A stretch of 64,000 nt of DNA from Thermoplasmata archaeon (lineage in GTDB: Archaea > Thermoplasmatota > Thermoplasmata > Thermoplasmatales > Thermoplasmataceae): positions 1-64,000 of the forward strand of contig JAJZXB010000001.1 of assembly GCA_021846395.1 (NCBI GenBank), in the 5' to 3' direction. Below are positions 1-64,000 of the stretch, piece by piece; position 1 is the first letter of the stretch; every line of letters begins with the position of its first letter. The position numbers and the translations under genes are program-made. Under the pieces are notes generated by a model. The model was not told where the DNA came from. It ran no database searches and worked only from the letters and a program-made list of their open reading frames with translations.

Positions 1-613
1 GGAGAACACCAGATAAATGATTATAAAGCCCTTTCATATATTCCAGTTGTTCTTTAGACAGGGACTTTTCTTGTTTGTACAAAAGATTGTGTTCTGACTC
101 CATCCACAGGTGTTGTACTATCCCCATACATTGAATCTCAAGGTTGATACTGTCATACTTCTTGGGAAACTGTAATTTGAAATGAAATGCTTTATACCCA
201 CTCTCATTGCTTTTCACGTCGTTCATGACCAACGCTTTAAAACCATGTTCACGAACCAAAAAATTGGTGATAAAGTCCACCTGAATTGGTTCAGTGTTTG
301 GAAACCTAAGAAATATCAATCTTAATCCTACAAGGTCCGAGATCCCTTTTTCGTTCACAAACAGATTGTCTGATAGACTCTCTTGGGAGACGAAATCTGT
401 AATTTTTTCATCCCCTTCTCTTAATTTTCTGTGAACCTTTCCCAGTAAGGAGGGAAGAGATTTAGGTCTTGATCTAACAAAGGGAACATCCTCCCTACTT
501 GCAAAGAACTCCTCTGCTAGACCAGATATCTCGGCCTCCGCTTCCAATAATATTTTAAACCGTTTTGAATAGATATCTTTAACCCAAGATTCCCATTTAT
601 CTTTTGATCCCAC
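1..613 (-). CDS. RelA/SpoT-family (p)ppGpp synthetase-like nucleotidyltransferase, 3' end outside window
   Basis: Read on the minus strand from a GTG at 613, which directly follows an in-frame TGA, the frame stays open for 204 codons to the window edge. The translation shows the small alarmone synthetase signature in order: RSRPKS (residues 47-52), ISDLVGLRL (91-99, with the presumed Mg-binding Asp93), ESGYKAFH (137-144, with the nucleotide-stacking Tyr140), LEIQ (158-161) and HLWMESEH (168-175). These match the RelA_SpoT synthetase domain. No N-terminal HD hydrolase domain is present, so it resembles single-domain small alarmone synthetases. The Arg of the usual EIQIRT motif is Met here (EIQCMG), which may alter activity. 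Such genes are rare in archaea. A GGGTG Shine-Dalgarno-like site lies about 8 bases upstream. The gene sits 18 bases after a 100-residue ORF on the same strand, in sequence of higher G+C than its surroundings. Confidence 0.82.
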   Translation of the reverse strand, partial: MGSKDKWESWVKDIYSKRFKILLEAEAEISGLAEEFFASREDVPFVRSRPKSLPSLLGKVHRKLREGDEKITDFVSQESLSDNLFVNEKGISDLVGLRLIFLRFPNTEPIQVDFITNFLVREHGFKALVMNDVKSNESGYKAFHFKLQFPKKYDSINLEIQCMGIVQHLWMESEHNLLYKQEKSLSKEQLEYMKGLYNHLSGVL

Positions 614-631
614 TCAGAACACCCTTGTTGT

Positions 632-934
632 TTACTTGGAGTGTGTTGTTTGGGCGTGGGTAGACGACAAGAAAGTTGGGGGAGGAAATCGCTCCGTGTA
701 AATCCTCACATTGAATTTCTCATTATCCTTGATCACTTTTTTTCTAACCATTTCACTTAGTTTATCCTCTACTATCTTCACCTTTTTGTCAGGTTTCAAG
801 GATGTTTCATCAACATCAATAAAGGCTATGACTTTCTCATTAAACGAAAAAACTATCCTTCCAGCCACCGATCTATTGTGTGTAGTAGTTTTATTAGTCA
901 TAGTTCCCATGACCTTAGATAGTGTTTTTTGCAT
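632..934 (-). CDS. hypothetical protein upstream of the RelA/SpoT-like gene
   Basis: A 100-codon minus-strand frame ends 18 bases before the RelA/SpoT-like gene and very likely shares its transcript. I do not recognise the family. The middle (residues 25-90) alternates hydrophobic and charged residues, as in a small alpha/beta domain, for example IVFSFNEKVIAFIDVDE followed by a Lys/Glu-rich helical stretch; the last ten residues look like a tail. An A/T-rich box at about 937-946 sits 27-36 bases before an in-frame ATG at 910, so the real start may be 910 rather than 934. The position upstream of a small alarmone synthetase would fit an antitoxin or regulator, but nothing in the sequence proves it. 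Confidence 0.5.
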   Translation of the reverse strand: MQKTLSKVMGTMTNKTTTHNRSVAGRIVFSFNEKVIAFIDVDETSLKPDKKVKIVEDKLSEMVRKKVIKDNEKFNVRIYTERFPPPTFLSSTHAQTTHSK

Positions 935-1537
935 AAAAATATTTGCATTTTACCTATGCCGGACATGTGTGCCGTCAATGGTAAGTACCCATGAGTGAAA
1001 AATTTCAACGTAGAAATAATTGAAAATCACTAGCTTGAACATGAGTGAACCCAAAATTAGCATTGTGAAGTGGTTTCACAGTAATGGGATGAATGGATAT
1101 GTCGAAGCACGCCAAGGAGGGCATATGACTAGCCAATGTATGTTTGATATCTGAAATACCTGTTTATCCAAATAGCAGCGGGTAAATGCATTTCAGTGAT
1201 GAGTCGTATGGAGTTATCTGGACTGCAAAACAACATGCTGCAACGAAAGCGAACGAGATATATCACCGCAAGTCTAATGGGAAGGCTGAACCCTTTTCGG
1301 AAAGGTGAGGACTATTAAAGAAGTAATAGGCAACAGAAAAGAGGATGGTTATGACCAGTTTAAAATTGCACATTCCCTGTAATTGCCTTATTATTAAAAA
1401 ATAAGCATTTTCCTGAGTTGTTAGGAACTGACAAATTAAAAAGATTCTAAAATACTGATATTTCTAGAAATTCTCAATAATAAGCACACCATAGGTATAA
1501 ATAGTAAAGTTAAAATTTAATATGTTAATGTTGCCAT
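935..1537. other. 600-base stretch without an intact gene
   Basis: This interval holds the upstream region of the small partner gene, the decayed remnant at 1041-1380, and the aconitase promoter. A TATA-like GGTATAAATAG at 1494-1504 lies about 39 bases before the aconitase ATG, giving a short leader. No tRNA, repeat array or strong hairpin was seen. Confidence 0.5.
1041..1380 (+). pseudogene. decayed coding remnant, unrecognised
   Basis: Short open pieces follow one another on the plus strand in different frames: about 37 codons from the ATG at 1041, 40 codons from the ATG at 1186 to the TGA at 1306, and then a piece ending at a TAA near 1380. The composition is G+C-richer than the neighbours and looks like coding sequence broken by frameshifts. 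I cannot assign a family. It may belong to the same acquired island as the RelA/SpoT-like gene. Confidence 0.3.
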
Positions 1538-4063
1538 ATGGAAATAAGGAAAGAAATATTTATGGATGGAGATAAGAAGTATGACTATTATCCACTTAGA
1601 CAGTTGTATGATCACTATGATATTGAGAATCTTCCATATTCATTCAAGATTTTGTTAGAAAACATTCTCAGAAATTTTGATAATGAGGATATTGACGAAA
1701 AGTCTCTGGAAAATGTGGCAAATATGAAGACTGGAAGCGAAATGGCATTTAAGCCTTCCAGAGTTATTTTCCAGGATTATACAGGTGTCCCAATACTTGT
1801 TGATTTGGCTGCCATGAGATCATATTTAAATGAAAATGGAATCAATCCTGAGAAATTAAATCCAAGTACACAATCCGATCTTGTCATCGACCACTCCGTC
1901 ATTGTTGACTCATTCAGGGATTCGAATCCTGAAGAGCCATTGATAATAAACATGAAAGATGAATTTGGAAGAAATATTGAAAGGTATAATTTTCTTAAAT
2001 GGTCAAAGGAATCATTTGAAAATGTTCGAATTGTACCGCCAGGACATGGTATAGTACATCAGATAAATCTTGAGTATTTATCTTCAGTTGCAGTGAGAAA
2101 GAATGGGTTAATATATCCAGAAAGCTTGATTGGAGCCGACTCTCATACAACAATGATAGGTGGGATTGGTGTACTTGGCTGGGGAGTTGGTGGTCTTGAG
2201 GCAGAAGCATCAATGCTCAATGAACCCTATTTTATGACTGTTCCTGAAATAGTTGGAGTTAATGTAAAAGGAGATATTAGTGAAGGCATAACACCAACAG
2301 ATGTTGTTCTTCATATAACCAAAAAATTGAGAAACAGCAATGTGGTTAATAAATTTGTAGAATTCTTTGGCGATATTGAAAAATTAACCGCCCAGGATCG
2401 TGCAACAATATCAAATATGGCTCCCGAATATGGGGCTACAATAGGATATTTCCCAGTTGATGAAGAAACGTTAAAATATATAAGCGGAACAAATAGAAAC
2501 GCAGATATTGTTGAAAAATACTTTAAGGAGCAGGGATTATTTTACAATGGGCCTAAAAAATACAATGACGTTGTTGAAATTGACCTGTCGGAAATTAAAA
2601 GTGCAGTTGCAGGACCAAAAAACCCTGATGAACTGGTTCAGCTTACCGAACTGAAGAAAACTACAGATTCATTTATAGGCGGTGAAAAGAAAGGAAATAT
2701 TGTTGAAAATGGCTCCGTTGTAATAGCAGCAATAACTAGCTGTACCAACACTTCTGATCCTACAGTTATGCTTGGCGCAGGAATTCTTGCCAAAAAAGCA
2801 TATGAAAATAACCTGGTTTCAAAGGATTATATAAAAACCAGCCTTGCACCGGGGTCAAGGGTTGTTACTGAATATTTAACAAGAGCAGGTTTACTGGAAT
2901 ATCTGAATAAAATAGGATTTGATATTGTGGGTTATGGTTGCACAACATGCATTGGAAATGCAGGACCACTGATTCCTGAGGTTCAGGACGACATTCTGAA
3001 GAATGACATAAAAACATTTGCAGTACTTAGTGGAAATCGTAATTTTGAAGGGAGGATAAATCCTTATATTGCTGGAGCTTTTCTGGCTTCACCCATTCTT
3101 GTTGTTGCTTTTTCAATAGCAGGAAGAATAGATATGGATTTTGATAATGAGCCCGTTGGTTTCAACGGTGATAAACCAGTATATTTAAAGGATATCTGGC
3201 CGACATCAGAGGAAATAAAGGAATTCATCCACCTTGCAATGGATCCAGAAGCGTATAAAAAACAGTATTCGGAAGTATTTGATGGTGATTCAAACTGGAA
3301 TTCATTGAGTGCAACCAAGGGAACATTATTTAATTTTGATGAAAAATCCACATATGTGCTGGAACCTCCGTGGATGCATATGGAAAAAACATCAGATATA
3401 ATAAATGGCAGGATATTTGCAGTATTCGGTGATAAAATCACAACTGACCACATTTCTCCTGCCGGGCCAATCACCAGAGATTCTGTTGCAGGAAAATACC
3501 TATCATCTCTTGGCGTTTCTGAAATGAATACCTTCGGTGCCAGAAGAGGAAATCACGAGGTTATGATGCGCGGTGGCTTTTCAAATCCAAAAATAAGAAA
3601 CCTGATGGTAAATCATACTGGAGGAAATACTGTGCATTTCCCTTCAGGAGAGGAAATGTCATTCTATGATGCTTCAATAAAATACCAGGCGGAAAATGTA
3701 CCTCTTGTAATATTTGCAGGAAAGCAGTATGGTTCAGGAAGTTCAAGGGACTGGGCATCAAAGGTCACATCCCTGATGGGAGTTAAGGCAGTTATAGCGG
3801 AAAGTTTCGAAAGAATACATAGAAACAATCTGGTTGACATGGGAGTAATACCAGTAAAAATAGATAAAATGCCGGAATTAAAAGGTGACGAAATAATAAA
3901 TATCAGCGGAATAAATGATATAACAAAAAACAAAAAGCTTGAAATAAGAATTAATGATAAAAGCATCGAGGGTACGGCACTTATCTACACCAATGCAGAA
4001 TTGAATTATATAAAAGAAGGGGGAATATTAAAATATATAGTGGATGGTATTAAAAATAATTAA
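1538..4063 (+). CDS. acnA: aconitate hydratase
   Basis: This 841-residue protein is a full-length AcnA/IRP-type aconitase, which interconverts citrate and isocitrate in the TCA cycle. The three cysteine ligands of the [4Fe-4S] cluster are at about residues 402 (SCTNTSDP), 468 and 471 (CTTC followed by IGNAGP). The N-terminal part has ADSHTTMIGGIGVLGWGVGG, and the C-terminal swivel domain has FGDKITTDHISPAG and the GSGSSRDWASK substrate loop. Length and domain order are normal. It is single-standing with its own TATA box upstream. The next gene is convergent and its end overlaps the aconitase stop by four bases. Confidence 0.97.
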   Translation: MEIRKEIFMDGDKKYDYYPLRQLYDHYDIENLPYSFKILLENILRNFDNEDIDEKSLENVANMKTGSEMAFKPSRVIFQDYTGVPILVDLAAMRSYLNENGINPEKLNPSTQSDLVIDHSVIVDSFRDSNPEEPLIINMKDEFGRNIERYNFLKWSKESFENVRIVPPGHGIVHQINLEYLSSVAVRKNGLIYPESLIGADSHTTMIGGIGVLGWGVGGLEAEASMLNEPYFMTVPEIVGVNVKGDISEGITPTDVVLHITKKLRNSNVVNKFVEFFGDIEKLTAQDRATISNMAPEYGATIGYFPVDEETLKYISGTNRNADIVEKYFKEQGLFYNGPKKYNDVVEIDLSEIKSAVAGPKNPDELVQLTELKKTTDSFIGGEKKGNIVENGSVVIAAITSCTNTSDPTVMLGAGILAKKAYENNLVSKDYIKTSLAPGSRVVTEYLTRAGLLEYLNKIGFDIVGYGCTTCIGNAGPLIPEVQDDILKNDIKTFAVLSGNRNFEGRINPYIAGAFLASPILVVAFSIAGRIDMDFDNEPVGFNGDKPVYLKDIWPTSEEIKEFIHLAMDPEAYKKQYSEVFDGDSNWNSLSATKGTLFNFDEKSTYVLEPPWMHMEKTSDIINGRIFAVFGDKITTDHISPAGPITRDSVAGKYLSSLGVSEMNTFGARRGNHEVMMRGGFSNPKIRNLMVNHTGGNTVHFPSGEEMSFYDASIKYQAENVPLVIFAGKQYGSGSSRDWASKVTSLMGVKAVIAESFERIHRNNLVDMGVIPVKIDKMPELKGDEIINISGINDITKNKKLEIRINDKSIEGTALIYTNAELNYIKEGGILKYIVDGIKNN

Positions 4064-4533
4064 TCCACCTTTGCATATATTTTTATCAATTCGCGGAAGC
4101 CAAGATCCTTGTAGAAATTTACTGCAATTATGTTCATTGATGGAAATTCTGCGGTTATCATTTTTATCTCTCTTTTATTTACAATTTTTTTGAATTCATC
4201 TATAAGTGCAGACCCTGCTCCACGAGCTCTAAATTCTGGCATAATATAAAATTCACGAATTCTTGCCTCATATTTTGGATCGTAATAAATCCTGAAAATG
4301 ATATCTGAAATTAGAATGCCTGCAATTTTGTTATTGCTTTCAATAACAAGAGCTATATGATTTTCCTTATCATCTATAATTTTATCCAGTTTACCCTTAA
4401 TTTCAGCCTCATTTCCAGAAGATACTTTCAATGCATAGTCAAATTCAGCATTCAGGTTCTTTAATCTTAAAAGTTTATCCATTACCTCATCCATATCATT
4501 TTTTTCCATTTCCCTTATTTTGTAATTCACCAT
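4060..4533 (-). CDS. GNAT-family N-acetyltransferase
   Basis: About 157 residues with the GNAT fold. The acetyl-CoA pyrophosphate loop is seen as MPEFRARGAGSALIDEF, preceded by the beta-4 strand REFYI and followed by AVNFYKDLGFRE near the C-terminus. The substrate is not predictable. The gene follows the malic enzyme gene in an operon: a GTG at 4545 overlaps the malic enzyme TGA, but the ATG at 4533, preceded by GGTTGAT, is the likelier start. It converges on aconitase. Confidence 0.85.
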   Translation of the reverse strand: MVNYKIREMEKNDMDEVMDKLLRLKNLNAEFDYALKVSSGNEAEIKGKLDKIIDDKENHIALVIESNNKIAGILISDIIFRIYYDPKYEARIREFYIMPEFRARGAGSALIDEFKKIVNKREIKMITAEFPSMNIIAVNFYKDLGFRELIKIYAKVD

Positions 4534-4541
4534 AATCAACC

Positions 4542-5852
4542 TCACTTCTCATCAAATAGTTTGTTATATATCTTTCTGTTGCTTTCTATTATTTCGGTTG
4601 CAGTTCTTAAAAATCCTGCCTGAGTATCTGTCCTTCTCGCCAGTTTGGACTCGACTGTTTTTCTTGCGACAATTGAAGCAATCTGTGGAAACAGTTCCAG
4701 ATCATCCATTGTTGGAACAATATGATCATAATCGGGATTTTCAACATAGTCTGCTATTCCATTTGATGCCGCCACCATTATGCCAAAATTAACCCCTTTT
4801 GATCTGGCATCAAGAACACCTCTGAACACTCCAGGAAAAACCATACTGTTATTTATTTGATTGGGAAAATCGCTTCTTCCCGTTGCCACAATTTTTGCAC
4901 CGGCGTTTTTTGCATCCTGTGGCCAAATTTCCGGTAAAGGATTCGCAAGGGCAAACACAACCGGTTCTTTGTTCATTAATTTTATCCAGTCACTTTTAAC
5001 TGTACCCGGTTCTGATTTGGATGCAGATATAACAATATCAGCTCCTTTAAATGCGTTGGAAACATCTCCAGTTACCCTGTCCCCATTTGTTTCAAGAGCT
5101 ATTTTGTATTTCCATGGATTTTTCAGCATAAGAGAATCGATATCCTTCCTTTCCGGTTCAAGAATACCACGTGAATCAACTGCAATCATATTTTTCTTAC
5201 TGAATCCTGCAGATTCAAAGAGGTACATGGCTGCTATGTTGGCAGCTCCTGCGCCATTGAAAACAACTCTTGCATCTTCCTTCTTTTTATTTACGAGTCT
5301 CAGGGAATTAATGGCTCCAGCAAGTATAATTGAGGCTGTGCCAAGCTGATCATCATGCCATACAGGTATTGACATCTGTTTCTGAAGGCTTTCCAGTAAG
5401 AAGAAGCATCTCGGTGATTCAATATCCTCAAGATTATACCCTCCAAAATAGGGCTCTATTGCTCTGGCAGCTGTTATGAACTCATCATTATTTTTTACGT
5501 TTAATGGAATTGGTATGGCATTTACACCGCCTAAATAATTAAAAAGTAATGCTTTTCCCTCCATAACCGGTATTGCGGCATGAGGCCCTACATTTCCAAT
5601 GCCCAGAACCCTTGTGCCATCAGTTAAAATAGCGACAGAATTCCATTTTCCTGTTAAATCATATACAAGGTCATCATCGGATGCAATTTTTTTGGATACT
5701 GCAGCTATTCCTGGCGTGTATAAAACGGAAAAATCATCAAGACCGTGAATGGGAACCCGGGGTAAAGTCCTGATTTTACCCTTATATTTTTGGGATGTAT
5801 CAATTGCGATTTTATCGTAATTGTCAGTTCGTTCAGAATCCTTCATTATCAT
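4542..5852 (-). CDS. NAD(P)-dependent malic enzyme (oxaloacetate-decarboxylating)
   Basis: This 436-residue short-form malic enzyme decarboxylates malate to pyruvate. Visible family marks are VLYTPGIAAVS near residue 45, the LGIGNVGPHAAIPVMEGKA segment, the metal/substrate motif WHDDQLGTASI near residue 160, and the Rossmann loop VVFNGAGAANIAAM. The length is normal for prokaryotic short malic enzymes and no phosphotransacetylase domain is fused. The first ATG is at 5852 and a second in-frame ATG is at 5846. TATA-like sequence lies just upstream. Together with PEP synthase elsewhere in the window it can serve anaplerotic or gluconeogenic flow. Confidence 0.95.
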   Translation of the reverse strand: MIMKDSERTDNYDKIAIDTSQKYKGKIRTLPRVPIHGLDDFSVLYTPGIAAVSKKIASDDDLVYDLTGKWNSVAILTDGTRVLGIGNVGPHAAIPVMEGKALLFNYLGGVNAIPIPLNVKNNDEFITAARAIEPYFGGYNLEDIESPRCFFLLESLQKQMSIPVWHDDQLGTASIILAGAINSLRLVNKKKEDARVVFNGAGAANIAAMYLFESAGFSKKNMIAVDSRGILEPERKDIDSLMLKNPWKYKIALETNGDRVTGDVSNAFKGADIVISASKSEPGTVKSDWIKLMNKEPVVFALANPLPEIWPQDAKNAGAKIVATGRSDFPNQINNSMVFPGVFRGVLDARSKGVNFGIMVAASNGIADYVENPDYDHIVPTMDDLELFPQIASIVARKTVESKLARRTDTQAGFLRTATEIIESNRKIYNKLFDEK

Positions 5853-6032
5853 AAAAATGAATATAAGTTTTATATTAAAACTTTACCCTAATTATTAAAT
5901 ATAATTTTTATCAATTGTCGAAATACTTCTGAATTATTATGCATTAGACGTATGTGGAAAATTAAATATTTTTATCACAATATGTTTCATAATGTATTTT
6001 ATATGTGTTATTTTATTTAATGGTCATAAATA

Positions 6033-6044
6033 GATATATATAAG
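6033..6044 (+). promoter_or_regulatory. TATA box of the D-2-hydroxyacid dehydrogenase gene
   Basis: GATATATATAAG is centred about 25 bases before the ATG at 6063. That spacing puts the transcription start at the start codon, so the message is probably leaderless. Confidence 0.6.
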
Positions 6045-6062
6045 ATACTTCCTTATGCAACT

Positions 6063-6959
6063 ATGATAATTTCACTTCAGATTAATGCAGATAGAATGGA
6101 TTTTGTAAACACACAGTATGTGGAAAAATTTGAAAACTTCCTGGGGCAAAAAATATATCCGGGCTATAATGAAAATGCTGACATAATAGTTTTTTCAGGA
6201 ATACCTAAAATTGGAAATAAGGTTGTTTTCATGCAAAGCCTGTCGGCTGGAGTTAACCATCTTGATTTTAAAAAAATACCAGAAAACATTGTTGTTTCAA
6301 GCAATGCAGATGCCTATTCATTCCCGGTTGCCGAACACGTATTTGCCCTGTTGCTTTCACACCTAAGAAGTATATGCACCCATGATTATGAAATAAAACA
6401 CGGAGTTTATCAACGCAATAGATACATGACACTGAATAATATGACAATTGGCATACTGGGATATGGCGGTATTGGAAGGGAGGTTGCAAGACTTGGAAAG
6501 GCATTTGGAATGAAAACAATCGGATATAGCAGAACGGAGCATAAGGATAAATTTCTAGATGAATTTTCATTTGATCCGTGCTATGTTCTGAAAAGATCTG
6601 ATATAAACGTAATATCATTACCTCTGAATAAATATACCGAGAATCTCATTGATGGGGAGAAATTGGAAATGATGAAGGGCAATATACTGATCAATGTTGG
6701 TAGATCTAATATAGTTAAAAAGAGAGATATGCTTGATTTTTTGAATGCCAATCCTGAAAAATATTTCCTGACCGATGTATGGTGGAATGAACCACACATT
6801 GAGGATAAAATACCTGAAAATGTTCTGGTTACACCACATATGGCAGGCGGGCCTTTGATAAATTATTTTGATGAACCATTGATAAAGGCATTTGAAAATG
6901 TTAAAAACTTTATGGAAGGGCATCCAAAAAATGTGGTTAAAAGAGAGGACTATATTTAA
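6063..6959 (+). CDS. D-isomer-specific 2-hydroxyacid dehydrogenase family protein
   Basis: A 298-residue NAD(P)-dependent oxidoreductase. The Rossmann motif ILGYGGIGREVARLGKAFG begins near residue 128. The catalytic triad can be placed at Arg in INVGRSNIV, Glu in WWNEPH and His in VTPHMAGG. It is shorter than phosphoglycerate dehydrogenase and lacks an ACT domain, so a role as a 2-keto acid reductase (glyoxylate, hydroxypyruvate or similar) is more likely than serine synthesis. The substrate cannot be told from sequence. It is monocistronic with its own promoter. Confidence 0.9.
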   Translation: MIISLQINADRMDFVNTQYVEKFENFLGQKIYPGYNENADIIVFSGIPKIGNKVVFMQSLSAGVNHLDFKKIPENIVVSSNADAYSFPVAEHVFALLLSHLRSICTHDYEIKHGVYQRNRYMTLNNMTIGILGYGGIGREVARLGKAFGMKTIGYSRTEHKDKFLDEFSFDPCYVLKRSDINVISLPLNKYTENLIDGEKLEMMKGNILINVGRSNIVKKRDMLDFLNANPEKYFLTDVWWNEPHIEDKIPENVLVTPHMAGGPLINYFDEPLIKAFENVKNFMEGHPKNVVKREDYI

Positions 6960-7024
6960 ACAGATTTAATAAATGTAAAAATCACTTAATAAAAATTATA
7001 AATAACATATCTTTATCAGAGTTC

Positions 7025-7609
7025 ATGCAATTATTGATAACATTATTTTCAATAGCAGCTTTAATAGCATTTTTTCATATGCTTGCACCGGATCACTGGC
7101 TACCTTTAATACTTTTATCCGCAAAAAGGAAATTTTCAACCACCAGAAAGTATCTCTATTCCCTTGGGATAGGGACCATTCATGCCTTATCTACTATAGC
7201 ATTGTCGTTTATTGTATCTTTTTTTATTTATTCATATGTTGTAATTGCCATTAAAATCATTATTTATATTGCAATGGCTTTTCTCATAATTATAGGTCTA
7301 TATTTTATAATAAATGGATACAGGGAAAATGAAATGAACTTTGAATCAAGTAATATTCTTGGGATAAGCATAATTCCTGATATAGCTGTTTTTCCTATTA
7401 TACTTATTTCCTTTAGGTACAGTTTGTATGACACTGGTGAGATAATTCTATTGTTTTACATTGTATCGATAATTACTTTATTGGCAATAACATATCTTGC
7501 CACAATTTCAATTGGTAAATTTTTGCAAAGGATTAAGCCCAAGTATTCTGATTATATTATAGGACTTATTTTGATTTCTCTATCCCTGTTCCTGCTGCCA
7601 ATAAAATGA
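7025..7609 (+). CDS. polytopic membrane protein, possibly NicO/UreH-like
   Basis: This 194-residue protein has about six hydrophobic segments and short loops. The first segment carries HMLAPDHWLPLILLS, a His/Asp motif, and the next segment starts with GIGTIHALSTIALS. A histidine-aspartate motif in the first helix plus a G-x-x-HALS helix resembles the NicO/UreH-type metal permeases, in which such residues bind nickel or cobalt. The resemblance is by eye only, and there are no urease or hydrogenase genes nearby. TATA-like ATTATAAATAA lies about 27 bases upstream of the ATG. Confidence 0.65.
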   Translation: MQLLITLFSIAALIAFFHMLAPDHWLPLILLSAKRKFSTTRKYLYSLGIGTIHALSTIALSFIVSFFIYSYVVIAIKIIIYIAMAFLIIIGLYFIINGYRENEMNFESSNILGISIIPDIAVFPIILISFRYSLYDTGEIILLFYIVSIITLLAITYLATISIGKFLQRIKPKYSDYIIGLILISLSLFLLPIK

Positions 7610-7710
7610 ATAGGGAAATTTTCATAAATATGATAAATAATTAATTTTTTTCTTAAAAAAGCCCATTAATACTTATGATTTCACAATTTTATACGAAATA
7701 TTCACAAACT

Positions 7711-7718
7711 TTTATATA
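7711..7718 (+). promoter_or_regulatory. TATA box of the amino-acid permease gene
   Basis: TTTATATA is centred about 25 bases before the ATG at 7739, consistent with leaderless initiation. Confidence 0.6.
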
Positions 7719-7738
7719 GATGCTACTGATTAAACCTA

Positions 7739-9355
7739 ATGGGCGTTAACGAAAACTTTGAAACTACAAAAACAGGTTTGAAACGAGGAATAACAACGCA
7801 TGAAGCAATAATGTTTGGCGTAGGCGGTGCCGTTGGGTCTGGTATATTATTTGCAGCTGCTGGAGGAACATCCTATGCAGGTCCTGCAGTAATAATATCA
7901 TGGGTTTTAACAGCAATTTTTATTGTGCTTGTAACACTGCCATTCGCGGAATATTCAGCGATGTTTCCAAGATCCGGTATAAGTGCGAGAATAGCATATT
8001 ATTCATATGGTTCATATGGTGGTTTTATTTCTGGCTGGGCTCTTTTTATATGGGCGGTAACAATTCCTGCCATTGAGGCTGTTGCGGTATCAACATATGC
8101 ATCGTTTTATTTTCCATTTTTATATGATTCAACGACGGGTATATTAACTGGTTATGGAATACTTTTATCGGCTTTGTTGATGATAGGTTTCCTTTTCCTT
8201 AACTTGAGGGGAATATCACAGTTTACAAAATTCAATAAAATATGGACATGGATAAAAATAGCGATAGTTGTTGCATTTGTTATCATACTGCCATTATTCA
8301 TATTCCATCCATCTGATTTCACTTCACCAACATTTTTACCATCTGCTGGTGGAATATTCATAGCTATCCCTGCATCTGGTATTTTATTCTCATTTGGAGG
8401 ATACAGGCAGGTTGCAGATATGGCTGGCGAGGTGAAAAACCCAGCAAAAACAATGCCAAAAATTATTGGCTCAGTTCTTGCAATACAGAGCGTATTGTAT
8501 ATTGCCATGGCGATTGTTATAGTGGGTACCGTCAACTGGAACGGTTTTGGCAAACCTGTTGGCGACTGGGCATACGTTGGCAGCTTATCATCACCATTGG
8601 TTAATATAATACATGGGAACTTAGGATCAGTGAGCCCGGGAGTTGCATCTCTTCTTGCAGTTATGATAGCAATATTTTTTATTTTTGCCATTATATCTCC
8701 CGGTGGGACATTGGGTGTATATCTAACTGGAGCAAGCAGAATTATATTTGGATTTGCAGAAGAAGGAGCATTGCCAGGCATATTTAAGAGAACAACAAAA
8801 TCAGGTGCACCAATTCTGGCAATAATACTTGCAGTTATTTTAGGCTTAGTATTTTTGGTTCCATTGCCATCATGGTATGAACTGGTTGACTTTGTGGTTG
8901 TGGCGGCCGTTGCCAATTTCGCTATTGCTGCAGTTTCATTGCCCGTATTAAGAAAATTATATCCCGATGTTGAAAGGCCCTTTAAAATTCCATACCCAAT
9001 GTTATGGTCATTTGTTGCTTTTATAATAGGTACATTCTTAATATACTGGGCTACATATCCAATAACTTTATATGCTCTGGGTGCAACACTGGCAGGGACA
9101 CTGGTATTTTTATACCACGCTTACAACAAAAACTGGAAGGGTTTGAACTTAATGAATTCAATATGGATACCTGTATATCTTATTGGGATGATTCTGCTCT
9201 CTTACATTGGAGGAACACCAACGGGCGGTTTAAATATACTTGCATATCCATATGATTATGTTGTTGTTCTAATATACGCAGCCATATTTTACGTAATAGC
9301 AATAAATTCTGCACCAAAGGAAAAAATAATGGAATCAACTGCACTAGAGGATTAA
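7739..9355 (+). CDS. APC-superfamily amino acid permease
   Basis: The 538-residue protein has about 12-14 hydrophobic helices. The first carries the APC substrate-binding signature GVGGAVGSGILFAAAGG (TM1, near residue 27), and TM6 carries FSFGGYRQVADMAGEVKNPAKTMPK, here split around the typical GE-x-KNPxKTMP exit. These mark it as an amino-acid/polyamine/organocation secondary transporter of the plasma membrane. The substrate is unknown. The gene lies 43 bases upstream of the interrupted proline racemase gene, so proline or hydroxyproline is one possibility, although an AT-rich promoter-like sequence separates them. Confidence 0.93.
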   Translation: MGVNENFETTKTGLKRGITTHEAIMFGVGGAVGSGILFAAAGGTSYAGPAVIISWVLTAIFIVLVTLPFAEYSAMFPRSGISARIAYYSYGSYGGFISGWALFIWAVTIPAIEAVAVSTYASFYFPFLYDSTTGILTGYGILLSALLMIGFLFLNLRGISQFTKFNKIWTWIKIAIVVAFVIILPLFIFHPSDFTSPTFLPSAGGIFIAIPASGILFSFGGYRQVADMAGEVKNPAKTMPKIIGSVLAIQSVLYIAMAIVIVGTVNWNGFGKPVGDWAYVGSLSSPLVNIIHGNLGSVSPGVASLLAVMIAIFFIFAIISPGGTLGVYLTGASRIIFGFAEEGALPGIFKRTTKSGAPILAIILAVILGLVFLVPLPSWYELVDFVVVAAVANFAIAAVSLPVLRKLYPDVERPFKIPYPMLWSFVAFIIGTFLIYWATYPITLYALGATLAGTLVFLYHAYNKNWKGLNLMNSIWIPVYLIGMILLSYIGGTPTGGLNILAYPYDYVVVLIYAAIFYVIAINSAPKEKIMESTALED

Positions 9356-9459
9356 ATATTTTTAAAAACATATAAATATATTTTTTTATTGTTTACATAT
9401 GTTAAAAACAATTTTAAATCTTGATATTATAGATACCCACACAGAAGGTGAGCCAACTA

Positions 9460-10586
9460 TACATAACGCAATAATTAATACCGCATGTTTTAACTTTTTA
9501 CATGGCAAAGTGTTTCCAGGGCAGAATTTTCATTGGCCCACAATAAGAACTGTTTTGCAACAATCTTCACCATGCCATTCAGGTCAGGGAAATACTGGTT
9601 GTGCAGCCTTAACTTCTTAAGCAGTTTCCATACCCTCTCTATGGGATTAAGCTCTGGAGAATATGGTGAAAGGAAATCGAGAGATATTATGTCATTGTGT
9701 TCTACCAGCCATGGTTCAAGCAGCTTTGCATGGTGGTACCTTGCATTGTCAAGCACCACCTGCATTTTCTTGCATTTTCCCCTTTTGGCAAGAATATTGA
9801 GGAACTTTAAGAATGTTTGTGCATTGAACTTCTTTGAAAACATTCCAACAAACTCCCCGTTTCTAATGTTCACTGCACCGAATATGCTGATACCTTTTCT
9901 TGTTGGCTCCTGCAGTGCAACAGGATCCTTTTCCTCTGGAGGTATCCACATAGCAAGCCTTGTGCCATTCTGGTAGAAATGGCATTCATCCAGTGACCAT
10001 ATATCTGTATCCTCCCTTTCTAGGTCTTCTGAGAGTTTTTTTTAAAGGTATCCTTTTTTACAGGATCACCCTTTGCAATTAATGGCCTCGGTTTCCTCAT
10101 CCTGAACCCAAGCCTGTGGAATACCATCTGGCATGCCCTCACACTGAGTTCCTTATGGTACTTCTCATAAATATGGTGCTTCAGCAGTTTTCCATCCCAG
10201 AGGTTCTGTTCATAATTGAATTCCTTTGGATTCTTCCGGAGATCGCCATCAATTTCATCCATTTCCTGTAGTGTAAGCTTAGAAGGCCTTCCATTCCTCT
10301 TTCCTTCCCTGAGTGCATTGAAACCGCCGGTATTGAATTTTTTCACCCATATTTCCAGGGTTTTTGGGTCTTCTCCAAGGATCCTGCCTGCTTCATAGCA
10401 GCTCATTTTTTCACTCACGAGCAGGATTCCATGCAAACGGTGGTCATACCTTGATTCGTCAGAGCGTGATATCTCATTCCGTATTGCTACCGCCTGTTCC
10501 TCTGCATTTATGATTTCCAATTTTCTCATAACTATATAACGGAAAGAACTATTTAACATATACGGTATTACTTATTTCGCTATGTA
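9460..10586 (-). mobile_element. IS630-family insertion sequence, 1127 bp
   Basis: Imperfect inverted repeats of about 24 bases bound the element: the left end starts TACATAACGCAATAATTAAT, and the right end read inward starts TACATAGCGAAATAAGTAAT. A TA dinucleotide is duplicated on each side (9458-9459 and 10587-10588), as expected for IS630/Tc1-type transposition. It carries one transposase gene in two frames on the minus strand and interrupts the proline racemase gene. No second copy is in the window. Confidence 0.93.
9490..10559 (-). CDS. IS630-family transposase, two frames joined by a -1 shift
   Basis: The N-terminal part (10559-10020, 179 residues) has a helix-turn-helix region with SCYEAGRILGEDPKTLEIWV and a second homeodomain-like region around GRPSKLT. 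The C-terminal part holds the DDE catalytic domain: DEC in WSLDECHFYQNG, the second Asp in VVLDNARYHHA and the Glu in YSPELNPIERVWK. The frames overlap around eight consecutive A's on the coding strand (T's at 10036-10043). A -1 slip there gives one product of about 350 residues, the normal length for the family. A programmed -1 frameshift is known for IS630 elements. The start may be 10559 or the in-frame ATG at 10529. Confidence 0.88.
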
Positions 10587-11646
10587 TAGAATTATTTTCT
10601 GGAACAAGATACCTGTGGGCATAACATCGGTAGAAGAGATATATGAATATTTTAAAGGTAATTACGACAATATAAGGAAATTAATGTTGCTTGAACCAAG
10701 GGGGCACAAGGATCAATTTGGAGCTGTTATATTTCCTCCTGTAAACGAAAATTCAGACTATACTTTATTATTCTTGACAACATCTGGCTATCTGGATATG
10801 TGTGGGCATGCCACAATCGGAGTAAGCACAGTTTTGGCCTCTCTGGGGCATGTTGAAATTATGGAACCGTATACAAAAATAGTGTATGATACAATGGCAG
10901 GAAAAATTGAAGCTAAAGTTAACATTAAGGATGGCAATATAATAAATGTTTCAATTATAGACGTTGAATCCTATTTTCTTGAAAATGAAAATATATATTT
11001 AAAACCACTGAATAAAAATATTGCCGTGGACATATCTTACGGTGGAAATTATTATGCCATAGCGAAATCTGAGGATATTGGTGTGGAACTGAAGGTAGAA
11101 AATATTGATAAATTAATTTATTATGGAAATTTAATAAGAGAGAGTGTATATGCAAATTTAGTGAAAATGGATAAAGGTATAAAATATCCCCTTGCCATGA
11201 TTACCGGAAATTCCAGAGAAAAAAATATCTATAAAAGTATTGTTTTATTTTCAAAAAATAGTTTTGACCGTTCTCCATGTGGTACAGGCACTGCAGCAAG
11301 AGCAGCATTATTATATCATGAAAATATAATTGGGAATAATGAATCCTTTATTCATGAATCAATAATAGAAACAAAATATAACTGCAAAGTTATCGATATA
11401 AGAGATGATGGGGATCGGATAAAAATTGTTCCTGAAATAACAGGAAGGGCGTGGATAACACAATTTTCAAAGTTAATCATAGATCCTGAAGACCCTTTCA
11501 GATCCGGTTTCATTATATAATTTCGAAAATGTTAAAAAATTTATAAATCGAATATCAGAAAATAAGAAAGGGATTTTTGACATTTAAAAAATAAAAACGA
11601 AATACCTATAATTAAGTTTTTATCTTAATATACAATGTACCTTTAA

Positions 11647-12939
11647 GTGTTAAAATTGTTAAATTTTGAAAATATGAATATATCCGATAATATAAAAAAA
11701 TCATTGAAGTCGATGCGATTTACTGAACCAACGGCTGTACAGTCCAGTTCAATACCTGTGATTATGCAATCAAAGGATGTTATTATAAGATCCAAAACAG
11801 GCTCAGGAAAAACGGCAGCATACATGATTCCCATTATGAATTTTATTGAAAATATCAAGGGAAATTATGCAAAGTCATTAATACTTTTGCCCACAAGGGA
11901 GCTCGCGCTACAAACGTTAAAAGTTGCCGACAGAATGACAAGATTCAACGGTAAAAAATCCGCAGTTGTTTATGGGGGAACATCATATGAAAAACAGTTA
12001 CGCGAAATATCAGGTGCAGATCTAATTATTGGCACTCCGGGAAGAATTCTGGACCTTATTAATCAGAAGCGCCTCAACTTATCAAAAATAAACTTTCTCG
12101 TTCTTGATGAAGCCGATTTAATGTTTGATATGGGATTTATAGATGATATTAAAAAGATTATAAAGCACACACCGGAAAACAGGCAAACCATTTTGTTATC
12201 AGCAACAATGCCACAATCAATTAAATCACTGGCAGTTAAATTCATGAATAAGCCGGAATACATCATTTCTGGAGAAAAAGAAACTATTCCAGAATCTATC
12301 AGGCATATGTATACAATATCAGAAAAATATAATAAGTTTTCAACTCTATTATCCTACTTAAATGAAGAAAATACAAAAAAATCAATAATATTTGTTAAAA
12401 CTCAAAAAACAGGCAATCTTCTGAATTCAATTTTAGACCAGACTGGATTTAAAAATATACTAATACATGGTGGAATGAAGCAGAGGTCAAGAGAACGTGC
12501 CATAAATGATTTCAGGCATATGGAACATGGTACACTCGTGGCTACAAATGTGGCTGCTCGCGGACTTGATATTGCGGATGTAACGGACATTGTTAACTTT
12601 GATGCCCCCGACAATATTGAGGTTTACACTCACAGGGTTGGAAGATCCGGTAGAATGGGAAGAAATGGCAGAGCATTGACCATATTTGACGAAGGTGATA
12701 CCGGCATGATACGCAATATCCAGAAAATTGATAAAATAAATATGGAAAAAATAAACATACCTGTTGATGAGAGATTTATTGGAATGAATTTTGGGAAGAT
12801 GATAAAGGAGTATAGAAGGCATGAAGAAGATTATGCTGATAAAAAAGTGAATACCAATAATTACCATAGAAGAACCGATTCGGGTACACATTTTCACAAT
12901 AAAAGATATTCGCATAATAAAAATTCATCGTATAATTAA
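11647..12939 (+). CDS. DEAD-box ATP-dependent RNA helicase
   Basis: This 430-residue protein has the full helicase core: Q motif FTEPTAVQSSSIP (near residue 26), motif I KTGSGKT (near 50), PTRELA, TPGRILD, DEAD (near 156), SAT (near 188), and in the second domain HGGMKQRSRERAI, NVAARGLDI and HRVGRSGRMGRNG. The C-terminus is a short basic, His/Asn-rich tail, probably RNA-binding. The start is a GTG at 11647. It is needed to include the conserved Phe upstream of the Q motif (NFENMNIS); the first ATG, at 11674, would cut it off. Likely roles are RNA remodelling in ribosome assembly or decay. Confidence 0.95.
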   Translation: MLKLLNFENMNISDNIKKSLKSMRFTEPTAVQSSSIPVIMQSKDVIIRSKTGSGKTAAYMIPIMNFIENIKGNYAKSLILLPTRELALQTLKVADRMTRFNGKKSAVVYGGTSYEKQLREISGADLIIGTPGRILDLINQKRLNLSKINFLVLDEADLMFDMGFIDDIKKIIKHTPENRQTILLSATMPQSIKSLAVKFMNKPEYIISGEKETIPESIRHMYTISEKYNKFSTLLSYLNEENTKKSIIFVKTQKTGNLLNSILDQTGFKNILIHGGMKQRSRERAINDFRHMEHGTLVATNVAARGLDIADVTDIVNFDAPDNIEVYTHRVGRSGRMGRNGRALTIFDEGDTGMIRNIQKIDKINMEKINIPVDERFIGMNFGKMIKEYRRHEEDYADKKVNTNNYHRRTDSGTHFHNKRYSHNKNSSYN

Positions 12940-12993
12940 AATTATATTTTTATTGCATACTTGAGTGTCATGATTTAATAATATAATTATTTA

Positions 12994-13590
12994 TTGTGTA
13001 ATTCCATTCTGCATGATCTTGACTTTGATTTACTTGAAAATGACAAAAAAATATCGAATATTAAGGAATTTCTCATAAATTTTGGGTATAAATCAGAGAT
13101 TAAAATTGAGGGTGAACATGAAAATAGTCTAAGGTTTAGAATTCTTATTAATGGCCCCCTGTATAAAAATAAAAGGGAAACCATGTGCAGGATAATTATA
13201 GATTTTAGTGAGAGGGAAAAACCTTTGATTAAGCCGGTATTAAATACCTACTATTCGCTGTATAATGATGTACCACCATTTCAGATATGGTCACTTGATT
13301 TAAAAGAAATTCTTGCTGAAAAAATCAGAGCTTTGGTGACAAGAAAAAAGGCACGAGATCTATATGATATAAATTTCCTATTGAAAAAAAATGTTGATAC
13401 TGACATAGCCATTGTTAATAAAAAACTGGAATATTATGGTTTAGGTTTCTCTGAGGATTTAATAAATAGTGCATTAAGAGATATCAATTTTAAATGGGTA
13501 CCTGAATTAAAGAATTTTACAAATAATCTGGAGGATTTCCATACTGTTTCATTATATGTTTCGAATGAAATAATTAAAATGCCAATATAA
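12994..13590 (+). CDS. AbiEii-like nucleotidyltransferase, N-terminally truncated
   Basis: The 198-residue frame matches the AbiEii/AbiGii toxin-type nucleotidyltransferase family, with DLDFDLLEND near the N-terminus and the C-terminal signature LAEKIRALVTRKKARDLYDINFLL. Family members normally have about 50 more residues at the N-terminus, including the GG(T/S) catalytic motif before the D-x-D. Here an in-frame TAA at 12979-12981 and a weak TTG start leave that motif missing. No AbiEi-type antitoxin gene is next to it. It is probably a degraded or inactive remnant of a toxin-antitoxin locus, although the remaining frame is intact. Confidence 0.72.
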   Translation: MCNSILHDLDFDLLENDKKISNIKEFLINFGYKSEIKIEGEHENSLRFRILINGPLYKNKRETMCRIIIDFSEREKPLIKPVLNTYYSLYNDVPPFQIWSLDLKEILAEKIRALVTRKKARDLYDINFLLKKNVDTDIAIVNKKLEYYGLGFSEDLINSALRDINFKWVPELKNFTNNLEDFHTVSLYVSNEIIKMPI

Positions 13591-13657
13591 AATCTATATC
13601 TGTAACTTAAATTTCAATATAGTTTTGACCTGAGGCATAATTGTATTGCATATACAA

Positions 13658-13813
13658 ATGAAAATAATACATGCACCAATTACACTCTTTTGGAAATTTA
13701 GGAACAATTCCTCAACATACAACTGGTCCCCCTTAGGGATAGTGGATGAGATAGGAAGCCCAAAAGATTTAAATGTGAGGATGTTCACTATATCTGCCCC
13801 CTGTGTTGTATAA
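13658..13813 (+). CDS. possible small ORF or remnant, 51 residues
   Basis: An ATG at 13658 opens 51 codons ending at the TAA at 13811. The C-terminal half (LGIVDEIGSPKDLNVRMF) has coding-like composition, but I do not recognise it. There is no clear ribosome-binding site. It may be the tail of a decayed gene between the AbiEii-like gene and the ribosomal operon. Confidence 0.2.
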   Translation: MKIIHAPITLFWKFRNNSSTYNWSPLGIVDEIGSPKDLNVRMFTISAPCVV

Positions 13814-13872
13814 AAGGAAACGGCATTAAGCTAATATTTATATTGCTGTTTACAATACGTTTAGAAAGTGAA

Positions 13873-13880
13873 GGAGGATT
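13873..13880 (+). promoter_or_regulatory. strong Shine-Dalgarno site of rpl7ae
   Basis: GGAGGATT ends three bases before the ATG at 13884 and is a near-complete complement of the archaeal 16S tail. A TATA-like AATATTTATA lies at about 13832-13841, leaving a short leader. This contrasts with the many leaderless genes of the window and fits a highly translated operon. Confidence 0.7.
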
Positions 13881-13883
13881 AAT

Positions 13884-14435
13884 ATGGAAAACACATACAT
13901 AAAATTTGAAGCTCCCGAATCGTTAGAAAAAGAGACTCTTGATTTTGTAGAGAATTCTTACAGGTCAGGTAAAATAAAGAAGGGAACAAATGAAGTTGTC
14001 AAGTCAATTGATAGAGGAGAAGCCAAACTGATAGTTATTGCAGAGGACGTATCACCAGCGGATGTTGTGTTTTATTTGCCAACATTGTGTGATGAAAGAA
14101 AAGTTCCGTATACATATGTTAAGAATAAAAACGACCTTGGCATTAAGGTTGGCATAGCATCTGCAGCCTCAATAGCGATCGTGGATTTTGGAAAAAATGA
14201 AGATGCATATAAGACGATAATAACCGAAATTAATGACGTCAAAGCAGGAAAGAAGATTGAGAAGAAGGAGAAAAAGAAGGAAGTAACAGAAGAATCCAAA
14301 GAAGAAACGCCAAAGGAAGAAAAAGAAACCGTGAAAAAGGCTGAAAAAACTGAAGAAAAAAAGAAAGCACCAAAATCCAAAGCAAAAAAGCCAAGGCAGC
14401 CAAAGGAAAACAAAGAAGAGAAATCAGAAGAGTGA
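13884..14435 (+). CDS. rpl7ae: large-subunit ribosomal protein L7Ae with long charged tail
   Basis: The first ~120 residues form the kink-turn RNA-binding L7Ae fold: GTNEVVKSIDRGEAKLIVIA, DVSPADVVFYLPTLCDE and VGIASAASIAIVDFG are the family signatures. In archaea L7Ae binds 23S rRNA and also box C/D and H/ACA guide RNAs and RNase P. Residues from about 121 to 183 are an extra tail almost wholly of Lys, Glu, Pro and Thr; typical archaeal L7Ae ends near residue 120-125. It is the first gene of a translation operon and stands five bases before S28e. Confidence 0.95.
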   Translation: MENTYIKFEAPESLEKETLDFVENSYRSGKIKKGTNEVVKSIDRGEAKLIVIAEDVSPADVVFYLPTLCDERKVPYTYVKNKNDLGIKVGIASAASIAIVDFGKNEDAYKTIITEINDVKAGKKIEKKEKKKEVTEESKEETPKEEKETVKKAEKTEEKKKAPKSKAKKPRQPKENKEEKSEE

Positions 14436-14440
14436 TCTAA

Positions 14441-14650
14441 ATGGATGATGATGCTACACCTGCAGAAGTTGTGGAATTAATGGGTAGAACCGGAATGACC
14501 GGTGAAGCCACCACAGTTAAAGTTAGAGTTCTGGCTGGGAAGGATCAGGGAAGAATCATAGCAAGGAATGTTCTTGGTCCTGTAACAGTTGGTGATATTT
14601 TAATGCTCAGGGAAACCGCAAGGGAAGCAAGAAGGCTTTCAATAAGGTGA
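14441..14650 (+). CDS. rps28e: small-subunit ribosomal protein S28e
   Basis: A 69-residue protein with the S28e OB-fold signature: [25 protein letters not shown], here broken by no gap, and the conserved C-terminal [10 protein letters not shown]. The length is normal. It lies between L7Ae and L24e, the usual archaeal order, and the intergenic gaps of five bases indicate one transcript. Confidence 0.97.
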
Positions 14651-14655
14651 TTTAA

Positions 14656-14853
14656 ATGGAAAATAGAAAATGCACGTTTTGTGGGCATGATATTGAACCC
14701 GCATCAGGTATAATATACGTAAGAAGAGATGGAGCGATAATGAATTTCTGCTCAAAGAAATGCAAGGTCAATATGATAAACCTTAAAAGAGCTTCCAGAA
14801 ATACAAAGTGGACTAATGAGTATCACCGGATAAAGGATATGAAAAAGGCGTGA
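14656..14853 (+). CDS. rpl24e: large-subunit ribosomal protein L24e
   Basis: A 65-residue zinc-binding ribosomal protein. The four-cysteine finger is seen as CTFCGHDI near residue 6 and FCSKKCK near residue 32, and RNTKWT is the typical C-terminal motif. It overlaps the start of the NDK gene by four bases, indicating translational coupling. Confidence 0.97.
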
Positions 14854-15272
14854 ATATGGAACGAACACTTATACTTATAAAGCCCGATGGCGTATCACGC
14901 AAACTTGTTGGAAACGTTATTTCCCGATTTGAAAATAAGGGTCTTAAATTAATAGCCATGAAATTGATGAAAGTATCCCGAGAAAAAGCCGAATTGCATT
15001 ACAGTGTCCACAGTTTAAAACCATTCTTTTCCGGGTTGGTTTCATATTTGATATCAGGACCAATAGTAGCAATGATCTGGGAAGGGGATAATGCAATAAT
15101 TTCATGCAGAAATATATGCGGATCCACAGATGGCTCTCAGGCTTCTCCAGGCTCAATTAGAGGAGATTTTTCATTGAATATTGAAGAAAATATTGTGCAC
15201 GCTTCGGATTCCCAGGAGTCATACATTCACGAATACCCAATATTTTTCAACAATAATGAAATAATGGAATAG
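14850..15272 (+). CDS. ndk: nucleoside diphosphate kinase
   Basis: A 140-residue enzyme that passes the gamma phosphate of ATP to other NDPs. The N-terminus has [11 protein letters not shown], the middle [17 protein letters not shown], and the phosphorylated histidine lies in [10 protein letters not shown]. The C-terminal segment is slightly shorter than in many bacterial enzymes but normal for archaea. The frame could also begin at a second ATG at 14856, six bases inside. It is co-transcribed with ribosomal genes and aIF5B, the common archaeal arrangement. Confidence 0.96.
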
Positions 15273-15276
15273 GGGT

Positions 15277-17019
15277 ATGGAATCAACTAAAAATAATTTT
15301 AGGGAACCCATTGTTTGTGTACTGGGTCACGTTGATCATGGAAAAACCACATTGCTGGACGATATCAGAGGAACTGCCGTAGCAAGAAAGGAAAGCGGAG
15401 GAATTACACAGAAAATTGGCGCTACAGATATAGACAGAAAGACACTTCAAAATGAAATCAAAGTGTATTTCAGTAAAATGCCAGTTATGATACCGGGACT
15501 CCTTTTCATTGATACTCCCGGGCATGTTGCTTTTTCAAATATGCGTGCCAGGGGTGGAGCACTTGCAGATATAGCCATTCTGGTTATTGATATAAATGAG
15601 GGGCTTAAACCACAGACAATAGAATCCATAGATATTTTGAAGAAATTTAAGACTCCATTCATAATAGCCGCCAATAAAATAGATTTGATACCATATTTTG
15701 TTTCCAAGAAGGATAAACCATTTTATGAGGTTTTAAAAGTACAGAGAGATGAGTATAAAAATGAATTGGACAACAGAATATACAAAATAATCAACCAGCT
15801 GTATGTTCAGGGAATATCATCTGACAGATATGATCATATAACCGATTTCGGCAAGACATTTGCAATTGTTCCCATAAGTGCAAAAATGAACATTGGCATT
15901 CCTGATATACTTATGGTTCTTACTGGTTTGGCCCAAAAATTCCTTGAAAATGATATAAAATTTGAGAGTAATGGCAGTCGAGGTTCCGTAATTGAAGTAA
16001 AAAAGGAAGAGTCACTTGGCACAACTCTGGATACAATTCTATACCAGGGCACTCTTTCAAGAGGGGACAGCATTGCCTTAAACACCTCAAGCGGGCCACA
16101 GGTTACTAAAATAAAAGCTATACTTATAAACTCATCAAAGAGAGGTACAATAGAGAAGGTCATGGTTTCAGCAGCCGCAGGAATAAGAATACTAATCACT
16201 GATAAAATGGACGTAACGCCAGGGACATCTGTTATAAGGCTCGACGATAACAGGGAAGCAATATTTCAAGAACTCATAAAGGAGTCGCAGCCAAACATCA
16301 AGCTATCAGAAATGGGCGTAATGGTTAAAGCAGAGGCCCTAGGATCGCTAGAAGCCATTGCATATGAGCTGGAACAGAATAAAATATCAATAAAGGAAGT
16401 CCAGATAGGTGATATCACAAAAAAGGACATAATAAATGTATCCACTCTCAATGATCCACTGGAGCACATAATTGTGGGTTTTAATGTAGGCATTTCAAGC
16501 GATGCAAGGGATGCAATCCAGTACAATGATATTAAGGTTATAACGGGCGATGTTATATATTCACTGATTGACGAAACCGGTAAATGGCTTGAATCAAGAA
16601 AAAGAGAAATAGAGGAAGCAAAGAAAAATAAAAAACCCGTACCGTCAAAATTCATTATCATGCCCGATTATATTTTCAGGGCTGCTAAGCCGGTAATAGT
16701 AGGCATTAAAGTACTCAGTGGCAGGGTGAAGGTCGGAGATAAATTAATAACATCTAATAATAAATATGCAGGCACAATAAAAAGCTTGAGGGATGGGGAC
16801 ATAAATAAACCGTTTGCTGATATTGGGTCAGAGATCGCCTGTGCCATAGAAGGAGTAATACTGAACAGGCATATATTTCCAGATGAATCAATATATGTTG
16901 ATATACCTGAAAGTGTTGCAAAGGAGTTGAAAGACCAGGAAATTAGCCCCGATATAAGGGAAACACTTGATGAAATTATAAAGATAAAGAGAAAGGAAAA
17001 TCAATTCTGGGGATTTTAA
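15277..17019 (+). CDS. infB: translation initiation factor aIF5B (IF2-like GTPase)
   Basis: This 580-residue GTPase promotes subunit joining. GTP-binding motifs are clear: GHVDHGKTTLLD (G1, near residue 16), GGITQKIGATD (switch I), DTPGHVAFSNMRARGG (G3), NKID (G4) and SAK (G5). Domains II-IV follow, with the long helix between III and IV and a C-terminal domain ending near FWGF. The length is typical of archaeal aIF5B, with no N-terminal extension and no intein. The ATG is four bases after the ndk stop. Confidence 0.97.
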   Translation: MESTKNNFREPIVCVLGHVDHGKTTLLDDIRGTAVARKESGGITQKIGATDIDRKTLQNEIKVYFSKMPVMIPGLLFIDTPGHVAFSNMRARGGALADIAILVIDINEGLKPQTIESIDILKKFKTPFIIAANKIDLIPYFVSKKDKPFYEVLKVQRDEYKNELDNRIYKIINQLYVQGISSDRYDHITDFGKTFAIVPISAKMNIGIPDILMVLTGLAQKFLENDIKFESNGSRGSVIEVKKEESLGTTLDTILYQGTLSRGDSIALNTSSGPQVTKIKAILINSSKRGTIEKVMVSAAAGIRILITDKMDVTPGTSVIRLDDNREAIFQELIKESQPNIKLSEMGVMVKAEALGSLEAIAYELEQNKISIKEVQIGDITKKDIINVSTLNDPLEHIIVGFNVGISSDARDAIQYNDIKVITGDVIYSLIDETGKWLESRKREIEEAKKNKKPVPSKFIIMPDYIFRAAKPVIVGIKVLSGRVKVGDKLITSNNKYAGTIKSLRDGDINKPFADIGSEIACAIEGVILNRHIFPDESIYVDIPESVAKELKDQEISPDIRETLDEIIKIKRKENQFWGF

Positions 17020-17045
17020 GCAACAGAGTATAATAATTCATAACA

Positions 17046-17213
17046 TTAAAGCATTCTTTTTGGAATGGTGAATTTTTCATCGCCATTATAGGAATATGAA
17101 TTAAATGTTGTACCACATTTATTGCATGAGTATCTTTTAACAACGTAATCGTTAAATTGCCAATCCTTTATTGACGGGTAGTCTATTTCATTACCACAAA
17201 CCGGACACTTCAT
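17046..17213 (-). CDS. small zinc-ribbon protein
   Basis: A 55-residue protein with two CxxC knuckles, CPVCGNE at the N-terminus and SCNKCGTTF in the middle, separated by a short beta-rich segment. The likely zinc ribbon suggests a nucleic-acid or protein-binding role, but there is no specific match. It begins at an ATG at 17213 and is convergent with aIF5B. It lies 29 bases downstream of the exchanger gene on the same strand. Confidence 0.75.
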   Translation of the reverse strand: MKCPVCGNEIDYPSIKDWQFNDYVVKRYSCNKCGTTFNSYSYNGDEKFTIPKRML

Positions 17214-17242
17214 AAACTATCAATGCAATAAAAAATATAAAC

Positions 17243-18166
17243 TTATTTGTAAATTACAGTATAAACAACTAGAATTATCGATAAAATAATCATGAGTACC
17301 AGCGAAAAATAGCTGCCTCTGAAATTTAGTTCAAGTGTAAATGCGGCAAGTGAAAAAACGAATGTTTCCTTATATAATGTGCTTCCAGTTATTAGCCCAA
17401 TGGAGATATTTTTTCTATTTTTGGCAGCTGAAATAATCATCATTGATATTTCTGGAATGGAGCCAAAAATGCCCAGAAGTATATAGGAAGATAGGAAATT
17501 ATTAATTCCAAAAACATATGAAATTATTGTAGCTGAATTTATCATATTATATGAAGCAATGATTATTACAAGCAATGATAAAAGGCCAAAAATAACTGAA
17601 TATTCTGAATTTGGTGTTTCTACAATTTCAACATTATCCTCCTCCTTTTTCACCCGGTACATATAGACCAGGAAAATTGCAAGAGTTATAAAGCCAACGT
17701 AAAATGGTATTTTTACATAAAATATCGAAAGCATGTATAAAAGTAAAGAACTGCCAACTATTAAGTATGCATCTGTTTTGAAACGTGATATGCCGGATTT
17801 GAAATATAATGGTATAATTATGAAAAATGCCAATAAGGTTACGGTATTTGAGCCCTGGATAGCACCGAAACTGATAGATCCATATCCCTGAATTGCAGCC
17901 ATTAATGACATTGAAACTTCATCAAAAATAGCAGCAAAGCCAGCAATGAAAATGCCAACTGATCTTGAAGATATGGATATTCTGTTGCCAAAATCAGAAG
18001 CCACATCCAGAAATATGTCGCTGGCAAAATATATGGACATGATGGACAAAATTATATTGGGAATCAACAGAAGGTTATGAAGGAATGTGATATTATAGAG
18101 ATAAATAAAAATGTCAATTATTGATAAATAGATAAATGAGATAATAATAAATATTTTTTTGAACAT
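17243..18166 (-). CDS. divergent Na+/Ca2+ exchanger (CaCA)-like membrane protein
   Basis: 307 residues with about ten hydrophobic helices in two similar halves. The second half has FGSIPEISMMIISAAKNRKN followed by IGLITGSTLYKET, close to the alpha-2 repeat of the CaCA family (G-T-S-x-PE ... GSN). The first half has GFAAIFDEVSMSLMAA and GAIQGSNTVTL, a weaker alpha-1 repeat in which the usual PE is DE. An antiporter of a divalent cation is likely, but the ion is uncertain. The gene starts three bases after the stop of SAM decarboxylase, so the two are probably co-translated. Confidence 0.7.
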   Translation of the reverse strand: MFKKIFIIISFIYLSIIDIFIYLYNITFLHNLLLIPNIILSIMSIYFASDIFLDVASDFGNRISISSRSVGIFIAGFAAIFDEVSMSLMAAIQGYGSISFGAIQGSNTVTLLAFFIIIPLYFKSGISRFKTDAYLIVGSSLLLYMLSIFYVKIPFYVGFITLAIFLVYMYRVKKEEDNVEIVETPNSEYSVIFGLLSLLVIIIASYNMINSATIISYVFGINNFLSSYILLGIFGSIPEISMMIISAAKNRKNISIGLITGSTLYKETFVFSLAAFTLELNFRGSYFSLVLMIILSIILVVYTVIYK

Positions 18167-18169
18167 TTA

Positions 18170-18562
18170 TTACAGCATCATTTGTGGGTTTTCAATGGTT
18201 ACATCATCTTCCACTTTCGATCCTCTTTCAAGCTTTTTATATTCTATATTTGTGGGGTTCAAAACATTCAAAATATAATTAAAGGCCTTATCCGCGTTGC
18301 TCCGGTCGCCACATGTATATATATCAAGAGTTACAAGGCCATATTCAGGCCAGGTATGAAACGACAGGTGAGATTCCGCAAGCAATGCAATTCCACTGGC
18401 ACCCATGGGCCGAAACTGGTAATACTGTGATGATATTTTTGTTAAATTTCCTGCCTTTATTGCATTTTCCATAACTGGTGATATATTATCCAAACTAGAT
18501 ATCAATCCAGCATCTACACCATATAAATCCGCTATTATATGCACTCCTACTACCACTTTCAT
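18170..18562 (-). CDS. speH: S-adenosylmethionine decarboxylase proenzyme
   Basis: A 130-residue pyruvoyl-dependent enzyme that makes decarboxylated SAM for polyamine synthesis. The self-cleavage site is the Glu-Ser bond in LLAESHLSFHTWPE (near residue 62), which yields the pyruvoyl group; the downstream LDIYTCGD contains the catalytic Cys. The length is right for the small prokaryotic class. Its upstream region (18563-18729) is AT-rich and holds two near-repeats. Confidence 0.96.
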   Translation of the reverse strand: MKVVVGVHIIADLYGVDAGLISSLDNISPVMENAIKAGNLTKISSQYYQFRPMGASGIALLAESHLSFHTWPEYGLVTLDIYTCGDRSNADKAFNYILNVLNPTNIEYKKLERGSKVEDDVTIENPQMML

Positions 18563-18652
18563 CGTCCTCCATATTTTTTACACCTCTTTACGTTCACTTA
18601 ATATTGAAGTCATATTTAAATATTTTTTAAAATAATAAAAAATCATTTTATA

Positions 18653-18700
18653 AGACTTATTCAATAAATATATGAAAGACTAATTCAATGTATGAATAAT
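18653..18700. repeat. two near-identical direct repeats upstream of speH
   Basis: AGACTTATTCAATAAATATA and AGACTAATTCAATGTATGAA begin about 23-24 bases apart in the non-coding gap between the regulator gene and speH. They share 15 or more positions. They could be an operator for the regulator encoded next door, or chance in AT-rich sequence. Confidence 0.35.
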
Positions 18701-18729
18701 TATATTATTATATTTATGTTTATATATTT

Positions 18730-19500
18730 TTAAACATGTATAAAATTAATCTCTATTTCTGGATTTTTGGTCTGCAATTCCTTTATATTGTTTAGGGCAA
18801 AATGAAACAACCTATCAGAAATGATAACGAGAGTGCTGAAACCACGCTTGGCTGCTTCAAAGCTTGATTCTATGGCGGCATATTCAAATTTTACATCAAT
18901 TTTCCGACTTTCCGTAATTATTCGAGATAATTCCCCCACTATCCCTATAAAATCATAGTTTATATTATTGATTTTTTCAACCACACTGTTTTCATATTCA
19001 TATATTTTGCCTATTCTTTCAATATTTTCAAGCAAAAGCACCGTAATTTTAGCAGGATTTACCGGTATTATTCCATTAACATCAGTAACGCCGGCACATT
19101 GATCCTTCTTTGTTGGTCTTATCGATTTTCCGAATGCCGCTTTTTTACCCTTTTTCGTTGCATGCAGATAGCCATCTTTCATGTACAGGTAAAGCCGGTC
19201 TCCCCCATTTACATCATCATCTGAAATGCTTTCCCATATAAGAGAGGCATCAATGTTTATCAGGCTTGAATGAACAAAATTTTCGATATTGTTTAATCCA
19301 TTATAAAGAAAATCAAAACCACTTTTTGTGATTTTATTATCTGCATCAATATACCTTTTTTCTCTGAGTATTTTTAAATGATATACAACTCCTTGCAGTG
19401 TTATATCAAGTTCCTTTGATATTTCAGAAGGGCGATTTTTACCGTTTTTTACATTTAGCAATATCATAAGCTGGGTTATTAATGCCTGTTCTATCTTCAT
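18730..19500 (-). CDS. winged-helix transcriptional regulator with C-terminal ligand-type domain
   Basis: 256 residues. The N-terminal ~70 form an ArsR/MarR-like winged helix (RPSEISKELDITLQGVVYHLKILREKRYI). The rest is an alpha/beta region I cannot name, with GIIPVNPAKITVLLLENIERIG near the middle and EYAAIESSFEAAKRGFSTLVI near the end. It is the last gene downstream of thiD-X-thiE (43 bases after thiE) and precedes speH. A thiamine- or SAM-responsive regulator is possible by position. The C-terminal part does not show the ThiN domain known from archaeal ThiR. Confidence 0.75.
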   Translation of the reverse strand: MKIEQALITQLMILLNVKNGKNRPSEISKELDITLQGVVYHLKILREKRYIDADNKITKSGFDFLYNGLNNIENFVHSSLINIDASLIWESISDDDVNGGDRLYLYMKDGYLHATKKGKKAAFGKSIRPTKKDQCAGVTDVNGIIPVNPAKITVLLLENIERIGKIYEYENSVVEKINNINYDFIGIVGELSRIITESRKIDVKFEYAAIESSFEAAKRGFSTLVIISDRLFHFALNNIKELQTKNPEIEINFIHV

Positions 19501-19543
19501 ATTTTATCATTGTGTTATATGTTACATTTATTTTATTTTTTGT

Positions 19544-20164
19544 TTATATTTTACCGTACTGTTTAAGTTTATTCATATACGATATTGTTGATTCTGCGGG
19601 ATCACTGGATGAAAATATAGATGATACAACGGCCACGCCAGAGATTTTATATTTTAAGAGTTCTTCCAAATTGTTCAAATTAATTCCACCTATTACAAAT
19701 ACAGGAATTTTAATGCCGCCTATATCGTTTAAAATATTTATATCGCACAATGTGGCATCCTTCTTAGTTTCGGTGCTAAAAAACGATCCGAAAGCAACGT
19801 AGTCAGCCCCTAATTTTTCATATTCTTTTGCCTTCTTGATATCGCCATATGTTGATACTCCAATAATTCTGTCAGGATATTTTCCTTTAATATAATCAAA
19901 CGGTACATCATCCCTGCCTATATGAATTCCATCTGCATCTATTATATCCATAAGCACGGGGTCATCATCAACAATCAACGGTATGTTATATTCATCAGCA
20001 ATCTTTCTAAATTTTTTGCCAGCATAAATCTTTCTGGTGTAGTTGTTGGATTTATCCCGGTATTGAAGTATGGATGCCCCATGTTCTATGGATATTCTTA
20101 CTATGTCAAATATACCATCATCCATGTAATCTGGAGTTACCAGGTAGAGTCCTTTCAAATTCAC
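19544..20164 (-). CDS. thiE: thiamine-phosphate synthase
   Basis: A 206-residue TIM-barrel enzyme that joins HMP-diphosphate to thiazole phosphate. Family motifs are LYLVTPDYMD at the N-terminus, SILQYRDKSN, VDDDPVLMDIIDADGIHIGRDD around the Mg site, IGVSTYGD, DYVAFGSFFSTETK and PVFVIGGINLNNLEEL. Its ATG overlaps the stop of the preceding gene by four bases, so it is coupled to the AIR-synthase-like gene. Confidence 0.95.
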   Translation of the reverse strand: MNLKGLYLVTPDYMDDGIFDIVRISIEHGASILQYRDKSNNYTRKIYAGKKFRKIADEYNIPLIVDDDPVLMDIIDADGIHIGRDDVPFDYIKGKYPDRIIGVSTYGDIKKAKEYEKLGADYVAFGSFFSTETKKDATLCDINILNDIGGIKIPVFVIGGINLNNLEELLKYKISGVAVVSSIFSSSDPAESTISYMNKLKQYGKI

Positions 20165-21192
20165 GACAGTCCCCTGTTTATACCATCAGATATGGCACCC
20201 CAGAACTGGTCGCTTTCAGGATGGATATCAACGTAGGCCCCCTTATCGTGCATTTTAATTCCAAATGAGCGATCTTTTATTTCACCAATTATTCTGGATT
20301 CAATGTTATTTTCATTCAGTATTTTCAAAAAATCCTGTGCATATTTTTCATTAACTGTGATAAGCAGGGTCCCTTCACTGATGGATCTCATGGGATCAAT
20401 ATTGAAAAGCTCGCATACTTTTCTAACAGAGCCATCTATTATTATGTCGTCTCTGTTTATGGAAAGCCCATTATTCGATGCTATTCCAATCTCATAAATT
20501 GAGTTCATCAGGCCCCCCTCAGTTGCATCATGCATTGAGGTAATTTTTGTCCTGATCCCAAAATCCATTGCCAACTGTTCTTCCTTTATGCACGTCATAC
20601 TGTAAAATAAATCATTCAATTCATTGAATGTTTCAATGCCAAGTTTTGATTTTATATATTCTGGAAACGTATATGACAGAATACATGAAGCTTCAAGCCC
20701 GCACGTTTTTGTCATAATTATCCTGTCGCCAACCTTTGCATCTCTGGTTGTAATGTATTCATCTCCAATTCCCAGAAGAGTCACCCCACCCAGCATGGGA
20801 TAATCAGTGTTCCCATATCTTGCGGTGTGCCCTGCGACAATTTCTATGCCATATTTTTTTGATTCATTATTCATAACATTCCAAATTTTATTGAAATCCT
20901 CATCGGAAATACTCAGGGGCAAATTTAAATCAATGCTCATATAATCAGCCCTTATTCCGGAGGTATACAAATCCGACAGCAATATGTGAAATGCAAACCA
21001 GGCAGCTTTTTCAAATCCAAAGGTTTTGTCTATGTAAAGCGGATCTGTAGTAATTGCCATGTATTTGTTTCCAATTTTTATAATTCCAACATCAACCCCA
21101 TTTTCAGGTTTGACAATGACTTCCTCTCTTTCCTTGCCGATTCTATTTATAATATTTTTTTCAAAAAATTCTCTTGATATTTTACCAATCAT
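20161..21192 (-). CDS. AIR synthase/HypE-superfamily protein in the thiamine operon
   Basis: A 343-residue member of the PurM/HypE/ThiL/SelD ATP-binding superfamily: ITTDPLYID near residue 48, GIEIVAGHTARYGNTDYPMLGG in the centre, KVGDRIIMTKTCGLEASCIL, then MHDATEGGLMNSIYEI and SISEGTLLITV. The last two are closest to HypE-type proteins. HypE itself matures hydrogenases, none of which is here. The gene overlaps both thiD and thiE by four bases, so thiamine-phosphate kinase (ThiL, a superfamily member) or another thiamine step is the best inference. The N-terminal Asp-rich metal motif of true ThiL (GIGDDCA) is reduced to NGVDVGII. Confidence 0.78.
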   Translation of the reverse strand: MIGKISREFFEKNIINRIGKEREEVIVKPENGVDVGIIKIGNKYMAITTDPLYIDKTFGFEKAAWFAFHILLSDLYTSGIRADYMSIDLNLPLSISDEDFNKIWNVMNNESKKYGIEIVAGHTARYGNTDYPMLGGVTLLGIGDEYITTRDAKVGDRIIMTKTCGLEASCILSYTFPEYIKSKLGIETFNELNDLFYSMTCIKEEQLAMDFGIRTKITSMHDATEGGLMNSIYEIGIASNNGLSINRDDIIIDGSVRKVCELFNIDPMRSISEGTLLITVNEKYAQDFLKILNENNIESRIIGEIKDRSFGIKMHDKGAYVDIHPESDQFWGAISDGINRGLS

Positions 21193-21998
21193 TTTATCAC
21201 CCAGAATTGATTTAATGGGCCATACCCTTTGCCCATTGGAAATGAGTTTTTTATGGCCCCTTCAATGTATTTTTTAGCCAGTTTTATGGATTCATTCAGG
21301 TTATATCCATGGGCAAGGTAGGATGCAATGGATGCTGATAATGTGTCACCGGTTCCATGAGTGTTTTTTGTATCTATCCTTTTATTTTTGAAATTAAAAA
21401 ATTCCTCCCCATTGTAAAGAAGGTCATCTGAATAGTATGAGGAACTGTGCCCACCCTTGATAAGTATATTTGTCCCTATTTTTTCATAAATAGATTTGGC
21501 AGCTGATTTGATATCATTCCTGTCTTGAATTTTAACATCGGATAAAATCTGAGCCTCAGGTATATTTGGCGTGATCAAATATGCAATTTTCATGAGTTTA
21601 TTTACCATTGTTCCAATGGCATCATCCTTTAAAAGCCTTACATTTGTTTTTGAAATCATTACAGGGTCAACAACTATATTTTTTACGCTGTATTGAGTGA
21701 ATTTGCTGGCAACTTCATCAATTATACTGGAAGAATAAAGCATGCCGGTTTTTGCAGAATCAGTTCCAATATCATCCAGTATTTCATCAAACTGGTCATC
21801 GATAAAATTAAGGGGCAATTCATATATGGATTTAACGGAAACACTGTTCTGTGCTGTTAAGGAAACAATTACAGCCGTTCCAAAAACCTTCATGGCCGTA
21901 AAGGTTTTGAGATCTGCCATAACTCCGGCTCCACCGCCCGAATCAGTGCTTGCCACGGTCATTACCCTGGGAATCATGACTTTAAATAGGAACACCAT
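21189..21998 (-). CDS. thiD: hydroxymethylpyrimidine/phosphomethylpyrimidine kinase
   Basis: 269 residues of the ribokinase fold; the enzyme phosphorylates HMP twice for thiamine synthesis. Signatures are ASTDSGGGAGVMADLKTF at the N-terminus, VVDPVMISKTN in the middle and NTHGTGDTLSASIASYLA for ATP and the catalytic Asp. No ThiN domain is fused. The first ATG is at 21998 and a second in-frame ATG at 21977 fits the family N-terminus better. The divergent gene at 22058 shares a short AT-rich promoter region. No TPP riboswitch was seen in the 59-base gap. Confidence 0.95.
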   Translation of the reverse strand: MVFLFKVMIPRVMTVASTDSGGGAGVMADLKTFTAMKVFGTAVIVSLTAQNSVSVKSIYELPLNFIDDQFDEILDDIGTDSAKTGMLYSSSIIDEVASKFTQYSVKNIVVDPVMISKTNVRLLKDDAIGTMVNKLMKIAYLITPNIPEAQILSDVKIQDRNDIKSAAKSIYEKIGTNILIKGGHSSSYYSDDLLYNGEEFFNFKNKRIDTKNTHGTGDTLSASIASYLAHGYNLNESIKLAKKYIEGAIKNSFPMGKGYGPLNQFWVIK

Positions 21999-22028
21999 AT
22001 TTTAATGTTTTTAATGATAAAAAGAGAA

Positions 22029-22037
22029 TTTAAATAC
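22029..22037 (+). promoter_or_regulatory. TATA box of the GT2 gene
   Basis: TTTAAATAC is centred 25 bases before the ATG at 22058. The spacing fits a leaderless mRNA; the same AT-rich gap must also serve thiD on the other strand. Confidence 0.6.
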
Positions 22038-22057
22038 AACCAGAAAATCACATACCA

Positions 22058-23275
22058 ATGGATATCTTGCAAATAATTGGCATGCTGTTGATTATAATTG
22101 GACTGATATATTCGATATATCAATTTCCCATACTTTTTTATGGATATAAACATTATAAAAAATACGATATAAATTTTACGGATATTGGAGAAAAATATGC
22201 CAATACTTCAATGGCATATCATCCACTTGTGAGTATTTTTGTACCTGCAAAAGATGAGGAAAATGTAATTTCAAGATGTATAGAGTCAATACTCAACCAG
22301 ACATACAGAAATATAGAATTACTTGTTATTGTTGACAGGTCATCCGATGATACATATAAAAATGCCAAGGAATATGAGTCAAGAGATGAAAGAATTAAAG
22401 TATTTAACAGAACAGATGGGAAAAGCAAGGCATCAGCATTAAATTATGCATTTTCACAGTGCCATGGTGAGGTCATTGCCACTTATGATGCAGATACATA
22501 TCTACCAGAGAAAACACTTGAAAACGCAATAATGGGAATGAACTTTTACAATGCCGATGTTGTTCAGGGATACAATACATACATAAACAGAACTGAAAAT
22601 ATATTCACAAGGCTTGCAGTTATAGATGAAGTACTCGTCAAGGTATCAATGATAGGAAGGATGCAGTTAAAACTATTTGTTCCTGTAGCCGGTTCAAATC
22701 AGTATTTCAAAAGGGAGGTTATTAAAAACATAAATGGCTGGAATGAAAAATTTCTCACAGAGGACCTTGAAAGTTCTATCAGAATATCAAATGAAAGGTA
22801 TAAATCCGTTTATATTCCAAGCGCAAAGGTTTATCAGGAAACACCAGCTTCTTTTAAGGAATACTTCAGGCAAAGGACAAGATGGTTAAGAGGATACCAT
22901 CAGGTATTTTTACACTCCAAAAAATCTTTAAGTAAATTCAGTGATTTTGACGCTCTGATGATTGTTCTCGCCCCCTCTTTTTCCGGAATCATGTTTTTTG
23001 GGTCATTTTACATATCATTATTGAATTTTTACAATCCATTTGTCCACTCAATGAGAACATATTTCATTTCGCTTTTATTAATTGGGCTGGCAGTATATCT
23101 TACCGCTTTCATACTCGTGATTATTAAGAAAAAGGACAATGTAATTTATTTGCCATTAATATACATGTATCTGGCAGTTAATGCAATAATTTCAACATAT
23201 ACTTTTATTCTTGAGGTTACAGGAGCAAAAAGAGTATGGCATAAGGTTAAGAAAACGGGAAAAACAACAATTTAA
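22058..23275 (+). CDS. membrane glycosyltransferase, GT2 family
   Basis: 405 residues: an N-terminal transmembrane helix, a GT-A catalytic domain and about three C-terminal helices. The domain shows VSIFVPAKDEENVISRCIES, VIATYDADTY (DxD-type metal site), TEDLESSIRI (the ED catalytic base) and QRTRWLRGYHQ (the QxxRW acceptor motif), like processive or glycolipid GT2 enzymes. It faces the cytoplasm and probably transfers a sugar to a lipid. A CDP-alcohol phosphatidyltransferase gene follows 14 bases later. Confidence 0.92.
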   Translation: MDILQIIGMLLIIIGLIYSIYQFPILFYGYKHYKKYDINFTDIGEKYANTSMAYHPLVSIFVPAKDEENVISRCIESILNQTYRNIELLVIVDRSSDDTYKNAKEYESRDERIKVFNRTDGKSKASALNYAFSQCHGEVIATYDADTYLPEKTLENAIMGMNFYNADVVQGYNTYINRTENIFTRLAVIDEVLVKVSMIGRMQLKLFVPVAGSNQYFKREVIKNINGWNEKFLTEDLESSIRISNERYKSVYIPSAKVYQETPASFKEYFRQRTRWLRGYHQVFLHSKKSLSKFSDFDALMIVLAPSFSGIMFFGSFYISLLNFYNPFVHSMRTYFISLLLIGLAVYLTAFILVIIKKKDNVIYLPLIYMYLAVNAIISTYTFILEVTGAKRVWHKVKKTGKTTI

Positions 23276-23289
23276 TAACCTTTATTTAA

Positions 23290-23913
23290 TTGATGAATAT
23301 GGTTCTGGATTCATATAGAGATCAGGCGGATAAAATTCTGGTTCCAATTTCAAAAAAAATGTTGAAATTTAATCCAAATGTTCTTTCAGTTATGTCGTTA
23401 ATTTTTGCCGGATTGACAGGGCTTTTTTATTATATTTCTTTCTACAGCAAATATTTGCTTTTTCTATCCTTCACATTTATTATTTTATCTGCATTGTTTG
23501 ATGCACTTGATGGTAAAATTGCAAGAATGAAAAACATATCATCAAAAAAAGGAGATCTTTTAGACCACGTTTTTGACCGATATTCAGATATATTCATAAT
23601 ATCTGGAATGATGTTTTCCGTATTTGGCAATGTCTACCTTGGAATATTTGCCTTACTTGGCATATTGTTAACAAGTTATATGGGTACACAGTCACAGGCA
23701 CTTGGGCTGAAAAGAAACTATTCTGGAATTGCCGGAAGGGCAGACAGGCTAGTTTTTATAATAGTTTTTATAATTATACAGGTATTTATCACCGCTCATA
23801 TTTCAATATTCGGCATAGATATATACGCTACTGGAATACTTTTAATATGGTTTGGCCTTGCAGGTAATATAAATGCAATCACAAGGTTTATCGATATGTA
23901 TAAAAGTTTATAG
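23290..23913 (+). CDS. CDP-alcohol phosphatidyltransferase family protein
   Basis: 207 residues, about six helices. The diagnostic motif DALDGKIARMKN then GDLLDHVFDRYSD (D-x2-DG-x2-AR-x8-G-x3-D-x3-D, residues ~76-98) is complete. In archaea such enzymes place a head group (inositol phosphate, glycerol phosphate or serine) on CDP-archaeol. Archaetidylinositol-phosphate synthase is a fair candidate but the head group is not decided by sequence. Its last bases overlap the end of the convergent phosphohexomutase gene. Confidence 0.93.
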   Translation: MMNMVLDSYRDQADKILVPISKKMLKFNPNVLSVMSLIFAGLTGLFYYISFYSKYLLFLSFTFIILSALFDALDGKIARMKNISSKKGDLLDHVFDRYSDIFIISGMMFSVFGNVYLGIFALLGILLTSYMGTQSQALGLKRNYSGIAGRADRLVFIIVFIIIQVFITAHISIFGIDIYATGILLIWFGLAGNINAITRFIDMYKSL

Positions 23914-25248
23914 GTTATTTAAGAAATTATAATATTTTTCATTTATTTTTTCTGCTATTTCTTGACTTCTTGATTCAGAAAATATTCTTATGATCTTTTC
24001 AGTTCCAGAGGGTCTTATTAATACCCATCCACCATCCTCATATATTTTTATGCCATCAAGAAAATTCATTTTATTTTCCTTAAATTTATCCGTGATAATA
24101 TCCTTAGTTTCAGCCCATTCCTTATTTCTTTTAACTGAGGTTTTTACCATTTTATAATCAGGAATTTCACCCAACAATTCGCTTAATTTTTTATTTTCCC
24201 CTGACAGGAGATTGAGCATCAGTGCCATTGTCATGGCTCCATCCCTGCAGTATTGGTGTTTACCATATATGAATCCGCCATTTTCTTCTCCACCCACTGT
24301 AGCATTATTCTCTATCATTGATCTCGCAACTATGGGTGCCCCAACCCTTGTAATGATAAGCCTGGCTTTTTTTTCAAGGCATATATCACTCAAAGCATCT
24401 GAACTGCTTACCGGCGTTACAACAGTATCATTTTCCTTTATTGTATATTTTGTAATCAATGCAAGGCTTTTATCTCCATCCACATAATTTCCACTTTCAT
24501 CTATAAATACACACCTGTCAGCATCGCCGTCATGTGCAATACCAATATCAAATTTGCCAGTTTTCATTAAGCTAATCAAATCCGCCAGATTTTCAGGCTT
24601 TGGTTCGGAATTTCTGGAGCTGAATTTTCCATCTGGATTTGAATTTAATGAAACAATATGGCAATTTAATCGTGATAATAACAATGGGCTGGTAAAATAA
24701 GAAGCACCGTTACCGGTATCTATTGCCACGCTGAGCTTTTTTTTCTGAATCGTTTTATAATCTATTCTTTTAGCAATGCTGTTTACATACAGATCCACTG
24801 CAGTATTGTCATCATAATATTTTCCGATGCTGTCCCATGGAACAGTTCTGAATTTTTTGCCAAATATTATATCTTCTATTTTTGCTTCCTTTTCCTCATC
24901 TATTTCAGTACCATCCCCATCTATGGCTTTTATGCCATTATATTGAGGAGGATTATGTGAAGCAGTGATCATAATTCCTGGTATTTTATGTATTTTACAG
25001 TAATACTGGAGAGCAGGAGTTGGCAGAATACCAAGATAAATCATATCAGTTCCTGTGGAATTAACACCTGAAACAACTGATGTTAAAATCATATCGCCGC
25101 TGATTCTTGTATCCTTGGCTATTGCAATTTTTTCTGTATAAAAAAATGTTGAAATTGCTTTTCCAACATCCATGGAAAAATTCGATGTTAAATCCTCATT
25201 TGGGATTCCCCTTATTCCATTTGTGCCGAATAATTTTAAATTCATCAA
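23908..25248 (-). CDS. phosphoglucosamine/phosphomanno-mutase family enzyme
   Basis: 446 residues of the alpha-D-phosphohexomutase family. Visible sites: KLFGTNGIRG at the N-terminus, the phosphoserine loop ITASHNPPQYNGIKA near residue 95, the Mg loop AHDGDADRCVF near 235, GGEENGGFIYG (sugar-binding) and RPSGTEKIIRIF (phosphate-binding). Archaeal homologues act on glucosamine-, mannose- or glucose-phosphate, and the position among glycosyltransferases suggests precursor supply for glycolipids or glycoproteins. It is 15 bases after the GT gene on the same strand. Confidence 0.93.
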   Translation of the reverse strand: MMNLKLFGTNGIRGIPNEDLTSNFSMDVGKAISTFFYTEKIAIAKDTRISGDMILTSVVSGVNSTGTDMIYLGILPTPALQYYCKIHKIPGIMITASHNPPQYNGIKAIDGDGTEIDEEKEAKIEDIIFGKKFRTVPWDSIGKYYDDNTAVDLYVNSIAKRIDYKTIQKKKLSVAIDTGNGASYFTSPLLLSRLNCHIVSLNSNPDGKFSSRNSEPKPENLADLISLMKTGKFDIGIAHDGDADRCVFIDESGNYVDGDKSLALITKYTIKENDTVVTPVSSSDALSDICLEKKARLIITRVGAPIVARSMIENNATVGGEENGGFIYGKHQYCRDGAMTMALMLNLLSGENKKLSELLGEIPDYKMVKTSVKRNKEWAETKDIITDKFKENKMNFLDGIKIYEDGGWVLIRPSGTEKIIRIFSESRSQEIAEKINEKYYNFLNNL

Positions 25249-25263
25249 GAGATATTAATTGCT

Positions 25264-26343
25264 TTATAATAAATTTTTATCTTCAATACTGTATGTTCTG
25301 CCACGCCATTGTATATTTTTCATGTGGTTCGCAATAAGTAGATTTACAACATATATAAATGGCAACATTATTGCCCCTATAACACTGGCAAATTTTATGC
25401 TATCAAGCCTTCTCAGTATATTGGCTATGTATATTATTGAGGGAATCAGAAAAATAAAAAATAAATAACTGTAGAAAATTCCCATAAAAATAGCAGAGAA
25501 AAAAAGGAGTATATACGACATATAGAATAACATCCCATAATAAAATATTTTTTTGGAAGATGAGATAGATAGGGCTGTCTGTCTGTTAGCCCATTCTGCA
25601 AATTCTGAAAATTTTTCTGGTGAATTGACAACAGGCATTGAGCTTTTTACATATGCAATATTTAGATTTTTGTTCTTGCATATTTTTGTCAGAGCGGTAT
25701 CATCAGAAATATGCTCACTGAAGAAGTTAAATTGATTTGAGATGAGGGAACCTTTAAATGCAAGTGAACCACCCCAGCCGAAACGCGTCAATTTTGATTC
25801 CATCAACCCCATGCCTACAAATCCCCATATCTCTTTTATCCTGCTCCAGAATCCATTTTTTGGTTTAAAGTATGGAAAGGTTGTGGACAATCCATTGTTC
25901 TCATTCTTTAAAGGCTTGACAAGGTTTGACAGCCAGTTATCAGTTACCAGTATATCTGAGTCAGCAATAACATAAACTGGAAAATTGTTAAATTTATCTA
26001 TTGCACTGCACAGAGCCTTTACTTTGCCGCTGCATTTTTTGCACGAATAATCAGATAAAACATAATCAATATTGAGCCTTTTTATTATTTCCAGTGAAGG
26101 GTCGTCATTACTGTCAACAATGCATATCATTCTGTATTTTGGATATTTCTGGTTTTTTATCGATTTTAAATTATCTTCTAACGAAAAGTCCATACCGCGG
26201 CATGGAACCATAACAAGTGTTTCAGGCTCATAATTTTCCGTTAGTGAATCATCGATATTTTTATGAAATTCAATGAATAATAATCCAATAGATATAAGTA
26301 TGAGCAAAATTATGTAAAAAATAAACAATATTAATTGAAGCAT
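25264..26343 (-). CDS. membrane glycosyltransferase, GT2/GT21-like
   Basis: 359 residues: N-terminal transmembrane helix, catalytic domain and two or three C-terminal helices. Motifs are VMVPCRGMDFSLEDNLKS, VIADSDILVT (DxD), HISDDTALTKICK (catalytic Asp) and FAEWANRQT (the Q/R-x-x-R/W-type acceptor motif), an arrangement seen in ceramide glucosyltransferase-like proteins. It probably glycosylates a lipid. The ATG is one base after the aEF1-beta stop. Confidence 0.88.
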   Translation of the reverse strand: MLQLILFIFYIILLILISIGLLFIEFHKNIDDSLTENYEPETLVMVPCRGMDFSLEDNLKSIKNQKYPKYRMICIVDSNDDPSLEIIKRLNIDYVLSDYSCKKCSGKVKALCSAIDKFNNFPVYVIADSDILVTDNWLSNLVKPLKNENNGLSTTFPYFKPKNGFWSRIKEIWGFVGMGLMESKLTRFGWGGSLAFKGSLISNQFNFFSEHISDDTALTKICKNKNLNIAYVKSSMPVVNSPEKFSEFAEWANRQTALSISSSKKIFYYGMLFYMSYILLFFSAIFMGIFYSYLFFIFLIPSIIYIANILRRLDSIKFASVIGAIMLPFIYVVNLLIANHMKNIQWRGRTYSIEDKNLL

Positions 26344-26344
26344 T

Positions 26345-26611
26345 TTAAATTAACGAAATATCTCTAGTATCAACCTGGCTCACATTTTCAACGGAGCTGA
26401 TGGCACTTTCAACTTTATCTATTTTTCCCTCTTCATCGGGAATTATTATCTGGAACATCAATGCTTTTAATCCAAATCCAATTTCTTCCTGGTTAACGCT
26501 GTTTATTTTGCAAATATCTTTTATCCTGCTTTCTATGTTTTTATTCAAACTGTCTAGATCGACATCAACAGATGTGGGCAGTACCCTTAACAAAACCATT
26601 ACATCTCCCAT
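26345..26611 (-). CDS. ef1b: translation elongation factor aEF1-beta
   Basis: An 88-residue nucleotide exchange factor for aEF1-alpha, single alpha-beta domain. Signature segments are VLLRVLPTSVDVDL at the N-terminus, GFGLKALMFQIIIPDEEG in the middle and a final VSQVDTRDISLI. The ATG at 26611 gives the usual length; starting upstream would add about 21 residues that read through the zinc-ribbon gene. It follows that gene by five bases. Confidence 0.95.
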   Translation of the reverse strand: MGDVMVLLRVLPTSVDVDLDSLNKNIESRIKDICKINSVNQEEIGFGLKALMFQIIIPDEEGKIDKVESAISSVENVSQVDTRDISLI

Positions 26612-26616
26612 TTTAA

Positions 26617-26793
26617 TCACGGCCCCATAAACCCGCATTTTGGGCACACATATTCGGTTGAATGTTCTCTGCACTGTTTACATCTTCCAATCATTTCTTC
26701 TCCACAGTTAGGACAGATAAAAATAGAATATCCAACCTCAACAAGTCCTATACCACAGGAACTACATGTATCTTTACTATTTATTTTAATCAC
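26617..26793 (-). CDS. small zinc-ribbon protein paired with aEF1-beta
   Basis: 58 residues from a GTG at 26793 with four CxxC pairs: CSSCG, CPNCG, CKQC and CPKCG, so two zinc ribbons. This matches the small archaeal zinc-finger family (HVO_2753-like, COG2888) that is regularly encoded just before aEF1-beta. The presumed role is RNA or ribosome binding. AGGAAG stands directly before the GTG. Confidence 0.9.
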
Positions 26794-26899
26794 TTCCTTT
26801 CAATAATTAATTAACAATATATAATCTTTATTTTATTTTCCTGAATATTTGCGTGATCTATTATAAAAATTTAAATGTTAAATAACGGATAATGTTATA

Positions 26900-27324
26900 A
26901 TGCCAAAGGAGAATACCTGAATATTCAATGAGATTGCATCTGAGTATGAGGAAATAAATGGTATTTTCATTTTTGGCATCGATTGAATATGGAGAAGACA
27001 GACGGCAAAATATGCTATTATTGACGGACCAAGGCACTCACTTCTTGATGTGGCTACATGTTCCCTATCATTGAGGAATATTGATAGGGTAAAAAATTTT
27101 TTATGGAGGTATTTAGTGTTTTGAAGCCTGGCGGAAAACTTGTACTTGCCGATACCACATGCCCTGCAAGAATTTTCACTAAAATAGGGTTTTATTTATA
27201 TTCCCGGATTATTATGGTTGAAGGAACCATCATAAATAAAGGCTATTCTTTTATGGTGAATAGCTACAGTGGCAAATCATCCACAATATTCCAATTTTTT
27301 TACCTTTTTATATTTATTATCTGA
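26900..27324 (+). pseudogene. decayed UbiE/MenG-type methyltransferase
   Basis: Pieces of a SAM-dependent methyltransferase lie in order. From 26900 one reads IFNEIASEYEEINGIF, then IWRRQTAKYA and LLDVATC, with TGA stops at 26918 and 26984. After LRNIDRVKNF a frameshift at a T run (about 27096-27102) leads to VLKPGGKLVLADTTCPA. The glycine-rich SAM loop and about 60 residues between motif I and the LRN segment are missing. The order matches ubiquinone/menaquinone C-methyltransferase proteins. The gene is inactive. Confidence 0.82.
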
Positions 27325-27344
27325 AATTAATATAGAATATTTTT

Positions 27345-27953
27345 TTAAAATCCCAAAAGTGAGGGGATAAAACTATCCACAAAGTTCAGAATAATGGCAA
27401 TTATAAATATGGCTGCAAATATTTTGCTGTTCCAGTAAAATACCTTACTACCATCCAGAGGTGGCACCGGCAACAGATTAAAAAGGGCAAACCATAGGTT
27501 TAAGATTGCAATATAATAAAGCATAAAACCTACTGTGCCTGAATTAAGGAAAATATGAATTGTTAAGAATATCCCGCCAAAGAAAATATTTGTTAGAGGG
27601 CCTGCAATTGCAATTTTTCCCTCGCTTTTGGAATCATACAGCCCCGCAAATTCCACTGCACCCGGGGCAGCGAATATAAAGCCGAATAGAGAGGTGAAAA
27701 GGGCAAGCAATATTCCCGTTTTCCATAATTTGAAATATGCAATTGCTCCAAGGCGTCTTGCTACTGTCCTGTGTGCCAGTTCATGCAGCAAAAAGGCAGT
27801 TACCGTAACAGAGAAAGCAGTAATTGCATATATAGGCAATAACGAGGGGTTTATTTTAAACAGTCCACCATTTATAAGGAGAGTAAATGCGAGAGTGAGC
27901 ACAACAACAGCAATAAGAATATCATTTTTTTCATTATATTTACTATACATCAT
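27345..27953 (-). CDS. site-2 protease family (M50) intramembrane metalloprotease
   Basis: 202 residues, about six helices. The zinc-binding HELAH (HExxH, near residue 58) lies in the second or third helix and the third ligand motif NLLPVPPLDGSKVFYW lies near residue 160. This is the compact archaeal S2P form without a PDZ domain; the enzyme cuts membrane-bound substrates such as regulators. The ATG is one base after the stop of the large repeat-protein gene, with GGAGAG in that gene's last codons as ribosome-binding site, so the two are translationally coupled. Confidence 0.92.
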   Translation of the reverse strand: MMYSKYNEKNDILIAVVVLTLAFTLLINGGLFKINPSLLPIYAITAFSVTVTAFLLHELAHRTVARRLGAIAYFKLWKTGILLALFTSLFGFIFAAPGAVEFAGLYDSKSEGKIAIAGPLTNIFFGGIFLTIHIFLNSGTVGFMLYYIAILNLWFALFNLLPVPPLDGSKVFYWNSKIFAAIFIIAIILNFVDSFIPSLLGF

Positions 27954-27954
27954 T

Positions 27955-30900
27955 TTAATTCTCTCCTTCTTTTATATTTATTATATTGATGGCATCAATC
28001 AGACCTATATTAAAGTTGCACACAATTTCAATGGGGTTATTCATTTTTTTATTAATGAATTTTAGAATATTTTTATAATTTTTATTTGCACCAATATTGA
28101 CGACATTATCTATTGCCATGTTTATGAATAAATAGAAGTTTTTTGATTTTATCACATCACCAAGTACATTGAATATTTGATTTATTCTTATTTGGTTAAG
28201 TTCAGTATATCCCATGCTGAATAATTTTTTCAATATATCCACAGACATATAGTTATAAGCATATTTATCAATAAAGGTATAGGGTTCACCAGACCTGATG
28301 AAATTAAAAACATAGTCAATAAAGTATTCTGGAATTATATCAGTTGCTTCATCCGGGCTAAGTAATCTGTTTTTCTCAAATTCTGTTTTAAAAAGCTTTT
28401 TAGCATGGATAAGGACGTTTTTAAATTTAAATGCTGTTCTCAATTTATATTTTATGTCCTCCTTCAGGGTTGCATCTACTGAATTCATAAATTCATTTTC
28501 AAGAATTGCCACATCCTGATATCTAAATAATTTTATCAGTGAATAGAAAATATATTTTATATTGTTCTGATCGATGAATTTTAAATATTTTTTATAAATG
28601 GTTATTATTGCATCATAATTTTTTGAATTGTAATATAGTTCAAGCAGCCTGTCAAATAATATTCTCTCTTTAAGGTTAATAAAAGAGGATTTTAAAAATT
28701 CCATTGCATCCTCTTTTTCCTGATTTTTGTTCAATGTTTCAGTCAGTTTCAAAATTATTTTTATATTATTGGGATTGGAATTATGCAATATTTGAAGGAT
28801 GTATTTTTCCATATTGTAGTCCTCATCATTATCAAGTTTAGAGCATATAATTTCCCCAAGAATGCTGTTTCTGGTTTGAATAAAAAGTTCCATTATTCTG
28901 GATCTGATGCTGCTTTTTGACCAGAGATTATTTACAATGAATTCAAATCCCTTTCTGTTATCCAGGTTTATTTCATTTACATATGACTCTATTGATGAAT
29001 AATTGCCCTTCAAATATAACAGTACTATTGCGTAAAAATTATTTTTTCCAGAGTTTTCAATAACTGAAGTGAGTATATTTTTATCTGACAATATTTTAGC
29101 AAAATTTTCGGAAATATCCTTTTTTTCCGATCTTAAATATGAATTGACATAATTTATGGCTGATTCAACATAATATTTTTTATTGAAATAATAATCGCCA
29201 ATCAGAGAGTATATCACATCATTTTTTACTTTTAAATGCTCGAGAAATTTAATGCCACTATTTTCATTTTTCCTTGAAAGAAGATAATAGTGTTGGACAA
29301 TATCATCTACAGTTATGTTGTTGAATTTCATTATGCATGCTGAATATTTTAATTTCTCTACAGGCTCTGAGTTTATATGGCGCCCTATTCTATAGAAATT
29401 TATATCATTAATCTTCATGCCATTGATATGCGAAACACTGCCTTCAGGTAGAGAATATTTCATTTCTAAAATTGTATTATATGCATATTTAAACGCTGAA
29501 AACAATTTATATTCAACAACTGTATTAAAGACATCCTTCAGGTTTTCACCCCCAATTAAATTTAAAATTATTTTTAATGACAGAAAGCGTGCATTTGTCA
29601 ATCCATCAAGGGCATCAATAATATATTTTTTTGATTCACTGTAATCATTTTTGTAAAAATAAATATTTGCAAGCAAATAATAAAAAAATGGATCAGGGTT
29701 TTTACCGAATAGTTCCGTTAGATTTTTTTCGGCATCATCATATAAACCTATATTTATCAGGGCATTGCTAAGAGGATACAAAAAGAATATGGAGTCCTCC
29801 ATATCGCTCTTTATTTTATTTTTATAGACATTCTTTACATTTTTAATAATCATTCTTACGGTCTCAAAATTTTCCCTCTCCAGAATTTCATCTACATAGT
29901 CTTCATGCCTGTTATTAATAAAATTATAGCCATTCATGGAAAGTATATACGCACATGCTATTGACCCAGTTTTTATAATATCCTTTATATGCATCCCAGC
30001 ATTGTCCGGTTCCATACCACGCATATATAAAATTATTACTTCGAGAAGAGAATTTTTGTAATCAAGTTTTTCAAATATGGATAGACTCTTATCATCACGG
30101 GCTTTTTCAAATATGGAATCAACAATATACTTGCTGTTCAAAAGGCTTTTATCTTCACTCAGTATATTAAAGGCGCTCTCAAAATTGTTTGTAAATATTA
30201 AGCATGCTGCATATTGTGCTCTGTACCTGTCATAAACATTATTACTGGTGATAAACTGGTTCAGTTCGGAATATTTCTCATTTTTATAAAGGTATTTTAC
30301 CATTATATCAATGCTTGTTTCATTTAGAGTTCCCAGTGCCATAATTTCTTCTGCTATCCTGTATTCCCTATCCTCGTCATTATTTTCCCTGCAATATAGC
30401 AATTCAAGATTCAATAATTGGTAGTCAGAACCATATAGTTTTGTATATTTTTTAATATCGTATTCAGTTTCTATAAACATATATAATTTTATTTCTGCCT
30501 CAATTTTATACAATAATAATTTTTTGTCATTGTGGTTTTCGTGGGAATTTATATAGGAAACAACTGCTCCATAGTCCCCAATTTTGTATTCTATGTCTAT
30601 TATTGTATCAAGAACGTTTTTATCAATATTATAATATATGTTTTTAAAAATGACAAGAGCATTTTCATAATTTCCTGAATAATAATAAGCATAACCAAGT
30701 CTGGCATTTGTATTGTCAGTTATATCCATGTATTCGATACTCTGTTTGTATTTTCCAAGAAAGTACAGATAGTCTGCTATTTTTTTATTTGGTTTTTCCC
30801 TGTTCATTTGAATTATTCTATTTACCATCTTCTCCATCAGATCCTTTTCCCCTGTTGTTTCATATATATCAATTAAATTATAGTAACAGTTAAGATCGTT

Positions 30901-31449
30901 TTTTATTTCTATGCATTTGGTCAATATTTTTTCTGCACTGGCATAGTTTCCAAATTGAAGATAATTATCTATAACCTTTTTCATATCATCAAAATGATAA
31001 AAATTCGATATGTACAGATTCACGTCCTCTTCATTATAGACATTTACGCATGAAGAGTAATATATTTTTGAAAACGAATTCATTGTGATGATTAAATCGT
31101 AAAAATATTTTTTTAGTTCCTCATTTTTAAGCATAAATGGTTTATCCTTTATATATTCCATAAAATTTAACCCATCATTTTTTCTGTAATATTCCCTTAA
31201 ATTGTGTAGATAGACTATATGGTTTGTGGGATCAATGGATTTAATAAGGTCATAAATTTTTTCTGGAATCTCAATTCCCTTTAGGTATTCGTATATTTCA
31301 ATCTTATCACTGTCAGTGCATGTTTTCTTGATTTCATCCATATTATTTTCCATAAAAATGGCTAATTTTTCATAGTTGTTTATTTTTAAACTATTTTTTA
31401 AATACTGTATTAATTTGTGCATTGTTTTCCTGTAACTTAATGAAAACAT
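27955..31449 (-). CDS. 1164-residue TPR-like repeat protein, function unknown
   Basis: A very long soluble protein of helical hairpins. Segments such as NARLGYAYYYSGNYENALVIF and PFFYYLLANIYFYKNDYSESKKYI, each cut here to its core, have the tetratricopeptide pattern (large-small-aromatic spacing about every 34 residues). The pattern is irregular over the whole length, in the manner of divergent TPR or Sel1-like solenoids. No enzymatic motif, signal peptide or transmembrane helix is seen. Lys, Asn, Ile and Tyr are very frequent. It is co-transcribed with a site-2 protease, so a scaffold linked to that protease is possible. A second in-frame ATG is at 31422. Confidence 0.75.
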   Translation of the reverse strand: MFSLSYRKTMHKLIQYLKNSLKINNYEKLAIFMENNMDEIKKTCTDSDKIEIYEYLKGIEIPEKIYDLIKSIDPTNHIVYLHNLREYYRKNDGLNFMEYIKDKPFMLKNEELKKYFYDLIITMNSFSKIYYSSCVNVYNEEDVNLYISNFYHFDDMKKVIDNYLQFGNYASAEKILTKCIEIKNDLNCYYNLIDIYETTGEKDLMEKMVNRIIQMNREKPNKKIADYLYFLGKYKQSIEYMDITDNTNARLGYAYYYSGNYENALVIFKNIYYNIDKNVLDTIIDIEYKIGDYGAVVSYINSHENHNDKKLLLYKIEAEIKLYMFIETEYDIKKYTKLYGSDYQLLNLELLYCRENNDEDREYRIAEEIMALGTLNETSIDIMVKYLYKNEKYSELNQFITSNNVYDRYRAQYAACLIFTNNFESAFNILSEDKSLLNSKYIVDSIFEKARDDKSLSIFEKLDYKNSLLEVIILYMRGMEPDNAGMHIKDIIKTGSIACAYILSMNGYNFINNRHEDYVDEILERENFETVRMIIKNVKNVYKNKIKSDMEDSIFFLYPLSNALINIGLYDDAEKNLTELFGKNPDPFFYYLLANIYFYKNDYSESKKYIIDALDGLTNARFLSLKIILNLIGGENLKDVFNTVVEYKLFSAFKYAYNTILEMKYSLPEGSVSHINGMKINDINFYRIGRHINSEPVEKLKYSACIMKFNNITVDDIVQHYYLLSRKNENSGIKFLEHLKVKNDVIYSLIGDYYFNKKYYVESAINYVNSYLRSEKKDISENFAKILSDKNILTSVIENSGKNNFYAIVLLYLKGNYSSIESYVNEINLDNRKGFEFIVNNLWSKSSIRSRIMELFIQTRNSILGEIICSKLDNDEDYNMEKYILQILHNSNPNNIKIILKLTETLNKNQEKEDAMEFLKSSFINLKERILFDRLLELYYNSKNYDAIITIYKKYLKFIDQNNIKYIFYSLIKLFRYQDVAILENEFMNSVDATLKEDIKYKLRTAFKFKNVLIHAKKLFKTEFEKNRLLSPDEATDIIPEYFIDYVFNFIRSGEPYTFIDKYAYNYMSVDILKKLFSMGYTELNQIRINQIFNVLGDVIKSKNFYLFINMAIDNVVNIGANKNYKNILKFINKKMNNPIEIVCNFNIGLIDAINIINIKEGEN

Positions 31450-31571
31450 CAGGTAGTGTATTTTAAAGATAATATATTATTTTTGTGATTTTCCACTAAT
31501 TTGTAAGGTAATGTCCGACAAAACGCTGTATATTTTAATAAAAATTAAATATCATAATACATTGATATAAT

Positions 31572-33230
31572 ATGAAAAGATCAGATATAACATATAGTGG
31601 GCCTGAAAGGTCACCAAATAGATCCTACATGAAAGCAATGGGTTTGAATGATAAAGACCTTGAAAATTACATGGTTGGAATAGCTGCTGCGTGGAATGAA
31701 GCAGGGCCATGCAATATTCACGTTTTATCTCTTGCAGAGCACACAAAGGAAGGTGTAAGGAATAAAAATGGAACACCAAGATTATTTACCACTCCTGTGG
31801 TTATCGACGGAATTGCAATGGGCACCGAAGGCATGAAATATTCTCTTGTAAGCAGGGAAATTATTGCAAATACTGTTGAATTAACTGTAAACGCACATAA
31901 TTATGATGGATTTGCTGCTCTATCTGGATGTGATAAAACTTCTCCGGGCATGATGATGGCAATGGCGAGAATGAATTTACCCTCATTGGTTATGTACGGT
32001 GGTACAACACTTCCGGGATATTATCATGGTAAACAGATAGCTGTTGGCGATTTATTTGAAGCAGTTGGATCATACATGAATGGTTTGATGTCACTTTCTG
32101 ACCTGAAACTCATGGAAGACAATGCTGTCCCTACAGCCGGATCATGTGGGGGTCTATATACTGCAAATACTATGGCAATGATGACAGAGGTTCTGGGCCT
32201 TGCCCTGCCTGGAAGTGCTTCTCCTCCTGCAGTTGACGGTGCAAAGGCCAAATATGCATATGAAACGGGCAAAACCGTTATGGATTTAATAGAAACCGAT
32301 TTAAAGCCAAGAGATATATTAACAGAAGAATCATTTTACAATGCAATAGCTGTCCTGATGGCTTCCGGGGGATCAACAAACGCTGTTCTTCATTTAATGG
32401 CAATAGCACATGAGGCAAAAATAAAGTTGAACCTTGATGATTTTGATAGATTATCGAAAAAAATACCCGAAATTGTGAATATGAAACCATCTGGTGAGTA
32501 TGTTATGGCTGATCTGAATAAAATAGGGGGTGTTCCAATTTTAATGAAAATTTTGATGGAACATGGAATTTTAAATGGTGACCAGCTCACTGTAACCGGA
32601 AAGACAATAAAGGAAAATTTAAAAGATATAAAAATAATGAATTTGAATAATGTGATTAAGGATTTTGAACATCCAATCAATTCAACCGGCGGTATAAGAA
32701 TTTTAAAAGGCTCACTGGCACCGGACGGATCAGTTTTTAAAATTTCCGCTTCTAAAGTGAGATATCATAAGGGCCCTGCCAAGGTTTTTAATTCTGAGGA
32801 TGAAACATTTAAAGCGATAAGGGAAAGAAAAATCAAAGCTGGAGATACAGTTATAATAAGATATGAAGGGCCCAAGGGCGGTCCTGGAATGAGAGAGATG
32901 CTCTCGGTTACATCGGAGATTGTAGGCGAAGGACTTGGAGAAACGGTAGCACTGATAACGGATGGAAGATTTTCCGGCGCAACAAGGGGCATCATGGTCG
33001 GCCATGTTGCACCTGAAGCGATGGATGGTGGACCAATAGCTCTTGTAAGGGAAAATGACATTGTTGAAATAGATGGTGAAAATGGAAAAATAAATCTTTT
33101 AATTGATGAAGATGAGCTCAATAAAAGAAAAAGTGAATGGAAAAGGCCTGAACCAAGATATAAAACCGGAATTTTAAACCAGTATTCGAAATTGGTTTCA
33201 TCTTCTGCCAAAGGAGCAGTAATGGAATAA
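31572..33230 (+). CDS. ilvD: dihydroxy-acid dehydratase
   Basis: 552 residues of the IlvD/Edd family; the enzyme makes 2-keto acids in branched-chain amino acid synthesis. Cysteines for the Fe-S cluster are in EAGPCNIH (near residue 49), SGCDKTSPG (near 122) and [13 protein letters not shown] (near 194), the pattern of IlvD. The C-terminal half has GGSTNAVLH and [10 protein letters not shown]. Some thermoacidophile homologues also act on sugar acids such as gluconate, so this is a possible second role. TATA-like TTAAATATC stands about 25 bases upstream. Confidence 0.95.
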
Positions 33231-33356
33231 ATTTAATTATTTTATAAATTTATCCTATCAAAATTTGGGAAAAATACAGGGTAAATGCAGGAATTTTATT
33301 TTTTTTGTTTAGAGGGAGCATATTACAAATAAAAATGGGCAGAAAAATCATAAAAA

Positions 33357-33365
33357 CTTTATACG
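33357..33365 (+). promoter_or_regulatory. TATA box of the small coiled-coil gene
   Basis: CTTTATACG is centred about 23 bases before the ATG at 33384. This supports the ORF as a real, probably leaderless gene. Confidence 0.5.
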
Positions 33366-33383
33366 GTTTAAAAATAAAGCTTA

Positions 33384-33629
33384 ATGGAAACTGAAACTAG
33401 AGAATTTGAACTTGAAATGGAAAAAAAACTTGAGGAATACAGATCAAAAATAGAAGTTATTGTCAACAATGAATATAATCGTTTGAGCGATAAAAAACTT
33501 GATGATGAAAATGACGGCAATCTTTCTGGGGCACTCACTATGATGGAATCAATAAATGTCGATATACTTCACATTCTCAGAGATTTTGATGATTTAATGT
33601 ATTATATAGATATTTTAAAAAAATTATAA
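33384..33629 (+). CDS. hypothetical small helical protein
   Basis: 81 residues, almost entirely charged helix: a Glu/Lys-rich N-terminal coiled-coil (EFELEMEKKLEEYRSKIE) and a C-terminal amphipathic segment ending DDLMYYIDILKKL. I do not recognise the family. A well-placed TATA box and open frame support expression. It converges on the ammonium transporter gene, with 14 bases between stops. Confidence 0.65.
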   Translation: METETREFELEMEKKLEEYRSKIEVIVNNEYNRLSDKKLDDENDGNLSGALTMMESINVDILHILRDFDDLMYYIDILKKL

Positions 33630-33643
33630 ATTTATTTTATAAA

Positions 33644-35014
33644 TTATTTTTGCACTTTCTTACTGTCAGCATTCGTATCCGTACTTACCTGTTCAGTCGG
33701 AACTGGGGGGTATGACATATCAAGGCCACTTTCACCATGTATTGCCATATCGCCAATCTTCAATTTATGTTCAGCTTCCCTCAACGGTATAAATACCCCT
33801 ATTAACTTCAGCAGTCCGTATGTAATGACGAAAACGTATAATATTACAATTACAGCAGCAAATCCCTGTATGCCAAGCTGATAGAGGTTTCCATAAATTG
33901 CACCTGTGAGGCCCGGATCCACGTACTGCGTCACTATTGGGTCCGCTAGAACCCCAGTTAATAGACCACCTACCACACCTGCAACGGCATGCGAGGAAAA
34001 TACTCCAAGGGTATCATCAACCTTGAATTTTGGCTCAATTTTGTATAAAAATATCCATGGTATAATGCCAGTAGCAATTCCAATAACCATTGCTCCATAA
34101 ATATTGACATATCCTGCCGCAGGTGTTATTCCGACCAGTCCTGAAATCGCCCCTATAGAAGCGCCTATTAATGATGGTTTTTTGAAGAATTTCATATCCA
34201 TGAACATCCATGTTATCGTGCTCACTGCGGCTGCAACGTTTGTGTTTAGTACTGCTATGCCAGCATCTATGGTGCTCCCATATGGATCTCCGCCATTAAA
34301 ACCATCCCATCCAAGCCAAATCAATCCAATACCAAGCATTACCAGGGCAAGGTTATTCGCCTTCATATGCATTTCTTCCTTTATTCTTGGCCCTATAGCT
34401 ATGGCGGCCGCAAGAGCACCTATTCCAGCATCCAAATGTATAACATACCCGCCAGAAAAATCAACAGCTCCGAGTTGGTTCAGCCATCCACCGGCAAAAA
34501 GCCAGTAAGCTACAGGACTGTAAACAATCAGTGACCATACAGGAACAAAAACCATCCAGGCCTTAAAATTCATTCTCTCAAGAATTCCACCCATAAGCAA
34601 TACTGGAGTGATTGCCGCAAACACAAACTGGAAAAATATAACAGTTGCATTGGGTATTGTTAAAGCCTGTTTCAGTGGTCCCACAATAGCCTGTCCGCCT
34701 ATAAAGGTCCCGGACATAGCTGGCGAAGGTATTCCAAAAAAGTAAAGCCCATGGAATTTCAAAACACTCGCAGTACCAAAGCCAAAATTATACCCTGCTA
34801 TTACCCATATAATGAGAACTGAAGCAAAAGCATAAAGAGCCATCATCATTGCATTTACCATGTATTTCCTTTTTGTAAGCCCCGCATAATATAAAGCCAG
34901 CCCCGGCACACTCATCAAGCCAACCAGAGTTGATGCTGTGAGCATCCATCCATTGTTTCCATTGTTAAGCCACGTCGCATCTGAAGAGATCAAAAAAATT
35001 ATATCATTCAGCAT
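33644..35014 (-). CDS. amt: ammonium transporter (Amt/Mep/Rh family)
   Basis: About 456 residues with eleven hydrophobic helices. Family signatures are [15 protein letters not shown] near the N-terminus, [35 protein letters not shown] with the first pore histidine, and [16 protein letters not shown] with the second. The start at 35014 is preferred to 35035 because a TATATTAAA at 35035-35045 sits about 26 bases ahead. No PII gene (glnK) is adjacent, which is unusual for amt. The gene follows the glutamate synthase pair on the same strand after 110 bases, so imported ammonium and glutamate synthesis are probably linked. Confidence 0.95.
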
Positions 35015-35124
35015 AAATATTAAATAAATACACATTTAATATACGTTTCTAATTATTTTTTGTCATTTTGCTGAAAATTTTTGAAAAAATTAAATATATA
35101 TTTTTATAAAATACAAAAAACTCC

Positions 35125-37017
35125 TTATTTTTCTGCAGTAATGATTGTAAATTTATTATGAAGATATTTTATATTATCCGTTCCCATTTCGGTGTCAAAA
35201 TCTCTCACAATCTCCTCAAGTTCATTCTGTTCATCTTTATTCAGATATCTGTATTCATAAAATGGAATCTCATGTTTATTGAACAGCTTATCAGTATATT
35301 TTCTTCCCTCTTCTGGCATATTTTCAAGAATATCTACAATGGATTTATCCTTCATTTCAGAATAGAATTCCTCATCAATCAGGGATTCATTATATAGAGA
35401 CCTTAAAATATTTTTATTTATAATTCTGTCTGTCTGAATTCCAATTTTATTTTTATTTACATTGCCCCTTATTATAATTTTGCCGCCAATCATGCCAGAC
35501 CCTATATACTTTCCATCTATCTGTTCTGTGTTTGAAAACGATAAGATGACGCCACCTGACATGTATTCACCAAGATAATCATCGAAACCACCATTGATTA
35601 TTAAATATGGTTTAAAATTGCTGTAGGATCTCATCTGTAATCCTGCCCTGTTGCCAACATTTCCATTAACATATATTCTGCCATTCTGGAATGCCTGTGC
35701 CAGAACATCACCTGCGTTTCCGTGTATCACGACCTTGCCGCCAATCATTCCATCACAGCAATCATCAGCCACATTGCCATAAACATTAACATGGTTGTTT
35801 ATATTTAAATTCATCAAACAATTTCCACAGTAGCCATATAAATCAAGCGTCTTGCGCTTATCCGGAAATTCCATGCCTATATACCTGTGCCCAAAAACAT
35901 TTTTAACAGTTACATGATCTTTGCCAGTATTCAGTATGTTTTGATCCAGTTTGTTGTAATCTATTTCAAGTGCATCAATATCATATTTTTCTGGAGTATA
36001 TGTTGTGCCCTCATCCCTGTTCTGTCTTCCGGAGCTTATTATCCCTTTTTTCATTGAAACAATAAAATAGGATCCAGGTTCCATTGACCATACCTTTGCA
36101 TTTTCATTTATCAGCCTTATCTGATTTTCTTCACTTGCAATATAATAATTATTATCATCCTCACCAAGAATAACAGGCCTTAATTTGGTGCTGTCAGTAA
36201 GGCACATCATATAGAGGTCATCATCAGCTTCATACCCTATTACAAGTGTATATGGGCCATCCAGCACAGATCCTCTGTACCTGTATTTTATTTTGGGGTC
36301 ATCAATGGAATTTGAAAGTATTTTCACTGTTTCTGTAATATCGAATTTTTTTAATAATTCCCTGAAAAGGTAAGCTATTACTTCACTGTCTGTACCAACA
36401 AAACTCTTGATGCCAAGTGATTTCAAATACTCCCTATTTGAACCGAATGAACTGATATCCCCATTGTGGACAATTGCTATATTAAACGATGAAAATGGAT
36501 GGGACCAGTATGGGTAATTTCCGGGTGAATTTGTTGGCTGCCGTGTATGTGCAAGCCACATATCAGCATATTTGCCATATATACTGTACTGTTCAGCCAC
36601 GTCCAGTGGATATCCAACTCCTTTGAATACATTTAGGGATTTCCCAACACTGTAAACTCTGCCCTTATTGTCTAGCCATAGATTATCATTGATTTCGTCA
36701 ATATTATTTATGTTATCAAGAGATACGTTGAAACAGTAACTTTTGATATTGCCTGCATCCTCTACCAGGCAGTCTGAAACCTCCATATTTTTATCTTTAA
36801 AAATGCGTTTAAGTTCATCCTCACTGCCTCTGTAAAAAGTTTTTACTGAATAATAATTGTTTTGGTTTAAATTAAATGATGCATATCCTGACCCCTTATT
36901 GCTTCCCCTGTATTTTATAATATCAAGTGATTTTGCAACCTTGGAGCCGTTAATTTTATTTGAGCCATCCTTTTTGAGTATGCCAAACAATCCACAGCTG
37001 GAAGGGGAATAATTCAT
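35125..37017 (-). CDS. glutamate synthase subunit: class II glutamine amidotransferase plus GXGXG domain
   Basis: 630 residues. The first ~350 form a class II (Ntn) amidotransferase: SSCGLFGILKK (catalytic Cys8, which must be exposed by removal of seven residues), HTRQPTNSPGN, IVHNGDISS and VGTDSEVIAY. From about residue 380 to 560 lies the right-handed beta-helix GXGXG domain: GNVADDCCDGMIGGKVVIHG, then GNVGNRAGLQMRS and GSGMIGGKIIIRGN are its turns. In archaea these two domains and the FMN domain are often encoded by three genes; here the first and last are fused. The start overlaps the stop of the FMN-domain gene by four bases. A tail of about 60 residues follows the beta-helix. Confidence 0.9.
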   Translation of the reverse strand: MNYSPSSCGLFGILKKDGSNKINGSKVAKSLDIIKYRGSNKGSGYASFNLNQNNYYSVKTFYRGSEDELKRIFKDKNMEVSDCLVEDAGNIKSYCFNVSLDNINNIDEINDNLWLDNKGRVYSVGKSLNVFKGVGYPLDVAEQYSIYGKYADMWLAHTRQPTNSPGNYPYWSHPFSSFNIAIVHNGDISSFGSNREYLKSLGIKSFVGTDSEVIAYLFRELLKKFDITETVKILSNSIDDPKIKYRYRGSVLDGPYTLVIGYEADDDLYMMCLTDSTKLRPVILGEDDNNYYIASEENQIRLINENAKVWSMEPGSYFIVSMKKGIISSGRQNRDEGTTYTPEKYDIDALEIDYNKLDQNILNTGKDHVTVKNVFGHRYIGMEFPDKRKTLDLYGYCGNCLMNLNINNHVNVYGNVADDCCDGMIGGKVVIHGNAGDVLAQAFQNGRIYVNGNVGNRAGLQMRSYSNFKPYLIINGGFDDYLGEYMSGGVILSFSNTEQIDGKYIGSGMIGGKIIIRGNVNKNKIGIQTDRIINKNILRSLYNESLIDEEFYSEMKDKSIVDILENMPEEGRKYTDKLFNKHEIPFYEYRYLNKDEQNELEEIVRDFDTEMGTDNIKYLHNKFTIITAEK

Positions 37018-39095
37018 ATTGAACCAGCCTCCGTAACGCCAAGAACGTTTTCCACATCATTGTCAAGGTTTATGCCCCTGAGAAGCTCTCTGTTGCCACT
37101 CAGCGAATACTGCACATTTGATATTCCCATTGCTCCGGCTATCAATGCTATTTCCTTTTTTATGGTAAGCAACAAATTAAGTGCCTTCAAATTCAAATTT
37201 GAATGGTTATTTCCAAGGCCAATTTCAAAAATTTTTGATGGAAGTATAATGGAATCAGCACCCAGAGCAATATATTTTATTATATCTCCGCTATTTTTAA
37301 AATTCTCTATAACTGGAATTATATCCCTTTCATATCTGTGGCCTTCTCCTTTTAATTTTTCATCAAGCTCGGAGATATAAAGTTCGTTGAATGACGCATC
37401 CTCAATTATATAACCGGATACATTATCTTTAGAGTGGTCCACTGAATACCGTATATCATTCCATTTATATGTTCCATTATGTTTTGTCACAGTAATTTTT
37501 CCATATTTTTCGGACTTTTTATTATTGATTACAATTGTACCGGTAAATTGAGATGCCCATGAAATTGCATCTTTTATTTCATCAGATGAACTAGATATAT
37601 CAAATATCACAGGCATTGAGAGCCTAATTTTCCCGTCTGCAAGATAAAAGCCCGTGTCTATATTTTCTCTGTATGGGTCTATTGAAGGCCTTGTAACCTG
37701 TGCCCCATCAATTCTAAGCCAATCTATTATTCTTGAAGGTATGGAAACATCCGGCGGAGCATTGCTTCCCATGCTTGTAATTGGTATTTCACCCTTGTTT
37801 ATAAGTTCATTCAGATATCTTGTACTGTACGAGAACTCTGATTGTTTATAGTGTGTATTACTGGCGTTTACTGAATTAATGTTCAACACTTTTGATGTAT
37901 TGTTTGATATGCCATCAGAATACAGCAAATCCTTTCTTCCTATGAGTTCATTAATTGAAGAGAGATTGAGATTTTCCAGTATATTTGCCAGTTCAAGCCT
38001 GAATCCTTTTATAAAATTAACAATATTGTTGACACCGAAATCAATGTCAAAAATTTTACTTGTTCCGAGCTTATTTGTCAATGCGGTTGGGCAGTATCCA
38101 AGGTTGCATTTTTTGACCATTACGCACCCCATTGCGATTAATATTCCCGTGCCCATGCTTACCATGTCTGCTCCAAGTGCATACAACTTTGCAGCATCGG
38201 TTGAATTTGCAACTCTTCCAGCGGCAATAATCTTAAAATTATCCCTCAGATGTTCCTTTATTAGAATATCATGTGATGATGCCACAGCAGTTTCTATTGG
38301 TATTCCAAGGTTATCCCTTATGACCTCTGGTGTTGCACCTGTTCCAGCTCCCTGTCCATCTATTATAACTCCAGACGCACCGGACCTGGCAATGCCTGTA
38401 ACAATGAATGGTATGTAATTTGTTGCTGCCACTTTCACAAATACTGGTTTTTTCGTTAAAATTTTAAGTGCCTCTATTCTCTGTGATAAATCCTCTATGG
38501 AATATATATCATGGTGTGGTGCAGGAGAAATTGCCTCAACATTTTCTGGAATTCTCCTTGCCTGTGAAATTTTATCTGTTACCTTTGTTCCAGGCAGATG
38601 CCCGCCTATTCCCGGTTTAGCACCTTGGCCAATCTTTATAACAACTCCGGAACCGGAGTTAATGGTATAGTAATCAACTCCAAATCTTGCTGAGGCCCAT
38701 TGAACAAATATTCGTTTCAGGTTTTTAATTTCTGGGAGAAGTCCACCCTCACCAGTTCCCGCAAGTGTTTTAGTAATATCTGCTGCATTTGCTATGGCTA
38801 TGTTTGGATTTCCACTTAATGCACCGAATGACATGTCTCCAAGATATATGGGAACAGACATTTTTAAACCCATAAAATCAACGGAAGTATCAGCCATGGG
38901 TGAATCGTTTAAATTATTGCCATGGTTTTTGAATTTAATCCTATCAAGTATTCGCAGGGTATCATCTTCAGAAAAAATTTTAAATGGTTTGCCATAATTT
39001 GATAAATACCTTATATGTCCTATTTTGTCTATATTCCAAAATTCCGCCTCCTTTTGCTTGGGGATATTTATAAAAGTGTCCATAATATTAGTCAT
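37014..39095 (-). CDS. gltB: glutamate synthase FMN-binding (synthase) subunit
   Basis: About 693 residues. The TIM-barrel synthase domain is marked by MSFGALSGNPNIAIANAA, GQGAKPGIGGHLPGTKV, SPAPHHDIYSIEDL, the FMN site GIARSGASGVIIDGQGAGTG and the iron-sulfur motif CVMVKKCNLGYCP (C-x5-C-x4-C). No N-terminal ferredoxin domain is present, unlike many archaeal forms. Residues after ~480 form an extra alpha/beta region found in archaeal synthases (ITRPSIDP-like segment, here VTRPSIDPYREN). The start at 39095 is preferred to 39119 because TATA sequence lies only two bases before the latter. No GltD is nearby, so electrons probably come from ferredoxin. Confidence 0.9.
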   Translation of the reverse strand: MTNIMDTFINIPKQKEAEFWNIDKIGHIRYLSNYGKPFKIFSEDDTLRILDRIKFKNHGNNLNDSPMADTSVDFMGLKMSVPIYLGDMSFGALSGNPNIAIANAADITKTLAGTGEGGLLPEIKNLKRIFVQWASARFGVDYYTINSGSGVVIKIGQGAKPGIGGHLPGTKVTDKISQARRIPENVEAISPAPHHDIYSIEDLSQRIEALKILTKKPVFVKVAATNYIPFIVTGIARSGASGVIIDGQGAGTGATPEVIRDNLGIPIETAVASSHDILIKEHLRDNFKIIAAGRVANSTDAAKLYALGADMVSMGTGILIAMGCVMVKKCNLGYCPTALTNKLGTSKIFDIDFGVNNIVNFIKGFRLELANILENLNLSSINELIGRKDLLYSDGISNNTSKVLNINSVNASNTHYKQSEFSYSTRYLNELINKGEIPITSMGSNAPPDVSIPSRIIDWLRIDGAQVTRPSIDPYRENIDTGFYLADGKIRLSMPVIFDISSSSDEIKDAISWASQFTGTIVINNKKSEKYGKITVTKHNGTYKWNDIRYSVDHSKDNVSGYIIEDASFNELYISELDEKLKGEGHRYERDIIPVIENFKNSGDIIKYIALGADSIILPSKIFEIGLGNNHSNLNLKALNLLLTIKKEIALIAGAMGISNVQYSLSGNRELLRGINLDNDVENVLGVTEAGSI

Positions 39096-39120
39096 GTGTA
39101 ATGTGTTATACCATGTCATT

Positions 39121-39130
39121 CTATTTATAA
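39121..39130 (-). promoter_or_regulatory. TATA box of the glutamate synthase operon
   Basis: TTATAAATAG on the minus strand lies about 27-35 bases before the ATG at 39095. It would be too close to serve the upstream ATG at 39119, so it decides the start of the FMN subunit. Confidence 0.6.
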
Positions 39131-39192
39131 TTTTGTTTAAGAAATATAAATATTCATATCAGGAAAAAATTATTCATATGGATAATATTATA

Positions 39193-39777
39193 TCAATTTA
39201 GTGACAAAAAATATAAATTTATAGCATTCCATTTTTCATCATGGGCCATATTTTTCAGGGTATTGATATTAATAATGTTCAGTGAACTCTCCGTATCCAT
39301 TTTCAATGCACGATTGATCACGTTTTTTGCGATTTGATGATGGCCACGCTGTTCATGCACATTTGCAACACACAGTAATATTAAAAACTGGTATGTACTT
39401 TTGAATTTATCATCAACTTCATGCCATATATTTTCAAGAATTTCATGTGCAAGCCAGTAATATTCCATTGAGATATATTTTATGGCGCTTTCCAGTAAAT
39501 CATCATTTTTTAATGAATCAACATCGATCATTCTGTATTCATTCCCAAATAATCTGGCAATTGTTTCATTTAACATTAAAAATGAAGAAATTTCCATGTG
39601 GCCTTTGCCTATTCTTATGTCGTATATATCACGATTTAATTTTTTCATTGATTTTAGAATATCATCCCTGAACTCATTTTCCAGTGATGCATTATATATG
39701 TATATATATCTCAATAATTCATAGATATGCAATGCAGTATGTAAATTTTTCCTAAAAGAAATCATCCAGACTTTCAT
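39193..39777 (-). CDS. DUF309 domain protein
   Basis: 194 residues, all helical. The C-terminal half has the DUF309 pattern: YYWLAHEILENIWHEVDD followed by FLILLCVANVHEQRGHHQIAKN, in which the AHE and W residues are conserved. The function of this family is not established. The ATG at 39777 overlaps the end of the DNA polymerase gene by 26 bases, and a second ATG is 12 bases in. It is probably on the same transcript as dinB. Confidence 0.8.
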   Translation of the reverse strand: MKVWMISFRKNLHTALHIYELLRYIYIYNASLENEFRDDILKSMKKLNRDIYDIRIGKGHMEISSFLMLNETIARLFGNEYRMIDVDSLKNDDLLESAIKYISMEYYWLAHEILENIWHEVDDKFKSTYQFLILLCVANVHEQRGHHQIAKNVINRALKMDTESSLNIININTLKNMAHDEKWNAINLYFLSLN

Positions 39778-40807
39778 TTTTTGTTAATTTGCCCAGCCTT
39801 ATTCCAATTCTCCGGATATTCCTGGCGTCACCTTCAAGTATTTTATTCAGTAAATTTACGGATATATCCATGGCATTTTTTTTATCTATTCGCATCCCGG
39901 TATACGATCGTGAAATTATATCCATATCCTCGGTTATTGCAATTACGCTAATCTCAGAAGGTGTTCCAGGCAATTTTTCAAATGCAAGTTCAACATCTCT
40001 CAATAGGTATGGCATAATATTATTGATATTTCTAGTATCCTCGCTCAATGTTACATATTTTCCAAAATTTTTTTTAGTTCTGCTGATTACCGGAGGATTG
40101 TAATTATTGTTTATTATGTCCATTATGTATTTATATTTTGAATGTCCCAGGATGTCCATAAGTTTTTCTTTCACAATGTTTTTGACATCCATTAAATAAT
40201 TCACACCTGCTTCATTCAATCTTCCTGATAAAATAGTTCCAATGCCAGGGATCTGTTTAATTTTTAGACTCCGCAAAAATAAGTCAGCATCCTCTGGCCC
40301 AATCCATTTCATTCCATCTGGCTTTGCCATATCCCCAAGAATTTTTGCAAAAACTTTGTTTATAGATATTCCAATGGAAACCCTCAGCCCAGTTTCATTA
40401 AAAATTTTCTGTTTTAAGTCCTTAGCCATTAAAACAGCATCATTAATATCACGGCATTTATCACTAACGTCCAGGTATGCCTCATCAATGCTTGCAATTT
40501 CTATTATATCAGAAAATGATGATATTATACCCATAACACGATCGGAAAATTCCTTATAAAAGTCTCTTCTTATTGGCAAAAATACAGCCTTATCTTTACC
40601 AATGCTTAAGGCGTTTGGCAATGGCATACCCGATTTAATTCCCATTTCCCGGGCAATATAATTTGATGTTGCTACAGCACCGCTCGTTTCGGTTCTGCCA
40701 GAATATACGCATACAACAACTGGTTTACCCTTTAAATCTGGATTGAATATTTCCTCTACCTGGGCATAAAAGTAATCAAAGTCAATAAAAATTATTGAAT
40801 TATTCAC
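39752..40807 (-). CDS. dinB: DNA polymerase IV, Y family
   Basis: 351 residues, like archaeal Dpo4/Dbh translesion polymerases. Catalytic motifs are IIFIDFDYFYAQVEE (first Asp pair) and SIDEAYLDVS (second acidic pair, near residue 103). The two helix-hairpin-helix segments follow (KQIPGIGTILSGRLNEAG), and the little-finger domain contains KNFGKYVTLSEDTRN. No PIP-box fusion other than the short C-terminal SLDDFF, which fits a PCNA-interacting tail. The enzyme copies past DNA lesions. Confidence 0.95.
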   Translation of the reverse strand: MNNSIIFIDFDYFYAQVEEIFNPDLKGKPVVVCVYSGRTETSGAVATSNYIAREMGIKSGMPLPNALSIGKDKAVFLPIRRDFYKEFSDRVMGIISSFSDIIEIASIDEAYLDVSDKCRDINDAVLMAKDLKQKIFNETGLRVSIGISINKVFAKILGDMAKPDGMKWIGPEDADLFLRSLKIKQIPGIGTILSGRLNEAGVNYLMDVKNIVKEKLMDILGHSKYKYIMDIINNNYNPPVISRTKKNFGKYVTLSEDTRNINNIMPYLLRDVELAFEKLPGTPSEISVIAITEDMDIISRSYTGMRIDKKNAMDISVNLLNKILEGDARNIRRIGIRLGKLTKNESLDDFF

Positions 40808-40905
40808 AATTTCAAAATATTTACTATAATTTTAAATTTTCTGTTAATAAACTATATACTATGTTTTCCGTTAAAAATTTTTATATCATTAATTGCAATA
40901 AAGAT

Positions 40906-41697
40906 ATGTCTATGAATATAGAAATGATATCAAACTCTGATGAAATAATAAATTTTATGCCAGTTATCGAATCTGCATGGAATTCAAACAATGCATTGCA
41001 TGCTTTTAAAGATACGATACATTCCATGGCGTATCACGGTGGCTTTGTTCTTGCTGCCTATGATGGAGGTGAGCTGGTTGGGATGAGCTTTTCATATCCT
41101 GGATACAGAAATGGCAAGGTATATTTGTATTCCCATATGACCGGCGTTATATCAGAGAAAAAAACTTCAGGAATTGGTTATTTATTGAAAATGAAACAAA
41201 AAGAATATGCACAGAGTTATGGGTATAACTTAATAGCGTGGACATTTGACCCCATGATGAGTACAAATGCACATTTTAATCTCAATAAGCTTGGTGCTTT
41301 TTCACGGTCATATCTTGACAATTTCTATGGTAATATGGGTGATGGCCTTAACAGTGGGCTTCCAACAGATAGACTGGTTGCAGAATGGTATATAAATGAT
41401 ATATATGATAAGAACTATCAGGATCCTGTATATATTAATGAACTAAATTACGAAAATTACTCTCTGACCTTTAATGACTTTAATGATGAAGAAATTATAG
41501 GCATGAAAATGTTCACTGACTTTCAGAAAATTAAAAAGAATGATCTGCAAACTGCGTTGAAAATCAAGCTAAAATACCGTGATATATTTAAGAAACTCTT
41601 GAATAATAATTATACGATCATCAATTTCGAGAAAAAAAATAATGCGTACATTTTCAGAAAAAATTATGAGCTCAAACAAAAAAATATTTTTAAATAA
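40906..41697 (+). CDS. GNAT superfamily protein, COG3375-like
   Basis: About 263 residues. The core has FVLAAYDGGELVGMSFSYPG, a loop TSGIGYLLKMKQKEYA for acetyl-CoA and the segment AWTFDPMMSTNAHFNLNKLG typical of the COG3375 group of predicted acetyltransferases. The substrate is unknown. Upstream in-frame starts exist at 40795 and 40861, but a TTTTTATATC at 40878-40887 sits about 24 bases before the ATG at 40906, and this ATG matches the family N-terminus. The gene is divergent from dinB. Confidence 0.82.
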   Translation: MSMNIEMISNSDEIINFMPVIESAWNSNNALHAFKDTIHSMAYHGGFVLAAYDGGELVGMSFSYPGYRNGKVYLYSHMTGVISEKKTSGIGYLLKMKQKEYAQSYGYNLIAWTFDPMMSTNAHFNLNKLGAFSRSYLDNFYGNMGDGLNSGLPTDRLVAEWYINDIYDKNYQDPVYINELNYENYSLTFNDFNDEEIIGMKMFTDFQKIKKNDLQTALKIKLKYRDIFKKLLNNNYTIINFEKKNNAYIFRKNYELKQKNIFK

Positions 41698-41699
41698 AT

Positions 41700-44054
41700 T
41701 TATGGAAGATCCCAGTCCTTATCGAGTTCAACCTTTCCAAGGGCAGCTTCAAGCTGTATCCTTTTTTCAACACCGGCAACAAGTTTTCTCACATGAACAA
41801 CCGTGTCGGGGTTAACCGAAATATCATCTATTCCAGATCTTACCAGAAAATCAACCATTTCATCATACTGTGAAGGTGCCTGCCCACATATTGATACTAT
41901 TTTACCATCCCTATGTGCTATTTTTATTAAATATCTTATTGCCCTTTTCACAGCAAGGTCCCTCTCATCAAACATGGAACTCATTTTGCCATTGTTTCTA
42001 TCTGAACCAAGAAGAAGCATTGTTAGGTCATTGGAACCTATTGAATATCCATCAACATATGGATTGAATTTATCAGCCAGTAAAATATTGCTTGGTATTT
42101 CAGCCATCAAAAACAACTTGAAATCTTTGGTTCTCTCAAGACCATTTTCTTCCATAATTTTAACGATTTTTTTAAGTTCTGCAACTGTTCTGGTGAATGG
42201 TATCATAATCCAGAGATTTCTCAGAAGATTTTCCTCTCTAGCCTTTTTTACAGCTTTCAGTTCCAGTTCAAATGCTTTTTCATATTTCACATCATAATAT
42301 CTTGAGGCCCCTCTCCAGCCCAATAAAGGATTATCCTCCACAGGCTCAAATTCTGCTCCACCCTTTAAATTTTTATATTCATCAGATTTAAAATCGCTGA
42401 ATCTAAGAACAACCGGTCTTGGAGAAAAGGCCCTGCAAACCTTTACAAGATAATCAGACAATTTGTTTACGAAATAATCTCCCCTGTTATTTTTTATCAA
42501 CGAAAGAGGGTGTTCACCGATTTCCGTCCAGATAAACTCCTCCCTCATTAGGCCAATACCATCTGATGGCAATTTTGCCACTTTATTTGCAAGTGATGGC
42601 TCTCCCATATTCACCATAATTTTTGTTCCGGTTATTATGTCACTTTCCTGATAATGCATTGTTTCTTCCTGCTCATTTGTATCAATTTCTCCGGAGTAAA
42701 CAACACCATTCCTTGCATCAATGGTTATTGACTGCCCATCCTTTAAAATTTCCGTAGCCTTTTTGCCATATGATGAGGTTCCAACAAGGCATGGAACGCC
42801 CAATTCTCTGGAAACTATTGCAGCATGGCATGTCAACCCCCCCTCATCGGTAATTATTGCCTTTGCTTTTTCCATTACCGGTACCCAGTCCGGTGCAGTC
42901 ATTTTTGTAACCAGTATGTCTCCATTAGAAATTTTATCCATTTCAGAGGGATCCATTAGAATCTTTACTCTTCCTGTTGCATAACCTGGAGAAGCTGGCA
43001 AACCCTTCAATATAACCTGATTTTCTTCATTATTTTCAACATTAACTTCCGTTTTTCTCTCACCATTTTTATTGCTCCACACTGTTTCATTTCTTGCCTG
43101 CACTATGTAAATTTTATGGTCTATGGAGTCCTTAGCCCATTCAATATCCATAGCATGTTTGTAATGATCCTCAAGAGCTTTACCATAACCTGCAAGTTCC
43201 TTTATTTCATCATCATTCAACGATGGTTTTTTTGCAACCCCAGTGTCAACAACCAGCTCTTCAGTACCGCCAGTTTCAAGGCATTTAAGCATTTTATCCT
43301 TATTGGATATCATTTTCTTTACAATTTCATTGGAATTCTTGTCCACGTAAAATGTATCAGGTGTAACGATTCCAGAAACGATATATTCTCCAAGTCCATA
43401 GCTGGATTCTATAATTATTTTAGAATTGTCCCCATTTGAAACATCAAGGGTAAACATAACACCAGAAGCTTCAGAGAATACTTGCTTTTGAACAGTAGCT
43501 GAAAGGGATATATCAAAGTGTGAAAAATGTTTTCTCTCTCTGTAGTATATGGCCCTAGGAGTAAAAAGGCTACCATAGCACTCCTTTATTTTCTCAAGCA
43601 CATCTTCCTCGCAATTAACATTTAAGTATGTTTCCTGTTCTCCTGCAAAACTGGCATCTGGCAAATCTTCTGCTGTGGCAGATGATCTTACGGCAACAAA
43701 GGCATTGCCCTGTTTTGTTATTAGTTCATTGTAGTACTTTCTTACAACATCCTCAAAATCCTTTTGAAATTTTGAATCCCTAAAAATTTTTCTAATTTTT
43801 TTACTTGCTCGTCCAAGGACAGCGGAATCATCAACATTGAGATTTTCCAGAATTTCATTAATTTTACCCTGTAAATTATTATAGGAAATAAAATTCCTGT
43901 ATGCTGTTGACGTTGTTGAAAAGCCATCCGGTATTGGCACCTTGCTATTATTGGCCATCTCTCCAAGATTAGCAGATTTTCCACCAACAAGATCCACATC
44001 ATTTTTGTCTATTTCACCAAACCACAAAGCTAATTCCGTTTTTTTATCTGTCAT
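41700..44054 (-). CDS. ppsA: phosphoenolpyruvate synthase
   Basis: 784 residues; it forms PEP from pyruvate and ATP at the start of gluconeogenesis. The N-terminal ATP-grasp domain has GGKSANLGEM and VRSSATAEDLPDASFAGEQET. The phosphohistidine domain has the catalytic His in GGLTCHAAIVSRELGVPC near residue 410. The C-terminal PEP/pyruvate barrel has FSIGSNDLT-type GYSIGSNDLTMLLLG and a final ICGQAPSQ in which the catalytic Cys is retained. Length and domain order are normal. It is single-standing. Confidence 0.96.
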   Translation of the reverse strand: MTDKKTELALWFGEIDKNDVDLVGGKSANLGEMANNSKVPIPDGFSTTSTAYRNFISYNNLQGKINEILENLNVDDSAVLGRASKKIRKIFRDSKFQKDFEDVVRKYYNELITKQGNAFVAVRSSATAEDLPDASFAGEQETYLNVNCEEDVLEKIKECYGSLFTPRAIYYRERKHFSHFDISLSATVQKQVFSEASGVMFTLDVSNGDNSKIIIESSYGLGEYIVSGIVTPDTFYVDKNSNEIVKKMISNKDKMLKCLETGGTEELVVDTGVAKKPSLNDDEIKELAGYGKALEDHYKHAMDIEWAKDSIDHKIYIVQARNETVWSNKNGERKTEVNVENNEENQVILKGLPASPGYATGRVKILMDPSEMDKISNGDILVTKMTAPDWVPVMEKAKAIITDEGGLTCHAAIVSRELGVPCLVGTSSYGKKATEILKDGQSITIDARNGVVYSGEIDTNEQEETMHYQESDIITGTKIMVNMGEPSLANKVAKLPSDGIGLMREEFIWTEIGEHPLSLIKNNRGDYFVNKLSDYLVKVCRAFSPRPVVLRFSDFKSDEYKNLKGGAEFEPVEDNPLLGWRGASRYYDVKYEKAFELELKAVKKAREENLLRNLWIMIPFTRTVAELKKIVKIMEENGLERTKDFKLFLMAEIPSNILLADKFNPYVDGYSIGSNDLTMLLLGSDRNNGKMSSMFDERDLAVKRAIRYLIKIAHRDGKIVSICGQAPSQYDEMVDFLVRSGIDDISVNPDTVVHVRKLVAGVEKRIQLEAALGKVELDKDWDLP

Positions 44055-45093
44055 TATTTATTCATTTTTTTATTATATTTAAATGCTATTACGACATTTT
44101 TAAAAAAAAAGACAATTGACGAAATATTATATTTTTATTCGCAAGCAAATATTTTAATATCACTTTTCTTATTTTTGTAAGTTGAACTAAAACCCTTTAA
44201 TTTTAAGGTTCAAAGGACGAATATTATAATATATTACAATGTCAGAATGATGCATAAAATTTATATATTAATTAAAAATATATAATATTTATAAATTGAA
44301 TATTTCACATTATTATTTGTCCCGATTAATATTATTATTTCGTCTTTTTATGAATAAATTAATTATAATTTGAAAATTTTACAAAAATACTTAAATAGTT
44401 CCTAAATAAAAGGGTATTTGATGGACTATTATTTGCGGGATATATTCAGAAATACGGGAATAATTGCAAAAATAAAGGATATATTTCCAAATCTTTTTCA
44501 AATGTCAGAACTTTAAAGTTTAAGAGCTAATAAGAATGGGATGGATGTCGGATCTATAAGGGAAAAAATAATTACTACTCTCTTGATTATGTTCTATTAC
44601 AATGGTATCTATATTGTTACTTACTGCACATGGAATCTATACAAATATTATTTCTAAATTTATTGGAAATAAGCTTGAAATCCTCCATGATTCTGGATTG
44701 CAAAATAATATTATTCACTGAATAATTTGGGATATCTATATATAAACATATGAGAGCATGATTAATATATATCGGTAAATATCATGGCAAATACCACATC
44801 AAACGATGGCATAACTGTTATATCATAATTAGAAGATAAATATAAAAAGGGAAGGGGTGTTGTTGATGACCCTACTGGGATTAACTGGAAAAGGTAAGAT
44901 ATTCATGGAGGGTGCAATTACACAGTAAATAATTATGTTATTAAATCATGATGCCTAAGTATAAGGAACATTATCGTCCCCTTCTACGTGTTTTAAAGCA
45001 TTTGCAAGTGAAAATATTATCATAATCCCGGTTTTCAATGCCCAACATAGTTTATTAGAGAAAATTTTAATACATATATGCTGATTATCGACT
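44055..45093. other. 1 kb without an intact gene; decayed coding fragments
   Basis: 44055-44400 is very AT-rich and includes the ppsA promoter. From 44421 a plus-strand piece of 31 codons (DYYLRDIFRNTGII...) ends in a stop, and in another frame a piece containing GMDVGSIREKIITTLL follows; together they look like one broken gene. A second broken frame runs from the ATG at 44784, with KGRGVVDDPTGINWKR after a stop. None can be assigned. The hydrolase promoter is at the right end. No RNA gene was found. Confidence 0.5.
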
Positions 45094-45681
45094 ATGTTGG
45101 AAGATAGATTTATTAATATTGACGATGCAAACATTCATTATATTGAAGCTGGCGAAGGTTTGCCAGTTCTTCTTTTTCATGGTGCACGGTTCAATTGCAG
45201 AACATACGAGGAAATTGGCACCATTGAAACAATAGCTGCTGAAAATTTTCATGCAATATCCGTTGATTTTCCTGGTTTTGGCAAATCATCAAATATGAAT
45301 ATTTCCCTTTCAGAATTTATAGATAAATTTACTGATGCCATGAAGCTGGAAAATTCCGTAATACTTGGAGCATCAATGGGTGGCGAAGCTGTTGTTGGAT
45401 TTGTAGTCAACCATCCTGAAAAGGTTAATGCCCTGATCCTGACAGGAGCAGTGGGTGTTTCAGAATACCAGGACAAGCTCAATAATATCGGTGATAAACC
45501 AATGCTGTTAATGTGGGGTAAAAATGATATGGTATCCCCTGTAAATAATTATCAATTGTTGATGAAATACAATAAAAATGCAGAATTTTATAATGTTGGG
45601 AGACAGCATGCCTGTTATCTTGACGATAACAAGTCCTTTAATTCACACATTTCTGACTTCCTTTCCAGCCTTAAAAAATGA
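45094..45681 (+). CDS. short alpha/beta hydrolase
   Basis: 195 residues. The nucleophile elbow GASMGG (Ser near residue 96), LLFHGARFNC (oxyanion region), VDFPGFGKS, an acid in GKNDMVSP (Asp) and the catalytic His in GRQHACYL are all present, so it should be active. The protein lacks a lid domain and is close in length to ABHD14-like hydrolases. The substrate is unknown. A TATA-like element stands about 25 bases before the ATG. Confidence 0.88.
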   Translation: MLEDRFINIDDANIHYIEAGEGLPVLLFHGARFNCRTYEEIGTIETIAAENFHAISVDFPGFGKSSNMNISLSEFIDKFTDAMKLENSVILGASMGGEAVVGFVVNHPEKVNALILTGAVGVSEYQDKLNNIGDKPMLLMWGKNDMVSPVNNYQLLMKYNKNAEFYNVGRQHACYLDDNKSFNSHISDFLSSLKK

Positions 45682-45723
45682 TCTAATAAGAAGTATTATA
45701 TATTATATAAATAATAACATTTT

Positions 45724-46482
45724 ATGCCAAGTTCAAAAAAAATAATAGAGGAATTAAATACCGAAATTGCCAAATTAAAGCAAATTATAAATTCAAACGA
45801 TGAATCAATAAAAAATTTAACCTCAAAAATTGAGGAGTTAACGCAGCAAAACAACTCGCTTAATGATGAACTATTAAGTCAGGGAAACCAGATAGATAAA
45901 TATTCTGATAAAGAAAATATGCTTAATGATGAATTATCAAAGACAAGGTCACTCAATGAGGAATATTCAGAACAGATAAATATTTTGAAAGATAAAATGG
46001 ATACAATGCAAACCCTAATGTCTTCACAAAATGGTGAATGTCAGGATAAAATTGAGGTCTTAACGGATGAATTAAAAAATGCCAATGAACAGATAAAAGC
46101 AAAAGAAGCACAGATTATGGAAATGAATACAAAAATAGGCAATAATGATACCGACTTGAAATCTATTGATGCAGAACTCAATGATCTCCGGTCTAAATAC
46201 GATAATCTTATGATTGAATATAATAAAAGAGAAAGTGAAATTTCAGAAATGCAAATAAAAAATTACAATAATGAACAGAAAATAAGGTCAATGCAGTTCA
46301 GGGAGGAAAGTGATAGAGACATAATGGAGAACCTGAATGCTTCACATGAAATTTTTAAAACCTTGCTTGAAAAATACAAATATCTTTTATCAAACAATAT
46401 AGATGTTAAAAATTCAAATACTGCAAAAAAACGTAAAACAAAGAAGGCCATTGAGGACAAAATAGATGATGACATGAAATAG
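45724..46482 (+). CDS. coiled-coil protein
   Basis: 252 residues, nearly all predicted coiled coil with heptads rich in Glu, Lys, Asn and Leu (for example IEELTQQNNSLNDELL, repeated with variation from residue 5 to about 215), then a basic C-terminal end with KKRKTKKAIEDK. No signal peptide or membrane helix is seen. The gene lies 42 bases after the hydrolase gene. A structural or cell-division-related role is possible but unproven. Confidence 0.75.
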   Translation: MPSSKKIIEELNTEIAKLKQIINSNDESIKNLTSKIEELTQQNNSLNDELLSQGNQIDKYSDKENMLNDELSKTRSLNEEYSEQINILKDKMDTMQTLMSSQNGECQDKIEVLTDELKNANEQIKAKEAQIMEMNTKIGNNDTDLKSIDAELNDLRSKYDNLMIEYNKRESEISEMQIKNYNNEQKIRSMQFREESDRDIMENLNASHEIFKTLLEKYKYLLSNNIDVKNSNTAKKRKTKKAIEDKIDDDMK

Positions 46483-46487
46483 GCAAA

Positions 46488-47714
46488 TCAGTATAGTGCC
46501 ATAATTCCAAACATTACAACAAAAACCAGGCTTATCCAGTATAATATTCTATATTTTATGTTGCTTGAATAATTGTTCATTATTTTTTTATTTCCCGCTA
46601 TCAATCCCATAATAATTCCTGGTCCAATCAGATCAAATACAAAAATTACCAGTAAATATAGAATTGTATTAATAAGCATCGTTGCTGGGATAACCATGCC
46701 CACGATAACCGCAGGCAAGCTTTCCAGTATATAAACCTTAAATGTATTGCTTTTTTTAATTCCAAGCGATTCTACTATTCCCCACGCACTGCCCAGTGAA
46801 ATTACAATCAAAGCGATGAAACCAGCAGCAATCAATCCAATTCCAAATAGATATTGGGAAAATGACCCTGCTATTACGTCTAGGGCACTGGCTAATTGAA
46901 CCGGAGAGGCAAAGTTGGTTGTTGTGGAAACACCTGAAAAGGCCATCTCGACAATTACCATCAGCAATTCAGAAGCCGTTGCCCCAAGAAATGTTTCAAT
47001 TTTCATTGAATGAATTGCATGTTTTTTAATATTGTAATTTTCTGAAACTGATTTTTGAACATGATTAATCTTTTTTGCAGTGGCAGACGCTTGGAAAAAA
47101 AGCATAAATGGCATTATTACGGCACCAACGTTTACTGCTAGAATAAAGAGATATGAAGTCGAGGGAACAAAGTAAAATGGGGAGGAATTTACTGGGCCAC
47201 GGAAAAATAAAACTGCCACAAAGCTGAAAATTAAGATCAAAGTAATTGGAATAAGGATTTTTTCAGTTTTATGGTATTCTCTTTTTGCTACAACAAGTAA
47301 ATGAATTGCATAGATAACTGGAAGTGAAATGAGTACTGGTATTCCCATTAATTCCAGACCTATTGCAATTCCCACATATTCTATTATGTATGTAATCACA
47401 TCGGTTAATGCCATGGGAAAGGACATTATGACTGCCGTTTTTTTACTATAATTTTTTCTTATTACATCGCCGAGACCAGTTCCTGTAGCAATTCCAATTC
47501 TACCTGAAACTTCCTGAACAAGGTACAGAGGAATGATTAGAATGAGCATGAACCATATTAATCCATATTTAAACAATACGCCAGTTTCAGCAGCGCCTAT
47601 GGTGCTTGAGGCATCCATATCTGCCATCATTACAAGCCATGCAGGTCCGAAAAATTTTAAATACAACATTATTTTATTTTTATGCATTCTAAAATTTTCA
47701 TTCAAATCAATCAC
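46488..47714 (-). CDS. divergent NRAMP-family metal ion transporter
   Basis: 408 residues with about eleven helices of the NRAMP fold. TM1 is MMADMDASSTIGAAETG where classical NRAMP has DPGN; TM6 is VGAVIMPFMLFFQAS where the classical motif is MPH. The metal site is thus altered, as in NRAMP-related groups. Its ATG overlaps the stop of the DtxR-type regulator gene by four bases, so transport of Mn, Fe or another divalent ion under metal control is likely. The ion is not decided. Confidence 0.85.
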   Translation of the reverse strand: MIDLNENFRMHKNKIMLYLKFFGPAWLVMMADMDASSTIGAAETGVLFKYGLIWFMLILIIPLYLVQEVSGRIGIATGTGLGDVIRKNYSKKTAVIMSFPMALTDVITYIIEYVGIAIGLELMGIPVLISLPVIYAIHLLVVAKREYHKTEKILIPITLILIFSFVAVLFFRGPVNSSPFYFVPSTSYLFILAVNVGAVIMPFMLFFQASATAKKINHVQKSVSENYNIKKHAIHSMKIETFLGATASELLMVIVEMAFSGVSTTTNFASPVQLASALDVIAGSFSQYLFGIGLIAAGFIALIVISLGSAWGIVESLGIKKSNTFKVYILESLPAVIVGMVIPATMLINTILYLLVIFVFDLIGPGIIMGLIAGNKKIMNNYSSNIKYRILYWISLVFVVMFGIMALY

Positions 47715-48334
47715 TTTTTAATTCTTATGGACGATTTGTTTTTTCCAGTAATTTTAAGTTCTCCATTGTCACCGACAATTCTCGGTTCATCATCGATTAT
47801 AACTTCAATGGGTGATTCAGGAAAAATCTGAAGGTTTGCAAGTTCATGGAGAAGTTTTTTATTTTCATAAGTTATTCTTGAAATTTTATATTTCCCATTA
47901 ATTGCTTCTTCCAATTTGATATCCAAAACCGGTTTATCCGGGTTTATAGGATTACCATGTGGGCATTTTTTTTGGTTTCCCAGATTCCTCAAAAGATTGT
48001 TGAAATAATTTTCATTTATTGTATGTTCAATGTCCATTACCGCCTCATGGCTTTCCTCCCATGGTACATTCAGCATTTTAACAGCAAAAACTTCTGAAAT
48101 TCTATGTTTTCTGACAACGGGAACTGCAAGAGCATAGCCATAACCTGTTAAAAGTATTTTTCTATTCAATTTTTTTATTATATTCCTTTTTTCAAGTTTA
48201 TTGAGATATTCTGAAACAGTGGGCATTGATACTTTCAAGTCGACACTTATCATATTTTCATTTGCCTCTCCAAATGATTCTATAAAAACGTATATTGATT
48301 TAATGTAGTCCTCCTCATTATTTCTGAATTTCAT
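47711..48334 (-). CDS. DtxR/MntR-family metal-dependent transcriptional regulator
   Basis: 207 residues. The winged helix is near residues 5-65 (EDYIKSIYVFIE, VSMPTVSEYLNKLEKRNII). A dimer and metal domain follows with VFAVKMLNVPWEESHEAVMDIEHTIN, in which the Glu and His ligands are seen, and CPHGNPI. A C-terminal SH3-like (FeoA) domain ends near IRIKK. It is translated just before the NRAMP gene with a four-base overlap. A perfect 14-base palindrome lies ten bases before its start codon, so it most probably represses its own operon. Confidence 0.93.
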   Translation of the reverse strand: MKFRNNEEDYIKSIYVFIESFGEANENMISVDLKVSMPTVSEYLNKLEKRNIIKKLNRKILLTGYGYALAVPVVRKHRISEVFAVKMLNVPWEESHEAVMDIEHTINENYFNNLLRNLGNQKKCPHGNPINPDKPVLDIKLEEAINGKYKISRITYENKKLLHELANLQIFPESPIEVIIDDEPRIVGDNGELKITGKNKSSIRIKK

Positions 48335-48343
48335 TATACCACA

Positions 48344-48357
48344 TTAGGTATACCTAA
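48344..48357. promoter_or_regulatory. palindromic operator for the DtxR-type regulator
   Basis: TTAGGTATACCTAA is a perfect inverted repeat between the TATA-like AATTTATT and the start codon of the regulator gene. The half-site TTAGGT is typical of DtxR-family boxes. Its place over the transcription start predicts repression. It was not seen elsewhere in the window. Confidence 0.8.
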
Positions 48358-48528
48358 ATAAATTTGTTGTAGCATTAGCATGAGAAATAATAATCGTTCT
48401 ATAAAAATTATAATTCGAGTTTTTCAATATATCAACATTTCATGATATTTGATTAAATATTAAAATATAACTTAGCTTTATAGAATAATTAAATTAATAT
48501 ATTATTTTTTTATATTCAATTGATAGAT

Positions 48529-49116
48529 ATGATACAGATAGGAGAATCAGCTCCGGAATTTAAATCAGATATATATTTTCCAGAAAAAAAGGAGATAAAA
48601 ACAGCTAATCTGTCAGATTACAGAGGTAAATGGGTCATTTTGACATTTTACCCTGGAGATTTTACATTTGTTTGTGCAACAGATATTGAAGCCCTGATGG
48701 GTTCTTACGACAAATTCTTAAAAGAGGGGGCACAGATTTTCGGAATCAGTGAAGATTCAGTATTTTCACACAAGGCATGGTGCGATACCTCACCAAGAGT
48801 GAGTAAAAGCAAAATACCCTTAATAGATGACTATACAAAAGAAATAGCAAGAAATTATGGTTTTTTGGATACCAAAGGGTACCAGGCACAGAGAGGACTT
48901 GTAATAATTGATCCGGAAGGCAAGGTTCAGTATATTGCACTGTTCAATAATGGACTGGGAAAGGATGTCAGGCACATATATGGTGCTTTCATGGGATTAA
49001 AACTTTTGCATGATACACCAGAGGGAGCAGGACATATGTGTGCAATACCCGCTGATTGGGAACCAGGCAAAGAAGTACTTGACATCAATATAGTAAATGA
49101 TATTGGCAAATTATAA
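48529..49116 (+). CDS. peroxiredoxin (AhpC/TSA, 2-Cys type)
   Basis: About 195 residues of the thioredoxin fold; reduces peroxides. The peroxidatic Cys lies in FTFVCATDIEAL and a second Cys in GHMCAIPADWEPG near the C-terminus, so it is a typical 2-Cys AhpC-like enzyme. A TTG at 48520 would add three residues, but the TTTTTTTATATTC at about 48504-48516 fits the ATG at 48529. It is divergent from the metal regulator. Confidence 0.94.
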   Translation: MIQIGESAPEFKSDIYFPEKKEIKTANLSDYRGKWVILTFYPGDFTFVCATDIEALMGSYDKFLKEGAQIFGISEDSVFSHKAWCDTSPRVSKSKIPLIDDYTKEIARNYGFLDTKGYQAQRGLVIIDPEGKVQYIALFNNGLGKDVRHIYGAFMGLKLLHDTPEGAGHMCAIPADWEPGKEVLDINIVNDIGKL

Positions 49117-49167
49117 ATTTATACTATTTTATATAAATATTTATTTATATGCATGTAATCATGTTTT

Positions 49168-50190
49168 ATGAATGACGAAGAAGCTTTTGAAAAATTATCC
49201 AAATTTGGCCTGTCACCATATGAAATAAAGGTTTACAAAACTCTTCTATTAAATGGTCCCCAGACATCAACATCAATAGTTTCCACAGCAGGCATACCTC
49301 AACCGAGAGTTTATGATCTTTTTAACAATTTAATGACAAAGGGTTTAATTGAAGTTAGCCCTGGGAAAAAGAAAATATATAGGGCAGTACCAGTGGAAAT
49401 AGCGCTTAATAAAATTATTGACGATCTTACCACCTATAAAATGAATCTGGCAAAGGTTGTTGAAAATTCAGCACCAAATTTTAAAAAATATAACCCCTAT
49501 TTGTGGTATCTTGATAATGAGATGTTGATCAGAGAACAGATGAAGGATATGATATCCCGGGCAGAAAATGAGATAATTGCCTCGTTTAAACTCTCACTTT
49601 TAAAATATCTTGATAAATATCTTATTGATGCTGCTGAAAGAGGCGTGTCTATATTCCTGACCATATTTCCAGATTCAGACCGTTATGATATAAATGAACT
49701 TATGAATATAGCTGTGATAAAAAGAAGACCAGGAATATCTCCAGAAATTATTATAATGGATAGAAATGAAGCCATTGTTCAAGTTGATAATTTGAATATA
49801 AAAAGCAAATATGCCATTGATTTTCAGGAGGAGGAAATGATTCATATAATAAATTATTATTATAATAATATCATATGGAAACCTTCTATATATATCTCTA
49901 AATTTCTTATACACAGCAAATGGCTTTTCAATACTTCATGGATTTCCTGTGAGGCTATTAATATGTTTTTAAACAATGGGTACAAGCTTGACGGCAGAGT
50001 GATTGGAACAACACAGAATGGAGATGTAGACGTTTCCGGAATAATAAAGGGCACAGATATCATACCTGGGTATAAAAATTCATATATAATAGAAACTGAA
50101 AATCAGGTATTTACTGTTGGTGGAAGATTAACAAGAATAGAAGATATAAGGATGGATAAATTATACCTGAATGCTGAAAAGATAAAATAA
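49168..50190 (+). CDS. TrmB-family transcriptional regulator
   Basis: 340 residues. The N-terminal TrmB winged helix is FGLSPYEIKVYKTLLLNG, then TSTSIVSTAGIPQPRVYDLFNNL. A phospholipase D-like middle region follows (MISRAENEIIASF), and the C-terminal domain has the sugar-binding TrmB pattern (GRVIGTTQNGDVDVSG). In other archaea such proteins control sugar uptake and sugar metabolism genes. The targets here are not visible. The upstream gene is peroxiredoxin, 51 bases away. Confidence 0.92.
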   Translation: MNDEEAFEKLSKFGLSPYEIKVYKTLLLNGPQTSTSIVSTAGIPQPRVYDLFNNLMTKGLIEVSPGKKKIYRAVPVEIALNKIIDDLTTYKMNLAKVVENSAPNFKKYNPYLWYLDNEMLIREQMKDMISRAENEIIASFKLSLLKYLDKYLIDAAERGVSIFLTIFPDSDRYDINELMNIAVIKRRPGISPEIIIMDRNEAIVQVDNLNIKSKYAIDFQEEEMIHIINYYYNNIIWKPSIYISKFLIHSKWLFNTSWISCEAINMFLNNGYKLDGRVIGTTQNGDVDVSGIIKGTDIIPGYKNSYIIETENQVFTVGGRLTRIEDIRMDKLYLNAEKIK

Positions 50191-50282
50191 AACTTAATTT
50201 TTTAACTATTGTTTCCTATAATCCATTTAATAAAATTTTGTCTTTAATTAAAGTACATCAATTAATTGATTTTTTATAAAAG

Positions 50283-50365
50283 CGCTGGGAGGGAGATTTG
50301 AACTCCCGAGCTATTACAGCACAGGTTTTCCAGACCTGCGCCCTACCAGGCTAGGCTATCCCAGC
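50283..50365 (-). tRNA. tRNA-Ser(GGA)
   Basis: On the minus strand a class II tRNA is readable: acceptor GCTGGGA pairs with TCCCAGC, the anticodon stem CAGGT/ACCTG encloses CTGGAAA with anticodon GGA (Ser codons UCC/UCU), a long variable arm follows and the T loop is GTTCAAAT. Discriminator G suits serine. CCA is not encoded. No intron is present. Confidence 0.95.
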
Positions 50366-50387
50366 AACAAGGGTGTATTATTTATTT

Positions 50388-50831
50388 TTATAATACTTTT
50401 TCGAATAATGGTACGGTTAAGCTTTTACCAATTCCATCCATAACTCTTAATTTTTCAAGAACAAATGCTGAAAGATCTTTCATGGATTTATGTGAGGTTA
50501 GTATAATTATATCCCAGTTTCCGGTTACTATTGATGCTGAAATAACATGATCAAGCTTCGAGAGGTTGTAGCAGAGACTTCTCTGATCTGTTTTTGCCTT
50601 TGGATCGTATTCGATAAGTATGTATGCCAGTACAGTGTAACCAAGTTTTTCATAATTAAGGTCAACTGTGAATTTTTTAATAAACCCATCCTTTTTTAGT
50701 CTCTCCATTCTTTCAAATATTGTGGCTCGGGGAATATCAAGAGAATTTGAAATATCAGATATTTTGTCTCGTCCATGTTCTTTCAAATAATCTATTATTT
50801 TCATATCTTTTTTATCGATATTTTCCAACAT
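50388..50831 (-). CDS. Lrp/AsnC-family transcriptional regulator
   Basis: 147 residues: an N-terminal helix-turn-helix (DKISDISNSLDIPRATIFERMERLKKDGFI) written here only by position (residues 18-48), and a C-terminal RAM domain with GNWDIIILTSHKSMKDL. It is divergent from the asparagine synthetase gene with about 93 bases between starts. Regulation of that gene and an amino acid effector are likely by analogy with AsnC. Confidence 0.92.
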   Translation of the reverse strand: MLENIDKKDMKIIDYLKEHGRDKISDISNSLDIPRATIFERMERLKKDGFIKKFTVDLNYEKLGYTVLAYILIEYDPKAKTDQRSLCYNLSKLDHVISASIVTGNWDIIILTSHKSMKDLSAFVLEKLRVMDGIGKSLTVPLFEKVL

Positions 50832-50924
50832 TATACCAAAATGACAATTATGTATTTAAATAGTTGGATTGATTAACAGAAAATAGGGTATAATCTTTAT
50901 AAATTGAAAAGTAATAATGTATGT

Positions 50925-51884
50925 ATGGAAGCAATAAATGAAAAAGATGACTATGTTAGAAAAGAAATAGATAAAGCAATAGAACATTTATCTGATAAAA
51001 GAGTGCAGCATGCTATAAAGGTGCAGAGTTATATTCGGTCATATGTTATGGATTTTTTGAGGTCGCGGGAATATACAGAAATTTCTCCAATTATAGTATC
51101 TCCACTTACAGATCCACTGAACCATCCGGTTTACGATCCCAAGATATCTGCATATGGCGGAGATATGTGGCTGACAAAAAGCATGATTTTCCATAAGCAA
51201 ATTGCGGTACAGGAACTGAAGAAGATATGCATCATGTCACCCAACATAAGACTCGAAAACGAGGACAGGGCAACATCAGGCAGGCATTTATATGAATTCA
51301 CACAGATAGATATAGAAGCTCTTGAAAAAACACGTGAGGAAATGATGGATCTTGCAGAGGATCTTATTATTTACACAATAAAACGTATAAAGGAAGAACA
51401 CCCCGAAGAACTTGAGTTTTTTAAAAGAAAACTCCCTGATTACAAAAAACCATTTCCAAAAATAACTTATACAGAGGCTGAGGAAAAATATGGAAAGGAT
51501 TTTGAAAAAAAAGTCTCACAGTTATCAGATTCTCCAATCTGGATAGTGGACATACCTTTAAAGGAGAGGGAATTTTACGATAGAGAATATTCCGATAAAC
51601 CAGGAATACTCAGGGATATGGATCTTGTATGGCCAGAAGGATTTCAGGAGGCATCATCCGGCGGTGAAAGAGAATTTGAACTGTCAAAAATACTTGAGAG
51701 GATACATAAAAAGGATCAAACCGAGGAGCAGTTTAAATGGTTTATTGAACTTGCAAAGCAGGGAATAAAGATGTCCTGCGGCTTTGGCATAGGCATAGAG
51801 AGATTTACAAGATTCGTTTGCGGACTTGAAAAAATTGAAGATGCATCAACGTTTCCAAAGATTCCAGGAAGAATCTCTCTTTAA
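50925..51884 (+). CDS. archaeal asparagine synthetase related to asparaginyl-tRNA synthetase
   Basis: 319 residues. The protein is the class II aminoacyl-tRNA synthetase catalytic core without the N-terminal anticodon-binding domain: motif 2-like RLENEDRATSGRHLYEFTQID and motif 3 GFGIGIERFTRFVCGL are clear. This is the architecture of archaeal AS-AR, which makes asparagine from aspartate and ammonia. The start at ATG 50925 is preferred to TTG 50904 because CTTTATAAATTG at 50893-50904 lies about 25 bases before it. The divergent Lrp-type regulator supports amino acid synthesis. Confidence 0.9.
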   Translation: MEAINEKDDYVRKEIDKAIEHLSDKRVQHAIKVQSYIRSYVMDFLRSREYTEISPIIVSPLTDPLNHPVYDPKISAYGGDMWLTKSMIFHKQIAVQELKKICIMSPNIRLENEDRATSGRHLYEFTQIDIEALEKTREEMMDLAEDLIIYTIKRIKEEHPEELEFFKRKLPDYKKPFPKITYTEAEEKYGKDFEKKVSQLSDSPIWIVDIPLKEREFYDREYSDKPGILRDMDLVWPEGFQEASSGGEREFELSKILERIHKKDQTEEQFKWFIELAKQGIKMSCGFGIGIERFTRFVCGLEKIEDASTFPKIPGRISL

Positions 51885-51962
51885 TTTTTTTCTAATTTTT
51901 TATGGCGGCTAATGTAAGACAAAAACTTAAATAACACATTTATAATAACTGTAATTAACTAT

Positions 51963-52727
51963 ATGATATATGATAGGGCAAGCATTATTATTCCATCCTT
52001 GAACGAAAGAAATAATCTTATAAGATTGATTAAAAAGTTGAATCACGAAAGTTTTAAATCAATATACGTTATAGATGACGGGTCAACAGACGGTACAGCG
52101 AGTTTGAAAGAGCAATTTCCAAATGTTCATTTTCTGTTCAGGCAAAATAAAATGGGTCTTATAAGTGCAGAGATAGACGGAATGAGGCTTTCTAATTCAG
52201 ATTATGTGGTAATTATGGATGCCGATCTTTCTCATAAGCCCGAAGATATAAAGGGCATGATTGAACTCGCAGTAAATACATCATCAGATCTCGTCATAGG
52301 TTCCAGATATACTGAGAATGGCATATCAAACGATGAATTTATTAGAAAAGGCATAAGCAGGGTTGCAAACTTACTATTTCACTTTTCCTTTGATGTAAAT
52401 ATAAGTGACTGCACATCGGGCTTCAGGATATACAGCAGGAAGGCATGCGATTTTCTATCAACCCAGGTAGATTTAGAGAATAGCTATGTTGGTCAGGTGG
52501 ATATTTTAAACAGACTGAATAGAAATGGATTTAAAATTTCAGAATACCCGGTAGAGTTTGTAAAAAGAACCGAAGGTAAATCGAAGCTTAAAATGAAGGA
52601 AATAGTCAATTTCTTTCTTTTTGTTATATATAATAAAAAGTTACTTAACTATATAACTGGATCAATATCACTGATAATTTCCCTAATATTCATATTATAT
52701 ATATTTATAATACTGTATCCTTATTGA
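51963..52727 (+). CDS. GT2 glycosyltransferase, dolichol-phosphate mannosyltransferase-like
   Basis: 254 residues. The catalytic domain has ASIIIPSLNERNNL, IYVIDDGSTDGT, VIMDADLSHKPEDI (the DAD metal site) and FVKRTEGKSKLKMKEI, which is typical of polyprenol-phosphate mannose or glucose synthases. One C-terminal transmembrane helix follows. It supplies lipid-linked sugar for N-glycosylation or glycolipids. Confidence 0.93.
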   Translation: MIYDRASIIIPSLNERNNLIRLIKKLNHESFKSIYVIDDGSTDGTASLKEQFPNVHFLFRQNKMGLISAEIDGMRLSNSDYVVIMDADLSHKPEDIKGMIELAVNTSSDLVIGSRYTENGISNDEFIRKGISRVANLLFHFSFDVNISDCTSGFRIYSRKACDFLSTQVDLENSYVGQVDILNRLNRNGFKISEYPVEFVKRTEGKSKLKMKEIVNFFLFVIYNKKLLNYITGSISLIISLIFILYIFIILYPY

Positions 52728-52729
52728 AA

Positions 52730-53110
52730 CTAGATAAATCCTGCAATTATTCCAATTATTCCTGTCAAAAAAAGAAGGAAAAACCATAAAGCAGTTTCAA
52801 ATAAAACCAGAATAAAATTTCTGATGATAGTTATGCTGTATATCTCTTTATATGCATAAAGAACAATAAAAAATGTTATTATAAATGACAGCAGGCCATC
52901 GAATATGTGTAATGGAGCGAATAGTATATTTATAAAAACTGAAATAAAAATAATTATTATCAACGTAATTAAAGACGCCAATATTGCATTTGGGAAAGTT
53001 GCACTTCTATTGTGAACTATAATTTTTGAAGCGGCATACACTGGTATTGATATAAAAATAAGCATCAGCAGAAGACCCATTAGGACAATTAAAAGCTCTA
53101 TTGATAACAT
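52730..53110 (-). CDS. small polytopic membrane protein
   Basis: 126 residues from the ATG at 53110, with four hydrophobic helices and short polar loops. An upstream extension to 53221 is open but reads through a promoter-like AATATTTAATAATAC about 25-35 bases ahead of the chosen ATG. The topology resembles Yip1-type proteins, but no motif confirms this. It converges on the GT2 gene with two bases between stops. Confidence 0.6.
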   Translation of the reverse strand: MLSIELLIVLMGLLLMLIFISIPVYAASKIIVHNRSATFPNAILASLITLIIIIFISVFINILFAPLHIFDGLLSFIITFFIVLYAYKEIYSITIIRNFILVLFETALWFFLLFLTGIIGIIAGFI

Positions 53111-53392
53111 ACAGTTTAGTATTGATGATGTATTATTAAATATTGTTCCGGATTCTGGATAAAAGATAAAATACTGATCTCTCTGAGAAAACTGACACCA
53201 TTCAAAAAAAGAAATTTCCACACACTTTCTGCGGACACTTTATCACAGTAACAGCAGTTACAAATATATGTCTATTAAACCAAGATTCATGCCTGAGAAG
53301 TGAAGAAGGTCCTTGTGCCAGGAGGTAAAGTCCTTTGTACAGTAGAAGATCCCACATAAGAAATATAATATACGTTCTGGTTATTATTCATT

Positions 53393-54169
53393 ATGAAAGT
53401 ATCAATTATTGGTCTGGGTACTGTTGGAAAATCAATAGCTGAAGGCATTAAAAATGATTATGATTTGCACTTAAGCTCAGGATCATATGAAAAATTAAAC
53501 ATATGGAACAGAAGTGGATTTAAAACTTACAAAACAAATTTAGAAAATGCAAGTAATGGTGATATAATAATACTTGCTGTTAAACCAGTAAATGCAGAAT
53601 CGGTATTGAATGAAATAAAGGATTATTTGCATAATAAGCTTATTATTTCGGTAATGGCAGGGATAAGCATTGAATATATAAAGAGATATATAAAAGACGC
53701 TTATATAGCAAGAGTTATGCCAAATATTCCCATGGTAATACAGAAATCTGTAAATGCATATTGCATTGACAGAATAAACGATGAATATCATAATGAACTG
53801 TTAAAAATTTTAAATGACTTCGGAACACCTGTGGAAATAAAGGAAAGTTATATCGATGCAGTCACAGGGTTAAGTGGAAGCGGACCGGGATTTATATCAA
53901 TAATGATGGATTCAATGATTACCGCAGGAATAAAACTTGGCATACCAAAAGATATTTCAAGATATTTAACAATTGAAACCTTTCTTGGCACTGCCAATTT
54001 AATGAAAAGTAAAAACATTCCACCATCAGAATTAAGGGATGAAGTTATGACTCCGGGAGGAACTACAATAGCTGGAATATATGAACTGGAAAAAGGTAAT
54101 GTAAGAACCGCAATAACAAATGCTGTAGAAGCATCGTACAAAAAAGCCAGAGAATATAATAAACAATAA
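53393..54169 (+). CDS. proC: pyrroline-5-carboxylate reductase
   Basis: 258 residues; last step of proline synthesis. The NAD(P) site is SIIGLGTVGKSIAEG, VKPVNAESVL follows, and the C-terminal signature is LSGSGPGFISIMMDSM and VMTPGGTTIAGIYELE. The length is slightly below the usual 265-270. A TATA-like AATATAATATAC lies about 25 bases upstream. Confidence 0.95.
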   Translation: MKVSIIGLGTVGKSIAEGIKNDYDLHLSSGSYEKLNIWNRSGFKTYKTNLENASNGDIIILAVKPVNAESVLNEIKDYLHNKLIISVMAGISIEYIKRYIKDAYIARVMPNIPMVIQKSVNAYCIDRINDEYHNELLKILNDFGTPVEIKESYIDAVTGLSGSGPGFISIMMDSMITAGIKLGIPKDISRYLTIETFLGTANLMKSKNIPPSELRDEVMTPGGTTIAGIYELEKGNVRTAITNAVEASYKKAREYNKQ

Positions 54170-54185
54170 AAAATTAAAAATATTT

Positions 54186-54407
54186 TTACATATCTTCCTG
54201 TCCAAAAGCAACTATCAATAATATGAATCCAACAAAGCTAAAGAAAAATGATACCCAGCTTCCAAGCTGATGTGGTCCTATGTCAGTATTATATCTTGGA
54301 AACATATTATAGTCAAGAAACGTTGGTATAGATACTATTAAAAATACAATACCAGTTATCATCATGTATCTCGAACTTTTTTCCATTTTATTTAATTTTT
54401 CCATCAT
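54186..54407 (-). CDS. small two-helix membrane subunit, last gene of the Rieske/cytochrome b operon
   Basis: 73 residues with two hydrophobic helices (YMMITGIVFLIVSIPTFL and WVSFFFSFVGFILLIVAF) and a loop between. It overlaps the preceding gene by four bases. I do not recognise the family. Its place at the end of the cytochrome operon suggests a small accessory subunit of the quinol-oxidising complex. Confidence 0.75.
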   Translation of the reverse strand: MMEKLNKMEKSSRYMMITGIVFLIVSIPTFLDYNMFPRYNTDIGPHQLGSWVSFFFSFVGFILLIVAFGQEDM

Positions 54408-54742
54408 ATTAAAGCCACCCCAATTGCTGCAAAGGTAAATATGTACAGAATAACAGGTGTTATTATCGTTCTTCTTGATATCTTCCCATTTTTTGTTTTA
54501 TTATGATACAATGATATTGCCATCAGTATTATTGAAACGGCTATGAACGTAAGTGTTATTGCAAGAAGTAAATTCAGATACGCTCCAAAGTTTCCAAGCA
54601 CCGGAGATGTCATGTTATAAACTTCCTCGTGATAGAGTGTAGCTATTGGTTTCATTATAACAGCATAAAGTATGAAGGGTACGCTGCCAAATAAATAAAT
54701 TATCATAGAATAATAATACATGTATAATGATTTTTTATCCAT
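54404..54742 (-). CDS. small three-helix membrane subunit of the Rieske/cytochrome b operon
   Basis: 112 residues, three hydrophobic helices (MIIYLFGSVPFILYAVIM, LLLAITLTFIAVSIILMAI, and a C-terminal IITPVILYIFTFAAIGVA) and an internal loop with polar residues. No cofactor motif is visible. It directly follows the 72-residue gene and is joined to the next by a four-base overlap. Confidence 0.78.
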   Translation of the reverse strand: MDKKSLYMYYYSMIIYLFGSVPFILYAVIMKPIATLYHEEVYNMTSPVLGNFGAYLNLLLAITLTFIAVSIILMAISLYHNKTKNGKISRRTIITPVILYIFTFAAIGVALI

Positions 54743-54961
54743 TTAAACCCTCTCCTTTATTGTTTTCTGCATGATCAAAAACACGATAGCAGCGAATAAA
54801 AATAGATTTATTACCAGCGTTATGGCCCAGGCGTTCTCATATTTGTAAGGGTTAACCTGAGTAAAATACCACATTACTGGGTCAACAACAGCAAGCTGAA
54901 TAGCTCCTATTATATATATTATATTTTTAGTTTCCAATTTCTTCACCATCCTTTTTTGCAA
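54743..54961 (-). CDS. small membrane subunit following cytochrome b
   Basis: 72 residues with two hydrophobic helices (IIYIIGAIQLAVVDPVMWYF and AITLVINLFLFAAIVFLIM). The frame overlaps the 3' end of the cytochrome b gene; ATG at 54961, ATG at 54949 and a TTG a little further in are all possible starts, the last with GGTGA just before it. No family is recognised. A subunit of the same complex is inferred from coupling. Confidence 0.75.
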   Translation of the reverse strand: MQKRMVKKLETKNIIYIIGAIQLAVVDPVMWYFTQVNPYKYENAWAITLVINLFLFAAIVFLIMQKTIKERV

Positions 54962-56123
54962 ATCTCATGGCATATATGGGCAAAAATGTTACCAGCGTCA
55001 TTGCCCACCACATGTATTCCGTCAATAATCTTGTCTGCGATAATCCGGGTTGGGAATATCCCCATACTGTCATTACAGATAAACCCATAATGAAATATAT
55101 ACCAAACGCAGTTATCCATGGTCTTTCAAGTGCTCCTTTTTTATGATATTTATCTATAAATGGAATTAAGAATAAAAATATCACTATAGCAATTACAAGA
55201 GGAACACCTCCAGTGCCTAAACCATAACCCGCAACATCCATCAGTTTATATATGGGTGTTATGTACCAGTCGGGAACAGGAAAAGTTCCATATTCCAGTG
55301 AACCGTACGCAAGTAATAATTTCTGTGGAAAAACTGCTGAAAATATTATTATTACTCCAACAAGAATTATAGCAGAAAAAGTTGCATATAAAAGGTTTGT
55401 TGGGAACCAGGGTATCATTTTTCCTTTTTCGGCTTTTTCACTTGCCAGTCCAGATCTTTCAAATAAAATGAAATGGACTGCAAATATACCAAGCATGAGT
55501 ACTGTAAAAACTGCTACGTGAAATGCAAGTAAATGTGAAAATGTGGCGGTTGTTGTGTAATTTCCCACAAGTATTGCCTCAATCCAGTTTATTAACGCTC
55601 CTGGAAGTATTCTGCCAAGAACACTTCTCTGCATGAATAATATACCTATATGAAGGGCAGCCATTGCTATTGCAGTATTTGCAAGCATATATCCAAGAAT
55701 GGCAGTCAGTATTGTTAGGAGGAATAAAACAACACCGAGAATCCACTGAAGCCATCTCCATTTTCCCTTATAAGATCCAACAAACCATTGCCTCATCATA
55801 TGGAAATAAACAAGGGCTATCATGGCATAAGCCATATATAGATGTGATGTTAGTATTATGTGCCCAAATGGGACATTATTTATCATATATTGAGTTGAAG
55901 CGTATGGATTGACCTGGCTATAATAATAAAATAATACAATGCCACTGACTATCTGGTAAATCAAAGCGGTTGCAACCCACGCACCGGTCCATTCATCTAT
56001 TTTATAACCTCTTGAAGTTACAGACTTGAAACCTATTTTATATGAACCTGCGGGTAGATCCTTCTCTTCTTTTATTAATTTTGTTAAATCATATTCATTA
56101 TGCTCATATTCTGTTTTATCCAT
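54927..56123 (-). CDS. cytochrome b subunit of a Rieske-type quinol-oxidising complex
   Basis: 398 residues, about nine to ten helices. Heme-binding histidines are visible in SHLYMAYAMIALVYFHMMRQW and FSHLLAFHVAVFT, and the ATG at 56123 is preceded by GGTGAT that overlaps the Rieske stop, so the two are coupled. The DWYITPIYKLM segment corresponds to the PEWY-like quinol site; here it is PDWY. The C-terminal half continues without a break, so the protein is a full cytochrome b, not the split b6/IV form. Confidence 0.92.
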   Translation of the reverse strand: MDKTEYEHNEYDLTKLIKEEKDLPAGSYKIGFKSVTSRGYKIDEWTGAWVATALIYQIVSGIVLFYYYSQVNPYASTQYMINNVPFGHIILTSHLYMAYAMIALVYFHMMRQWFVGSYKGKWRWLQWILGVVLFLLTILTAILGYMLANTAIAMAALHIGILFMQRSVLGRILPGALINWIEAILVGNYTTTATFSHLLAFHVAVFTVLMLGIFAVHFILFERSGLASEKAEKGKMIPWFPTNLLYATFSAIILVGVIIIFSAVFPQKLLLAYGSLEYGTFPVPDWYITPIYKLMDVAGYGLGTGGVPLVIAIVIFLFLIPFIDKYHKKGALERPWITAFGIYFIMGLSVMTVWGYSQPGLSQTRLLTEYMWWAMTLVTFLPIYAMRFAKKDGEEIGN

Positions 56124-56131
56124 TTTATCAC

Positions 56132-57118
56132 CTAGAATGATCCCTTCCATGCCCCTGAGTTGCTCACAACTGTTGTTTTATAAAGCACTACACTACTGCT
56201 TATCTGATTAACACCAAGTGTTGTAGGTCCTGATGAAGTGAGGGAAGTTCCATTATAATAATTTATTGATGAAGGTACAGTACGACTTGATTTTACTATT
56301 GAAGTTCCGCCAGTTAAATCCTCACTTTTAACTCCGGGCCCATATGTTTCACCACCCGGATACTTTAGGTGAGTTCTTATCACAGCATTAGATGAATTTA
56401 TACCATAAGCATATATGTAACCATTGCTATCTGTAGCAAGCATTATTTGTGGCAATGAATGGTTAGCAGGGCTTGCCGCTGGCCCATTATTGTATAAGTT
56501 TCTGCCGCCCCACACAGGATTGAACTGACTTCCATGACATTTGCAATATACAAGACCGTAATCAGGCCATTTACTTGCACCCGTTCCATTTAATTTGTAT
56601 CCTACCAGTTCGGATTCGAATGGCACGTTTTGTCCAGGATGATAATCAAGAAAAGGCGGAACGCAGCCAAGATGTTGGCATATTCCACTTAAAGCTATAA
56701 TTGAAGTATTATGGGCGGAATCATAAATAATTCCATCCATCGGTGCATTAGTTCCCGGGGAAACAGCATTAAATCCAGATGAAGGCGTTGTTTTTGGTGT
56801 AGTTATTTTAATACCTTTTAATGCAAGCAAAAATGTCGGCTCATCCTGTAAAGGATAATTGAATACTAGAATAGGAGTAGTTTTTGTTGTAGTTGTAGCC
56901 GCATATTTTTCAACGTCACTAACAGTGATTGGACTTCCACTGGGATCCTCCAGTATTGCCAGAGGAAAATTATCCATTACTGGAACAGACCTATCTTTAG
57001 GCACTGCAAATCTTTCAATAGATAATCCACCTATCATAAGAGCAGCAACAGAAAGACCTGCACCCTTTAAAAATGCCCTTCTTTCTGGTTCAGGAATATT
57101 CTCTTTACTTTCTTCCAT
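56132..57118 (-). CDS. Rieske iron-sulfur protein, Tat-dependent
   Basis: 328 residues. The N-terminus has a twin-arginine motif RRAFLKGAG followed by a hydrophobic helix that serves as signal-anchor. The [2Fe-2S] ligands are in CQHLGCVPPF and CKCHGSQF. A long insertion with Ser, Thr and Pro lies between the anchor and the cluster and after it, longer than in bacterial Rieske proteins, as known for acidophilic archaea. The tatA and tatC genes lie divergently just upstream, so export by them is likely. Confidence 0.94.
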   Translation of the reverse strand: MEESKENIPEPERRAFLKGAGLSVAALMIGGLSIERFAVPKDRSVPVMDNFPLAILEDPSGSPITVSDVEKYAATTTTKTTPILVFNYPLQDEPTFLLALKGIKITTPKTTPSSGFNAVSPGTNAPMDGIIYDSAHNTSIIALSGICQHLGCVPPFLDYHPGQNVPFESELVGYKLNGTGASKWPDYGLVYCKCHGSQFNPVWGGRNLYNNGPAASPANHSLPQIMLATDSNGYIYAYGINSSNAVIRTHLKYPGGETYGPGVKSEDLTGGTSIVKSSRTVPSSINYYNGTSLTSSGPTTLGVNQISSSVVLYKTTVVSNSGAWKGSF

Positions 57119-57457
57119 AATTGTTTAGCATTATTTTATATAAAAGATTTGTCATCATTAAAATAAAAGCATTTAAAAATGTAACTTATATGACACAATT
57201 ATATAATCATAAATAATATTCATTCAATAAATGATTAATTCATTAATTATATGTAATTTTTTTGATATTATCTATTTTTTTAAATTTAAATTTTAAATGT
57301 ATATTAACATTGATTTATAAATTAATGTTTTTTCTTTATTTATATTTTTAATCGATTATCCCGATTTTTTATAAATGAAGAGATACATGAAAGGACTAAA
57401 ATCTTACTTTAGAAAAATTTATATAACATCCATTAAATATAGTATTAGTGATATTTA
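57119..57457. other. divergent AT-rich control region between the Rieske and tatA genes
   Basis: This 339-base gap has no gene. It is over four-fifths A+T with several T/A runs. A TTTATATAAC at 57418-57427 stands about 36 bases before the tatA ATG and is the likely TATA box there. The Rieske promoter would be near 57135-57150. Confidence 0.55.
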
Positions 57458-57772
57458 ATGTTTGATTCCTACATGGATATAGTGATTATAGCCGTAATCG
57501 CCCTGATTATATTTGGCGGTACAAAAAAAATACCGGAAATGGCAAGAAACCTTGGCAAAGCATCAGGGGAATTTAAAAAGGGACAGATGGATATTGAAAA
57601 TGAGATAAAAAATTCTGTCAATCCCAGTAAAGAAGTTAAGGAAGGTCAGGTTGATTATATGAAAGTTGCTCAAGACCTCAACATTGATATAAAGGATAAA
57701 ACAATAGACCAGATAATTAAGGAAATTAGTGATAAACTTGCTAAAACTGAACAGATAACAAAATCCAATTAA
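57458..57772 (+). CDS. tatA: Sec-independent protein translocase component TatA
   Basis: 104 residues: a short N-terminal membrane helix (VIIAVIALIIFGGTKK), the FGG-x-K-x-PE hinge and an amphipathic helix MARNLGKASGEFKKG, then a charged tail. This is the pore-forming unit of the twin-arginine translocase. The ATG of tatC follows one base after the stop. Confidence 0.95.
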   Translation: MFDSYMDIVIIAVIALIIFGGTKKIPEMARNLGKASGEFKKGQMDIENEIKNSVNPSKEVKEGQVDYMKVAQDLNIDIKDKTIDQIIKEISDKLAKTEQITKSN

Positions 57773-57773
57773 T

Positions 57774-58598
57774 ATGGAGAGTGAAATTCTAAACTATCTG
57801 GTAAAATATTCGGAGGAAATAAGGTATAGAGCTATCAGGATTTTGATTGTTTTCAGTTTCTTTTTTTTGCTTTTTGTTGTATTTAAAATTGAATATGTAA
57901 CAGTCTTTGGAAAACGTTTTCTTTTTGTTTTTCCCGATCCATATGACAATATAGGTGCACAGGTTTTATTTATATTAAGGGAACATATATTGCCTCCTGG
58001 AACACAACTGATTATCATAAAACCAGTTGACGGCGTCATGGCTGATTTTTATACATGCATGGCACTATCTATTATTCTAACGATGCCCATTATAATATAT
58101 CATGTTAGCAAGTTTATAGCACCCGCATTGAAGAACGAGGAAATGGCATTACTGAAATCTATTATAATACCGGCATCATTGCTTTTTTTTGCAGGAGCAT
58201 TTGTTGGCATATATTTCATCGCTCCAGAACTATTCCGTATATTTACATTCTTTGATACGGGCCTGGGTGCAGCACCAACATTAAGTGTATCAAGCTTTGT
58301 TTCATTTTTATTTATGTATATTATTGCATTTGGCTTATCCTTTGAAATTCCTGTATTTATGACCGGCTTAAGCAGGTTTGGAATTGTAACGGCGGATACA
58401 TGGAAAAATAACTGGAGATATGCAGTTATAGGCTCATTAATTTATGGAATGATCTTCTCCCCAGGAGTTACGGGATTTACAATGATTGTGATAGCAACGC
58501 CCATGATAGCATTATATTTTGGTGGAATATATTTTGCAAGGCGGGCAGAACGGGCATTCAACAAGAGTGAAAAGAAGTCAGAAAGTACTGAGCAGTGA
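57774..58598 (+). CDS. tatC: Sec-independent protein translocase component TatC
   Basis: 274 residues with six helices. The N-terminal EEIRYRAIRI fits the ELRxR-type site for the twin-arginine signal, and YIIAFGLSFEIPVFM carries the F-x2-FE-x-P helix motif conserved in TatC. A loop (residues ~40-80) between helices 1 and 2 is long. It recognises Tat substrates such as the neighbouring Rieske protein. Confidence 0.95.
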   Translation: MESEILNYLVKYSEEIRYRAIRILIVFSFFFLLFVVFKIEYVTVFGKRFLFVFPDPYDNIGAQVLFILREHILPPGTQLIIIKPVDGVMADFYTCMALSIILTMPIIIYHVSKFIAPALKNEEMALLKSIIIPASLLFFAGAFVGIYFIAPELFRIFTFFDTGLGAAPTLSVSSFVSFLFMYIIAFGLSFEIPVFMTGLSRFGIVTADTWKNNWRYAVIGSLIYGMIFSPGVTGFTMIVIATPMIALYFGGIYFARRAERAFNKSEKKSESTEQ

Positions 58599-58904
58599 AA
58601 AGCCCTTTATTTCAATTTTATTTTTAAACCCCTTTTTAATATAAATTTCTTCTCTACCTTTATTTATTGAGTCATATACCTCTTTTATCAATTCCAGTTT
58701 TGTTGGATTATCCACTTTATATGTGTCATTAAACCTAAAATTGTCGTTTAATTCATACGATATTTTTTTGATCAATGGGCACAGGTCATCCTTGCACGGC
58801 CCTTCTTCCAGTATAATTTTTATGAATAAAATTTTATTTCCTACAATATTCGTAATTTTATCATCTATTTTGATAAGACCATTACCAATTTTAATTGTTT
58901 TCAT
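58578..58904 (-). CDS. hypothetical protein with CxxxxC motif
   Basis: 108 residues from the ATG at 58904, which has a TATA-like TATTTATATCC about 25 bases upstream; starting at 58946 would put that promoter in the frame. A PCKDDLCPLIKK segment may bind a metal or form a disulfide. The rest is a mixed alpha/beta protein ending near GFSLLSTF. I do not recognise it. It overlaps the end of tatC by 21 bases on the opposite strand. Confidence 0.6.
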   Translation of the reverse strand: MKTIKIGNGLIKIDDKITNIVGNKILFIKIILEEGPCKDDLCPLIKKISYELNDNFRFNDTYKVDNPTKLELIKEVYDSINKGREEIYIKKGFKNKIEIKGFSLLSTF

Positions 58905-59041
58905 TAATATATAAGTATATGAGGATATAAATATATTTTTATTCATTTTAGTATAAAATTAAATTAATAACTGAGCATTATGCTAAATTAAAATTATTAT
59001 TCTAAGCATATTATTAAATATTGTAAAACTATTTAGTATAT

Positions 59042-59560
59042 ATGGTTGGAAAAAATCCAAGTTATAACGAATCAAAAATTTTAAAATTACTGAAGAATAA
59101 TTCAAGGTTAAGTATCTCTGAAATTTCTAAATCACTGAATTTAAGCAGAAATACTGTATCAAAAATTATAAAGTACCTTAATAAAAATTACATCAAAAAG
59201 TATACTATAGAAACAATGGAAAAAAAGAATTCATTTTATATTATTTCAGTTGTTGATTCCATTGATGATATAAATTCAGATGTTATTCTTGAATATTATG
59301 AGCTCATGAATGGGAAATATTTAATTGTTTCGAGTAAAAATTCACTGGACAGTATTATAAAATATGATGAAATACACATTGCCAGAAAAAAAGTTACAAA
59401 TTTCAATGATGAGGATATTGATTTATACTGTGATTACTGTAACAATAAGATTTTTGGAAATCCCCGAATATACGAATTAAATAAAAATAAATATTATTTC
59501 TGCTGCGATACATGCAAAAAAACATTTATAAAAAAGCAAAAAGCACAGAATAATGAATAA
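59042..59560 (+). CDS. winged-helix regulator with TRASH metal-binding domain
   Basis: 172 residues. The N-terminal helix-turn-helix is LSISEISKSLNLSRNTVSKIIKYL (spaced as in Lrp-type proteins, residues ~20-45). The C-terminus is a TRASH domain, YCDYCNNKIFGNPRIYE then YYFCCDTCKKTF, with four cysteines for copper. This is the layout of archaeal copper regulators (CopR/CopT type). It precedes a YHS protein and a copper ATPase in one transcript. Confidence 0.92.
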   Translation: MVGKNPSYNESKILKLLKNNSRLSISEISKSLNLSRNTVSKIIKYLNKNYIKKYTIETMEKKNSFYIISVVDSIDDINSDVILEYYELMNGKYLIVSSKNSLDSIIKYDEIHIARKKVTNFNDEDIDLYCDYCNNKIFGNPRIYELNKNKYYFCCDTCKKTFIKKQKAQNNE

Positions 59561-59613
59561 TATTAATTAAAATGCCCAGCAAATTCATATATATAGAATA
59601 TGAATATTCATTT

Positions 59614-59751
59614 ATGGCAATAATAGATCCAGTATGTGGAATGAAGGTTGATAAAAAGATAGAGTCAGAGTACAATGGAGAGAAATATTATTTCTGCTGT
59701 GAGCATTGCAAAGAAGAGTTTAACAAAAATCCCTTAAAATACACAAGATGA
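59614..59751 (+). CDS. small YHS/TRASH-domain copper-binding protein
   Basis: 45 residues: DPVCGMKV at the N-terminus and YYFCCEHCKEEF near the middle. That is a single YHS/TRASH unit, short enough to be missed in automatic calls. It stands 53 bases after the regulator gene and four bases before the ATPase start, and its sequence is very similar to the N-terminal YHS unit of the ATPase, so it may be a copper chaperone or a duplicate of that domain. Confidence 0.88.
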   Translation: MAIIDPVCGMKVDKKIESEYNGEKYYFCCEHCKEEFNKNPLKYTR

Positions 59752-59755
59752 TTCC

Positions 59756-61780
59756 TTGCCCATAGACCCCGTATGTGGAATGTACGTTTCGAATAGCTCA
59801 GATTTATATATTGATAAAGAGGGAACGAGATATTACTTCTGTTCACAGAATTGCTTTGATAAATTTAATGAACCCGAAAAAGAAGAAAAATCTCTAAAAT
59901 TAAAATTAATAATTGCATGGTCTTTTTCTGTACCAATACTTTTAATAAATTATTTACCTGCATTTTCATTAAAAAATTATATTTCATTCATTCTTGTTCT
60001 ACCAGTTCAGTTTTATTCCGGATTAAATTTCTATAAAGGTGCATATCAGGCAATAAAGAATAGGAGTGGAAATATGGATTTATTGATAACCCTTGGAACA
60101 TTGACAGCATTTATATTTTCAGCTGTAATCACATTTGATTCCTCAATTTTCCCGGTAAACTATACATATTTTGATGCTTCCGCTTTTATAATTACGCTTA
60201 TATTGACTGGAAATTATATTGAGAACCTTACAAAAAAAAGGGCAAATTCGGCCGCAAACAAATTGCTTGAATTGCTTCCAGATACGGTGCACATATATAC
60301 CGGTCAAAACATTGTTGATGAACCAATTGATAAAATAAGGGAACATGATAATATACTCATAAGACCCGGAGAAGTAATACCTGTTGATGGTGTGATTGTC
60401 GATGGAAAATCAGAAATAGACGAATCAATGATAACTGGAGAACAGATCCCAGTGGTTAAAACAATGAATGATAAAGTCATATCTGGAACAAAAAACATAA
60501 ACGGCGATCTTAAAGTGGATGTCTCCGGTACTGGAGTAAATTCAACGGTTAATAAAATATATTCCATGATTCAGATGGCATCTATGGGTAGAGCAAAGAT
60601 ACAGAAAATTGCCGATATATTTTCTTCATATTTTGTTCCTGCGGTTCTAATAATTGCATTGTCATCATCAGTATTCTGGTACTTTTACTTGATGTCATTG
60701 GGCGATCCAATGTTTACGATCGTCGCCATTCTTGTGTTTGTTTCGGTGGTTGTTATAGCATGTCCATGTGCTATCGGTCTTGCCGCCCCAATAACATTGT
60801 TAATTTCATCAAACGAATCGTCTGAAAATGGTATACTGATAAAAAACTCAAGCTCAATGGATCGGCTTTCAAAAATAAATAGGGTAATATTTGATAAAAC
60901 CGGAACATTAACAGATAATAATCCGGAAATAACCGGGTTTACAACAAATTATGATAAAATTTACATATATTCCTTATTGTATTCAATGGAAATAAAATCC
61001 AACCACCCCATTGCAAAGGCAATAATAAACTACACATCGCAGTTTAAGCATGAAATTTATGACATAAAGGATTTTAAGGAAATTCCTGGCTATGGAGTTA
61101 CGGGGTATTACGGCGGTCAATATATCGAAATAGGAAAAGATGATAATTCCCTCGTTCTTAAAATTAATTCCAAAATATATGCCACCATGAAAATATCATA
61201 TAATTTAAGGGAAAACGCAAAAAATGATATAGGCTTATTGATAAAAAATGGAATTAAAACTGCTATTGTCACAGGAGATTCTCTTGAAAATACAAAAAAA
61301 GTGGCGGACTATTTAAATATATCGGATTATCATTACGGCATAAAACCGGATGAAAAGGCCAGTATAGTGAGAAATTATCAGGAAAATGGTGACTATGTCA
61401 TGTTTGTTGGAGATGGTATAAATGATACAATAGCAATGGAAACAGCTGATGTTGGTGTTGCCATGGCTTCCGGTTCAGATATAGCAAAGGAAAGCGGCGA
61501 TATAATATTGCTCAACAACCATTTAAACAACATATACAATATGAAGGTCATAGGCAGTTATACCATAGGCAAAGTAAAACAGAATATAGGGTGGGCTATT
61601 GGATACAATTCAGCATTAATCCCTGTTGCGGCAGGCATACTTGTCCCCATTCTTGGGCTGGGAATATACTATATGCTTCCCATATTTGCAGCACTGGCAA
61701 TGGGCATGAGTTCGTCAACCGTTGTGCTTAATTCTTTAAGAATTAAAAAGCACATAAAAAGGACAATAATAACACAATAA
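59756..61780 (+). CDS. copA: copper-transporting P-type ATPase with N-terminal YHS domain
   Basis: 674 residues. Residues 1-45 are a YHS unit (DPVCGMYV and YYFCSQNCFDKF) in place of the usual HMA domain. The P1B-ATPase core follows: TGE in SMITGEQIP, the transmembrane CPC (VIACPCAIGLA), DKTGTLT, SNHPIAKAI and GDGINDTIA. CPC marks Cu+/Ag+ export. The start is a TTG at 59756; later ATGs would remove the conserved DPVCG motif. Confidence 0.94.
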   Translation: MPIDPVCGMYVSNSSDLYIDKEGTRYYFCSQNCFDKFNEPEKEEKSLKLKLIIAWSFSVPILLINYLPAFSLKNYISFILVLPVQFYSGLNFYKGAYQAIKNRSGNMDLLITLGTLTAFIFSAVITFDSSIFPVNYTYFDASAFIITLILTGNYIENLTKKRANSAANKLLELLPDTVHIYTGQNIVDEPIDKIREHDNILIRPGEVIPVDGVIVDGKSEIDESMITGEQIPVVKTMNDKVISGTKNINGDLKVDVSGTGVNSTVNKIYSMIQMASMGRAKIQKIADIFSSYFVPAVLIIALSSSVFWYFYLMSLGDPMFTIVAILVFVSVVVIACPCAIGLAAPITLLISSNESSENGILIKNSSSMDRLSKINRVIFDKTGTLTDNNPEITGFTTNYDKIYIYSLLYSMEIKSNHPIAKAIINYTSQFKHEIYDIKDFKEIPGYGVTGYYGGQYIEIGKDDNSLVLKINSKIYATMKISYNLRENAKNDIGLLIKNGIKTAIVTGDSLENTKKVADYLNISDYHYGIKPDEKASIVRNYQENGDYVMFVGDGINDTIAMETADVGVAMASGSDIAKESGDIILLNNHLNNIYNMKVIGSYTIGKVKQNIGWAIGYNSALIPVAAGILVPILGLGIYYMLPIFAALAMGMSSSTVVLNSLRIKKHIKRTIITQ

Positions 61781-61832
61781 CTTAATTTTAAATAAAACAA
61801 TAAATTTATAAAAATAGATTGATTATACATTT

Positions 61833-62282
61833 ATGAAAATAAGCGTCAACGCTTTTGGGAACAATCAAAAAATACCGGGAAGATATACCTGTGATGGCGA
61901 AAATATATCACCTGAAATATCCATATCCGGAATACCTGAAAAAAAATATTATATGGTAATATTAAACGACCCCGATGCCCCAGTTGGCTTATTCACACAC
62001 TGGATAATATACAATATTCCATCAAGCGTAAACCTGCTTCATGAAAATATTGAAAAATTGCCCATTACGGATGAAAATTTCTACCAGGGAAAAAACGACT
62101 TCGGAAAAATAGGTTATGGGGGGCCATGCCCTCCCAGGGGAAATGGAATTCACCGATATTTTTTCAATTTATATATGCAGGATAAAAAAATAGAAAATGA
62201 AAAAATTAATGCAAACGATGCATATATCATTGTGAGAAATAAGGATAAGGCGGTTTATATGGGTACATACATAAGGCCTTAA
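61833..62282 (+). CDS. YbhB/YbcL family (PEBP-like) protein
   Basis: 149 residues. Conserved segments are YTCDGENISPEISISGIP, ILNDPDAPVGLFTHWIIYNIP and GYGGPCPPRGNGIHRYFF, in which the DPDAP and H-x-Y/F ligand pocket are complete. The prokaryotic function is not established. The stop overlaps that of the convergent aminotransferase gene. A TATA-like TTTATAAAAA lies about 25 bases upstream. Confidence 0.92.
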   Translation: MKISVNAFGNNQKIPGRYTCDGENISPEISISGIPEKKYYMVILNDPDAPVGLFTHWIIYNIPSSVNLLHENIEKLPITDENFYQGKNDFGKIGYGGPCPPRGNGIHRYFFNLYMQDKKIENEKINANDAYIIVRNKDKAVYMGTYIRP

Positions 62283-63223
62283 TTTTCCATGTTTTTCAAT
62301 GCCTCAATCAATTTTGAATATGATTCTTCAAAATTCAATTTTGTCGTACATATCCTTAAATATGGGCCATCAACACCAAATAGTTTTGCCGGTACGGCAA
62401 TAATACCTATGGAGGATAATTTTTCACTAACCTGGTCGGCAGGTAGTCTGGTATAGTCAGAATAATCCACAAATGATACCGGAACGTTGAGGGGAATAAT
62501 GTTTTTATAAAATTTCAATCTTTCTCTCTTCTTAATGAGAATGTCATGGTTTTTATTTATAATCTCCCTCACATATTTTACGATGTTATCATTGTCCTTC
62601 AATATGTTAACTCCTATTGATATATTATATATGGACACACTCTCAGTTAAGAGTCCCTTGTATTTTTCAATTTTTTGTGCATCCTCTCTTTCCGGTGTAA
62701 TTATATAGCCCAGTTTCAATTCATCGCCTGCATATATCTTGGTGAATGTGTTTATTATAAACGAATTGTCATATTTTATTCTGTCAAGGTTTTTATAGAA
62801 TTCCATGAATGTTTCATCTATTACACGAACCTTAAAATTTTTCTGGTCACCAATTAAGTTTCCAATTGGGTTATTTGGGCTGCTACCGAAAAAAACATCA
62901 TTTTTTCCCTTTTTATATTCCAGCATCTCGGGAACCTTGTAGATAAGTTCGTATTCAGGCAGATTTACTTCATAATAATTATGGTTATTGTGCCTTAAAT
63001 AATATGCTACAAGAAAAAAGCCCTCAGTTGCTCCGTGCGTGATAACAATGTTATTTTTATCCACATCATGAAGGTTAGCTATCATCTGTTTAAGATCATC
63101 TTCACCATATTCTGGATTCAAGCCTGCATATTTTTTAATTGATAATACACCACCCATACCACTGCTGCTCATATTGTATTTTCCGGTATGCGTTGAAATC
63201 CATGTTCCAATTTCAAATTCCAT
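62279..63223 (-). CDS. PLP-dependent aminotransferase, class I/II
   Basis: 314 residues, short for this fold (usual 360-400). Visible sites are ITHGATEGFF (cofactor phosphate loop), SSPNNPIGNL (Asn that contacts PLP), IDETFMEF (Asp), the Schiff-base Lys in NTFTKIYAGDELKLGY and the substrate Arg in YLRICTTK. The small size recalls HisC-like or threonine-phosphate decarboxylase-like enzymes. The substrate is not decided. Confidence 0.85.
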   Translation of the reverse strand: MEFEIGTWISTHTGKYNMSSSGMGGVLSIKKYAGLNPEYGEDDLKQMIANLHDVDKNNIVITHGATEGFFLVAYYLRHNNHNYYEVNLPEYELIYKVPEMLEYKKGKNDVFFGSSPNNPIGNLIGDQKNFKVRVIDETFMEFYKNLDRIKYDNSFIINTFTKIYAGDELKLGYIITPEREDAQKIEKYKGLLTESVSIYNISIGVNILKDNDNIVKYVREIINKNHDILIKKRERLKFYKNIIPLNVPVSFVDYSDYTRLPADQVSEKLSSIGIIAVPAKLFGVDGPYLRICTTKLNFEESYSKLIEALKNMEN

Positions 63224-63362
63224 ATTCTACCATTATAACAATATATATTATTTTTTTTTAAACTATATTTTAAAAATTTCATAATATTGTATAAAAAAGT
63301 GAAGTGTATTTTAATTATAATCGAATAGATATATTTTTATTTGAGCAATGCATCATGCCATA

Positions 63363-64000
63363 ATGGATATTGTGGAAAAAATAGCAGGAGAGATAACTAT
63401 TTCAGCAAACCCGGGAATTACAATAAAAAAATGGAGAGAGGAGTTCAACATTTCACAGATGGAACTTTCAAAATTTATGCAAGTTTCACCTTCGGTAATA
63501 AGCGATTATGAATCAGGACGGAGAAAATCTCCGGGAGCATCTTCAATTAAAAAGATTGTAAATTCTCTTATAAACATTGATGAAAAAAGGGGCGGGCATA
63601 TTGTCCGGAGATACAATAGTGGAATACCATCAGATGCCCTTCTTGATATCAAGGATTATAATCACGATATAAGCCTTGAATATATTCTGCCAAAAATACG
63701 TGGCAAGGCATGTTCGCAGGCAGATATAAAGAGAAATATACGCGGTTATACAATGATAGATGGAATCAAGGCAATCCTGAAATTTTCCTACGCAGATTAC
63801 ACTAAATTATATGGGTGGTCAAGTCAGAGAATTATATTTATAACAGATGTATCTTATGGAAGAAGCCCAATGATCGCGGTCAGAGCACACCCGTTAAAAC
63901 CTGCGGCTGTTGTATACATAAAGCCAGAAAACGTGGATGAGCTTGCAATAAAACTTTCTGAAATAGAAAACATCCCGTTAATAAAAACTGATATGGATTA
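63363..64000 (+). CDS. XRE-type helix-turn-helix regulator, 3' end outside window
   Basis: At least 212 residues. The N-terminal XRE domain is KKWREEFNISQMELSKFMQ, then SPSVISDYESGRRKSPG, and the region after residue ~75 matches the archaeal COG1709 group of predicted regulators (LEYILPKIRGKACS and SSQRIIFITDVSYGRSPM). An in-frame ATG at 63348 also exists, but ATATTTTTAT at 63331-63340 lies about 27 bases before 63363. The frame is open to the window end. Confidence 0.85.
   Translation, partial: MDIVEKIAGEITISANPGITIKKWREEFNISQMELSKFMQVSPSVISDYESGRRKSPGASSIKKIVNSLINIDEKRGGHIVRRYNSGIPSDALLDIKDYNHDISLEYILPKIRGKACSQADIKRNIRGYTMIDGIKAILKFSYADYTKLYGWSSQRIIFITDVSYGRSPMIAVRAHPLKPAAVVYIKPENVDELAIKLSEIENIPLIKTDMD

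Follow-up and report, generated by a model that had tools for sequence, protein, structure and literature searches.

The biological relevance and the targets of archaeal site-2 proteases (S2Ps) were given as unknown in a 2015 review (PMC4343526). One of these enzymes, MJ0392 (PDB 3b4r), belongs to family M50. In plants EGY3 is an S2P pseudoprotease (PMC10978774), and large scaffolds built of TPR repeats, such as SKI3/TTC37, CTR9 and IFT139/TTC21B, are found in eukaryotes. Here we have analyzed a stretch of 64,000 nucleotides from a Thermoplasmata archaeon (contig JAJZXB010000001.1, hereafter the window), in which the gene of a giant TPR protein (the solenoid) is followed by that of a small M50 protein (Table 1). 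An earlier sequence-only reading, which knew of no such described pair, agrees with our search: no TPR-S2P pair was found in the literature covered, which left most subscription papers outside.

Table 1. Features of the solenoid-M50 locus in the window.
Feature	Position	Strand	Basis and remarks
M50 / site-2 protease gene	27345..27953	minus	ORF, ATG start, 202 aa, several hydrophobic segments
LDG motif (PPLDG) of M50 protein	27450..27458	minus	sequence
HELAH zinc-binding motif of M50 protein	27771..27785	minus	sequence
Solenoid gene	27955..31449	minus	ORF, ATG start, 1,164 aa; TPR alpha-solenoid followed by the C-terminal domain
Ribosome-binding-site-like AAGGAGAG purine run	27961..27968	minus	sequence; within the final codons of the solenoid gene; putative function
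Conserved C-terminal domain (CTD), family marker	27961..28497	minus	approximately residues 985-1163; no Pfam family match
TPR solenoid part	28480..31080	minus	approximately residues 124-990; range covered by structural matches

The sequence-only reading had described a 1,164-residue frame followed after one base by a site-2 protease with its ribosome-binding site in the last codons of the larger gene, and coordinates and sequence agree with this at every point. Exactly one base separates the TAA of the solenoid from the ATG of the M50 gene, and the GGAG of AAGGAGAG ends 9 bases ahead of this ATG, the start that the purine run would serve. The 202-residue product matched PF02163 with 35.1 bits (cut-off 27.2) and combines this profile similarity with motifs of the HExxH and LDG types, so that we take it as a predicted intramembrane protease with intact motifs. 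Behind the M50 gene, at 27103-27324 and just upstream, there is a short ORF containing a VLKPGGKLVLAD stretch that by eye resembles the remnant of a broken SAM-methyltransferase gene; its comparison with one neighbor cluster gave no useful match. Elsewhere in the window (9490-10559, minus strand) two ORFs together resemble by eye a split IS630-type transposase.

The solenoid is rich in Lys, Asn and Ile, as had been noticed before (10.1, 10.9 and 11.9%, with 8.9% of Tyr), and its gene has a G+C content of 27.6% vs. 33.7% for the window. A second in-frame ATG is located 9 codons downstream of the first. No membrane segment was detected (maximum 19-residue hydropathy 1.43). The statement that the protein has no known domain was wrong, because TPR_19 (36.6 bits, cut-off 25) and TPR_14 (29.6 bits, cut-off 23.5) both exceed the Pfam cut-offs. 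On the other hand, the proposed TPR-like solenoid was borne out by AlphaFold2, which from a seven-row alignment gave an all-helical solenoid with a mean pLDDT of 81.2 and a pTM of 0.48. With TPR profiles above the curated cut-offs and a helical-repeat fold, the 1,164-residue protein can be classified as a TPR alpha-solenoid. The fold search with it gave generic TPR superhelices.

In order to place the pair in its lineage, we used a sample of 61 genomes of the order Thermoplasmatales (acidophilic relatives of Thermoplasma), i.e., that of the window and 60 relatives, with families labeled by f-numbers (the genome of the window belongs to f1). Searches with single proteins detected the solenoid in 36 of the 61 and the M50 protein in 59, while reading of the loci with profiles gave a head-to-tail pair in 45. 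The pair was present in 35/37 genomes of f1, 8/8 of f5, 1/5 of f4, 1/1 of f6 (at a contig edge, with the C-terminus of the solenoid visible) and 0/9 of f3; in f2 an M50 fragment lies at a contig edge and pairing could not be counted. The two exceptions in f1 are G024, where the solenoid stops at a contig edge, and G036 (59% complete), which has neither gene; G009, counted as paired, is frameshifted. In this sample an M50 gene, often overlapping, lies directly downstream of every solenoid of the order that does not run into a contig edge. Another 17 genomes of f1 were all paired by coordinates, and so were all the M50-bearing genomes (10 of 12) of the genus of G014, six of which are already within the count of 45. 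Thus, the genes are not separated in most relatives inside the order, the finding that the sequence-only reading had named as the one that would count against it. The pair is not a product of chance, since both genes have full-length homologues in the relatives, arranged as in the window.

The spacing is also conserved. The distance between frames, measured from the most upstream start, ranges from -44 to +44 nt in all 34 intact loci of f1, and 6/8 loci of f5 have a 4-base overlap, although overlaps may be overstated because the earliest possible start was used. Translational coupling would be the mechanism that acts in this unit. The flanking genes vary between f1 and f5 while the pair stays: upstream there is often arlJ or a gene for a hexapeptide-repeat protein in f1, and in f5, by reading of the sequence, a TFIIB-like gene plus a small basic protein, on the opposite strand.

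The picture changes outside the order. The CTD was found in 40 of 145 genomes sampled across the phylum, five of them outside the class, and as a single copy in the eight tested genomes that have one. In 19 of 20 outer-class loci (all but L160) the only match to the CTD profile was the solenoid, with E values from 1e-25 to 1e-37. However, there was no M50 gene within six ORFs of the solenoid in any of the 20, and in the single-contig genomes G201, G137, G157 and G169 the two genes are far apart. Conversely, M50 genes with an intact motif are found without the solenoid in 9/9 genomes of f3 and 4/5 of f4, and a CTD search of one genome of each family (G038 and G043) was negative, so neither protein needs the other everywhere. 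The solenoid being class-wide and the M50 protein occurring also solo, it is their close pairing that characterizes the order; as the solenoid is older and class-wide, it must have a further role without an adjacent protease. The neighborhood conservation proposed as a check is seen inside the order and is absent from the outer-class loci. The two-part system that the sequence-only reading had put forward fares likewise: it is plausible because the pairing holds in most genomes of the order (where no solenoid free of contig edges lacks its adjacent M50 gene), but it is too strong in that the pair is not obligate.

The long M50 frames of f11 (L251-L253) have no sign of fusion to a solenoid. In G004 a second M50 gene (L120:3842-8233, G004:C3) starts 3 bases after that of a 1,258-residue secreted-looking protein with repeated domains, which does not match the solenoid profile; it is another arrangement of a large protein and an M50 gene, of unrelated make-up. 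The thermopsin-like neighbors of 1,278-1,288 residues in two genomes of f4 (L067:3167-7003 and L075:2867-6733), by eye large secreted proteins located beside a solo M50 gene on the opposite strand, are unrelated to the solenoid profile as well.

The clearest indication of what the M50 protein may do for the solenoid comes from relatives that have lost its catalytic motif. HExxH and DG are both kept in 82 of 84 M50 rows, and the remaining two, from G014 and G030, belong to pairs. A third paired M50 protein without HExxH (G424) came from a search of the genus of G014, in which the other seven of ten keep both motifs. The HExxH position reads SYGSM, SFAVK and NYLST in G014, G030 and G424, respectively, and the Asp of LDG is replaced by Pro in the first, kept in the second and replaced by Val in the third. 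All three genes have 204 codons and keep the same -1 overlap with a solenoid of 1,212-1,213 residues. With pS at 0.81-0.86 the silent sites are saturated, but pN is 0.24-0.31, indicating purifying selection. The ratio of pN between M50 protein and solenoid was 0.97-1.30 for the motif-less proteins vs. 0.46-0.65 in the four active pairs compared; i.e., they are relaxed but constrained, their rate relative to the solenoid being roughly double that of the active ones. An assembly artifact is unlikely, since the G014 assembly consists of a single contig of 1,938,699 bases. The cells are not devoid of S2Ps, because each of the three genomes encodes another three M50-like proteins, all of larger size (in G014 one of them is below the Pfam cut-off). 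The motif-less proteins belong to one lineage, hence perhaps to one event. Only these three show the pattern of an S2P pseudoprotease of the EGY3 type, a lost catalytic motif in a gene still under selection, the window protein having its motifs intact, and no archaeal pseudo-S2P was found in the literature searched. Retention of the M50 protein after the loss of the cutting site suggests that it works with the solenoid as more than a protease. Accordingly, the earlier idea that the solenoid selects substrates or regulates proteolysis cannot describe its whole role, given that three genomes retain the pair after losing the catalytic motif.

Our preferred reading, to which we would give even chances, is a two-gene unit in which the solenoid is the cytosolic partner and the M50 fold the membrane partner, in a partnership that can outlive catalysis. 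In Thermoplasmatales the translationally coupled genes would produce the cytosolic TPR solenoid beside the small M50 metalloprotease, on which it most likely docks and which would fix it to the membrane. With an intact M50 protein, such as that of the window, the solenoid would probably recruit or gate membrane substrates or receive their cytosolic fragments after release; the catalytically dead form, present in part of one genus, would act only as membrane partner. Physical contact, docking, topology, the substrates and their recruitment are what we infer here, and the close spacing, its conservation and the retention of the pair after catalysis was lost favor a physical partnership. Against it stand the lack of rate coevolution, the non-obligate occurrence and the restriction of the dead form to one lineage. 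A more specific version, which we hold only tentatively, is that of a membrane platform, the M50 fold being the membrane receptor of a giant class-wide TPR protein with a new CTD, and proteolysis an optional output.

A serious rival, in our judgment less likely than not, is co-regulation without contact: in an ancestor of the order the M50 gene would have moved behind the solenoid, and it would have remained in that place because its translation depends on the gene upstream, each protein doing a separate job. The occurrence of each protein without the other and the M50 start embedded in the end of the solenoid gene are consistent with it. So is the tree of the 84 M50 proteins, in which members of f1, f3 and f5 group by family but the paired ones do not form one supported clade, so that a single origin of the pairing is not settled. 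The rates point the same way: solenoid and M50 protein showed no excess of coevolution over three neighboring control genes, and the mirror-tree test gave a partial correlation of 0.17 (p 0.16, n = 17). Alignment columns that split paired from solo M50 proteins (five rows with a difference >0.6) were largely clade signal, and we propose no docking site from them. However, the preservation of the pair over several families with changing flanks, and of the close spacing after the loss of the catalytic site, exceeds what inertia would produce.

The solenoid could also have a regulatory or scaffolding role in information processing, with its release from the membrane controlled by the protease, which we consider unlikely. 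Its CTD, with an all-helical model (pLDDT 87.8, pTM 0.80), may consist of three helix-turn-helix-like units, the first of them weakly resembling the HTH parts of sigma factors, TetR and DtxR, and outer homologues carry zinc-finger-like Cys/His clusters. However, no structure match of the CTD reached significance (best Foldseek E 0.77, best Z 4.9), there was no consistent Pfam match for it and none for the copy of the window, and a protease would find no membrane anchor to cut in the solenoid.

The Cys/His clusters of the outer-class solenoids (L151-L157, L159, L161-L170) lie in a low-complexity tail after the CTD. They resemble a B-box or RING-type zinc finger, but in the four tails scanned the Pfam matches stayed under the cut-off (best zf-B_box 17.6 bits, cut-off 24.1). 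Many outer-class tails end in RD[W/F][S/T]RL or similar. Those of f5 are acidic, with [Y/F]L as the usual ending, and the f1 protein of the window has no such tail.

Finally, a role of the pair as archaellum accessory is very improbable: of the 16 f1 genomes with an arlJ homologue, 14 have it immediately ahead of the pair, which there lies directly behind arlF/G-H-I-J (L084, L085, L086, L087, L089 and others), but no ArlJ match was obtained in 21 of the 37 f1 genomes, that of the window included, and the pair is present in 20 of the 21. It is thus not confined to genomes with archaellum genes, and in f5 ArlJ is present in 7/8 genomes but unlinked to the pair.

The closely spaced and conserved partner gene offers a direct handle on the relevance and targets of archaeal S2Ps, and with the natural dead M50 protein that has stayed beside its partner one can separate their proteolytic and structural roles. 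The solenoid is by itself a giant protein found across the class, with one copy in each of the genomes tested that have it and with a CTD that has no Pfam family. The large eukaryotic scaffolds SKI3/TTC37, CTR9 and IFT139/TTC21B gave its best Foldseek matches and were among its best profile matches, and they have whole-length helical repeats in common with it. However, with approximately 10% identity and TM-scores of approximately 0.1-0.3 this is a likeness of the general TPR superhelix only, and no common function is implied. MJ0392 gave an M50 family profile match (E 8e-11, mostly in the LDG half), its HExxH aligns with that of the M50 family of the window, and a short multi-pass core is common to both. 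In contrast to MJ0392, the M50 protein of the window shares one unit with a giant solenoid, and one lineage of its relatives is catalytically dead. EGY3 (PMC10978774) and the iRhoms, which are intramembrane pseudoproteases (PMC3149277), are eukaryotic, and no pairing with a TPR solenoid was found in the literature consulted on them. Like the M50 proteins of the G014 type, both have retained the protease fold after losing catalytic residues. If the platform reading is true, the dead S2P found in part of one archaeal genus would be the archaeal counterpart of iRhoms and EGY3.
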